Positions 1 through 42,500 of a stretch of DNA of 42,500 nucleotides are shown here, piece after piece; within the stretch, counting starts at the first letter, position 1, and the number at the start of each line of letters is the position of its first letter. The notes under the pieces were generated by a model. It ran no database searches. It was given only the letters and a program-made list of their open reading frames with translations, and was not told the origin of the DNA. The translations under genes and the position numbers were made by a program. This DNA comes from Chromatiales bacterium (GTDB lineage: Bacteria > Pseudomonadota > Gammaproteobacteria > CAMYNG01): contig JALTLF010000188.1 in the NCBI GenBank assembly GCA_027005735.1, forward strand, positions 1-42,500. Direction: 5' to 3'.

Positions 1-1267
1 GGGGCAGGGTGCCCTCTCCCATGGGATTCGCCACCACCGACCAGAACCCGTGGGCCTCGCGCACCAGGTGGTTGAGGTTGTGCGCCAGGTGGAAGGCAAA
101 GGCCAGCGGCAGGTTGATGAAGGCCAGTGCGGCGAAGATCCGCCAGTATTCCGTAGCCGGCCTCGCCACGCGGCGTACCAGCCAGATGGTACCCGCGTAG
201 AGCATGACAATGAGCAGGATGCTGGCGAACATGCCGATGCTGAAGCTGGCCAGCAGGCGGCCGGAATCCCCGATGGCCATGGCCAGGCGGCTCATGAGGC
301 CCTCCCAGTAGGGCATCATGGTGAAACCATGAAACAGGGTCAGGGCCAGCAGACCGAGGGCGAACCAGGCCTCGTCGCGATGGGGCCGTGCGGCGGAGAC
401 GATTTCGCTGCCCACCCGTCGCAGGCGCCAGGCCACATTGTCGTGGGGACAACTCTGCGCGCAGGCACCGCAGGAGGTGCAGTAGGTACTCTGCTTCAGG
501 CTGCCCATGACGAGGTGCGTGGGGCAGGGTTCGATATCCTCGGTCCCGTGGTAACAGTCCAGGGTCTTGCACTGATCGCAGGTGGCCTGCTCGATGGGCC
601 GCAGGGCCAGGGGCGACATGCCGGCATAGGCCCCGAGGGTCCGCCCCACGGGGCAAAAGTAGCGGCAAAAGGCCTTGCGTTCATACACCGCCAGGGAAAC
701 GGTGGCCAGCACCACCATCAGCAGGGCGAGCAGCGCGGTGGCATAGGGGCTGACGGTGACGCCGACGCCAAGTTCAAGCCAGGTGAGACCGATGAACATC
801 CACAGGGCCGGCCAGATGTTGCGAAACGCGCGCGGCACGCGCAGATTGAGGCTGGCGGTCCTGCTGCCGCGGCGCCACAGGCGACGACGCACCAGCCAGC
901 CGGCCAGGCTGTCCCAGGGACAGACCGCGCACCACACCGTGCCGACGAAAAACACGCTGATCACCACCGCCGACCACCAGATGGTCCAGGTCAGCACGGT
1001 GGCGAGGTTGCGCTCCGGTACCGGGGTACCGAACAGGCCGGCGGCAATGACGAGCAGAAACACGGCCGCCATGGCGATCCGCAGGGAAACCAGCACCCAG
1101 CGGTGATGCAGCAGCCAGGCGAATACGCCCCGGTGGAGGGGCAGGCTGATCTCGCCACCGCTTCCTGCCTGCCCTGTCAACACCGGGCGCAGGCTCAGGG
1201 CCAGCATCCCGGTCATCAGCACCAGCACGGCCAGCACCCACTCCACCGGCAGGCCGGGGTGGACCAT
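1..1267 (-). CDS. NosR/NapH-like polytopic 4Fe-4S membrane protein (3' end beyond window)
   Basis: This frame is missing from the ORF track because its stop lies beyond the left edge; I translated it by hand. About 422 residues are visible, starting MVHPGLPVEW. It has several hydrophobic helices, the membrane-ferredoxin motifs WCAVCPWDS and CRYFCPVG, then two cysteine clusters (CDQCKTLDC followed by a lone CP, and CTSCGACAQSCP), then further helices rich in His. This is the architecture of NosR C-terminal / NapH / RdxA-type proteins, which are thought to pass electrons from quinol across the membrane to periplasmic acceptors. It is the last visible gene of the NapA-like operon and starts about 50 nt after the stop of the preceding gene. 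The start is uncertain: GTG codons lie a few codons upstream in frame. The exact function is inferred. Confidence 0.8.
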   Translation of the reverse strand, partial: MVHPGLPVEWVLAVLVLMTGMLALSLRPVLTGQAGSGGEISLPLHRGVFAWLLHHRWVLVSLRIAMAAVFLLVIAAGLFGTPVPERNLATVLTWTIWWSAVVISVFFVGTVWCAVCPWDSLAGWLVRRRLWRRGSRTASLNLRVPRAFRNIWPALWMFIGLTWLELGVGVTVSPYATALLALLMVVLATVSLAVYERKAFCRYFCPVGRTLGAYAGMSPLALRPIEQATCDQCKTLDCYHGTEDIEPCPTHLVMGSLKQSTYCTSCGACAQSCPHDNVAWRLRRVGSEIVSAARPHRDEAWFALGLLALTLFHGFTMMPYWEGLMSRLAMAIGDSGRLLASFSIGMFASILLIVMLYAGTIWLVRRVARPATEYWRIFAALAFINLPLAFAFHLAHNLNHLVREAHGFWSVVANPMGEGTLP

Positions 1268-1316
1268 GCCCCCGTCGGGCACGTACACCAGCCGTGTCAG
1301 GACAGCAGTCAGGGAA

Positions 1317-1925
1317 TCAGGCACCGGCGGTATCCTGGTGGTGGCGCTGGGCCTGCAGGCGTTGCAACCTGCGGCGTTGCAGGATGTTGACACCCACCAG
1401 GACAAGGGTGATGACGATCACCGCCGCGCCAATGGGTCCCACCGGCAGCGGCTTGCCGATGGTGATGGGGAAGTCGATGACATAGGGCTCGCCGTCGGAT
1501 TCGAACTCGGCACTGATGATATAGTCCCCTTCCTTGCTGAAGACGAAGCCCTGGCGGTAGATGCCATCGTCGATCTCCTGCACGCCGAGCACCTCCGGCT
1601 TACCGTCACTTAACCAGCCATCGTCACGCACCTTGAAGGTCACCTTGCCGACAAAGGGCGTACCGTCCTCGATGCGGCTGGCATAGAGATTCACGCGGCC
1701 GGGCTTGTTGGGCTCCGGGAAGGCGGGGAAGGCCATGAAGTTGACGAAGTACTTTCCGATCTGTGTTTCGATCTGCATTGCCGGTGGTGTGTTGGAGTCG
1801 TCACCGAGACTGTAGGAAGGGCGTCCGAGTACGTGGTGGGCCCATACGCTGACGGGCAACAGGGAGAAAAGAAAAACCATCAGCCACAAGGGACGTAACG
1901 CTCTGTTTCGCATCATCATCGTCAT
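1317..1925 (-). CDS. Exported, C-terminally anchored small periplasmic protein (FixH/YtkA-like, tentative)
   Basis: The track lists a 294-residue ORF, but the sensible start is the in-frame ATG giving MTMMMRNRALRPLWLM, about 202 residues, because a clean signal peptide follows with likely cleavage after VWA. The mature protein begins HHVLGRPSYSLG, carries a beta-rich region of about 120 residues, and ends with one transmembrane helix (GPIGAAVIVITLVLVG) and a basic tail. A periplasmic Ig-like domain plus a membrane anchor next to a CcoG/NosR-like ferredoxin gene recalls FixH/YtkA-type accessory proteins, but I do not recognise the family with certainty. The two leading His residues could bind a metal; this is speculation. 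It lies between a NapG-like and a NosR-like gene in one operon. The ATG cluster makes the exact start uncertain by a few codons. Confidence 0.72.
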   Translation of the reverse strand: MTMMMRNRALRPLWLMVFLFSLLPVSVWAHHVLGRPSYSLGDDSNTPPAMQIETQIGKYFVNFMAFPAFPEPNKPGRVNLYASRIEDGTPFVGKVTFKVRDDGWLSDGKPEVLGVQEIDDGIYRQGFVFSKEGDYIISAEFESDGEPYVIDFPITIGKPLPVGPIGAAVIVITLVLVGVNILQRRRLQRLQAQRHHQDTAGA

Positions 1926-1971
1926 GTCAAAGGCGTAGTATATGAGTGATCCAGAATGGCCTGTCATTACC

Positions 1972-2607
1972 TCAGCGCAGCTCGATTTTACGCCGCACGC
2001 CGATGCCGTGGTGGGCCACCGTGCCCTGGCTGCGATCGACGATACGGATCGGCAGGCTGGGTTCGGGACAGACCTCGACACACAGGCCACAACCCACGCA
2101 GCCCTTCTGCACCACCGGCCGGTAGAAGTTGCCGAACTCGAAGTCGATGGCCGAGGAACCCAGGGGACAGATCCCCACGCAAGCACCGCACACACCGGCA
2201 TCCACCCACGGATAACAGGCGACCCGATCGATCTGCGCCGTCCCCATATCCACCTCGCGGATGGGTGTCTCGGTCAGGGCCTCCGTGGGGCAGACCTCCA
2301 TGCACAGGCCGCACAGGATACAGGCCCGGTCTTCCGGGTTGATGTAGGGCGTGTTGACGCCGCCGGCGCCATCGTTGCGATGAAATTTCACCGCCTTCAC
2401 GGGACAGATCTCGCCGCACAGGCCACAGCCGATGCACGCCCCCCGGAAGGCGTCGGGATCCGGCAGGGAGCCGGGCAGGGGCACGCGGCGATGGGGATCC
2501 GCCTTTACCTCCGGCGCCAGCAGGCGCGCCAGTCCGAAGGGCAGCGCGGAGAAACCCGCCACGCCGGCAAAGAAGGCCAGCTTCTGCATGAAGGTGCGCC
2601 GTTTCAT
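1972..2607 (-). CDS. NapG-like periplasmic ferredoxin, four 4Fe-4S clusters
   Basis: 211 residues. The N-terminus MKRRTFMQKLAFFAG is Tat-like. Four cysteine clusters follow: CIGCGLCGEICP, CILCGLCMEVCP, a third in VCGACVGICP with an earlier Cys, and CVGCGLCVEVCP. This is the MauM/NapG family layout. NapG works with NapH to take electrons from menaquinol or ubiquinol and deliver them to periplasmic redox partners. The ATG overlaps the stop of the upstream napH-like gene by 4 nt, so translation is probably coupled. It is the second NapG-like protein in the operon; the other is encoded on the far side of the NapH-like gene. The physiological acceptor here is unknown. Confidence 0.85.
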   Translation of the reverse strand: MKRRTFMQKLAFFAGVAGFSALPFGLARLLAPEVKADPHRRVPLPGSLPDPDAFRGACIGCGLCGEICPVKAVKFHRNDGAGGVNTPYINPEDRACILCGLCMEVCPTEALTETPIREVDMGTAQIDRVACYPWVDAGVCGACVGICPLGSSAIDFEFGNFYRPVVQKGCVGCGLCVEVCPEPSLPIRIVDRSQGTVAHHGIGVRRKIELR

Positions 2608-3614
2608 GCCGCCTCGCCTGGATCGCTGTGGGCATCCGCCTGCCTGTTTTCCTGCCGCCGGCGGTATTCATGGCCGAGATGCCCCGGCCCCTGGAAGGGC
2701 TGGTCCTTGAAAGCGACCCTGAAGGTAAGTGCATCGGTGGGGCACACGGCAATACAGGCGGTGCAGTTGTTGCATTCCTGGCCAAAGCCGTCACGCAGGG
2801 GATCGAGACCGAACTGGCAGACCACATTACACTTGGCGCAGTCGTTGCACTGGCCCACCTTGCGCTGGATACGCAGGAGGCGGAAGCGGCCGAGCAGGGA
2901 GTACAGCGCCCCGCCCGGACAGACGTAACGGCAAAAGCCACGCCGCGTGACCATCAGATCGAAGGCCAGGGTCAGTATGAAAAACACAATACCGGCACCG
3001 AAGCCCCCCACGGCGATGGCATAATAGATCTCGCGACCAATGATCGCCGGCGGATAGACGGCGGCAAAGACCATGGTACCGCTGATGGCCGCGATGATGG
3101 TTCCCGCGGCCAGCACCAGGTACTTGAGCCGGCGATCCAGCTTGCGCCGACTCACCGGCAAGCCGGCCTTGCGCAACCAGGCGGCGAGGTTGTCGTGCAA
3201 CTCGTAGATGAGCGTCGCCGGGCAGATCCAGCCGCAGTACACGCGTCCCAGCACGAGCGTCACGGCGATGGGAATGAGCGCCGTGAGCAGGAAGGGCCAG
3301 TAGATGGTCAGGCCGGCGGCGGACTGACCCACCACCGCCAGCGGATCGCTGAGCTTGAGGCCGAACAGGGTCCCGGACCAGGTGGTGCCCTTGAGCGCAT
3401 TCAGATCGGTCACCGGATCGCTGACGAAGGGTGCCGTCAGGCGCTCCATGGCATCATAGATGGCCTTTTCATCCGGCGCGAGCAGGTCGTAGGCATGTGC
3501 CGCTTCATAGGTCTGGTAGAGATGCAGAAAGGGCAACAGGATGAGCATCAGGAAGACGATGCTCAGTGAAACCCACCGCAGCTTGTTGATGTGGCGTTGC
3601 CAGGTACGGCGCAT
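2604..3614 (-). CDS. napH-like: NapH-like quinol dehydrogenase membrane ferredoxin
   Basis: 336 residues. It has a first transmembrane helix at residues 15-35, a periplasmic insertion, further helices, and the paired membrane motifs YCGWICPATL and CRYVCPGG. Two C-terminal clusters follow (CNDCAKCNVVC and CNNCTACIAVCP). This matches NapH, the membrane partner of NapG. The periplasmic loop between the first two helices (about 80 residues, DLLAPDEKAIYDAMERL) is longer than in classical NapH as I remember it. It sits three nucleotides after the upstream ferredoxin gene and overlaps the next one. Electron entry from the quinol pool is the family role; that it feeds the NapA-like enzyme is inferred from the operon. 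Confidence 0.87.
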   Translation of the reverse strand: MRRTWQRHINKLRWVSLSIVFLMLILLPFLHLYQTYEAAHAYDLLAPDEKAIYDAMERLTAPFVSDPVTDLNALKGTTWSGTLFGLKLSDPLAVVGQSAAGLTIYWPFLLTALIPIAVTLVLGRVYCGWICPATLIYELHDNLAAWLRKAGLPVSRRKLDRRLKYLVLAAGTIIAAISGTMVFAAVYPPAIIGREIYYAIAVGGFGAGIVFFILTLAFDLMVTRRGFCRYVCPGGALYSLLGRFRLLRIQRKVGQCNDCAKCNVVCQFGLDPLRDGFGQECNNCTACIAVCPTDALTFRVAFKDQPFQGPGHLGHEYRRRQENRQADAHSDPGEAA

Positions 3615-3617
3615 GTG

Positions 3618-4199
3618 TCAGACAACCTTGCGTTGGTGATCGGGGATGATGCGGATGGCCTGCGGGATCTGGATGCAGGAACGCTCGCACAGACCACAAC
3701 CGACACAGGCATCGAGCACGTGGGGCTGCTCGAGCCTGCCCACACGGATGGCGACGTCCTGCAGCGGGCAGGCGCGATAACAGACACCGCAGGTCTTTCC
3801 CTGCCAGGACAGGCAGATGGTTCGGTCCACCCGCGCGCGGCCCATGCGTACATTCTGCATGATGGCCTCGGCCTCGCGTTCGATTGGCTGCAGGGCGCCC
3901 GTGGGACAGGCCTCGCCACACTTCATGCACAGGATACAGGCCTGCTCTCTCGGCACGATATAGGGCGTATCCAGCGAGGCGAGGCCGTTTTCGAACCGGA
4001 AAAACTTGATTGCCCGGTTGGGGCACACCTCGCCACACTTGCCGCAACGAATGCAGCGACTAAGGTAGTCGTCTTCCGGCAGGGCGCCGGGCGGCCGCAG
4101 AAAACGCACCGATACCCGCGGCGTCGCCCGGGCATGTAAGGGCGCCGCGGCCCCCACCGCACCGGCAATCAGCGTGTAGAGAAAATTCCGGCGCTGCAT
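3618..4199 (-). CDS. NapG-like periplasmic ferredoxin, four clusters
   Basis: 193 residues, starting MQRRNFLYTLIAGAVGAAAP, a Tat-like signal. The cysteine clusters are CIRCGKCGEVCP, CILCMKCGEACP, CGVCYRACP with an upstream Cys, and CVGCGLCERSC. The last cluster lacks the usual CP ending and reads CIQIP. It is a MauM/NapG-family protein, paralogous to the one at 1972-2607. It lies 84 nt downstream of the molybdoenzyme gene and 3 nt before the NapH-like gene, so it may be the direct electron donor to the catalytic subunit. That assignment is inference from position. Confidence 0.85.
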   Translation of the reverse strand: MQRRNFLYTLIAGAVGAAAPLHARATPRVSVRFLRPPGALPEDDYLSRCIRCGKCGEVCPNRAIKFFRFENGLASLDTPYIVPREQACILCMKCGEACPTGALQPIEREAEAIMQNVRMGRARVDRTICLSWQGKTCGVCYRACPLQDVAIRVGRLEQPHVLDACVGCGLCERSCIQIPQAIRIIPDHQRKVV

Positions 4200-4283
4200 G
4201 AGCTCACCCCGTGTGCGCGATCCATCGGCACGAAGCGGCGCCCTGCCGGCGGCCTTGCGCCACTTCGTGCCATGCCTTCATTA

Positions 4284-6983
4284 TCAGACTTTCTCGATAC
4301 GCGCGGCCAGCTTCTTGAAGTCCACCTGACCGGATACCAGATCCCACACGCGGCTCGAGGTGCTGTTGACCAGCCAGCGGTTCTTCTTCGGATCCGCCGA
4401 GTCGGCCACCGACAGGTTCCATGGGCTGAACATGTAGCCACGCGGAACCACGTTGCGCGCCGGCTTGACCAGGCTGTTGGTGCCCACCTGCGCCCTGGCC
4501 TCGAAGGAACCGCGCCGTGTCACCAGGCGCACCTTGTCGCCGTCCTTTATACCGAGGTCTTTGGCGTCTTCCGGGTGGATCTCCACGTACATCTCCGGCA
4601 CCAGCCGCCGCGTGGTGGGACTGCGGTTGGACTTGGCGGTATGGAAGTGCTCGTAGACCACGCCCAGGCCGAGCCAGTAGGGGTAACTGTCCTTGGGCAC
4701 CTCGTTCCAGGGCTTGCCGCGATGCGCCTCGTCGGGCAGATCCGGCGTCAGACCCATGTCCCGCGCCTGCTTGAGCAGGGGAATATTGTCGATGGTATAG
4801 ACACCCTCGCGGTGACCGAATTCCATCAGCTTGCGGGTGATCTCTTCGCGCCGGGAATAATCCTGCTGAACAAACTTCATGTGCACCTTGCCGTCCCGGG
4901 TGCGGAAATAACCGTAGGGGCGGTTCTCCCACCGGCCTTCCTGCATCATGTACCGTCGCTTGGTACCGCCCTTTTTGGCGATCTCATAGGTCGGCGCAGG
5001 CCACTGGATACCCCGGAGATCACGCAGCTGCTGATAGAGTGGCTTGCCATCCAGTTTTTCCACCTCCAGCATGCCCGTGAGATCGGTATCCGTGCCCGCC
5101 GAGGCCTCGACCACGGCGCGGAAGATCTCCTCGGCATCGTAGAAACCGTCCTCCTTGCGCTTCCATGGGAAGATGCGCTCGGCATCTAGCCCCAGCAGCT
5201 TCGCAATGGCGCGTCCCTTGTCGATGACCATGTCGAGGTCCGGGCGGCAACCGGGAGGCGGCTCGGCAGCCTTCTCCACGCGGTTGATGCGGCGCTCGGA
5301 GCTGATATAGACGCCATCCACTTCTCCCCAGGTGGCTGCCGGGAAGATAACGTCGGCATAGAGGTTGTTCGGCGCATGGCGATAGATCTCCTGCACCACG
5401 TTGAAGGTCTTCATCAGGGCCGGCCGCACCAGATTATCCTGATCAGGCAGGTCGATGTGGGTGGCATAGACGAAGAAGAAGGCCTTGACATCGTCCTTCA
5501 AGGCCCGCTCCATCATGCCAATCGCCATGCCCGGATTCTTGGAGTTCATGGCCTTGACCAGGTTGGCTTCGGGCACGTTCCACTGCTTCGCCATCCACTT
5601 GCGATGCTTTGCGTTCTTCAGCGGCATGTTGAAGGGCAGGCGTCCGGTGAGGCCGCCGGTGAAACGCTCACCCATGGCATTTGGCTGGCCGGTCATGGAG
5701 AAGGGCCCGCAACCCGGCTTGGCGAGGTTGCCGGTGAGGGTCAGCAGGTTGATGATGGCAATGACGTTGTTCTGCCCATGGATGTGCTGGTTGTATCCGA
5801 TGCCCCACATGATGATGACGCCGCCATAACCCTTGCCCTCGTGCTTGCCCTTGCTGCGTGCCAGGCGCTTGCGCGTGGCGTCGGCAAACATGCCGGCCAC
5901 CCGGCGGATCAGCTCGGGCGAGACATCATGGTTGGGCCCGCCCATGCGGTCCTGCACCTGCTCGGGGCTATAGTCCCGGAGAACACCCTCGGTATATTCC
6001 TTCCAGCCGGTGGTGTGGGCCTTGAGGAACTTCCAGTCGATGACGTCGGGGTGCTCCTTCAGCAGGACATGCGCAATACTGTTGAGGAAGCTGATGTCGC
6101 CGTTGAGGATCGGGACGTGCACCGAGTTGTCGGGATTGATGTCGGCGTAGCCCTTGGCGGTTCCGGTATAGCGGGGATCCACCACCACGGTGGGGATGTT
6201 GGCCTTGCGCTTGTAATCGGCGGCACGCCAGAAGATGATGGGGTGCGACTCGCGGGCATTGTGTCCGAAGTGCATGATCATGTCGCACAACTCGATGTCT
6301 TCATAGGCCAGGGGCGGCGTGTCCGAACCCAGGGTGGCGAAGTAACCCGTCACCGCCGAGGTCATGCACATGCGGGCATTGGCCTCGATGGTGTTGGAGC
6401 TCAACACGCCCTTCATGAACAGGTTCTCGAGGTACTGGCCTTCCATGGTGAGCTGGCCGGACCCGTACAGGCCGATGGAATTGCCGCCGTACTTTTTCGC
6501 CAGGTGGGCGATCTTGTGTGCCACCATTTCCTCGGCCTCTTCGTAAGGCACGCGCACGAAGTGTTCCTCGTCGAAGGAACCCTTGGTCTTGCTGACATAT
6601 TCCAGGTCGCCGTGGCCGGGCTTCTTCCATTCTTCCCACACGTCCTTGCGTACGTAGGGATCGCCCTCCATGCGGTCGACATAGATGGGCTCCGCGGCGG
6701 TCAGGCCCTTGATGCACTGCAGGCCATAGTTGGTGGGATGATCGCGGTCCGGGCGCATGGAGACGATCTTGCCGTTCTCCACCTGGATGATGGTGCCGCA
6801 GCCCACGCCGCAATACGGGCACTGGGCAATGGCGGTGGTGCGCTTGCCATGCGCTGGCGCCTCCGCGGGCGCGGCTTCCAGTTCGGGATTGGCGCCGACC
6901 ATGAGACTGGTGCCTGCCGCCGATCCGGTGATGAAGCTGCTGGTTTTCAGAAAATCCCTTCGGTTCATCTTGATGCGTTTCAT
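4284..6983 (-). CDS. napA-like: NapA-type periplasmic molybdopterin oxidoreductase catalytic subunit
   Basis: 899 residues. The Tat signal is NRRDFLK at residues 7-13. A 4Fe-4S cluster is formed by Cys55, 58, 62 and 90 (CPYCGVGCG ... CIKG). The expected Mo-ligand Cys is Cys206 in NARMCMTSAV, matching NapA's NARLCMASAV. Later NapA-like blocks include GIGYNQHIHGQNN, GPFSMTGQPNAMGER and LPFNMPLKNAKHRKW, then a C-terminal molybdopterin-binding domain. A good Shine-Dalgarno (AGGAGA) supports the ATG. It is longer than typical NapA (about 830 residues), and several active-site-region blocks differ (GHNARESHPIIFW versus NapA's GSNMAEMHPILW, both quoted from memory). Nitrate is the default substrate guess, but another oxyanion is possible. 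It follows the di-haem cytochrome gene and precedes three ferredoxin-type genes. Confidence 0.88.
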   Translation of the reverse strand: MKRIKMNRRDFLKTSSFITGSAAGTSLMVGANPELEAAPAEAPAHGKRTTAIAQCPYCGVGCGTIIQVENGKIVSMRPDRDHPTNYGLQCIKGLTAAEPIYVDRMEGDPYVRKDVWEEWKKPGHGDLEYVSKTKGSFDEEHFVRVPYEEAEEMVAHKIAHLAKKYGGNSIGLYGSGQLTMEGQYLENLFMKGVLSSNTIEANARMCMTSAVTGYFATLGSDTPPLAYEDIELCDMIMHFGHNARESHPIIFWRAADYKRKANIPTVVVDPRYTGTAKGYADINPDNSVHVPILNGDISFLNSIAHVLLKEHPDVIDWKFLKAHTTGWKEYTEGVLRDYSPEQVQDRMGGPNHDVSPELIRRVAGMFADATRKRLARSKGKHEGKGYGGVIIMWGIGYNQHIHGQNNVIAIINLLTLTGNLAKPGCGPFSMTGQPNAMGERFTGGLTGRLPFNMPLKNAKHRKWMAKQWNVPEANLVKAMNSKNPGMAIGMMERALKDDVKAFFFVYATHIDLPDQDNLVRPALMKTFNVVQEIYRHAPNNLYADVIFPAATWGEVDGVYISSERRINRVEKAAEPPPGCRPDLDMVIDKGRAIAKLLGLDAERIFPWKRKEDGFYDAEEIFRAVVEASAGTDTDLTGMLEVEKLDGKPLYQQLRDLRGIQWPAPTYEIAKKGGTKRRYMMQEGRWENRPYGYFRTRDGKVHMKFVQQDYSRREEITRKLMEFGHREGVYTIDNIPLLKQARDMGLTPDLPDEAHRGKPWNEVPKDSYPYWLGLGVVYEHFHTAKSNRSPTTRRLVPEMYVEIHPEDAKDLGIKDGDKVRLVTRRGSFEARAQVGTNSLVKPARNVVPRGYMFSPWNLSVADSADPKKNRWLVNSTSSRVWDLVSGQVDFKKLAARIEKV

Positions 6984-7004
6984 TTTGCTGTCTCCTGAAA
7001 ACGG

Positions 7005-7721
7005 TTAGTTCTTGCTCGGAACGGTACGCAGATAGGCAATGATGTCGTCGATTTCGCTCTCCGACAGGTTTGCCATGGCATCAGGACCGCTGAAACCCAG
7101 CATGCGCGTGTTGGAGCGTCCTTTCCTGATGGTCTCGCGAATGAAACCGTCGGTGGCCTTGGACAGGAAGCCCTCCTTGCCAATCGCGGTGCCCGTGCCC
7201 CCGGCCACATAGCCATCACCGTTCTCGCCGTGGCAGGTGGAACAGATCTGGTCGAACCAGAACTTGCCCAGACGGGGGTCGCCGTGGGATTCGGGCTCGG
7301 CGTCCACCTCGGCGGATCGATCCGGCAGCGTGGCATGGGAGCGCAGGAAGGCAACGATGGCCTCGATGTTCTTGCGGCCGAGGTGGGCGAAGGGCGGCAT
7401 GCCCGTGCCGGGCCGCCCGTCACGGATGGTCGCCAGCAGGAAACGGTCACTGGAGATGGACAGCAGCTCCGGGTTGGTCAGCGAGGGCGCAAAGCCGGGC
7501 TTGCCGATGCCGTCCGCCTGGTGGCAGAAAACGCAGTTCTGGTTGTAGAGGTCCTTGCCCTGCGCCGCAAGGGCCGGGTCGACCCTGGGGGGCGGCCCGG
7601 CGGGAACCGCGGCGGGCGCGGCCGCCTCTTTTTTGGGGGGTGCTTCGGATTCCTGCTGACAGGCACTGAGTATCAGTGCAAGGCCGGCAAGTAGTAACAG
7701 GGTAAACGCTGTTCTGGCCAC
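7005..7721 (-). CDS. Di-haem class I cytochrome c lipoprotein
   Basis: 238 residues with a GTG start behind a GGAG-type ribosome site. The signal ends in the lipobox LSAC, so it is probably anchored in a membrane through lipid. A Pro/Ala/Glu-rich linker precedes two class I cytochrome domains: CVFCH with a later MPPF Met ligand, and CSTCH with a Met candidate in NTRMLGF. It is the first gene of the operon, 21 nt ahead of the molybdoenzyme. NapB also has two haems but a different fold and no domains like these, so this is not NapB. The inferred role is electron exchange with the NapA-like enzyme, either as donor or as acceptor. Confidence 0.88.
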   Translation of the reverse strand: MARTAFTLLLLAGLALILSACQQESEAPPKKEAAAPAAVPAGPPPRVDPALAAQGKDLYNQNCVFCHQADGIGKPGFAPSLTNPELLSISSDRFLLATIRDGRPGTGMPPFAHLGRKNIEAIVAFLRSHATLPDRSAEVDAEPESHGDPRLGKFWFDQICSTCHGENGDGYVAGGTGTAIGKEGFLSKATDGFIRETIRKGRSNTRMLGFSGPDAMANLSESEIDDIIAYLRTVPSKN

Positions 7722-7963
7722 GATCTCCTCTCCTTATCCGCTGTGGGACCCATTGTTTTAGCCAAGCCTAGTACGTTTTCCGCGAATAAAAATGATCCAT
7801 GTCAGTTTTGTGCCATTAAATAGTATTTTATAAGCATATTCTAAATATATATGCAACATACTGTTTTTATTGAGATTTATATCCACGTGCGGGGAAATGG
7901 GGCGCAGGGAGGTAGCGACGAACGGGCGCTGGACAGGGGCAGCTGGGGTGAGTTCCAGGGAAT
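7722..7963. promoter_or_regulatory. AT-rich intergenic region upstream of the NapA-like operon
   Basis: This gap of about 240 nt is much richer in A and T than its surroundings (for example taagcatattctaaatatat). It must hold the promoter of the minus-strand operon, and it also lies downstream of the minus-strand PilZ gene. I looked for an FNR/ANR box (TTGATNNNNATCAA) and saw no convincing match. I could not place a single best -10/-35 pair. Confidence 0.45.
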
Positions 7964-8281
7964 TCAGGAGGACAGGCCGGCGCCCGCCCCGGCGGGACGC
8001 TCGCGAAACAGCTGCATCCCGACCCCCTCGTCAGAGGCATGCGCAACGCGGGCCCAACGCCGGTAGGTGCGCACGATACGCTCGTATTCCAGCGTGAAGA
8101 CCAGGGACACCACCTCGCCGGGACGCAACACCGGAGCGCGGGTGTGCAGGAAGACCCCGTCCGCGCTCAGGTTACTGGCATGACAGCGCAGGGGACTACC
8201 GCCCTCCCGGTAGAGGTAGGCCTTCACATGGGCGCCACGGCGGATGGTGTTGCGCCGCTCTGTCCAGTTGCGTTTCTTCAC
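7964..8281 (-). CDS. PilZ-domain protein (putative c-di-GMP receptor)
   Basis: 105 residues, little more than one PilZ domain. The N-terminal arginine motif is ERRNTIRR and the second binding motif is NLSADGVFL, matching the family's RxxxR and (D/N)xSxxG signatures needed for cyclic-di-GMP. The start is GTG; no better ATG exists in frame. It lies between the NapA-like operon and the cytochrome/porin cluster and is separated from both, so a regulatory link to either is only a guess. Confidence 0.82.
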   Translation of the reverse strand: MKKRNWTERRNTIRRGAHVKAYLYREGGSPLRCHASNLSADGVFLHTRAPVLRPGEVVSLVFTLEYERIVRTYRRWARVAHASDEGVGMQLFRERPAGAGAGLSS

Positions 8282-8686
8282 GGCTGGCTTCTACTCATGA
8301 TGTCCATCTCCGGGCTGGCCGGTTCGTATCCTGCGTTTGTTTGAAGAGTTCCGAAAGTTTAGCGACAAAGGGGCGTAGCCGGAGGCACTCAGTTCACAAT
8401 TTGCCACTGTGTGATCTTTACGCTCGCCGCGAAGAACAAGGCCAGGATCAGGTTTTGCCAGATTCCGTTCATATCAACATGCGCGCCTCCCAGTATGTGA
8501 TACGTCTCACACCGGCTTTGCCGAGTTCGGCGGCAAGTCCAACACCGTACAGTGGTAGCATTGCGCGCCCGTTATGCAGTCATCGGACGTGCCGTGGTGT
8601 CTGGCACATGTGATGTAACGCTCAAAAACCAAAACAGGTTTCCATTGTACGGAACCATTGACCCGAGGTGAGTGTGGAGGCATTGC
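8282..8686. other. Intergenic regulatory region between PilZ and the cytochrome cluster
   Basis: About 400 nt without a gene, between divergently transcribed units. It contains one perfect CRP-type palindrome (annotated separately) and a strong ribosome site, GGAGG, at 8676-8680 that fixes the start of the next gene. I see no convincing sigma-70 promoter by eye and no small ORF worth calling. Confidence 0.6.
8496..8511. promoter_or_regulatory. CRP/Vfr-type operator (TGTGA-N6-TCACA)
   Basis: The sequence TGTGATACGTCTCACA is an exact match to the core CRP consensus, both half-sites perfect with a six-base spacer. It lies 175 nt upstream of the start of the cytochrome/porin cluster and about 215 nt upstream of the divergent PilZ gene. 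A second TGTGA half-site occurs nearby at about 8410 without a partner. Binding by a CRP-family regulator is inferred. Confidence 0.6.
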
Positions 8687-9604
8687 ATGAGTAGTGTGCC
8701 TGTTGACAACGTTCTGGATACCTCCGCCGAGGGATCTTCGCGCCGCCCCCGACTACCCGTAGTTTCCGCAATACTGGGCAGCCGAGTGGCATGGATGACG
8801 ATGCTCACGGTATTCCTCATCGTCTGGGGCTGGCTCAACCGTGACAACAGTTACATAACAGCCGAGGAAGGCACCGGCTACTGGCTGGGGATCCTTGGCG
8901 GTTCGGCCATGTTGTTGCTACTGCTCTATCCCTTGCGCAAGAAGGCGCGTTTCATGCGGAACTGGGGGCCCGTGGGTTACTGGTTTGGCGCCCACATGTT
9001 TCTCGGGGTCGCCGGTCCGCTGATGATCCTCTACCACGCCAACTTCTCCACCGGTTCACTCAACAGCAATATTGCCCTGTTCAGCATGCTGCTGGTTGCC
9101 GGCAGCGGTGTGATCGGGCGCTTTCTCTATGGCCGCATCCACATGGGTATGTCAGGGCACAAGGCCACCATGGCGCAGTTGCGTGAAGAGATGCAGATAT
9201 CGCGGGGCAGGCTCAATGGCCGCTTTACCCTGTCGAAGAAAATCCTCAAAAAAATCCGCAAGTATGAAAAGCGCATGTTGCGCCCTCACATCCCTGTTCT
9301 GGGACTGTTCAGCCTGGGCTACCACGGCTTCTGCTCACTGAGCACCTACCTGAGTATTACCCACCAGTTGCACAGGAGCCTGCGTCAACAGGCACGAAAG
9401 CATGACTGGGACCGCCGCATGCGCAAGGCGCTGTTACGCGAATCCAGCCAGGCCATGCGTGAATACATCCGTGCCGTACGCCGCGCGGGGGAATTCCAGA
9501 TCTATGAACGCTTCTTCGCCCTGTGGAATCTCCTGCACCTGCCGCTTTTCCTGCTGCTAATGATTACGGGAACTGTTCATGTCATTGCCGTGCACATGTA
9601 TTGA
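8687..9604 (+). CDS. Conserved inner-membrane protein of the cytochrome/porin cluster
   Basis: 305 residues from the ATG that follows GGAGG by six bases (MSSVPVDN); the track start 15 nt earlier is a GTG without a site. Hydrophobic helices lie at about 32-50, 67-82, 95-118, 128-145 and at the C-terminus. His residues sit in or near them (GAHMFLG, LYHANF, NLLHLPLF, TVHVIAVHMY), as in haem-b quinol oxidoreductases of the b561/ferric-reductase type. A basic cytoplasmic-type stretch of about 130 residues separates the helix groups. Such a protein opens PCC3-type porin-cytochrome clusters and may connect the quinone pool to periplasmic cytochromes. Haem binding is inferred. Confidence 0.8.
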   Translation: MSSVPVDNVLDTSAEGSSRRPRLPVVSAILGSRVAWMTMLTVFLIVWGWLNRDNSYITAEEGTGYWLGILGGSAMLLLLLYPLRKKARFMRNWGPVGYWFGAHMFLGVAGPLMILYHANFSTGSLNSNIALFSMLLVAGSGVIGRFLYGRIHMGMSGHKATMAQLREEMQISRGRLNGRFTLSKKILKKIRKYEKRMLRPHIPVLGLFSLGYHGFCSLSTYLSITHQLHRSLRQQARKHDWDRRMRKALLRESSQAMREYIRAVRRAGEFQIYERFFALWNLLHLPLFLLLMITGTVHVIAVHMY

Positions 9605-9624
9605 CAGGGATACACGCATTGACG

Positions 9625-11202
9625 ATGCATGCCTGGAAACGAAATCTTCTGCTTGGGGGAATGCTGCTCATGTTATGTAGTACTGCCAGCGCCGATCCCT
9701 TCGAATCCCTGCTCATGCCGGGCCCCCTGGTCGAAGGACATGCGGATCTCGAGGACGACTGTGACAACTGCCACCGCTCATTCAGCGATGCCACAGAGGA
9801 AACGCGCCTGTGCCTGGAGTGTCACGATGACATCCGTGCCGACGTACTCAAGCGGCGCGGCTTTCACGGCCGCTCCCGCCAGGTGAGAAAGCAGGCCTGC
9901 CGCAGTTGCCACACCGAACACCAGGGACGTGATGCGGACATAATCAAGTTCAATCCCGCCACCTTCGATCACCACCTGACCGACTTCCCCCTGCGTGGTC
10001 GGCATGCCCGCGAGGCCTGCGGGAACTGCCACAAGAAAGGCAAGAAGTACCGCGCCGCACCGGCCAGCTGCCTTGCCTGCCACAAGGAGGTCAACCCCCA
10101 TCGCAGCGAGCGCCTCGGCAAGCGCGCCAGGAAATGCCAGGTCTGTCACAGGGAGGATGGATGGAGTCGAATCGACTTCGATCACTCGGTAACGGATTTC
10201 CGCCTCACCGGCAAGCACAGGAAAACCGACTGCGCGAGCTGTCACCCCAATGACCGCTATGCAAAAACGCCTCAAGACTGCTACTCCTGCCATCGCCTCA
10301 ACGATGCGCATGCCGGGGGTAACGGCAAGAAGTGCGAAAAATGTCATTCCACACGCGCCTGGGACGACCTCGACTTCAACCACGACACGGAGACAGACTT
10401 CCCGTTGCGCGACGGCCACGACGGGCTCGCCTGTCAACGCTGCCACAAGAAGGATCCCTACAAGGTGAAGCTGAAGACGGCCTGCATTAGCTGCCACCGC
10501 GCGGACGACGTGCACAAGGGCCGTAACGGCAGAAAATGCCAGGAATGCCATACCGCCAAGGGATGGAAAGACTCGCGTTTCGACCATGGCAAGGAAACCG
10601 ACTTCCCGCTTCGCGGCAAACACAAGGGTCTAAAGTGCATCACCTGTCACAAGCGCAACCCGAAAGAGCATGAAACGGACATGGCCTGCATCAGTTGCCA
10701 TCGCGCCGATGATGTGCACAAGGGACAGCAGGGCAAGCAGTGCCAGCGCTGCCACAACGAGGCGGGCTGGCAGGTACGCGTGCGTTTCGATCACGATCTC
10801 ACGCGTTTCCCGCTACTGGGTCTGCACGCGGTAACCCCTTGTGAGGAATGTCACCTTGGGGGCACGTATCGTGATGCGGAGATGCGGTGCAATAGCTGCC
10901 ATCAAGAGGACGATGAGCACCGTGGCCGTCTCGGGACCGATTGCGAGCGCTGCCACACACCGAACTCCTGGGAACTTTGGAAGTTTAATCACAATACACA
11001 GTCGCGATTCAGGCTACGGCACAAGCATGCAAAACAGCACTGCTATGCCTGCCACCGCCGCAAGGTAGAGAAGGTGGACTCGGTGCCAAGACCGTGTGAA
11101 TCGTGCCATGCCGCGGACGACGTACACAATGGTCAGTTTGGCAGCGATTGTGCTCGCTGCCATACGACACGTTCTTTCAAGGATGTAAATCTACGACGTT
11201 GA
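9625..11202 (+). CDS. Multihaem c-type cytochrome, 21 CXXCH motifs
   Basis: 525 residues from the ATG giving MHAWKRNLLLGG, with signal peptide cleavage probably after ASA. An in-frame TTG two codons earlier is an alternative start. I count 21 CXXCH motifs, about one per 25 residues, with many extra His that could be distal ligands. Repeating modules read roughly FDH...TDFPLRGKHxxLxCxxCHKxxP...CISCHRADDVHKG...GxKCQxCH. The protein is rich in Lys, Arg and Asp, has no lipobox, and is probably periplasmic. It starts 20 nt after the membrane-protein gene. The expected role is long-range electron relay between the inner-membrane protein and the outer-membrane conduit. Confidence 0.9.
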   Translation: MHAWKRNLLLGGMLLMLCSTASADPFESLLMPGPLVEGHADLEDDCDNCHRSFSDATEETRLCLECHDDIRADVLKRRGFHGRSRQVRKQACRSCHTEHQGRDADIIKFNPATFDHHLTDFPLRGRHAREACGNCHKKGKKYRAAPASCLACHKEVNPHRSERLGKRARKCQVCHREDGWSRIDFDHSVTDFRLTGKHRKTDCASCHPNDRYAKTPQDCYSCHRLNDAHAGGNGKKCEKCHSTRAWDDLDFNHDTETDFPLRDGHDGLACQRCHKKDPYKVKLKTACISCHRADDVHKGRNGRKCQECHTAKGWKDSRFDHGKETDFPLRGKHKGLKCITCHKRNPKEHETDMACISCHRADDVHKGQQGKQCQRCHNEAGWQVRVRFDHDLTRFPLLGLHAVTPCEECHLGGTYRDAEMRCNSCHQEDDEHRGRLGTDCERCHTPNSWELWKFNHNTQSRFRLRHKHAKQHCYACHRRKVEKVDSVPRPCESCHAADDVHNGQFGSDCARCHTTRSFKDVNLRR

Positions 11203-11240
11203 TATTGACAACTTCTTCGATAACGAGGTGAGACTGACTC

Positions 11241-12566
11241 ATGGACAAGAATCACAATACAAGGCCAGGCTGGCTGCTTCTGCTGATGGCTTCCCTGCTG
11301 CTGGCATGCAGCTCGGCTACGGCAGCCACGGTACCGCAGGAAGGCTTCGACCACGACACCACGGGGTTCATCCTCTCCGGCGAACATACCCGCCTGTCCT
11401 GTGAGTCCTGCCACCAGCGTGGCATTTTCAAGGGCGTTCCCAAGACCTGCCAGGGCTGCCATGCCCAGGGTGGGCCCATGCCCGCCTCGGCCAAACCCTC
11501 AAACCATATCCCCAGCGGGGCTGCCTGTGATGATTGCCACCTGGAGACCAGCTGGGCTACGGCTCGTGTCGATCATGTCTCGGTTACCGGCACCTGCGAG
11601 TCCTGCCACAATGGGCGCATGGCGAGCGGCAAGCCATCTGGCCACATCCAGAGCAACAATGTCTGTGACGATTGCCATACCACCCGCAACTGGGCCGGCG
11701 CGCGCTTCGACCATAGTTCTGTCTCGGGCAACTGCATGCGCTGTCACAATGGTATTACCGCCACCGGCAAGCCGAACAACCATGTGCAAACAGGCAGTGA
11801 CTGTGCCGTCTGCCATCGCACCACTGGCTGGCTGCCGGCGGGCTTCGATCACGCCGGCATCACCAGTGGTTGCGCCAACTGCCACAATGGCGCTACCGCC
11901 ACCGGGAAGCCGGCCAACCATATCCAGAGTAACAATGCCTGCGAAAACTGTCATCGCACCACCGCCTGGGTGCCAGCCACCGGGTTTGATCACAGCGGCA
12001 TTACCACAGGCTGTTACACCTGCCACAACGGCGCCACCGCCACCGGCAAACCGCCGACGCATATTGCCAGCAGCAATGTGTGCGAGGATTGCCACCGTAC
12101 GGCGGGCTGGATTCCGGCCAGCTTCGACCACAGTAATGCGGGCAACAATTGCAACAGTTGCCACAATGGTTCCACGGCGACCGGCAAGACGCCAAATCAC
12201 TTTGTAACCACCCTGCAGTGCAGCGCGTGCCATACCACCACGGCATGGCTACCGGTACGCTACACCCACACCTCTATGAACTATCCGGGTGATCACCGCA
12301 GTGTCCGTAACTGTCTGGGCTGCCACACGACCAATTCGGAAAACATCCCTTGGCCGTTCGCGGCATACAAGCCTTTCTGCGCGGGCTGCCATGCCAACAG
12401 CTACGATGCCGGCGAACACAAAAAGGTTGATAATCCGCGGATCCTCTATACCGTGGGCGAACTCAAGGACTGCTCGGGCGCCTGTCACACTTACACCGAC
12501 AGCACGCTGACCAATATCCTCAAGCGGCGCTCCGGTCAACACCGGGTCACGGATGGAGGCTGGTAG
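11241..12566 (+). CDS. Multihaem c-type cytochrome lipoprotein, 15 CXXCH plus one CX3CH
   Basis: 441 residues with a ribosome site GAGGTGAG. The signal peptide ends LLLAC, a plausible lipobox. I count 15 CXXCH motifs and a final CSGACH, a CX3CH variant. The centre is a regular repeat of about 45 residues with two haems each: FDHSGITTGCYTCHNG, ATGKP, then NHIQSNNxCEDCHRTxxW. Composition is Thr/Asn/Ser/Gly-rich and low in charge, unlike the cytochrome before it, which suggests an outer-surface or barrel-embedded partner. A GC hairpin follows the stop. It is predicted to be the second cytochrome of the conduit; whether it faces outward is inference. Confidence 0.9.
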   Translation: MDKNHNTRPGWLLLLMASLLLACSSATAATVPQEGFDHDTTGFILSGEHTRLSCESCHQRGIFKGVPKTCQGCHAQGGPMPASAKPSNHIPSGAACDDCHLETSWATARVDHVSVTGTCESCHNGRMASGKPSGHIQSNNVCDDCHTTRNWAGARFDHSSVSGNCMRCHNGITATGKPNNHVQTGSDCAVCHRTTGWLPAGFDHAGITSGCANCHNGATATGKPANHIQSNNACENCHRTTAWVPATGFDHSGITTGCYTCHNGATATGKPPTHIASSNVCEDCHRTAGWIPASFDHSNAGNNCNSCHNGSTATGKTPNHFVTTLQCSACHTTTAWLPVRYTHTSMNYPGDHRSVRNCLGCHTTNSENIPWPFAAYKPFCAGCHANSYDAGEHKKVDNPRILYTVGELKDCSGACHTYTDSTLTNILKRRSGQHRVTDGGW

Positions 12567-12573
12567 CCGCAAT

Positions 12574-12595
12574 GGCGGGGTGGCAACACCCCGCC
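12574..12595 (+). terminator. GC-rich hairpin after the lipoprotein cytochrome gene
   Basis: GGCGGGGTG, loop GCAA, CACCCCGCC gives a perfect 9-bp stem starting 7 nt after the stop. No T-run follows, so it may stabilise the upstream mRNA or attenuate rather than terminate, since the cluster continues downstream on the same strand. Confidence 0.45.
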
Positions 12596-12669
12596 CAGCT
12601 ACCTTCCCCCGAGGTGTATGCCTTTCGTGATGCAGGCCGATGCTGTTCCGTCATATTGAATTAAAGACG

Positions 12670-13212
12670 ATGTCGGCAAACCGCAAGCAGGGTATCCTGC
12701 CCTTCCTGCTTTGCCTGTTCACGGGAGTGATGCCCTTTCTGCTTCCCTCGCCCACTCCTGCCGGTCCGGTAACAGGCATCGTCTTCGATACGGTGAGCTG
12801 GGAACGCAATGTAGATCATTACCGCATCCGTATAGGCTTCAACTATCCCGTGCAATACATCCTGCATTACCCCCCCAGCCCACGCGATGAGGTCGTGGTG
12901 CAGATACGCCTGCTGGAAGCCAACGCCCTGGAGGGACGCCTGCCGGTGATAGAAGAAAGCGCGGCACTGGATGCCATGATGAAACGTCTTTTTGAAGATC
13001 TCCGTTTCGAGGGCAGTGTCCCGGAGACACCCCTTGTCATCCTGCGCTTTACCCACCCGCAGCATTTCCGCATCGAGCAGGGTGGCGACTGGCGCAGTAT
13101 CGTGCTCTACCTGTTCGATGAACCACGCTGGAGCGATGTGGCGCCACCGGAAGCCGAGATCATTGACGAGAACGGCGGTCATACCCAGGGCGGGGATGAG
13201 GTTCGCCCATGA
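12670..13212 (+). CDS. Small exported protein of the cytochrome/porin cluster
   Basis: About 180 residues from MSANRKQGILPFLLCLF, which gives a normal signal peptide; the track start 30 nt upstream is also possible. The mature part is a beta-rich domain of about 130 residues. Its blocks (NYPVQYILHYPP, EVVVQIRLLE, VILRFTHPQHFRIEQGGDWRSIVLYLF) parallel the N-terminal domain of the next protein (SEPVTYLRHFPA, LVEVTVRLAT, ITFRFTRNAHFAVSRGGDGNTIIIRLF), so the two are paralogous. It overlaps the porin gene by 4 nt (ATGA), so the two are probably co-translated. It may bind the same partner, perhaps a cytochrome or peptidoglycan-linked component, as the porin's periplasmic domain. I do not recognise a named family. 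Confidence 0.75.
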   Translation: MSANRKQGILPFLLCLFTGVMPFLLPSPTPAGPVTGIVFDTVSWERNVDHYRIRIGFNYPVQYILHYPPSPRDEVVVQIRLLEANALEGRLPVIEESAALDAMMKRLFEDLRFEGSVPETPLVILRFTHPQHFRIEQGGDWRSIVLYLFDEPRWSDVAPPEAEIIDENGGHTQGGDEVRP

Positions 13213-15752
13213 TAAGACCATATCGAGTTCATGTGTCACACTGGCTGTGGCATGGGCTGGTTCATGTCGCCATAGTGGCTACACTGATTTCGTGGGCCCA
13301 CGGCGTGCATGCCGCCAACCGATTCATGGAAAAGCTGGATATCTCCACGTCGAACGGCGATGCCGTGCTGACGTTGCATTTATCCGAGCCAGTCACCTAC
13401 CTGCGGCATTTCCCGGCCAGGCAGGGCAAGCTGGTTGAAGTCACGGTGCGACTGGCCACGCCTGGTGCAACGCGTGAAGTTGAAAGCGAGTCCCTGGGTG
13501 GCCCCGCGAGCGCTACCATCCCCCTGCGCGAGGTTGAAGCCACATCCATCGATCCCAATACACTAAACATTACCTTCCGCTTTACCCGCAATGCACACTT
13601 CGCCGTTTCCCGCGGTGGAGACGGAAATACAATCATCATCCGCCTTTTCAACCCTCGACGCAGTGGCATTACCGGCCCCGATACCGTCATCCGCCCAAGC
13701 TGGGGAGCGATAGTCAACACCTATACGATCAACCTGCAATCCTCGGTAACACCCTTCAAGGAACGTCCAAGTGCGCGCCGCGACATCCTCGATGTCTTCA
13801 AGCTCTACAAGATGCGGGTACGCATCAAGGGTACCGTCTGGTATCGCTACCGCCTCGGTTTCTTCGCCACCCGTGCCCAGGCCGAACGGGTCCGCAAGCT
13901 TCTCCTCAAGGACTACCCCGACGCCTGGATCGACCTGCTGCACCCCAGCGAACACGCCCTGGCGGAACGCTGGTTCTCGGTTCACCGGAAGCCGCCGAAG
14001 ATCGCCCTGGAGCCAGTACCACAGGCAGCCCCCAGGCCGCCCACACCGGCAAGCCCAGCGCCCAGGGCGCCGCCCAAACGCCCCGCGAAACCGGCAAAGC
14101 CCGCCACGCCATCTGCGCCACCACGTCCCCTGCCGAGTACCAGGTCCGGGCGCCTCATGGAACTGGCGCGCCAGGCCATGATCGACGGCAACTATCGACG
14201 TGCCACCAAACTCTACACCAAGGTACTGCAGCGCCCGGAAAAGGCCTTCCATCAGGATGCACTGGAATTCCTCGGCCTGGCACGCGAACGCAATGGGCAG
14301 ATCGCCCATGCCAAGGCGGAGTATCGCAACTACCTGAAACTGTACCCCGACGGCGAAGGCGCCATTCGTGTACGCCAGCGCCTCGATGGGATTATCACGG
14401 CGCGCAAGGATCCCCGCACGCCGCTGGCCAGGCCCAGTGAACGGGCCGAGGAGGCCCGCTGGGATATGTTCGCCAGCCTGGCCCAATTCTACCGCTACCA
14501 GACCACGTCGACTGATGCGGCGGGCAGCCAGGCCGTCGACAATTCCGTCGACTCCGACATCCTTTTCTCTGCCCGGCGGCGTACCGAGACCTGGGATATC
14601 CGCACCCTCTTCGCCGGCAGCCACCGCTATGATTTCATTGACGATCGTGATCCGGGCGATGGACGCGTCACTTCCCTGTATGCGGACTTCCGCAACCGTG
14701 TGGAGGACTATTCCATCCGCATCGGGCGCCAGACCCACAGCGCCAACGGTGTGCTCGGACGTTTCGACGGCATCCTCGGCAGTTATCGCCTCAACAGCCA
14801 GGTCAAGCTCAACGTCGTGGCTGGCTACCCGGTGGAGTTGACCTCATCGGATGGGGTCAACACCGACCGCCAGTTTTTCGGCGCCAGCACCGATCTTTCC
14901 GGCCATATCGACAACGTCGATCTCAATGTATTCTTCATCCACCAGACCATCGACGGCATGGTGGATCGCCAGGCCATTGGTGCCGAAGCCCGCTACAATG
15001 ACCCCAACGGGCGTAACGCCTTCGCGCTCATCGACTACGATACGCACTTTGGCCAGATCAATACCCTGATGTTCGTTGGCACCATGATCTTCGAGGGTAA
15101 TCGCCTGCTCAATCTGGTGGTGGACTACCGTAACAGCCCCGTACTCACCACCTACAATGCCCTGCAGGGCCAGACGGTTGCCACTATTGCCGAGTTACGC
15201 CAGACCCTGAGCGAGGCCGAGATAGAACAGCTGGCACGGGATCGCACCGCGCGCTTCAAGTCCATCACCCTTTCCGGTTCCCTGCCCCTGACCCCGAAGT
15301 TCCAGTTCAACGGTAGTGTTACTGTTTCCAGTCTTTCGGGGACGCCGGCCTCCGGTGGTGTCGCCGCCACCAGCCCCAGCGGCACCGAATACGCCCTGTT
15401 TGCACAATTGCTGGGTAACAACTGGCTGTTCGAAAAAGATGTCAGTTCCGTGGGGCTACGCTGGGCCGATGCCGCCACCGCCACGCGCACTACGCTGTCC
15501 TTCAGTACACGCTTCCCGCTGAACAAGGAATGGCGTATCAATCCCCGCTTCCAGCTGGAGAAAGTCAGCGGTAGCGATGGCTCGAGCTCGACCCTGATCC
15601 GCCCCTCCTTGCGCGCCGATTTCCGCTTCCGACGCAACATACGTTTCGAATTCGAGGGAGGTGTGGATCTGACGCAGCGTGATATTGCCGGTGGCAGTGA
15701 CGACGAAACCAGCTATTTCATCCGTGCCGGCTATGTCTACGATTTCCTGTAG
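13209..15752 (+). CDS. Outer-membrane beta-barrel protein with periplasmic SPOR-like and TPR regions
   Basis: 847 residues. Signal peptide about 1-36; beta-rich N-domain about 40-150, paralogous to the preceding protein; SPOR-like segment (YRLGFFATRAQAERVRKLL) about 170-245; Pro/Ala-rich linker; two or three TPR-like helices (GNYRRATKLYTKVL, GQIAHAKAEYRNYL); then about 430 residues of alternating beta strands ending RAGYVYDFL, typical of an outer-membrane barrel. In porin-cytochrome conduits the barrel houses or docks cytochromes to carry electrons across the outer membrane. The N-terminal parts could anchor it to peptidoglycan and to the periplasmic cytochrome. Barrel and SPOR assignments come from reading the pattern, not from a domain search. 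Confidence 0.83.
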   Translation: MIRPYRVHVSHWLWHGLVHVAIVATLISWAHGVHAANRFMEKLDISTSNGDAVLTLHLSEPVTYLRHFPARQGKLVEVTVRLATPGATREVESESLGGPASATIPLREVEATSIDPNTLNITFRFTRNAHFAVSRGGDGNTIIIRLFNPRRSGITGPDTVIRPSWGAIVNTYTINLQSSVTPFKERPSARRDILDVFKLYKMRVRIKGTVWYRYRLGFFATRAQAERVRKLLLKDYPDAWIDLLHPSEHALAERWFSVHRKPPKIALEPVPQAAPRPPTPASPAPRAPPKRPAKPAKPATPSAPPRPLPSTRSGRLMELARQAMIDGNYRRATKLYTKVLQRPEKAFHQDALEFLGLARERNGQIAHAKAEYRNYLKLYPDGEGAIRVRQRLDGIITARKDPRTPLARPSERAEEARWDMFASLAQFYRYQTTSTDAAGSQAVDNSVDSDILFSARRRTETWDIRTLFAGSHRYDFIDDRDPGDGRVTSLYADFRNRVEDYSIRIGRQTHSANGVLGRFDGILGSYRLNSQVKLNVVAGYPVELTSSDGVNTDRQFFGASTDLSGHIDNVDLNVFFIHQTIDGMVDRQAIGAEARYNDPNGRNAFALIDYDTHFGQINTLMFVGTMIFEGNRLLNLVVDYRNSPVLTTYNALQGQTVATIAELRQTLSEAEIEQLARDRTARFKSITLSGSLPLTPKFQFNGSVTVSSLSGTPASGGVAATSPSGTEYALFAQLLGNNWLFEKDVSSVGLRWADAATATRTTLSFSTRFPLNKEWRINPRFQLEKVSGSDGSSSTLIRPSLRADFRFRRNIRFEFEGGVDLTQRDIAGGSDDETSYFIRAGYVYDFL

Positions 15753-15859
15753 TCCAGCGATAGTATTTCCTGCAACCCGCCCGGAATGCTTCCCTTTCAT
15801 GGCAAGGAAATGAAGTGAGCGAGGAAATCGCGACCGAGATGCGGTGTTGCCTGGCGGCA

Positions 15860-17869
15860 TCAGAAGATGCCGAAAAAACCACCCTCGTCGGCCTTCTCGA
15901 TGAGTTCCACGATCTTCCCATGACCTGCACTCTTTGCCACGCTGAGCGCACTTTGCCGATCACCGTTACGAATACGCACGTTGGCGCCCTTGTTCAATAA
16001 CAATTCCACGGTGGCAGCGTGACCGCTGCGCGCAGCGAGGATCAGGGCCGTATTGCCGAATCGATCACGCGCATCAATGTCGGCGCCGTGTCCAAGCAGT
16101 ACGGCCACGGTGGAGGTATGGCCCGCATCGGCAGCCAGTAGCAGCGGCGTGTTGCCGGATCTGTCACCGCCCTCCACTGCCGCACCATGCTTCAGAAGGA
16201 GATCAACCACCTTGTCGAAACCCAGCGCCGCAGCGCGGCCCAGCAATGTATATCCGGCACTGTCACGCCCATGGAGATCCGCACCCTGCGTGATCAGATA
16301 GGAGGCCGCCCGGGGATGACCCTGGGTGACGGCGAACCACAGGGCACCTGCGCCGTCGCGGTTGCTGTAGTCGATGGGAATATGGCGCGGCGTCAACGAG
16401 CGCACCACTTCAAGGTGACCTTCGCGGGCCGCCCACAGCAGGGCATTCATGCCATCCTTCTGTCTACGACCAGGCTTCGCCCCGGCGGCCAACAGGCGAC
16501 GCAGGCACGCGATATGGCCATGACGGGCCGCCAGCATGACAGCATCCATGCCGTCCTTGCGCTGAAGCCCGTGCCGGGCGCCCTTCTGGAGGAGTTGCGT
16601 GACGATCTTCTCGTGGCCGCCGCGCGCCGCCCACATGAGGGCGGTCATTCCCTCACGATTGGCGATATTGACCGCCGCACCCCGTTTTAACAGGGCGGCG
16701 ACGATTTTCTCATGGCCCTTCATGGCGGCACGCATGAGGGCCGTATGGCCGTCGGGATCGCGGGCATCGATCCTGGCGCCACGCTGCAACAAGGGCCCCA
16801 CAGCCGCTGTCTGGCCACGCCATGCGGCCACCATCAACGGCGTCCAGCCCGCATAAGCCGCATCGCGGGCAATGGCCTCCGCGCCCGCCGAGGCCGTGGC
16901 CACATCGACACCGTCGGTAAAGGGTTCAGGCTCGGGTGGCCTGCGCGCCCCGGCCGCAAGCAGGGCACGCGCGACCTTCGTGTGCCTGCGGCCCTCGGCC
17001 AGCTGGTAGGCCGTTCGCCCCTCGCGATCAGTCGCATCGAGTGCCACCTTGTGACGGATCAACGCCTTCACGGCATCCAGTTTGCCGCTGCGTGCTGCCC
17101 ACATCAGTGCGGTATAGCCCAGCTTGTCCTTGAGATTTTTTTTCGCGCCACGCGCCAGCAGCAAGCGTACTACGGCAGCACGTCCTTCCCCAGCTGCCAG
17201 CATGAGGGCCGTCTCTCCGGCACGGTTACGGTGATTGAGCTTTGCGCCCCGAGCGCGCAGGTGATCCACCACCTTCACGTGCCCCCCTTCCGCCGCCAGC
17301 ATGAGGGGGGAGTTCCCATCTTCGTCGAGGGTATCGACGGGGATACCTCGCGCCAGCAGGGCCTTGACTTCGGGCAGGTCACCACGCCGCGCGGCGGTCA
17401 ACAGGGCCTCGCGCGGATGCTCGGTGCCGCGCGGCGTAACGCCCTGCTGCTTCAGTTTTGCCAGGCGCCTTGCGGCGCGTCGATGTCCCTGTGCCGCGGC
17501 CTTGCGAAACCAGGCCATGGCACGTGCGGGATCGCGTCCCACGCCCACGCCGTTCAGGTACATCATGCCAAGGCTGTACTGGGCGCGATCCAGGCCGCGC
17601 TTTGCCGCCTCGCCGAACCAGTAGAGGGCCTTTTTATAGTCCTGTGGCGTCCCCTGCCCGTTGCGGTAGAGCACGGCAAGCTGATACTGGGCCTCGGCCC
17701 TGCCCTTCTTCGCCAGCGGTTGCAGCAGGCGCAGGGCACGCGGATAGTCGCGCAGGCGCAGGGCCTGCTCGGCGTCCTCGAGCTTTCCCGCGTATACCGG
17801 CGCGGCAACGACCAGCATCAGGATGAACAGGATCCAGCGCTGGTGGCAAGCTGGAGAGGAAGTATACAT
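15860..17869 (-). CDS. Periplasmic Sel1-like and ankyrin repeat protein
   Basis: 669 residues. A signal peptide (ILFILMLVVAAPVYA) is followed by about three Sel1-type repeats (AEAQYQLAVLYRNGQGTPQDYKKALYWF and neighbours, residues 30-140). Then come roughly 14 ankyrin repeats with the usual G-TALMxAAxxGHxxxVxxLLxxGA pattern to the C-terminus. It is a pure scaffold with no catalytic motif visible. Its ATG lies next to the stop of the flavoprotein gene upstream on the same strand, so the two are co-transcribed. It converges on the porin gene. The role is unknown; protein-protein binding in the periplasm is likely. Confidence 0.88.
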   Translation of the reverse strand: MYTSSPACHQRWILFILMLVVAAPVYAGKLEDAEQALRLRDYPRALRLLQPLAKKGRAEAQYQLAVLYRNGQGTPQDYKKALYWFGEAAKRGLDRAQYSLGMMYLNGVGVGRDPARAMAWFRKAAAQGHRRAARRLAKLKQQGVTPRGTEHPREALLTAARRGDLPEVKALLARGIPVDTLDEDGNSPLMLAAEGGHVKVVDHLRARGAKLNHRNRAGETALMLAAGEGRAAVVRLLLARGAKKNLKDKLGYTALMWAARSGKLDAVKALIRHKVALDATDREGRTAYQLAEGRRHTKVARALLAAGARRPPEPEPFTDGVDVATASAGAEAIARDAAYAGWTPLMVAAWRGQTAAVGPLLQRGARIDARDPDGHTALMRAAMKGHEKIVAALLKRGAAVNIANREGMTALMWAARGGHEKIVTQLLQKGARHGLQRKDGMDAVMLAARHGHIACLRRLLAAGAKPGRRQKDGMNALLWAAREGHLEVVRSLTPRHIPIDYSNRDGAGALWFAVTQGHPRAASYLITQGADLHGRDSAGYTLLGRAAALGFDKVVDLLLKHGAAVEGGDRSGNTPLLLAADAGHTSTVAVLLGHGADIDARDRFGNTALILAARSGHAATVELLLNKGANVRIRNGDRQSALSVAKSAGHGKIVELIEKADEGGFFGIF

Positions 17870-17870
17870 T

Positions 17871-19178
17871 TCAGGCAGTTCCGTGCTTGGTTTCCACTTC
17901 GATACCGATCTTCTTCAGGAAGGGCGTGGGCAGGATGCCGCCGGCACAGACGATCATGGCGTCATTGGGAATGGTGATCAACTTGCCCTCCACGTCGATG
18001 TCCACCTCCCTTTCACGGATCTCCTTGACGTTGGAATTCATCAATACCTGCAGGCGACCGGCCTCTGCCGCCGCCTCAACCTTGTCGCGGTTCTTCGCCT
18101 TGGCGCGGCTAAACGAGGCACTGCGGTAGGAAATGGTCACCGTGGTACCGGGTTCCTCCGCGATGCTGGTGGCCGCCTCAAGTGCGCTGTCGCCACCCCC
18201 CACCACCAGGACGTGCTGGTTGCGGTACTGTTCCGGGTCGATGAGGTTGTAGACCACCTTGGGGACATCCTCGCCCGGCACGCCCAGTTTACGCGGCGTG
18301 CCGCGTCGGCCGATGGCCAGCAGGACGCAACCGGCGGTGTATTCGCCCTTCGTCGTGACGACGCGGAAGAAGCCGTCTTCGCGCTGGATATCGTCCATTT
18401 TCTCACCGTAGTGGATTTTAACGCCGGTGCGCTTCTCCACTTCCTGCCAGAACTTCAACAGAGTTTCCTTGCGTGTCTCGCGAAACTTGACCTTGCCAAT
18501 AATGGGCAGTTTTACCGGCGCGGTCATGACCAGCTTGCCACGCGGAAACTTGAACACCGTACCGCCCAGTGAGTCCTGCTCGACGGTGCGGTAACGCAGT
18601 TTCTTCTCGTGCGCCCCGAGGGAAGCGGAAAATCCGGCCGGACCCGCCCCAATGATGATGATGTCGTACTCGCCCTGGTGCTTCGTGCCGGCGAGTTTTT
18701 TCGCTATCGCCTCCATGGCCTGGCGGCCCTGCTCGACGGCATTGCGGATCAAGCCCATGCCGCCCAGTTCACCGGCAATGAACAGGCCTGGGATATTGGT
18801 CTCGAAATTCGTGTCCACGTGCGGGATATCCACGCCGCGCTTCGCGGTACCGAAGACCAGTGTAATGGCCTTGAAGGGACAGGCGCGGGCACAGGCGCCA
18901 TGACCGATACATTTGGTCGGCTCGATGAGCTGTGCCTTGCCGTTCACCAGGCCAAGGATGGTGCCCTCGGGACAGGCGGTCACGCACGCGGCGCAACCCA
19001 CGCACTGACTGTCATCGATACTCGGGTGCAGGGAGGCCGGTTCCGTCAGGCCCGCTTCCCTGGCTTCCTCGAGTACCGCGACATTGCGCTTTTCCTTGCG
19101 CTTGACGTAGATGTAGTAGCCGCCGATGAGGAGCAGCGGCATGAGCATATACAAGCTTGTAACTAGACCCAGTTTCAT
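17871..19178 (-). CDS. Membrane-anchored ferredoxin / FAD-NAD(P) oxidoreductase
   Basis: 435 residues from MKLGLVTSLYMLMPLLLIGG; the track start 54 nt earlier adds an unlikely leader. One N-terminal transmembrane helix precedes two 4Fe-4S motifs, CVGCAACVTACP and CIGHGACARACP; the second has His where a Cys is usual. Next comes TNFETNIPGLFIAGELGGMGLIRN, a motif normally found near the end of thioredoxin-reductase-like flavoproteins. Only then follow the FAD site IIIGAGPAGFSAS and the NAD(P) site VLVVGGGDSALEA. The order looks circularly permuted. It is likely to move electrons between NAD(P)H and an iron-sulfur partner at the membrane. It is operonic with the ankyrin protein gene. The substrate is unknown. 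Confidence 0.85.
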   Translation of the reverse strand: MKLGLVTSLYMLMPLLLIGGYYIYVKRKEKRNVAVLEEAREAGLTEPASLHPSIDDSQCVGCAACVTACPEGTILGLVNGKAQLIEPTKCIGHGACARACPFKAITLVFGTAKRGVDIPHVDTNFETNIPGLFIAGELGGMGLIRNAVEQGRQAMEAIAKKLAGTKHQGEYDIIIIGAGPAGFSASLGAHEKKLRYRTVEQDSLGGTVFKFPRGKLVMTAPVKLPIIGKVKFRETRKETLLKFWQEVEKRTGVKIHYGEKMDDIQREDGFFRVVTTKGEYTAGCVLLAIGRRGTPRKLGVPGEDVPKVVYNLIDPEQYRNQHVLVVGGGDSALEAATSIAEEPGTTVTISYRSASFSRAKAKNRDKVEAAAEAGRLQVLMNSNVKEIREREVDIDVEGKLITIPNDAMIVCAGGILPTPFLKKIGIEVETKHGTA

Positions 19179-19448
19179 GGCAAGCAAAATGGTTTCACGG
19201 CATGCATACAGGGAGACGGCCACCCGGGCCACAGGCTGACCCGGCCGGGTGCAGCGGTGCCAGTCTACGCAAAACCCCGCGACAAGATGTGGAACCGGTC
19301 ACGTTTCACCTGCTCACTGCCGGGCCACTGCCGGTTTCCCGACACCAGCGCCTGCGCTGAACCATCCACCGGGGTGGCTGTCTCAAGGCGGTAGCATCGG
19401 CCCGCAACAAGGGGTATAACGACAAGCACCGAACGGAGGCCAGGCACC
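19179..19448. other. Intergenic region between divergent flavoprotein and glutamate-synthase-like genes
   Basis: About 270 nt with no gene. It must contain both divergent promoters, but I see no clear -10/-35 pair or palindrome. A GGAGG ribosome site just before the GTG at 19449 supports that start. Confidence 0.5.
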
Positions 19449-20942
19449 GTGAGCGAGCACTTCACCACCCTGTTTACCCTGCTGCAGTATCTCACTTACC
19501 TGTTCGTCTTTATCGTCGGCCTGGGCGTGCTGTGGATCCTCGTCCTCTACGTGATGGACGTGACCCAGAAGCGCAACGCCATCCTGCGCAACTACCCGGT
19601 GGTGGGCCACTTCCGCTACCTGTTTCAGACCCTGGGCAAGTTCTTTCGCCAGTATTTCTTCGCCATGGATCGCGAGGAACTGCCCTTCAACCGCGCCGAG
19701 CGCAACTGGGTCTACCGTGCCTCGCAGAACCAACCCAACACCGCGGCCTTCGGTTCCACGCGCGACCTGCGCCCGCCGGGAACCATCCTGTTCGTCAACT
19801 GCCCCTGGCCCACCCTGGACAAGGACGCCACGCCCACCGCGCCGCGTATCATCGGCCCCGACTGTCCCCAGCCCTATACCGCCACCTCCCTGTTCAACAT
19901 CTCCGCCATGAGCTACGGCGCCCTGTCGAAGCCCGCGGTACGCGCCCTCTCGGCGGGTGCGAAGCTGGCGGGCTGCTGGCTCAATACCGGCGAAGGGGGA
20001 CTCTCGCCCTGGCACCTGGAGGGCGGCGGCGACCTCGTCTTCCAGATCGGTACCGCCAAGTACGGCGTGCGCAATGCCGAGGGTGGCCTCGACGACGAAA
20101 AGTTGCGCGCCGTGGCGGCCCACCCCCAGGTACGCATGTTCGAACTCAAGCTCTCGCAGGGCGCCAAGCCCGGCAAGGGCGGCATCCTGCCCGCCGGCAA
20201 GGTCACCCCGGAGGTGGCCGGTATTCGGGGGATCCCGGTGCATACCGCTTCCATCAGCCCCAACCGCCATCCGGAGATCAGCAGTGAGGACGATCTGCTG
20301 GACATGCTCAACCACATCCGCGAGGTCACCGGCAAGCCGGTGGGCTTCAAGGCCGTCCTCGGCGCATGGGGCTGGCTGGACAGCCTGTTCGAGGCCATCA
20401 ACCGCCGTGGCGCCGACAGCGCGCCGGACTTCATTACCATCGACTCTGCCGACGGCGGTTCGGGCGCGGCCCCGGCGAGCCTGATGGACTACATGGGTCT
20501 GCCCCTGCGCGAGAGCCTGCCCCTGGTCATCAACAAGCTGGGGGAATACGGCCTGCGCGCGCGCATCCGGGTGATTGCCTCGGGGCGGCTGGTGACCCCC
20601 GGTGACGTGGCCTGGGCCCTGTGCGTGGGAGCGGATTTCATCAATTCCGCCAGGGGATTTATGCTGGCGCTGGGCTGCATCCAGGCCATGCAGTGCAACC
20701 GCAACACCTGTCCCACGGGGATCACCACCCATAATCCCCGCCTGCAGAAGGGCCTCAACCCCGCCGACAAGGCCGTGCGCGTGAAACAGTACGTGGAGAA
20801 CATGCGCCACTCGGTGGGCGTCATCGCCCATTCCTGCGGCGTCCACGAACCGCGCCAGTTGCGCCGTTTCCACGCCCGCATGGTGACCGAAAACGGCCAG
20901 TCGAAGCCCCTCGACGAGATCTACGGCCCGGACGTGGAATAA
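19449..20942 (+). CDS. FMN-binding glutamate synthase family protein, membrane-anchored
   Basis: 497 residues with a GTG start preceded by GGAGG. An N-terminal transmembrane helix (about 18-40) precedes a domain like the central FMN/3Fe-4S part of glutamate synthase large subunit: SAMSYGALSKPAVRALSAGA, GEGGLSPWH, KLSQGAKPGKGG, DSADGGSGAAP, and the cluster motif CIQAMQCNRNTCPTGI. It lacks the amidotransferase domain, so it cannot be a complete glutamate synthase. Such stand-alone proteins are common in bacteria, but their reaction is not established. It stands alone, divergent from the flavoprotein and upstream of moaA. Confidence 0.88.
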   Translation: MSEHFTTLFTLLQYLTYLFVFIVGLGVLWILVLYVMDVTQKRNAILRNYPVVGHFRYLFQTLGKFFRQYFFAMDREELPFNRAERNWVYRASQNQPNTAAFGSTRDLRPPGTILFVNCPWPTLDKDATPTAPRIIGPDCPQPYTATSLFNISAMSYGALSKPAVRALSAGAKLAGCWLNTGEGGLSPWHLEGGGDLVFQIGTAKYGVRNAEGGLDDEKLRAVAAHPQVRMFELKLSQGAKPGKGGILPAGKVTPEVAGIRGIPVHTASISPNRHPEISSEDDLLDMLNHIREVTGKPVGFKAVLGAWGWLDSLFEAINRRGADSAPDFITIDSADGGSGAAPASLMDYMGLPLRESLPLVINKLGEYGLRARIRVIASGRLVTPGDVAWALCVGADFINSARGFMLALGCIQAMQCNRNTCPTGITTHNPRLQKGLNPADKAVRVKQYVENMRHSVGVIAHSCGVHEPRQLRRFHARMVTENGQSKPLDEIYGPDVE

Positions 20943-21008
20943 GCCCTTTTCATGACATGGGTCAAATACACCCGCCCGCCGCGCGTATTCCCACCCCGGG
21001 TGCTGGCG

Positions 21009-21014
21009 TATAAT
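21009..21014 (+). promoter_or_regulatory. Candidate -10 element for moaA
   Basis: A perfect TATAAT lies 75 nt upstream of the moaA start in otherwise GC-rich sequence. I find no good -35 box at 16-18 nt, so the promoter may need an activator. A short CCCC/GGGG hairpin follows in the leader; it is too simple to call a molybdenum-cofactor riboswitch. Confidence 0.4.
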
Positions 21015-21088
21015 CAAATCCTGATTTACTCCCCTGGTTTACCCTGGGGACAGGCGGGAAGTTGAGGACGCAGCGGAGATCCGCGACG

Positions 21089-22069
21089 ATGAGTGAACTG
21101 GTCGATCCCTTTGGCAGAAAGATCCACTACCTGCGCCTGTCGGTGACGGATCGCTGCGACCTGCGCTGCCAGTACTGCATGCCGGAGGGCTTTTCCGACT
21201 TCGAGGAACCCGAGGACTGGCTGAGCTTCGAGGAGATCACCCGCGTGGTGCGGGCCTTTGCCGAACTCGGCACGCACCGCATCCGCATCACCGGCGGCGA
21301 GCCGCTGGTGCGCAAGGGGATCCCCGAACTGGTGGAAGGCCTGGCAGCCCTGCCCGGCATCGATGATCTCTCCCTGTCCACCAACGCCACGCGCCTGCGC
21401 AAGCTCGCCGGGCCGCTGCACGCCGCCGGCATCCGACGCCTCAATGTCAGCCTGGATTCCCTCGACCCCGATACCTATCGGCGCATTACGAAGGGTCGCC
21501 TGGACAAGGTGCTCGACGGCCTCATGGCGGCGAAGGCGGCGGGCTTCGCGCCCATCAAGATCAACATGGTGGTCATGAAGGGGATCAATGACCACGAGGC
21601 CGAGGCCATGGTGGAATTCTGCATGGAGCACGGCTTCACCCTGCGCTTCATCGAGACCATGCCCGTGGGCGACACCGGGCGCGAAGCCAGCGCGCAGTAC
21701 ATCGGCCTCGATGTCATTCGCGCGCGCCTCGCCGAGCGCTACACGCTTACCGACGGCCACCTCTCCGGCGGCGGCCCGGCGCGCTACGTGCGCGTCAACG
21801 ACAGCCCGCTGCACATCGGCTTCATCACGCCCATGTCGCAACACTTCTGCGACACCTGCAACCGCGTTCGCCTGTCCGCCGACGGCACCCTCTACCTGTG
21901 CCTCGGCCAGGACGACCACTACGCCCTGCGTCCCCTGCTGCGCGCCGGCATCGGCGACGCCGAGCTGCGCGAACACATCGCCCACGCCATCTCGCTGAAG
22001 CCGGAACGCCACGAGTTCCGCGAGGCCCCCGGCAAGGTGGTGCGTTTCATGTCCATGACCGGCGGCTGA
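21089..22069 (+). CDS. moaA: GTP 3',8-cyclase MoaA (molybdenum cofactor biosynthesis)
   Basis: 326 residues from ATG (MSELVDPFGRK); the track start 27 nt earlier is not ATG. A radical-SAM cluster motif CDLRCQYCMPE lies at about residues 24-34. ITGGEPLVRKG and LSTNATRL follow, and a C-terminal second cluster has CDTCNRVR with a later Cys. The C-terminus ends MSMTGG, the GG tail needed for activity. It makes the first intermediate of molybdopterin from GTP, which the NapA-like enzyme 15 kb away requires. No other moa genes are nearby. Confidence 0.95.
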   Translation: MSELVDPFGRKIHYLRLSVTDRCDLRCQYCMPEGFSDFEEPEDWLSFEEITRVVRAFAELGTHRIRITGGEPLVRKGIPELVEGLAALPGIDDLSLSTNATRLRKLAGPLHAAGIRRLNVSLDSLDPDTYRRITKGRLDKVLDGLMAAKAAGFAPIKINMVVMKGINDHEAEAMVEFCMEHGFTLRFIETMPVGDTGREASAQYIGLDVIRARLAERYTLTDGHLSGGGPARYVRVNDSPLHIGFITPMSQHFCDTCNRVRLSADGTLYLCLGQDDHYALRPLLRAGIGDAELREHIAHAISLKPERHEFREAPGKVVRFMSMTGG

Positions 22070-22139
22070 GCCGGCCGGGGGACAGGGAATTTTTTTGCCT
22101 CCCATGGTCTAACTGGCGAACCCACAGGAAGTGAGCGCC

Positions 22140-22658
22140 ATGACCACAACAAAGATACGGTTTTTCCCCCTTCTGTTCCTTGTGCTCGCCTTCGCCCCCG
22201 GCGGGGCCGCGCTGGCCGCCGACTTCACCACCGTCGAACAGGTGCTCGCCGCCGACACGCCACCCGACGGCGTGGTCTTCGAGATCGCCACCGCCGATGA
22301 CGACGCCCTGGAGTGGGCCATCCCCATCGTGCGCCGCGAGGCCGCGCGCCTGCGCAAACAGTTTCCGCAACTGGACATCGCCCTCGTCACCCATGGCGAG
22401 GAACAGTTTGGCCTGCGGAAACAGGAGGGCGACGCCGTGCCCCGGCTACAGAACCTGGCCCGCGCGCTGGTGGAAGACGACGGCATCCAGCTCCATGTCT
22501 GCGGCACCTTCGCCGGCTGGCGCGGCCTCAGCGAGGAAGACTTCCCCGACTTCATCGACGTCGCCGCCGCCGGCCCGGCCCAGGTCAACATGTACCGGGA
22601 GCTGGGCTTCGTCGTCATACTGGTGCGTCAGGACGATGACGATGAATATGATATGTAG
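22140..22658 (+). CDS. Exported DsrE/DsrF-like protein
   Basis: 172 residues from ATG (MTTTKIRFFPLLF) with AGGAAG eight bases upstream. A signal peptide is likely cut after ALA. The rest is a compact alpha/beta domain: DGVVFEIATADDDALEWAIPIVRREAARL, DIALVTHGEEQFGL, and IQLHVCGTFAGWRG with one Cys at the usual active position. This resembles DsrE/TusD-family proteins, which handle persulfide sulfur or act as small binding proteins. The extracytoplasmic location is the odd point. It is a single gene after moaA and the function is unknown. Confidence 0.75.
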   Translation: MTTTKIRFFPLLFLVLAFAPGGAALAADFTTVEQVLAADTPPDGVVFEIATADDDALEWAIPIVRREAARLRKQFPQLDIALVTHGEEQFGLRKQEGDAVPRLQNLARALVEDDGIQLHVCGTFAGWRGLSEEDFPDFIDVAAAGPAQVNMYRELGFVVILVRQDDDDEYDM

Positions 22659-22666
22659 GAAAACCC

Positions 22667-22687
22667 GGGACAGACCACGTTTTTCTG
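22667..22687. repeat. REP-like element, single arm
   Basis: GGGACAGACCACGTTTTTCT, just after the DsrE-like gene. The same motif recurs as a full hairpin at 23159-23201. Motifs of this kind are known to me as dispersed intergenic repeats in proteobacteria, often linked to REP-associated transposases; none is visible here. Confidence 0.6.
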
Positions 22688-22691
22688 TCTG

Positions 22692-23096
22692 CTACCTGCA
22701 GTCTCCCAGGCGCCGACCACTAAGGCCGGTCACCACGGTGAGGGAACCGGCGGGGCCGTTCATCACCATCTCCATGCTGCCCTGCATGCTGTCACCGTTG
22801 AACTCCATGTGACCGCTGCCGTTTGCCTTGCCGTTGGGCGTATCGCAGGTCATGGTCCATTCCAGGCGATTACCGCGCGCCCCGTTGCTCCTGACCTTGC
22901 AACCCTGCGCATTGGCCGTCTGCGGCACCATGTTCTCCGCAGAGAGGCACTCCTGCTGTGTCTGGGGCGGGACGGCCGTGGGCATGCCGGTAATACTGAC
23001 TGTCATGGTGATTTGCCACAGGCCGGTACGGATCTCCGCCGCGGCCACGCCACTCGTCATCACAAGAGCCAGTATCAGAAGTAAACTCCATCGCAT
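22692..23096 (-). CDS. DUF3617-type exported protein
   Basis: 134 residues from the ATG giving MRWSLLLILALVMTSG; the upstream GTG of the track is too close to the ribosome site. Signal peptide cleavage is probable after VAAA. The mature part starts EIRTGLWQITMTV and has Cys pairs (QQECLSAE, QGCKVRS, MTCDT, and a C-terminal GDCR). The pattern EIxxGLWxxT...CL...WTMTC matches DUF3617 family proteins, small periplasmic proteins of unknown function. It is flanked by REP-like elements on both sides. Confidence 0.78.
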   Translation of the reverse strand: MRWSLLLILALVMTSGVAAAEIRTGLWQITMTVSITGMPTAVPPQTQQECLSAENMVPQTANAQGCKVRSNGARGNRLEWTMTCDTPNGKANGSGHMEFNGDSMQGSMEMVMNGPAGSLTVVTGLSGRRLGDCR

Positions 23097-23158
23097 TGGG
23101 GACACTCTCCCTGGTTACGTTTTCCAGTATATCGTCAGCCAATCTTAGCGGAAAAACC

Positions 23159-23201
23159 GGGACAGTCCGCGTTTTTCTGCCGAGAAAACGTGGTCTGTCT
23201 C
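23159..23201. repeat. REP-like palindrome
   Basis: GGGACAGTCCGCGTTTTTCT pairs with AGAAAACGTGGTCTGTCTC across a short loop, giving an imperfect hairpin of about 19 bp. One arm matches the element at 22667. It lies between two minus-strand genes and may also affect transcript ends. Confidence 0.65.
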
Positions 23202-23213
23202 TGTATCCTCTCC

Positions 23214-23708
23214 TTATAGGAACAGGTACAGCAGGCCAAAGATGGCCGCCATGAAAGCCAGTACCATGGCCATGGCCAGAATCATTTTGATCACAAAGGC
23301 AAGAAGATCGATGAAAATGGCACCGGCGGCCGCGCCCCCCATGGCGCCCATGAGCAGGAGCCCGCCTTGCGCCCCTTTGACCCCCGCGACCGTCAGGCCC
23401 ACGACCGCGCCGATGATGGCGAGAACGACTTTGCTTCGCCGCGGGAGGCGCGCAAACAGCGCATCCACACGTTCCGACATGGCATCGAGCCATTCATCGA
23501 ACGCACCCGCCGAGCTGCCGGTGCCTCCCGACGACGATGAGGTCTGTATACCATTCCGCCTGCGGCGGTTCTCGTCCTCGCTTTTCTGGATGGCCTTCTC
23601 TTGCTCGCGGCGCCGCTCGGCTTCCTGGTAGCCCAGGTGGCTATAGAGATCATCACCGCCAAAGCCCGCCATGCCTTTGGCGAAATTGTGTGCATCGTTT
23701 TCGTCCAT
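23214..23708 (-). CDS. Hypothetical protein with C-terminal membrane helices
   Basis: 164 residues. A charged, low-complexity N-terminal half (YQEAERRREQEKAIQKSEDENRRRRNG, then a Ser/Gly run) is followed by an amphipathic segment (FDEWLDAMSERVDALFARLPRR). Two or three hydrophobic stretches to the end are rich in Ala, Gly and Met. No family is recognised. The codon pattern and ATG start look real and no competing ORF is better. It is single, between the REP hairpin and the TauE/SafE gene. Confidence 0.7.
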   Translation of the reverse strand: MDENDAHNFAKGMAGFGGDDLYSHLGYQEAERRREQEKAIQKSEDENRRRRNGIQTSSSSGGTGSSAGAFDEWLDAMSERVDALFARLPRRSKVVLAIIGAVVGLTVAGVKGAQGGLLLMGAMGGAAAGAIFIDLLAFVIKMILAMAMVLAFMAAIFGLLYLFL

Positions 23709-23755
23709 CGTGACTCCCCCTTCACTTGCCAGTCTATGTGCCCCCCTCCCGGAAC

Positions 23756-24556
23756 CTATAGCCCATACAACATGCGAATGCCAAGGGCCAGCAGGAAAAT
23801 GGCGAAAAGGCGCTTGAGTACCGGCACCGGCAGGCGGTGAGCGAGGCGTGCACCCAGGGGCGCAAAGAGGATGCTGGTGGCGGCAATACCGAGCAGCGCC
23901 GGCAGGTGGACGAAGCCCGCGCTATACGGCGGCAGTCCGGGCAGCTGCCAGCCGCGCATCACGAAACCCGCCGCACCGGCCACGGCGATGGGCAGCCCGC
24001 AGGCGGCGGAGGTGGCCACCGCATTGCGCATGGGTGTGCCGCGCCACACCAGCCACGGCACGCTCAACGTGCCACCGCCGATCCCCACCAGCGCCGAGAC
24101 GGCGCCAATGACCGTGCCGGCAAGGCCGTGCTCCCAGGCCGATCCGGCCACAGCTCCCGGGGAGGCGGGGGCGCGCGGCTTCATCCCGAAGGCCAGTTGC
24201 AGGGCCACGCCGATCTCGAACAGGGCGAAGAACAGGCGCAGGCCGTCGGTGGCGAAGAAGCCCGCCAGCCAGGCCCCCAGCAGGGCGCCGACGATGATCC
24301 CCGGCGTCAACTGCCAGAACACCGGCCAGCGTACGGCGCCGTGGCGGTGATGGGCGCGCACCGAGGAGAGGGAGGTAAAGACGATGGTGGCCAGAGAGGT
24401 GCCCACCGCCAGATGCATGAGCACGCCCGCATCGAAACCCGCGCGGCTGAACAGGAAGGCCAGTACCGGGACGATGAGGAGCCCGCCGCCCACCCCCAGC
24501 AGGCCGGCAATGACACCGGCAAAGGCCCCGGTCACAAGGTAGGCAAGCAGCTCCAT
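23756..24556 (-). CDS. TauE/SafE family anion exporter
   Basis: 266 residues from MELLAYLVTGAFAG; the track start 36 nt upstream is not supported. It has seven or eight hydrophobic helices. The first family block GAFAGVIAGLLGVGGGLLIVPVL and the mirrored block IGAVSALVGIGGGTLSVPWLVW are both present, as expected for the inverted repeat of this family. Members export sulfite, sulfoacetate or related anions; the substrate here cannot be told. It is followed closely by an APC permease on the same strand. Confidence 0.9.
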   Translation of the reverse strand: MELLAYLVTGAFAGVIAGLLGVGGGLLIVPVLAFLFSRAGFDAGVLMHLAVGTSLATIVFTSLSSVRAHHRHGAVRWPVFWQLTPGIIVGALLGAWLAGFFATDGLRLFFALFEIGVALQLAFGMKPRAPASPGAVAGSAWEHGLAGTVIGAVSALVGIGGGTLSVPWLVWRGTPMRNAVATSAACGLPIAVAGAAGFVMRGWQLPGLPPYSAGFVHLPALLGIAATSILFAPLGARLAHRLPVPVLKRLFAIFLLALGIRMLYGL

Positions 24557-24607
24557 CGGTGCAGTGTAGGGCCGATGAGGCCGCTGGAACAAGCCATCCG
24601 GCGGCGA

Positions 24608-25888
24608 TCAGCGCCACAGGCTGAGCAGCTTGCTGACGACGAAGACCAGGCTGGTGAACAGGCCGAGCCACGGCACCCAGGCGGGAAAGATGCGCGCACC
24701 CAGGGCAACGGGATCGCGGCGCTTGATGCGGATCAGCGACAGGTTGATGAAGATATAGACGATGAGAATGATGAAACTGGTGGTGTCGGCCAGGGCACGC
24801 AGGCCCAGCGGCAGTGCGGCGGCGAGGATCAACACTGACGTCAGCGCGGTCGCCACCATGGGCGTGCGCCGCCCGGGATGGATATAGCTCAGCGCGGCAG
24901 GCAGCCAGCCCCGGCGGCTGATGCCATAGAGGATACGGCTGGCCATGATCATCTGGATCAGCGCGCCGTTGATCACCGCGAACAGACTGATGAGCGTGAT
25001 CAGCCAGGGGTCGCGTCCCGTACCCTGCTCGTAGAGGACCGCCATGGGAGCGGCGCTCTTCACCAGTTCCTCCGGGGGGTGGGCGAGGACGGCGCTGAGG
25101 GCGACGAGGAAATAGAGCAGCGCGGAGACCACGATGGCGATGATGATGGCGCGTGGCAGGTTGCGTGGCGCATCCTTCACTTCCTCGGCGACATTGACCA
25201 TGTCCTCAAAACCGATGAAGGCATAGAAGGCCACGAAGGCGGCGATGAAGATCCCGTGCCAGACGTCGAGGTCGGGCGGCGGAACCAGTTCCCGCCAGCG
25301 AGTCTCCAGATCGGCCAGCGCACCGCCGTTGACGAAAATGATCAACACCAGCCCGCCGAGCTCGATGACGGTCATGATGCTGGCCACCGTGACCGATTCG
25401 CGGATCCCCCACAGGGCAAGACCACCGAGCAACAGGATCGCCGTCACCATGATGGGCACGCGCCCGAGGTACCAGGCATCGGCGACGAACTGGGGCGAGC
25501 TCAGCAGTATGGCGAGTTTCTGCACGTAGCCGACGAAGGCATTGGCCAGCGTCGCGGAGGACACCACCCCGGCGAAGACGATGAGCAGCCCCACGGTGGT
25601 GGACAGGGGCGGCCAGCCCAGGCCCTGTTGCACGTAGACCGCCTCACCCGCGCTCCGGGGGTAACGCGAGGACAGCTCGGCATAACTCAGGCCGGTGAAG
25701 GCGGCGATCACCGCGGCGATGACGAAGGCCAGTGGCGCGTACATGCCGGCGCTGCCCGCTACCTCGCCGATGAGGGAATAGATCCCGGCGCCGAGGATGG
25801 TGCCGAGGCCATAGAAGACCGTCAGGGGCAGGGACAGGCTGCGCCGCAGGGTGGGCGGTTCAACAGACGAGATCGGCTTGGCCACCAC
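24608..25888 (-). CDS. APC family amino acid permease
   Basis: 426 residues with a GTG start and about 12 hydrophobic helices. The helix 1 motif GLGTILGAGIYSLIGEVAG matches the substrate-binding GxGxxxGxGI of the APC superfamily, and FIGFEDMVNVAEEVKDAPRNLPRAI is the helix 6/loop signature. It lies 27 nt after the dehydrogenase stop and upstream of the TauE/SafE gene. The substrate is not predictable. Confidence 0.88.
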   Translation of the reverse strand: MVAKPISSVEPPTLRRSLSLPLTVFYGLGTILGAGIYSLIGEVAGSAGMYAPLAFVIAAVIAAFTGLSYAELSSRYPRSAGEAVYVQQGLGWPPLSTTVGLLIVFAGVVSSATLANAFVGYVQKLAILLSSPQFVADAWYLGRVPIMVTAILLLGGLALWGIRESVTVASIMTVIELGGLVLIIFVNGGALADLETRWRELVPPPDLDVWHGIFIAAFVAFYAFIGFEDMVNVAEEVKDAPRNLPRAIIIAIVVSALLYFLVALSAVLAHPPEELVKSAAPMAVLYEQGTGRDPWLITLISLFAVINGALIQMIMASRILYGISRRGWLPAALSYIHPGRRTPMVATALTSVLILAAALPLGLRALADTTSFIILIVYIFINLSLIRIKRRDPVALGARIFPAWVPWLGLFTSLVFVVSKLLSLWR

Positions 25889-25915
25889 GACAGTCTATGC
25901 TGCCTGGCGCAGGCC

Positions 25916-27280
25916 TTACTTGATCCAGATCGTCTTGATGTTGACGAACTCGTGGATGCCGTGATGCGAGAGCTCGCGTCCGTAACCCGAGTTCTTGACG
26001 CCGCCGAAGGGCAGGCGGGGATCACTCTTGACCATGCCGTTGACGAAACAGGCGCCGGACTGGAGTCGCCGCGCGAAGGACTCGCCGCGCTTGTCGTCGG
26101 TGGTCCACACGCTGCCGCCCAGCCCGAAGGGGGAATCGTTGGCGATGCGCAGGGCATCGGCCTCGTCGCGCGCGCGAATGACGATGGCCACCGGGCCAAA
26201 GAGTTCCTCGCTGTAGGCACGCATGCCGGGGCTGACACGGTCGAGGATGGAGGGCTGGTAGAAAGCGCCATTACCTTCCCCCGGCGCACAACCGGTGACG
26301 GCCACCGCGCCAGCGGAGACGGAGTCGCTCACCTGCTGGTGCAACTCGTCGCGCAGGTCGCTGCGCGCCATGGGCGCCAGCGTGGTATCGGGATCCGTGG
26401 GATCGCCCATCTTCAGGGCCTCGACGCCGGCCTTGAAGCGCGCGACGAAGTCCTCGGCAATGGCATCGACGACGATGAAACGCTTGGCGGCAATGCAACT
26501 CTGGCCGGCGTTGAGGAAACGTGATGCCACGGCATTGTTGACGGCGAGATCGAGATCGGCATCCTCCAGCACCACGAAGGCATCCGAGCCGCCCAGCTCC
26601 AGCACCGACTTCTTGACGCAGGCGCCGGCGGTAGCGGCCACCTGGCGGCCGGCCGGTTCGCTACCGGTCAGCGTCACGGCATGCACACGCGGATCCTCGA
26701 TGACGGCTTTCACCTTGCCGGCACGGATCATCAGGGTGCGGAACACGCCCTGGGGAAAGCCCGCCTCGTGGAAGACCTCTTCGATGGCCAGCGCGCACTC
26801 GGGGACGTTGGAGGCGTGCTTGAGCACGCCGGTGTTGCCCGCCACCAGCCCGGGCGCGGCGAAACGGAACACCTGCCAGAAGGGAAAGTTCCACGGCATC
26901 ACCGCCAGCACCGTACCCAGCGGCTGGTAGGCGACGAAACTGCGCCCCGCGTCGCTCTCGATGATCTCGTCGGCGAGAAAGGCGGCACCGTTGTCGGCAT
27001 AGTAGTCACACACCAGGGCGCACTTCTCCACCTCGGCGACCGCCTCGCGGGTGAGCTTGCCCATCTCGCGGGTGATGAGGCCGGCATAGTGATCCTTGCG
27101 ATCGCGCAGGACCTGCGCCGCCCGGCGCATGAGCGCACAGCGCTCCTCGATGGGCGTGGCGGCCCATGCCGGCGTGGCGGCGGCCACCTCGGCCAGCGCC
27201 GCGTCCAGGGTTTGATCATCCCAGTCGGGGAATTCTGCGAGGGTTTCGCCACTGGCGGGGTTGACGACGACAAAGCTCAT
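25916..27280 (-). CDS. NAD(P)-dependent succinate-semialdehyde dehydrogenase-type enzyme
   Basis: 454 residues from MSFVVVNPASGE with an AAGGAA ribosome site; the track ORF extends 228 nt upstream without support. It has the aldehyde dehydrogenase landmarks MPWNFPFWQ, LTGSEPAGRQV, the catalytic Glu in LELGGSDAF, the catalytic Cys in GQSCIAAKR, and EELFGPVA. The short length and sequence style fit the YneI/Sad subgroup, which oxidises succinate semialdehyde to succinate. It may be co-transcribed with the permease. Confidence 0.9.
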   Translation of the reverse strand: MSFVVVNPASGETLAEFPDWDDQTLDAALAEVAAATPAWAATPIEERCALMRRAAQVLRDRKDHYAGLITREMGKLTREAVAEVEKCALVCDYYADNGAAFLADEIIESDAGRSFVAYQPLGTVLAVMPWNFPFWQVFRFAAPGLVAGNTGVLKHASNVPECALAIEEVFHEAGFPQGVFRTLMIRAGKVKAVIEDPRVHAVTLTGSEPAGRQVAATAGACVKKSVLELGGSDAFVVLEDADLDLAVNNAVASRFLNAGQSCIAAKRFIVVDAIAEDFVARFKAGVEALKMGDPTDPDTTLAPMARSDLRDELHQQVSDSVSAGAVAVTGCAPGEGNGAFYQPSILDRVSPGMRAYSEELFGPVAIVIRARDEADALRIANDSPFGLGGSVWTTDDKRGESFARRLQSGACFVNGMVKSDPRLPFGGVKNSGYGRELSHHGIHEFVNIKTIWIK

Positions 27281-27419
27281 GTAGATTCCTTCTTCATTAT
27301 GAGGTGATGCCCTACAGTATAGACGCTTGAAGGTAAAAGTGGTTCCCGCAGCCATTACCGCGCCCGTCGTGATGGTATGGGCTCGTGCACCATCCGGGCG
27401 CAGTGGGTAAGATAGCGTG

Positions 27420-28655
27420 ATGAAGATCTTCCAGGTAGGTGGCAGCATACGCGACGAGCTGCTCGGTCTGCCGGTCAAGGACCGGGACTGGGTCGTGGTG
27501 GGCGCCACGCCCGAGGAGATGCGGGCCGCCGGCTACAGGCAGGTGGGGGCCGATTTCCCCGTCTTTCTGCATCCCGACAGTCATGAGGAATACGCGCTGG
27601 CGCGCACCGAGCGCAAGACCGGCCCCGGCTACACCGGTTTTGCCTTCCACGCCGCGCCGGATGTGAGCCTGGAAGACGACCTGCGCCGCCGCGACCTCAC
27701 CATCAATGCCATGGCGCGTGATGCCGACGGCAGGCTCATCGATCCCTGGGGCGGCAAGGCCGATCTCGAGGCACGCCTGCTGCGCCATGTCTCGCCCGCC
27801 TTCACGGAGGATCCGGTGCGCATCCTGCGCGTGGCGCGCTTCGCCGCGCGTTTCGCGCCGCAGGGCTTTACCATCGCCGACGAGACCCTGGTGCTGATGC
27901 GCGAGATGGTGGACAACGGCGAGGTTGACGCGCTGGTGGCCGAGCGCGTATGGACCGAAACGGCGCGTGCCCTGGGCGAAGCGGCGCCGGCGGTATTCTT
28001 CGAGGTGCTGCGCAAGTGCGGCGCACTGGCGCGTATCTTCCCGGAGATCGATCGCCTTTTCGGCGTGCCGCAGCCGGCAGAGCACCACCCGGAGATCGAT
28101 ACCGGCATCCATACCCTGATGGTGCTCACCCAGGCGGCGCGCCTGAGCGACGACACCCGCGTGCGCTTCGCCGCGCTGGTCCATGACCTCGGCAAGGGCA
28201 CCACGCCGAAGGCGGAGTGGCCGAAACACATTGGACACGAAGAACGCGGCGTTCCGCTGGTCAGGGAGCTGTGCGCGCGTCTCAGGACGCCGCGCGACTA
28301 CCGCGAGCTTGCCGTGCACGTGACACGCTACCACCTGCACTACCACCGCGCCGGGGAACTGCGCCCGGATACCTTCCTCAAGGTGCTCGATGCGCTGGAC
28401 GCCTTCCGTCGCCCCGAACGCTTCCGGCAGTGGCTACTCGCCTGCGAGGCCGACTCGCGCGGCCGCCCGGGTTACGAAGACCGCGAGCCGGTCAACACGC
28501 GGATCTGGCAGCACGCCTTCGACGCCGCAATGGCCATCGACGCAAGCATGCTCGTCGAACAGGGACTGGAAGGCCAGGCCATCGGCGAGGAACTGCGGCG
28601 GCGGCGGATGGCGGCGATAAAAGAAGTGGCGAGGAGCGAGGCGCGAGGGACCTGA
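27420..28655 (+). CDS. cca: Multifunctional CCA-adding enzyme
   Basis: 411 residues from ATG ([16 protein letters not shown]); the track starts one codon earlier at GTG. The nucleotidyltransferase head has [18 protein letters not shown] and [10 protein letters not shown]; an HD domain follows (ALVHDLGKG, then HVTRYH). It adds or repairs the 3' CCA of tRNA; the HD part gives phosphatase/phosphodiesterase activity in proteobacterial enzymes. It is divergent from the dehydrogenase and is followed by a repeat-filled intergenic stretch. Confidence 0.95.
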
Positions 28656-28672
28656 GTTTCACGGCTTGGTGT

Positions 28673-28700
28673 TTAACCACGGGGGGCACGGGGCACACGG
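28673..28700 (-). repeat. 28-nt dispersed motif, copy 1 (reverse orientation)
   Basis: Begins TTAACCACGGGGGGCACGGG. Its reverse complement matches the copy at 28887 in 22 of 28 positions by my alignment. The two copies bracket the gap between cca and cmoB as an inverted pair. Confidence 0.6.
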
Positions 28701-28720
28701 GTAAAGATTTTTTCAGTCCC

Positions 28721-28807
28721 GTAGCCCGGATGCAGACCAGGGGCCGAAATCCGGGAAGATGTCTTTCGACGTAAACCCCGGATTCCGCTTCGCTTCATCC
28801 GGGCTAC
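28721..28807. repeat. Inverted-repeat element, GTAGCCCGGATG / CATCCGGGCTAC
   Basis: A perfect 12-bp inverted repeat encloses about 63 nt that contain further CCGG-type complementary segments. Sequences of this type are common intergenic repeats in gammaproteobacterial genomes. It contains no ORF. Confidence 0.6.
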
Positions 28808-28829
28808 CTGCTAAACACCCCCATCCCAA

Positions 28830-28860
28830 CCTTCCCCCACAGGGGGAAGGCGGTGTTTTT
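28830..28860 (+). terminator. Candidate Rho-independent terminator
   Basis: CCTTCCCCC, loop ACA, GGGGGAAGG forms a perfect 9-bp stem, followed after CGGTG by TTTTT. It is about 175 nt after the cca stop, so it could end that transcript, although it may simply be part of the repeat cluster. Confidence 0.4.
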
Positions 28861-28886
28861 ACCGGACACCTCAGCTGGCGTTGTCT

Positions 28887-28914
28887 CCGTGTCCTCTGTG
28901 CTCTCTGTGGTTAA
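28887..28914 (+). repeat. 28-nt dispersed motif, copy 2
   Basis: CCGTGTCCTCTGTGCTCTCT then GTGGTTAA. Another copy is at 35822-35849 and a reverse copy at 28673-28700. It ends seven bases before the stop codon of cmoB. Confidence 0.6.
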
Positions 28915-28921
28915 TTGTCTA

Positions 28922-29878
28922 TCACGGTACCGTGGCGATGAGGATGGCACGGCGCGGCGCGGGATGGCCTTCGATGGTGCGGGCGGGATCGCCGGGGTCG
29001 AGGAAGTCGGCCAGGGACTTGAAGCGCATCCAGTCGGTGCTGCGCTGTTCCTCGACGGTGGTGGGACTGACGTCCACCACGCGCAGGTTTTCATAGCCGC
29101 AGCGGCGCATCCAGTTCTCCAGCTCCGCCACCGTGGGAATGAACCAGACGTTGCGCATGGCGGCATAGCGGCCCTCGGGGACCAGAACCTCGCCGCGCCC
29201 GCCCTCGATGACCAGGGTCTCCAGCACCAGCTCGCCCCCGGGGACCAGGCAGTCGGCCAGTTCCAGCAGGTGGTCCATGGGGGAGCGGCGATGGTAGAGC
29301 ACGCCCATGGAGAACACGGTGTCGAAGGCGGCAAGCTTCGCGGGCAACGCGTCGCTGGCGAGGGGCAGCACGCTGACGCGCGGATCACGGATGAAGTGTT
29401 GCAGGGCCTGGAACTGCATGACGTAGAGGAGCGTCGGGTCGATCCCGATGATCCGCGCCGCGCCGGCGCCCGCCATGCGCCAGCAGTGATAGCCGCTGCC
29501 GCAACCGACATCGAGCACCCGTCGGCCGGCCAGCGGCGCAATGTGCTCCCGCAGGCGTTGCCATTTCCAGTCGGAGCGCCACTCGGTGTCGACGTAGAGA
29601 CCGAACAGATCGAAAGGTCCCTTGCGCCAGGGATGCAGTTCCCGCAGGGCGGCTTCCAGGGCGCTGCGCTGTTGCGTGCTCATATCCGCGGGCAGGCCGA
29701 CGCGCACCGCATCACGGTCCAGCTCGATGCAGGACGGCGTGATAGCAGGCAGGCTCGCCAGCGCCGCGCGCCAGCGCGGCAGATCACCGTGCCCCGCATC
29801 GGCAAGCGCCTGTTCACCCCGGGCCACCAGGGCATCGAGGCGCGCATCGAGACTGCCGTGGTCCACCGCCATGGGCAT
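28922..29878 (-). CDS. cmoB: tRNA U34 carboxymethyltransferase CmoB
   Basis: 318 residues. The N-terminal helical part with [12 protein letters not shown] and [11 protein letters not shown]-type sequence (here [11 protein letters not shown]) is followed by the methyltransferase core [27 protein letters not shown], and a C-terminal [11 protein letters not shown]. These are diagnostic CmoB blocks. The enzyme transfers a carboxymethyl group from carboxy-SAM to 5-hydroxyuridine 34 of certain tRNAs, giving cmo5U. It lies 9 nt after cmoA, which makes its cofactor. Confidence 0.96.
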
Positions 29879-29887
29879 TTCAGCTAC

Positions 29888-30634
29888 TCAGTCCGCGCGG
29901 CGGGCCAGCAGGGAGACGAAGTTGAAACAGCGGAACCAGGCGTGGATGTCGCTGAAGCCGGCCGCCTCGAGACGCGCGACATGTTGTTCGAGGGTGTCGG
30001 GTATGAGAACCCGCTCCAGCGCGCTGCGCTTGCGGGCGATCTCCAGCTCGCTGTAGCCGTTGGCGGCCTTGAAGGCGGCGTGCATTTTCTCGTTGAAGGC
30101 CTGCTCGGCGGGATCCTCGCTGTGGATCTTTTCCGACAGCAGCAGGGCCCCGCCGGGGACGAGACCGTCGTGGATACCCCGCAGCAGCGCCCCGCGCGCC
30201 TCGCGGGCGACAAATTGCAGGGTAAGGTTCATCACCACGAAGCTGGCATCGCTGATCACCGTCTCCTCGATGTTGGCGCATTGCACTTCCACGCGCTCCC
30301 CGTGCGTCTCGCGCTGCATGATGGCACGGCAACGCGCCACCATGGCCGGCGAGTTGTCCACGGCGATGAAGTTTACTGCCGCAGAGGTGCGACGCAACAT
30401 GGACAGGGTCGAGGCGCCGAGGGAACAACCGAGATCGTAGATCCGGGTCCCGGCGCGGGCGTACTGATCGGCCAGCAGGCCGGTCAGCGCGACGATGTGT
30501 TCATAACCGGGCACCGAGCGGCGCACCATGTCGGGAAAGACATCGGCGACCCGCTCGTCGAAGACGAAGTCCACCAGGTCCTCGCGGGGAGCCTGGAAGA
30601 GATCGTCACGCTTGCCGGACCCGGACAAAACCAC
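29888..30634 (-). CDS. cmoA: Carboxy-SAM synthase CmoA
   Basis: 248 residues. The block FDERVADVFPDMVRRSVPGYEHI is characteristic of CmoA; YDLGCSLGASTLSM is the SAM-binding loop, and MNLTLQFV and LLLSEKIHSED follow. It makes carboxy-S-adenosylmethionine from SAM and prephenate for CmoB. The start is GTG very close to a GGAGGG run; an in-frame TTG three codons later has better spacing and is an alternative. It is part of the MidA-uppP-cmoA-cmoB transcription unit. Confidence 0.95.
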   Translation of the reverse strand: MVLSGSGKRDDLFQAPREDLVDFVFDERVADVFPDMVRRSVPGYEHIVALTGLLADQYARAGTRIYDLGCSLGASTLSMLRRTSAAVNFIAVDNSPAMVARCRAIMQRETHGERVEVQCANIEETVISDASFVVMNLTLQFVAREARGALLRGIHDGLVPGGALLLSEKIHSEDPAEQAFNEKMHAAFKAANGYSELEIARKRSALERVLIPDTLEQHVARLEAAGFSDIHAWFRCFNFVSLLARRAD

Positions 30635-30647
30635 CCCCTCCCGCTGA

Positions 30648-31472
30648 TCAGTCGAGACCCGCCGGGATCATGTCTGCCCCGATGAGGTAGAACAACAGCG
30701 CGCCCAGCAGCAGACGATAGATAACGAAGGGAAACATGCCCACGCGCTCCACCAGGCGCAGGAAGTAGTGAATACAGGCATAGGCGAACACCCCCGAGAG
30801 CAGCGTGCCGATGCCGAAGGCGCGCCAGTCCACGCGCTCGGCCTCCTGTGCCAGTTCCACGGACTTGAGGCCGCCGGCGGCGAGGATGATGGGAATGGAA
30901 AGCAGGAAGGAAAAGCGCGCCGCCGCCTGACGCGACAGGCCCGCCATGAGGCCGGCGGTGATGGTAATGCCGGAACGCGAGGTCCCCGGGATCAGCGCCA
31001 GGACCTGGGCGAAACCGACGAACACCACGTCGCGCCAGCCAAGCTCGCCCTCGCTGCGCGTATTGTCGCGGCGGCGATCCGCATACCACAGGAGGAGACC
31101 GAAGACCACGGTCGCCGCGGCGATGACCAGCGGCGCGCGCAGGTAGAGTTCGACGATGTCATCGAGAAACAGGCCGGCCAGTCCCGCCGGGATGGTGGCG
31201 AAGACCACCGCCCAGGCCAGCCTGCCCTCGGCCTCCAGTTCGAGGCGCGAAAAACTCAGCACCCAGTTGACCGCCATCTGGTTGAGGTCGCGGCGAAAAT
31301 AGAACACCACCGCCGCCAGGGAGCCGAGGTGCACCGCCACGTCGAAGGCCAGGCCCTGCTCCGGCCAGCCGGTGAGCACCGGCACGAGGATCAGGTGCGC
31401 GGAACTGGAGATGGGCAGAAACTCGGTGATCCCCTGCACCAGGGCGAGCACGATGATTTGCAAAAGATCCAT
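30648..31472 (-). CDS. uppP: Undecaprenyl-diphosphatase UppP (BacA)
   Basis: 274 residues, polytopic. Family motifs are LVQGITEFLPISSSAHL near the N-terminus and the second conserved block IPGTSRSGITITAGL. It removes a phosphate from undecaprenyl diphosphate on the membrane so the lipid carrier for cell-wall building can be reused. It is 12 nt after the MidA-type gene and 13 nt before cmoA. Confidence 0.95.
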   Translation of the reverse strand: MDLLQIIVLALVQGITEFLPISSSAHLILVPVLTGWPEQGLAFDVAVHLGSLAAVVFYFRRDLNQMAVNWVLSFSRLELEAEGRLAWAVVFATIPAGLAGLFLDDIVELYLRAPLVIAAATVVFGLLLWYADRRRDNTRSEGELGWRDVVFVGFAQVLALIPGTSRSGITITAGLMAGLSRQAAARFSFLLSIPIILAAGGLKSVELAQEAERVDWRAFGIGTLLSGVFAYACIHYFLRLVERVGMFPFVIYRLLLGALLFYLIGADMIPAGLD

Positions 31473-31484
31473 GGCGGTTTCCTG

Positions 31485-32693
31485 TCAGCCGGGGCGCGCC
31501 GCGAGGGCCGCGCCGAAATCCCGGATCTGAAAGCCGGGGATGTCGCATTCACAATCACGCGCAAGGGCGATGACCTTGAACAACTCGCCCATTTCGTGGG
31601 GCAGGGTCAGGCGCTTCAGTTGCGCGGCGATCTCCAGTTGCGCGCGCGTGTCCACCGGGTTGACCGCGCTGGCCAGCTCGGTGATGCCGCTGCCGAGCAG
31701 GAAATTGGCCTGGTTGGTATAACCCGCCAGCTTCATGCCCGCCTCGCCGGCCGACCGCGCCACGGCGGAAAAATCCACGTGGGCGGTAATGTCCTGCAGG
31801 CCAACGAAGGCAAAGGGATCGTCATGGGCATGGTGACGGTAGTGACACATCAGGGTGCCCTGTGATCGCTGCGCATGATAGAACTCGTGGGCGGGAAAAC
31901 CATAGTCAATAAGCAGTAACAGGCCGCGGGTGAGCATTCGCGCCACGCTCGCGGTCCACTGCTCGGCGGCCAGCCCCAGCTCGGAGACATAACCCTCCGC
32001 CATGGTTGCGCCGTGTTCCTGCCGCAACTGCGCGAAGCGTGCCGCCAGCTCGTCCCCGACGTCGTCCTGCTCGCGCCACGCGAAACGCCCTTCCTCCAGG
32101 CCCACCCCCAGGCGGCGAAACTCGCCGCGGCGCACCACAAAGCGCTCCACCGGCAGAGCATCGAGCAGTTCGTTGGCCACCACCACGCCGACGAAGTCCC
32201 CGGGCAGGCTGTCGAGCCAGGCGACGCGCTCGCGCAGCGGCGCGTCCAGCGCGGCAAGGCTCGCCTGCTGGCGCGCGCGCAATTCGGCGCTGCGCTCCAG
32301 TATATAGTAGCGTGCCGGCAGGCAGTCCTCGTCACGCCACTGGCGCAACATGTCCGCCGCCATGGCGCCGCTGCCGGCGCCCACCTCCAGCACCGCCGCC
32401 TCGGTGCCCAGCGCACGCAGGGCCGGCGCCAGCGCGCGCGCCACGCAACGCGAGAACAGGGGCGAGAGCTCAGGGGCGGTGATGAAATCCCCCGCCGCGC
32501 CGATCTTGTGGCTGCCGGCGCTGTAGTACCCCAACCCCGGGGCATAGAGCGCCAGTTCCATGAAACGGCTGAAGGGGATGACGCCGCCGGCCTGTTCGAT
32601 CTCATCGGCGATGAGGGCCGCAAGCCGCGCGGAGACGGCACGGGCCTCGGCAGACGGTTCGGGCAGCTGGGCGTGGGTGGGAATGGGCGGCAT
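31485..32693 (-). CDS. MidA/NDUFAF7-family SAM-dependent methyltransferase
   Basis: 402 residues from MPPIPTHAQLPEP; the track ORF adds 27 codons. Blocks: FSRFMELALYAPGLGYYSAG, GDFITAPELSPLFSRCVA, LEVGAGSGAMAADML (SAM site), VVANELLDALPVERF, LLLIDYGFP, MCHYRHHAHDDPF. These are the DUF185/MidA signatures. The mitochondrial relative methylates an Arg of a complex I subunit; the bacterial substrate is not established. It is divergent from the pteridine reductase gene and first in the uppP-cmoAB unit. Confidence 0.92.
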   Translation of the reverse strand: MPPIPTHAQLPEPSAEARAVSARLAALIADEIEQAGGVIPFSRFMELALYAPGLGYYSAGSHKIGAAGDFITAPELSPLFSRCVARALAPALRALGTEAAVLEVGAGSGAMAADMLRQWRDEDCLPARYYILERSAELRARQQASLAALDAPLRERVAWLDSLPGDFVGVVVANELLDALPVERFVVRRGEFRRLGVGLEEGRFAWREQDDVGDELAARFAQLRQEHGATMAEGYVSELGLAAEQWTASVARMLTRGLLLLIDYGFPAHEFYHAQRSQGTLMCHYRHHAHDDPFAFVGLQDITAHVDFSAVARSAGEAGMKLAGYTNQANFLLGSGITELASAVNPVDTRAQLEIAAQLKRLTLPHEMGELFKVIALARDCECDIPGFQIRDFGAALAARPG

Positions 32694-32776
32694 GGCTGGC
32701 AGTGTCGGGATTGGCCCTGGCGCGCGCAAGTACGGTACAGTGCGTGCAAGGTTTAAGGCATTCGAGGATACCACAC

Positions 32777-33511
32777 ATGCCGACGGACAAGGTCGTACTC
32801 ATTACCGGCGCCGCCCACCGCCTCGGTGCCGCCACGGCGCGTCACCTGCACGCGGCGGGCATGCGCGTCGTGCTCCACTACCGGCACTCGGCCGCGGCGG
32901 CCGAGGCCCTCAGGGACGAACTGGAAGGTGTTCGGCCCGACAGCGTCGCGCTGGTGGCAGGCGATCTGCTCGAGGTGGAACGCCTGCCGGACATCGTCGC
33001 CGAGAGCACCGCCGCCTGGGGCCGGCTGGACGTGCTCGTCAACAACGCCTCCACCTTCTATCCCACACCCTTCGGCTCGGTGACGCTGTCACAGTGGGAG
33101 GAACTCATGGGCGCCAACCTGCGCGCACCCTTCTTCCTCGCCCAGGCGGCGGCGGGGGAACTCACGCGCCGCGAAGGCTGCATCATCAACATCGTGGACA
33201 TCCACGCCGACCGGCCGCTCAAGGACTACCCGGTCTACAGTATGACCAAGGCCGGGCTGGTGATGCTCACCCGCTCGCTGGCGCGGGAGATGGGCCCGGC
33301 GGTGCGCGTCAATGCCATCGCCCCCGGCGCCATCCTGTGGCCGGAAAACATGGACGAGTCCACCCGGCAGCAGATCATCGAGCGCACCGCGCTCAAGCGC
33401 ACCGGCCAGCCGCAGGACATCGCCGATGCCGCCCTCTACCTCATCGACAAGGCCGACTACATGAGCGGCCAGGTGCTCACCGTGGACGGCGGGCGCACAC
33501 TGGGGAACTAA
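32777..33511 (+). CDS. Pteridine reductase (FolM-like SDR)
   Basis: 244 residues from MPTDKVVLITGAAHRLG. TGAAHRLG is the TGxxxRLG cofactor motif that marks pteridine reductases among short-chain dehydrogenases. NNAST and the YxxxK pair (YSMTKAG) supply catalytic residues. It reduces dihydromonapterin/dihydrobiopterin-type pterins, fitting the neighbouring folK and folB. The TAA stop lies within the left end of the MITE-like element at 33508, so the insertion may have defined the present C-terminus (VDGGRTLGN). Confidence 0.9.
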   Translation: MPTDKVVLITGAAHRLGAATARHLHAAGMRVVLHYRHSAAAAEALRDELEGVRPDSVALVAGDLLEVERLPDIVAESTAAWGRLDVLVNNASTFYPTPFGSVTLSQWEELMGANLRAPFFLAQAAAGELTRREGCIINIVDIHADRPLKDYPVYSMTKAGLVMLTRSLAREMGPAVRVNAIAPGAILWPENMDESTRQQIIERTALKRTGQPQDIADAALYLIDKADYMSGQVLTVDGGRTLGN

Positions 33512-33716
33512 ATACGTGTTCCGAATTCCACTACAGTTTACAGACGTCGAACGCTCTCCGAGGCGGCGTTTACGGACCGTCAGCCGCAGGGAAGCGGCTG
33601 TCGAGCGTACAGGGACGTATGTACCGCGTGTCCGTAAACGCCGCCCCGGAGAGAGACAGGCAGACGGTGCAATCCGCTTATTCTCAGGTGATCGGGGATT
33701 CGGAACACGTATTTAG
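33508..33716. mobile_element. MITE-like element with perfect 19-bp terminal inverted repeats
   Basis: The left end CTAAATACGTGTTCCGAAT is the exact reverse complement of the right end ATTCGGAACACGTATTTAG. The 209-bp interior carries a second inverted pair (GGCGGCGTTTACGGA / TCCGTAAACGCCGCC). No credible gene is inside. The ends can be read as AATACG...CGTATT flanked by TA, which would fit an IS630/mariner-type element, but no transposase is present in the window. It contains the stop codon of the pteridine reductase gene. Confidence 0.75.
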
Positions 33717-33786
33717 TGTCGCGAGAGGGCAGGAGAAGGTGAGACCGGAGGTCGAGAAGCTGGCCTGGGCCACGCCCGGAGCGACT

Positions 33787-33908
33787 GCGGCTGTCGAGCG
33801 TACAGGGACGTATGTACCGCGTGTCCGTAAACGCCGCCCCGGAGAGAGACAGGCAGACGGTGCAATCCGGTTATTCTCGGTTGATCGGGATTCGGAACAC
33901 GTATTTAG
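33787..33908. mobile_element. Partial second copy of the MITE-like element (right end)
   Basis: This stretch repeats 33594-33716 almost base for base (from GCGGCTGTCGAGCG to the terminal ATTCGGAACACGTATTTAG), with a few differences in the last 40 nt. It has a right terminal repeat but no left one, so it is truncated or a product of unequal recombination. The two copies are in direct orientation about 193 nt apart. Confidence 0.75.
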
Positions 33909-33934
33909 AATCAGTAGCGAAGTACGAGGGCGGC

Positions 33935-33986
33935 GGATCTGATCCCCGCCCCCTGTCCCCCGCCCTGAGGGCGGGGGGACCGATAT
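33935..33986. repeat. 52-bp hairpin repeat, copy 1
   Basis: Starts GGATCTGATCCCCGCCCCCT and ends CCGATAT. It holds the palindrome CCCCCGCCCTGAGGGCGGGGG. An identical copy by eye lies at 35720-35771. Confidence 0.8.
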
Positions 33987-34109
33987 TTCAAGAACCGCGC
34001 CGTCATCACCGCTGTCCTTCTGCCCCAGGGCTGACCACGGCCGGGGGTAGAGATGCTTTGCCGTTACCTGGATCGAGGTACCCTCGCCACTCGCACCTCG
34101 CTACCGCCT

Positions 34110-34634
34110 TTAACACCCCGTGTCGTCGGCGGCGTAGTCGTCGTCGCTCCAGTCGAAGTCGATACACCACAGTGCCTGCTCGCCGGTGTCCAGTTCGGCG
34201 CGCATCTGCGCAAGGGGCTTTCCCGTCACGGGGTGGACGAGATCGGCGGCCAGGTCGGCCAGCGGGAACAACACGTGGGCGTGGTGGGTGATCTCCTCGC
34301 GCGGCAGGGCGACACCGCCGTGTTCGCCGACGAGATCGTCGTAGAGCAGCAGGTCGAGATCCAGGGTGCGTGATGAAAACCGCGGGCCGCCGCGCTCGCG
34401 GCCGTAGCGGTCCTCGATGGCATGCAGCACGGCATTGACCTCGGAGACCGGCATGTCGGTGTCCACGCCGGCGACGAGATTGTAGAAGTTGTCGCCCGCG
34501 AAGCCCACCGCGCGGCTTTCGTACACCGGCGAGAGCAGCACGAAGCCGAAGGCCTCGCGCAGGGCGCCCACGCCCTCGCGGATGCGCCGCGCCGGCTCGA
34601 TGTTGGAACCGATACTTATATATACCTGCGCCAC
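34110..34634 (-). CDS. folK: 6-hydroxymethyl-7,8-dihydropterin pyrophosphokinase
   Basis: 174 residues with a GTG start. Motifs: YISIGSNIEPARRI, SPVYESRAVGF, FYNLV, and the signature RFSSRTLDLDLLLYDD with HPVTGKPL-type end. It attaches pyrophosphate to the pterin before it is joined to p-aminobenzoate in folate synthesis. It follows folB by 3 nt on the same strand. Confidence 0.95.
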   Translation of the reverse strand: MAQVYISIGSNIEPARRIREGVGALREAFGFVLLSPVYESRAVGFAGDNFYNLVAGVDTDMPVSEVNAVLHAIEDRYGRERGGPRFSSRTLDLDLLLYDDLVGEHGGVALPREEITHHAHVLFPLADLAADLVHPVTGKPLAQMRAELDTGEQALWCIDFDWSDDDYAADDTGC

Positions 34635-34637
34635 GGC

Positions 34638-34994
34638 TCAGTCCGGCCGCGGGCGTTCGATGAGCACGCCCACGTCGCGCGCGCCACGCACCGCGCCCTG
34701 CTTGTTGACCCGCAGGCGCACCCAGGGCACGCCGAACTCGCCGAGAATGATCTCGGTGATGCGCTCGGCCAGGGTCTCCACCAGCTGGAACTCGCTCTCC
34801 TCGACGAAGGCGATGATGCGCTTGGCGACGGCCTTGTAGTCGAGGGTGTCCGCGATGTCGTCGCTGGCCGCGGCGCGCCCGATATCGGTGGCCATCTCGA
34901 TGTCGAGGCTCACGGTCTGCCTGACGCGGCGCTCCCAGTCGAAGATGCCGATGATGGTGTCGATGCGCAGGTCGTTGAGGTAGATGATGTCCAT
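34638..34994 (-). CDS. folB: Dihydroneopterin aldolase
   Basis: 118 residues from MDIIYLNDLRIDTIIGIFDWERR, which aligns with the start of E. coli FolB; an ATG two codons earlier is possible. DTLDYKAVAKRI and ESEFQLVETLAERI are conserved, with the Glu and Lys residues (VNKQGAV) of the active site. It cleaves dihydroneopterin to hydroxymethyl-dihydropterin, the FolK substrate. It is divergent from plsY, as in many gammaproteobacteria. Confidence 0.94.
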   Translation of the reverse strand: MDIIYLNDLRIDTIIGIFDWERRVRQTVSLDIEMATDIGRAAASDDIADTLDYKAVAKRIIAFVEESEFQLVETLAERITEIILGEFGVPWVRLRVNKQGAVRGARDVGVLIERPRPD

Positions 34995-35092
34995 CGGCAT
35001 AAGGTACTCGGGAGCGGGGCGGCGGAACAAGAAAAAATTACCGCCGCCACACAACCTTTTACAGCCGCGCGGCGATCTTGTACCTTCTCGCC

Positions 35093-35686
35093 ATGGACTA
35101 TCTCAACTACGCCCTGCCGGTGGCCGCCTACCTGTTCGGCTCCATCTCCGCCGCCATCCTGGTGTGCCGGCTCATGGGCCTGCCCGACCCGCGCGGGGAG
35201 GGCTCCGGCAATCCCGGCGCCACCAACGTGTTGCGCATCGGCGGCAGGAAGGCCGCCGCCATCACCCTCCTTGGCGACATGCTCAAGGGCCTGCTGCCGG
35301 TGCTGGCCGCGCGCCTGCTGGGTCTCGACGATCCGTGGCTGGGGCTGACCGCCGCGGCGGCCTTCCTCGGCCACCTCTACCCGGTATTCTTCGGCTTCCA
35401 GGGAGGCAAGGGCGTGGCCACCATGCTCGGCACCCTCGTGCCCCTGTGCTGGCCCGCGGGCCTGGCCACGCCGTTCACCTGGCTGGTGATGGCGAAGCTG
35501 TTCCGCATCTCCTCCCTGTCGGCGCTCATCGCCACGGCGCTGGCGCCGCTCTACGTGTGGCTGTTCTGCCACTCGGCCGTCCTCACCGCCTTCACCGGCG
35601 GCATGACCGTGTTGCTGTTCTGGCGTCACCGCAGCAACATCCGCAACCTGCTCGCCGGCACCGAGGGGAAGATCCGGAGCGAGTAA
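35093..35686 (+). CDS. plsY: Glycerol-3-phosphate acyltransferase PlsY
   Basis: 197 residues from ATG (MDYLNYALPVAAYLFGSIS). Membrane protein with the three PlsY motifs: GSGNPGATNVLR, the HLYPVFFGFQGGKGVAT region, and the C-terminal WRHRSNIRNLLAGTE. It transfers acyl groups from acyl-phosphate to glycerol-3-phosphate in phospholipid synthesis. The ribosome site is weak; an upstream TTG is an alternative start. Confidence 0.95.
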   Translation: MDYLNYALPVAAYLFGSISAAILVCRLMGLPDPRGEGSGNPGATNVLRIGGRKAAAITLLGDMLKGLLPVLAARLLGLDDPWLGLTAAAAFLGHLYPVFFGFQGGKGVATMLGTLVPLCWPAGLATPFTWLVMAKLFRISSLSALIATALAPLYVWLFCHSAVLTAFTGGMTVLLFWRHRSNIRNLLAGTEGKIRSE

Positions 35687-35719
35687 GGCATTGCGAGTAG
35701 CGAGTGACGAGGTATCAAG

Positions 35720-35771
35720 GGATCTGATCCCCGCCCCCTGTCCCCCGCCCTGAGGGCGGGGGGACCGATAT
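35720..35771. repeat. 52-bp hairpin repeat, copy 2
   Basis: Same sequence and orientation as 33935-33986, here between the plsY and tsaD 3' ends. The stem CCCCCGCCC/GGGCGGGGG with loop TGA is very stable but has no T-run, so it may act as a bidirectional transcript end in this convergent gap. Confidence 0.8.
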
Positions 35772-35821
35772 CCTGATTTCGGCGGGCCGAATCACAGCGG
35801 ATAACGCCCACGTTAATTTCT

Positions 35822-35849
35822 CCGTGTACTCCGTGCCCTCTGTGGTTAA
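35822..35849 (+). repeat. 28-nt dispersed motif, copy 3, overlapping the tsaD stop
   Basis: CCGTGTACTCCGTGCCCTCT then GTGGTTAA, matching copies at 28887 and (reversed) 28673. Read on the minus strand, its terminal TTAAC contributes the TAA stop of tsaD. Confidence 0.6.
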
Positions 35850-36883
35850 CAGGGGGGCGACAATTCCTCCAGCCCCCACCTTGGGCGGGCGTTGAAGGCC
35901 AGCGGCTCGCTGGCGCCGACGCGCAGGCGTTGCCAGCCGGCGTAGGCGATCATGGCGCCGTTGTCGGTGCAGAAGGCCGGGCGCGGGTAGTACACCGCCG
36001 CGCCAAGGCGCGCCACTTCCGCTTCCAGCCGCCCACGCAGGCGCCGGTTGGCGCTCACCCCGCCGGCCACCACCAGCCGGCGCAGGCCGGTCTCGTCCAG
36101 CGCGCGACGGCACTTGATGGCCAGGGTCTCCACCACCGCCGTCTCGAAGGCCAGGGCGATGTCGGCGGCCAGTTGCCCGCGCTCTGCGTCGCCGGCACAG
36201 CGCGCCTCCTCTTCGCGCAGGGTGTTCATGGTGTAGGTCTTGAGGCCGCTGAAGCTGAAGTCCAGTCCCGGGCGGTTGACCATGGGGCGCGGGAAGTCGA
36301 AGCGCCCGGGCCGGCCCTGCTCGGCGAGTTTCGCCACCGCCGGCCCGCCGGGATAGCCCAGCCCCAGCAGCTTGGCGGTCTTGTCGAAGGCCTCGCCGGC
36401 GGCGTCGTCCAGCGACTCGCCCAGCAGGCGGTAGCGCCCCACGCCGGCGACTTCCACCAGCTGGGTGTGACCGCCGGAGACCAGCAGGGCGACGAAGGGG
36501 AATTCGGGTGCCGGATCCTCCAGCATGGGGGCAAGCAGGTGGCCCTCCATGTGGTGCACGCCCACACCGGGCACGCCCCAGGCGAAGGCCAGGCTGCGCC
36601 CCAGCGCCGCGCCCACCAGCAGGGCACCCACCAGCCCGGGGCCGGCGGTCCAGGCCACGCCGTCGATGTCCGCCGCCCCGATGCCCGCCTCGTCGAGTAC
36701 CTGGCGCAGCAGGGGCAGGGCCTTTTGCACGTGGTCGCGGGAGGCCAGCTCGGGCACCACGCCGCCGTAGTCGGCATGCAGGGCCACCTGGCTGTGCAGG
36801 GCGTCGGCCAGCAGGCCGCGCTCGCTGTCATAGAGGGCGAGCCCGGTCTCGTCGCATGAGGTCTCGATGCCGAGGACGATCAT
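35846..36883 (-). CDS. tsaD: tRNA N6-threonylcarbamoyladenosine transferase TsaD
   Basis: 345 residues from [19 protein letters not shown]; the track ORF extends 700 nt upstream through the rpsU region in error. Motifs: [12 protein letters not shown] (metal-binding His), [30 protein letters not shown], and [13 protein letters not shown]. It transfers the threonylcarbamoyl group to A37 of ANN-decoding tRNAs. It is divergent from rpsU, the usual proteobacterial order. Confidence 0.97.
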
Positions 36884-36984
36884 GCCCCGCCCCCCGGCGC
36901 CCGGCGACGCCCCGGGGAGCAGAATTGGCCGGTAAAACAGGGGCCTGGCGCGCCGCCCGGGGCCACAAACCACTGCCGCCGGCT

Positions 36985-37013
36985 TTGCAATCCCCCCGTC
37001 GCGGGGGTAGAAT
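36985..37013 (+). promoter_or_regulatory. Sigma-70 promoter for rpsU
   Basis: TTGCAA and TAGAAT are separated by exactly 17 nt, about 50 nt upstream of the rpsU start. The spacer contains CCCCCCGTCGCGGGGG, a GC palindrome that could influence promoter opening or bind a regulator. The position fits the known upstream promoter of the rpsU-dnaG-rpoD operon. Confidence 0.65.
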
Positions 37014-37063
37014 GCGCGGCTCTCGAAACATTTGACTTCAAATCTGGTGAGGTAACCGTATCC

Positions 37064-37279
37064 ATGCCTTCGGTTCGCGTTAAAGAAAACGAGCCCTTCG
37101 ACGTCGCCCTGCGACGTTTCAAGCGTTCCTGTGAAAAAGCCGGCATTCTGTCGGAAGCACGTCGTCGTGAATTCTACGAGAAACCCACCGCCGTGCGTAA
37201 GCGGAAACTGGCCGCCGCCGTCAAACGCCACCAGAAGAAGCTCAACCGCGAGCTGGCCAAGCGCCGCCGTCTGTACTGA
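37064..37279 (+). CDS. rpsU: 30S ribosomal protein S21
   Basis: 71 residues, full length: [21 protein letters not shown], then the basic tail [26 protein letters not shown] ribosome site precedes it. First gene of the macromolecular synthesis operon. Confidence 0.98.
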
Positions 37280-37328
37280 TGATCCCGCCCACCGGGGCGT
37301 CGCGCCCCGGCCGCACCCACCCCGCGTC

Positions 37329-37778
37329 ATGAGCGAACTCAAGGACCGCATCCTCGAAGATACCAGGGACGCCATGCGCGCCCGGGACAAGGCCCGGCTC
37401 GGCGTCCTGCGCCTCATCACCGCCGCCATCAAGCAGAAGGAAGTGGACGAGCGTACCGAGCTCGACGATGCCGCCGTGCTGGCGGTGCTGGAGAAGATGG
37501 TCAAGCAGCGCCGCGACTCCATCGCCCAGTACGAAAAGGCCGGCCGCGACGACCTGCGCGAGGTGGAGGAATTCGAACTCGGCATCATCCAGACCTACCT
37601 GCCCGCGCCGCTCTCTGCCGAGGAGATCGACGCCCTCATCGACGCCGCCATCGCCGAGACCGGCGCCGCCAGCATGAAGGACATGGGCCGGCTCATGGGC
37701 ATCCTCAAGCCCAGACTGGCCGGGCGCGCCGACATGGGCCAGGTCAGCCAGGCCATCAAGCAACGCCTGTCCGGCTGA
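37329..37778 (+). CDS. yqeY: GatB/YqeY domain protein
   Basis: 149 residues from [21 protein letters not shown]; the track start is upstream and out of register with the family. Conserved [44 protein letters not shown] and [19 protein letters not shown]. It resembles the tRNA-binding tail of GatB; its exact role is not established. It sits between rpsU and dnaG, as in most proteobacteria. Confidence 0.94.
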
Positions 37779-37863
37779 CAGATTCGAGACGTGTTCCACC
37801 TCGTGGTTGGCGCCGCGTAACTCGCCGCTCGGGACGGGTGCGCCTGCGCTACAATGCGTAGCC

Positions 37864-39696
37864 ATGGCGAAGCGCATCCCCCAGGACTTCATCGACGAGC
37901 TCATGAACCGCGTCGATATCGTCGAGGTCATCGACACCCGGGTGCCGCTGAAGAAGGCCGGCCGCGAGTACCAGGCCTGCTGCCCCTTCCACAACGAAAA
38001 GACCCCCTCCTTCACCGTCTCGCCGGCCAAGCAGTTCTACCACTGCTTCGGTTGCGGCGCCCACGGCACGGCGCTGGGCTTCCTGATGGAATACGAGCAC
38101 CTGTCCTTCCCCGAGGCGGTGGAGGCCCTGGCCCACACCGTCGGGCTGGAGGTCCCGCGCCAGGACGACGGGCGCGGGCCGCGGCCGGCGAAGCAGGGCG
38201 AGGACCTCTACGCGCTCATGGGCCGCTGCGACGAGTTCTACCGCCAGCAATTGCGCCAGCACCCGGCGGCCGGGCGGGCGGTGGACTACCTCAAGGCCCG
38301 CGGCGTGAGCGGCGAGATCGCCGCCGAGTACGGCATGGGCTTCGCCCCGCCGGGCTGGGACAATCTCCTCGGGGCCATAACCGCCGGGGAGGCCCCGGCC
38401 GAGGCCCTGCGCGAGCGCCTCATCACCGCCGGCATGGTGATCCGCAAGGACGAGAAACGCTGCTACGACCGCTTCCGCGAGCGCATCATGTTTCCCATCC
38501 GCGACCGGCGCGGGCGCACCATCGCCTTCGGCGGGCGCATCATCGACGAGGGGGAACCCAAGTACCTCAACTCCCCCGAGACGCCCATCTTCCACAAGGG
38601 CCGCGAGCTCTACGGGCTCTACGAGGCCACCCGCGCCCTGCGCAAGATCGAACGCCTGCTGGTGGTGGAGGGCTACATGGACGTGGTGGCCCTGGCCCAG
38701 TTCGGGGTGCGCTACGCCGTGGCCACGCTGGGCACCGCCACCACCCGCGAGCACCTCACCCGCCTGTTCCGCCTCACCCCCGAGGTGGTGTTCTGCTTCG
38801 ACGGCGACCGCGCCGGCCGCGACGCCGCCTGGCGGGCGCTGCAGAACGCCCTGCCGGTGATGCAGGAGGGCTTCGAGATCCGCTTCCTGTTCCTGCCCGA
38901 GGGCGAGGATCCGGACAGCTATATCCGCCACGAGGGCCGCGAGGCCTTCGAGACCGCGGTGGGCGAGGCCCGCCCCCTGTCGGAATACTTCTTCGACCAC
39001 CTCCAGGCCGGCCTGGACATGGACAGCCTGGAGGGCCGCGGCCGGCTGGTGAAGCTGGCCCGGCCCCTGCTCCAGCAACTGCCCGAGGGCGTCTTTCGGC
39101 AGATGATGGTGGATCGCCTGGCCCGCCTCAGCGGCACGGCGGCGGCGGGCCTGCTCACCGGCGCCGGTAGCCGCCCGCAGACCCGCCCCGAGGGGCGCGC
39201 GCCAGGGGCGCGGCGCGCCGCCTCCCATGCCGGGCCGGCGCCCGGCGCCGGCCCCCGTACGCCCGTGCGTGCCGCCATTCAGGCCCTGCTCGCCCGACCG
39301 GAACTGGCCGCCCGGGCAGGCGATCCCGCCCGCTTCGCCCACCTGGACATCGCCGGCGTCCCGCTGCTGGTGTCCCTGCTGGAGACCCTGCAGGGGAACC
39401 CCGAACTCTCCCCCGGTGCGTTACTGGAGAGGTACCGGGACGACCCCCATGCCCGCCACCTGAGCCGCCTGCTGGAGGCGGCCACGCCGCTGGGCGAGGC
39501 GGAGCTGGAGGCCGACTTTCTCGGCTCCCTGGGGTGGCTGGAGAACGAGGAGCTGAAGCGCCTGCAGGAGCGCCTGCTGGCGCGGGGTGAACACCAGCTG
39601 ACCCCGGCGCTGCTGAAGTTGTGCAAACCGGTGGATAGTCTAAGCTCAGAGGAAAAAGCCGCCCTGAAACAGTTGTTTAACGAGCAGGCGGGCTGA
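37864..39696 (+). CDS. dnaG: DNA primase DnaG
   Basis: 610 residues from ATG (MAKRIPQDFIDELM). The N-terminal zinc finger has CPFHNEKTPSF and HCFGCGAHG; the catalytic core has ERIMFPIRDRRGRTIAFGGR, the TOPRIM motif VVEGYMDVVALAQ and FDGDRAGRDAAWRA. A variable Pro/Ala/Gly-rich linker (about 440-480) leads to the helicase-binding C-terminal domain. It makes RNA primers for replication. Confidence 0.97.
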   Translation: MAKRIPQDFIDELMNRVDIVEVIDTRVPLKKAGREYQACCPFHNEKTPSFTVSPAKQFYHCFGCGAHGTALGFLMEYEHLSFPEAVEALAHTVGLEVPRQDDGRGPRPAKQGEDLYALMGRCDEFYRQQLRQHPAAGRAVDYLKARGVSGEIAAEYGMGFAPPGWDNLLGAITAGEAPAEALRERLITAGMVIRKDEKRCYDRFRERIMFPIRDRRGRTIAFGGRIIDEGEPKYLNSPETPIFHKGRELYGLYEATRALRKIERLLVVEGYMDVVALAQFGVRYAVATLGTATTREHLTRLFRLTPEVVFCFDGDRAGRDAAWRALQNALPVMQEGFEIRFLFLPEGEDPDSYIRHEGREAFETAVGEARPLSEYFFDHLQAGLDMDSLEGRGRLVKLARPLLQQLPEGVFRQMMVDRLARLSGTAAAGLLTGAGSRPQTRPEGRAPGARRAASHAGPAPGAGPRTPVRAAIQALLARPELAARAGDPARFAHLDIAGVPLLVSLLETLQGNPELSPGALLERYRDDPHARHLSRLLEAATPLGEAELEADFLGSLGWLENEELKRLQERLLARGEHQLTPALLKLCKPVDSLSSEEKAALKQLFNEQAG

Positions 39697-40020
39697 GGCC
39701 GGAGCACTTTTTGGCCGGCAAAACTGGCAAAAATATTAGAATAAGCTAATATTTGGGCGCCCCCGGCCGCTAATGGGGGACCTTGAAAGTGCCTGTTTTT
39801 AACCACATTTTGGTCATGGGGATACCGCCGGGCAGGCCGGCGGCGGAAGTACAGGGTGTGTCACCACAGCATGTCACCGACCCGGCAGGCGCGGCGCGAG
39901 CGCGGATGGCCAATGGCCAAAAAGGCCGTTTTGGTATAGAATTCCGAGGTTTTACGCGTCCATTTTTTACCATTTTTCACGGTCTTACGAACTGACGAGA
40001 TATTTTCATTGAGCAAATTC
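39697..40020. other. Intergenic region between dnaG and rpoD
   Basis: 324 nt without a gene. It contains a perfect 9-bp inverted repeat at 39731-39754 (annotated separately) and several short GGCC-type repeats (TGGCCAATGGCCA). A TATAGAAT sequence at 39935-39942 could be a -10 for a separate rpoD promoter but lacks a good -35. The short ORFs on both strands here have no support. Confidence 0.55.
39731..39754. promoter_or_regulatory. AT-rich inverted repeat upstream of rpoD
   Basis: AAATATTAG, spacer AATAAG, CTAATATTT: a perfect 9-bp inverted repeat, 35 nt after the dnaG stop and about 270 nt before rpoD, unusually AT-rich for this region. It may be an operator or an RNA hairpin; no T-run follows. 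Confidence 0.4.
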
Positions 40021-41835
<1,815 letters not shown>

Positions 41836-41847
41836 GCTGAGTTGCAC

Positions 41848-41879
41848 GCGCCGGGAAGCAGGGCTATGCTTCCCGGCGC
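41848..41879 (+). terminator. Strong hairpin after rpoD
   Basis: GCGCCGGGAAGC, an eight-base loop, GCTTCCCGGCGC: a perfect 12-bp stem starting 13 nt after the stop. No T-run follows. It probably ends or protects the rpoD transcript, separating it from the tRNA gene 37 nt further on. Confidence 0.6.
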
Positions 41880-41916
41880 ATATCGAGCGGCTGGCTGCCA
41901 GCCGCGAATTTGTACC

Positions 41917-42251
41917 GGGCCTGTAGCTCAGTTGGTTAGAGCAGGGGACTCATCAAAATGGTGCGTTCATGTCGAAAGACATGAAATGAACGGGATGAAT
42001 TCAGGGAACCCGTAGCAACCCGGTTGGTTGCCGGCAACCCTGAGCCAAGCCGAAGGTACACCTTCGGAAGGTGCAGAGACTACCTGGGGACTGGTTATCT
42101 TACCGAGTGTCCTTAATGACAGGCTAGAGCGTCCCGCACCCAAGTAAGCCTGTTCGCATGCTTACGGGTGATGAGATAGTCCGCTCCTGATGGAAACATC
42201 GGGAATCAGTGAATCCCTTGGTCCCAGGTTCGAGTCCTGGCGGGCCCACCA
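41917..42251 (+). tRNA. ileX-like: tRNA-Ile(CAU) gene interrupted by a group I intron
   Basis: Exons are 41917-41953 and 42212-42251. Joined they give a 77-nt cloverleaf. The acceptor is GGGCCTG/CGGGCCC (one T-G pair), the D arm GCTC/GAGC, the anticodon stem GGGGA/TCCCT with loop CTCATAA, and the T arm CCAGG TTCGAGT CCTGG, with encoded CCA. The anticodon is CAT. The AATxxCTTGGTC segment after it matches tRNA-Ile2 (ileX) rather than elongator or initiator tRNA-Met, so the C34 is expected to be changed to lysidine by TilS. The gene can only work after intron removal. It lies just downstream of rpoD. Confidence 0.85.
41954..42211 (+). ncRNA. Group I self-splicing intron in the tRNA anticodon loop
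   Basis: 258 nt inserted directly after the anticodon CAT. The 5' exon ends in U and the intron ends in G, as group I splicing needs. GTG at 41961-41963 can pair with exon CAU (P1). CATGTC-GAAA-GACATG is P2 with a GNRA loop. P7 is GACTA (42078-42082) with TAGTC (42177-42181). GATG-GAAA-CATC near the end is P9. The core GAGCCAAGCC...AGGTGCAGAGACTA closely resembles the Azoarcus tRNA-Ile(CAU) intron, as I remember that sequence (subgroup IC3). No ORF is inside, so it has no homing endonuclease of its own. Confidence 0.85.
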
Positions 42252-42294
42252 CTTCCCGAGACGATGTTTCCGCGTGTGCGGCCCTCTTCCCCTG

Positions 42295-42500
42295 CTACCG
42301 ACCGGCCGGCCTGAAGCCATTCAGGGTCTCGACCAAGCTGTCGCGGTTGCGCAACTGGGGAATCGTATAGATAAAGCTTTGCCCGCCTTCGTTCGTCACG
42401 TTGCCAAGGGCCTGCCTTGCCGCCTCGGCGTAGTCCTCGCTGATGGCGATCCGCAGCCCACGGCGGTTCAGCGGGAAAGTCGCTTTCTCGATCCGGCCAA
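42295..42500 (-). CDS. Partial unidentified CDS (C-terminal end)
   Basis: Hand-translated; the N-terminal part lies beyond the right edge. 67 residues are visible, reading GRIEKATFPLNRRGLRIAISED at the start and ending LVETLNGFRPAGR before TAG. A mixed alpha/beta composition with no motif I recognise. It converges on the tRNA gene. Confidence 0.6.
   Translation of the reverse strand, partial: GRIEKATFPLNRRGLRIAISEDYAEAARQALGNVTNEGGQSFIYTIPQLRNRDSLVETLNGFRPAGR

Follow-up and report, generated by a model that had tools for sequence, protein, structure and literature searches.

Organization of the split tRNA gene

The window, by which we mean the whole stretch of 42,500 nucleotides analyzed here, comes from an uncultured gammaproteobacterium and carries on its forward strand a tRNA-Ile(CAU) gene that is interrupted by a group I intron (positions 41917-42251). 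Its upstream neighbour, on the same strand, is rpoD, which codes for the primary sigma factor (40009-41835) and was recognized by its Pfam sigma-70 domains. The 5ʹ exon of the tRNA gene (41917-41953), GGGCCTGTAGCTCAGTTGGTTAGAGCAGGGGACTCAT, ends in the anticodon C34-A35-U36; it is followed by an insert of 258 bases (41954-42211), located between the tRNA positions 36 and 37, and then by the 3ʹ exon (42212-42251), AATCCCTTGGTCCCAGGTTCGAGTCCTGGCGGGCCCACCA, in which the CCA is included. In the unspliced window no tRNA was found by ARAGORN run without introns. When the exons were joined, the same program returned a full cloverleaf of 77 nt with the anticodon CAU and an encoded CCA. The splice choice made by ARAGORN itself, Gln(CTG), was rejected, because it violates the U/G rule of group I splice sites. 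A scan for promoters and terminators returned none.

The spliced tRNA was 84.4% identical to a tRNA annotated as tRNA-Ile in E. coli and 75% identical to the elongator Met tRNA of its own genome; for the sequences that we take to be those of E. coli ileX and metT, the values were 83% and 74%, respectively. The spliced cloverleaf was nearer to Ile2 than to Met tRNAs. In a search of the whole draft genome (241 contigs, 98.7% complete) for an intact second tRNA-Ile(CAU), which the sequence-only reading had named as a finding that would count against a spliced copy here, none was found; the next-best matches were an elongator Met tRNA and tRNAs with other anticodons, and the weaker matches that were read belonged to tRNAs for Met, Arg, His, Lys, Leu, Asn, Val, Gly, Cys and Asp. 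Since the genome is a draft, a second copy could sit in a gap. The genome also encodes TilS (TIGR02432, 163.9 bits), and we infer that the product of the gene is tRNA-Ile2, in which C34 would be converted to lysidine by this enzyme. Given the presence of TilS and the similarity of the tRNA, the split tRNA-Ile(CAU) probably decodes AUA.

Structure and covariation of the intron

The intron was recognized by the covariance model RF00028 with a score of 73.1 bits (E 8.1e-17; gathering score 50), in a match that covered the full model and the positions 1-253. Its folding z-score was -4.84, none of 200 shuffled sequences folded as well, and the minimum-energy fold contained P2, P3, P4, P5, P6, P8 and P9 together with a P7.1 stem. 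For the analysis of covariation, 28 related introns were aligned and scored with a hand-drawn structure, which included the P3/P7 pseudoknot. Across these homologues 97.2% of the cells were paired, and double-sided changes were observed in 38 of 67 pairs, in comparison to 20.3 ± 2.1 pairs in shuffled alignments (0 of 500 as high) and 12-16 pairs in slid controls. The model score, the fold and the covariation together exclude chance as the source of the intron.

The intron is preceded by U and its final base is G. The internal guide sequence GUG (41961-41963) forms P1 with the anticodon CAU, with a U.G pair at the splice site; this pair was present in 28 of 28 sequences, and its two neighbouring pairs changed together. 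P2 (41966-41985) is a hairpin with a GAAA loop and with double-sided change in all eight of its pairs, and the 5ʹ strand of P3 (41991-41997, partner 42130-42136) was 100% paired, three of the pairs having changed on both sides. The P4-P5 domain (42002-42042), P6-P6a (42044-42072), P8 (42137-42170) and P9 (42186-42203), the last one also a hairpin with a GAAA loop, were all recovered as helices of the covariation alignment, and so was the P7.1/P7.1a extension, CCUG...CAGG (42083-42123). The 5ʹ strand of P7, GACUA (42078-42082, partner 42177-42181), which belongs to the guanosine site, has a pairing that is invariant in the 28 introns and thus uninformative for covariation. P10 is not obviously conserved. 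No homing endonuclease was found in the intron, in which the longest stop-free stretch amounts to 64 aa; the members of the family that were measured are 206-348 nt long. Most of what had been read from the sequence alone was therefore borne out, i.e. the coordinates and the identity of the host gene, the complete tRNA obtained upon joining of the exons, and a group I insert of 258 nt directly after the anticodon, with U at the 5ʹ site, a terminal G, P1, P2, P7 and P9.

Guide triplet and retargeting to other tRNAs

Introns of the same type were found in tRNA-Ile, tRNA-Thr and tRNA-Lys, in all cases at 36/37, and the guide triplet tracked the anticodon (CAU with GUG in Ile, UGU with GCA in Thr, CUU with GAG in Lys). 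Such a compensatory change between exon and intron means that the lineage has been retargeted, moving between tRNAs through a rewritten guide, and the covariation of anticodon and guide is a natural record of target changes by group I introns. Four Ile(CAU) homologues (L121, L193, L219 and L220) did not have the expected GUG in the first intron bases (GGGG or other was found there); they may be degenerate or mis-trimmed, or may form a different P1.

We also noticed that the 3ʹ end of the intron reads GUG (42209-42211 in the window) in 138 of 141 Ile introns and CUG in those of Thr and Lys. In the precursor, pairing of the GUG end with the anticodon CAU could lengthen the anticodon stem; for this pairing, the Thr and Lys introns do not covary cleanly.

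Relation to the Azoarcus and tRNA-Leu(UAA) introns

The sequence-only reading had likened the intron to that of tRNA-Ile(CAU) in Azoarcus. The likeness extends to the host tRNA and to the guide logic, in which GUG is used with CAU; it does not extend to the lineage. The window intron has an insert of 45 nt with P7.1/P7.1a, located between the P7 5ʹ strand and the P3 3ʹ strand. Inserts of this kind (34-98 nt) were present in 32 of 32 window-type rows of our tree and in 0 of 15 rows of the Leu/Azoarcus type, the Azoarcus intron being represented by a sequence that we take to be its own. In the tree of the core, from which the P7.1 insert had been removed, the two types were separated by a branch with 100/99 support (with the same sequence for Azoarcus), so the phylogeny with Azoarcus and other tRNA introns, proposed earlier as a check, placed the window's type apart. 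The Leu(UAA) introns in this tree comprised gammaproteobacterial members and one viral-contig member only, and inside the window's type the placement was poorly resolved. An Azoarcus-like query of 194 nt matched introns of the Leu/Ser/Thr type and not those of the window's type; no stretch of the query sequence was located in the literature searched. The window intron groups with phage introns and bears the P7.1 stem, which makes it phage-type, or IA-like.

It could be argued that the intron belongs to the IC3 lineage of bacterial tRNA introns known from Azoarcus and cyanobacteria, and was either retained in tRNA-Ile(CAU) or reached it by spreading: the host tRNA and the guide logic are the same as in Azoarcus, and the P3-P7 motifs are common in their general form. 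However, the distribution of the P7.1 insert, the split of the tree even without this insert and the result of the query, all obtained with the presumed Azoarcus sequence, speak against this kinship, which we rejected as improbable. The window intron thus appears to be a lineage apart from the Azoarcus (IC3) one.

At two other loci (L055 and L078), tRNA-Ile(CAU)-like genes contained an intron of the Leu/Azoarcus type at 33/34 instead of 36/37, apparently a second invasion of tRNA-Ile(CAU).

Distribution among Gammaproteobacteria

In a sample of 369 gammaproteobacterial genomes, drawn evenly, a match to RF00028 was present in 55. The Ile(CAU) intron at 36/37, called from the flanking exons, was found in 23 of the 369 genomes, and the same type of intron in Thr(UGU) in four and in Lys(CUU) in one; the remaining matches were in Leu(UAA), Arg(CCU) and at further sites. 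When 84,980 species genomes were scanned with a pattern, at least 119 stretches with the Ile(CAU) intron were recovered. Among the matches listed, nearly all came from uncultured Gammaproteobacteria, mostly directly 3ʹ of rpoD, and the taxa included Woeseiaceae, the K189A clade, Granulosicoccaceae, Acidiferrobacterales, Ectothiorhodospiraceae and Pseudomonadales. These counts contradict the initial impression that such introns are rare in gammaproteobacteria, and in our judgement the intron is not a rarity. On the other hand, a blastn search with the consensus intron in another draw of 379 genomes of the phylum recovered only the genome it came from, which indicates that the intron is patchy and that its frequency depends strongly on sampling.

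Of 141 intron loci, among which some places are represented more than once, 108 had rpoD on the same strand, upstream of the intron. A genome of the same family had an intronless tRNA near rpoD, 99% identical to the spliced product. The similarity of the introns was weakly correlated with that of RpoD (rho 0.32, permutation p 0.001), thus the inheritance of the intron is neither purely vertical nor freely mobile. Plasmids gave matches to the 5ʹ exon only.

In several genomes with the split tRNA, the 3ʹ half of this tRNA was also present at another locus (L188 with L139, L124 with L195, L151 with L024, and L201), together with between 4 and about 110 nt from the 3ʹ end of the intron. These copies resemble footprints of attachment sites, such as would be left by islands that had integrated at the split tRNA. 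What seemed to be a second copy of the intron with an insert in one genome (G006, L049/L151) was actually a truncated 3ʹ copy. The genome from which the window was taken has in addition two group I introns in a 23S rRNA gene (G000:C174, L084, ~1313-2495, minus strand). By motif, read by hand, they are located after U1917 and U1931 (E. coli numbering), with 14 nt of exon between them, and the second one contains a LAGLIDADG ORF of 191 aa (L004:1440-2015).

Introns in gammaproteobacterial tRNA-Arg and tRNA-Leu were already known from Beggiatoa and Thiomargarita (PMC4853749), and the group I introns of tRNA genes that are tabulated in a work from 2014 are confined to cyanobacteria, alphaproteobacteria and betaproteobacteria (PMC4033280). 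Our literature search, of incomplete coverage, returned no report of gammaproteobacterial tRNA-Ile(CAU) introns or of tRNA introns in phages. Standard tRNA finders miss the split gene, and such genomes would consequently seem to have no tRNA-Ile2; in public phage records, the split tRNA is hidden in the same way.

Proposed splicing of the tRNA

The insertion could also be dead or unspliced, the gene being a pseudogene and another tRNA serving AUA. The draft state of the genome leaves some room for this, and rpoD has no ATA codon, so the demand for AUA decoding may be low. However, both the exons and the core of the ribozyme are intact and have been conserved, with compensatory changes, across many families, no further Ile(CAU) was found in the genome, and TilS has been retained, which makes this explanation very unlikely. 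The probability of a protein-spliced intron of the archaeal/eukaryotic type is negligible: its location in the anticodon loop would fit, but the site is 36/37 instead of the canonical 37/38, the 258 nt comprise a full group I core, and we know of no bacterial tRNA-splicing endonuclease of this kind.

The tRNA-Ile2 gene is very probably split by a self-splicing intron, which belongs to a P7.1-type lineage of many Gammaproteobacteria and some phages that has been retargeted to Thr and Lys. In the mechanism we propose, the split gene would be transcribed together with the group I ribozyme located between positions 36 and 37, and the guide GUG would pair with the anticodon CAU to form P1 with its U.G wobble. 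The first attack, after U36, would then be made by a guanosine bound in P7, and the second, after the terminal G, by the 5ʹ exon released in this way; the anticodon loop would thereby be joined and the intron set free. Judging from the sequence, the tRNA-Ile(CAU) intron is likely to be spliced in this way in vivo.

Phage homologues and possible transfer

The intron matched phages in a blastn search. In the Klebsiella jumbo phage Muenster (MT708547.1) the match fell within a tRNA cluster, in a gap without annotation; this gap contains a split tRNA-Ile(CAU) (L278:1428-1738) with a 5ʹ exon at 1428-1467, an intron of 231 nt at 1468-1698 (RF00028, 104.1 bits) and a 3ʹ exon from 1699. Seven phage records have at least 80% of this stretch in common, and the matching jumbo phages of Klebsiella and E. 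coli are Muenster, KP13-7, RCIP0023, phiKp_21, TH47, Turkey5 and OU509535; in those of these records that carry annotation, the split tRNA-Ile(CAU) is not marked. A broad pattern scan of viral sequences yielded mostly intronless tRNAs, and a narrower pattern gave four IMG/VR contigs (L353, L400, L401 and L403) in which tRNA-Ile(CAU) has an intron at the position known from the window. On some of these contigs phage-type genes were present near the intron.

In the tree, the phage rows neither formed one clade nor were rejected as one (p-AU 0.32), which would fit transfer in either direction. The sequence comparisons suggest that the intron has moved between phages and bacteria. As a tentative extension, which we would put at slightly less probable than its opposite, the P7.1 lineage may circulate between phages and rpoD-linked tRNA-Ile(CAU) genes and be repeatedly retargeted (Thr UGU, Lys CUU), with the split-tRNA phages as the vehicle. 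According to a review from 2014, every phage intron known at that time interrupted a protein-coding gene, although tRNA genes are numerous in phages (PMC3984707). The tRNA-Ile(CAU) introns of the jumbo phages are counter-examples to this picture, and split tRNA genes of phages present a possible route for the spread of tRNA introns.

One more viral contig (L300, IMGVR_UViG_3300018050_001983) had, just downstream of 4824, an apparent tRNA-Leu(UAA) with an intron of the Leu/Azoarcus type, adjoining an intronless tRNA-Ile(CAU).

Comparison with known introns

The intron of Azoarcus BH72 (IC3) resides in the same host tRNA as that of the window, and the anticodon CAU is likewise targeted by GUG; unlike the window intron, the sequence that we take to be that of the Azoarcus intron groups with introns of the tRNA-Leu(UAA) type. 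We take its insertion site to be directly after CAU of tRNA-Ile, and it is presumably about 50 nt shorter than the window intron and devoid of the P7.1 extension. For the Azoarcus tRNA-Ile intron, CAU has been given as the in vivo triplet, and an RNA with the guide GUG was among those tested (PMC6274277). The group I introns of tRNA-Ile2 in Acidovorax and Burkholderia, known to us from description, interrupt the same tRNA and, like the window's gene, are missed by standard tRNA finders; tRNAscan-SE 2.0, in the description of which they are mentioned, was not designed for detecting them (PMC8450103). The tRNA-Leu(UAA) introns of cyanobacteria and Gammaproteobacteria are also group I introns in the anticodon loop of a bacterial tRNA, but they are inserted at 34/35, do not have P7.1 and fall on the other side of the tree, whereas the window intron is at 36/37 and has P7.1.

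The introns of the jumbo phages share with the window intron the host tRNA-Ile(CAU), the site CAU|A, the guide GUG and the P7.1 stem, and differ from it in being phage-borne, 231 nt long, richer in A+T and without the GUG 3ʹ end. The terminase intron of Vibrio phage 11895-B1 has the P7.1 motif CCUG...UUAAUAACAGG and the core as in the window intron, but its host is a protein gene. The dsrA intron of Thiomargarita, known to us by description and called IA2 (PMC4853749), is a literature parallel for a phage-type intron in a gammaproteobacterium, in this case also within a protein gene.
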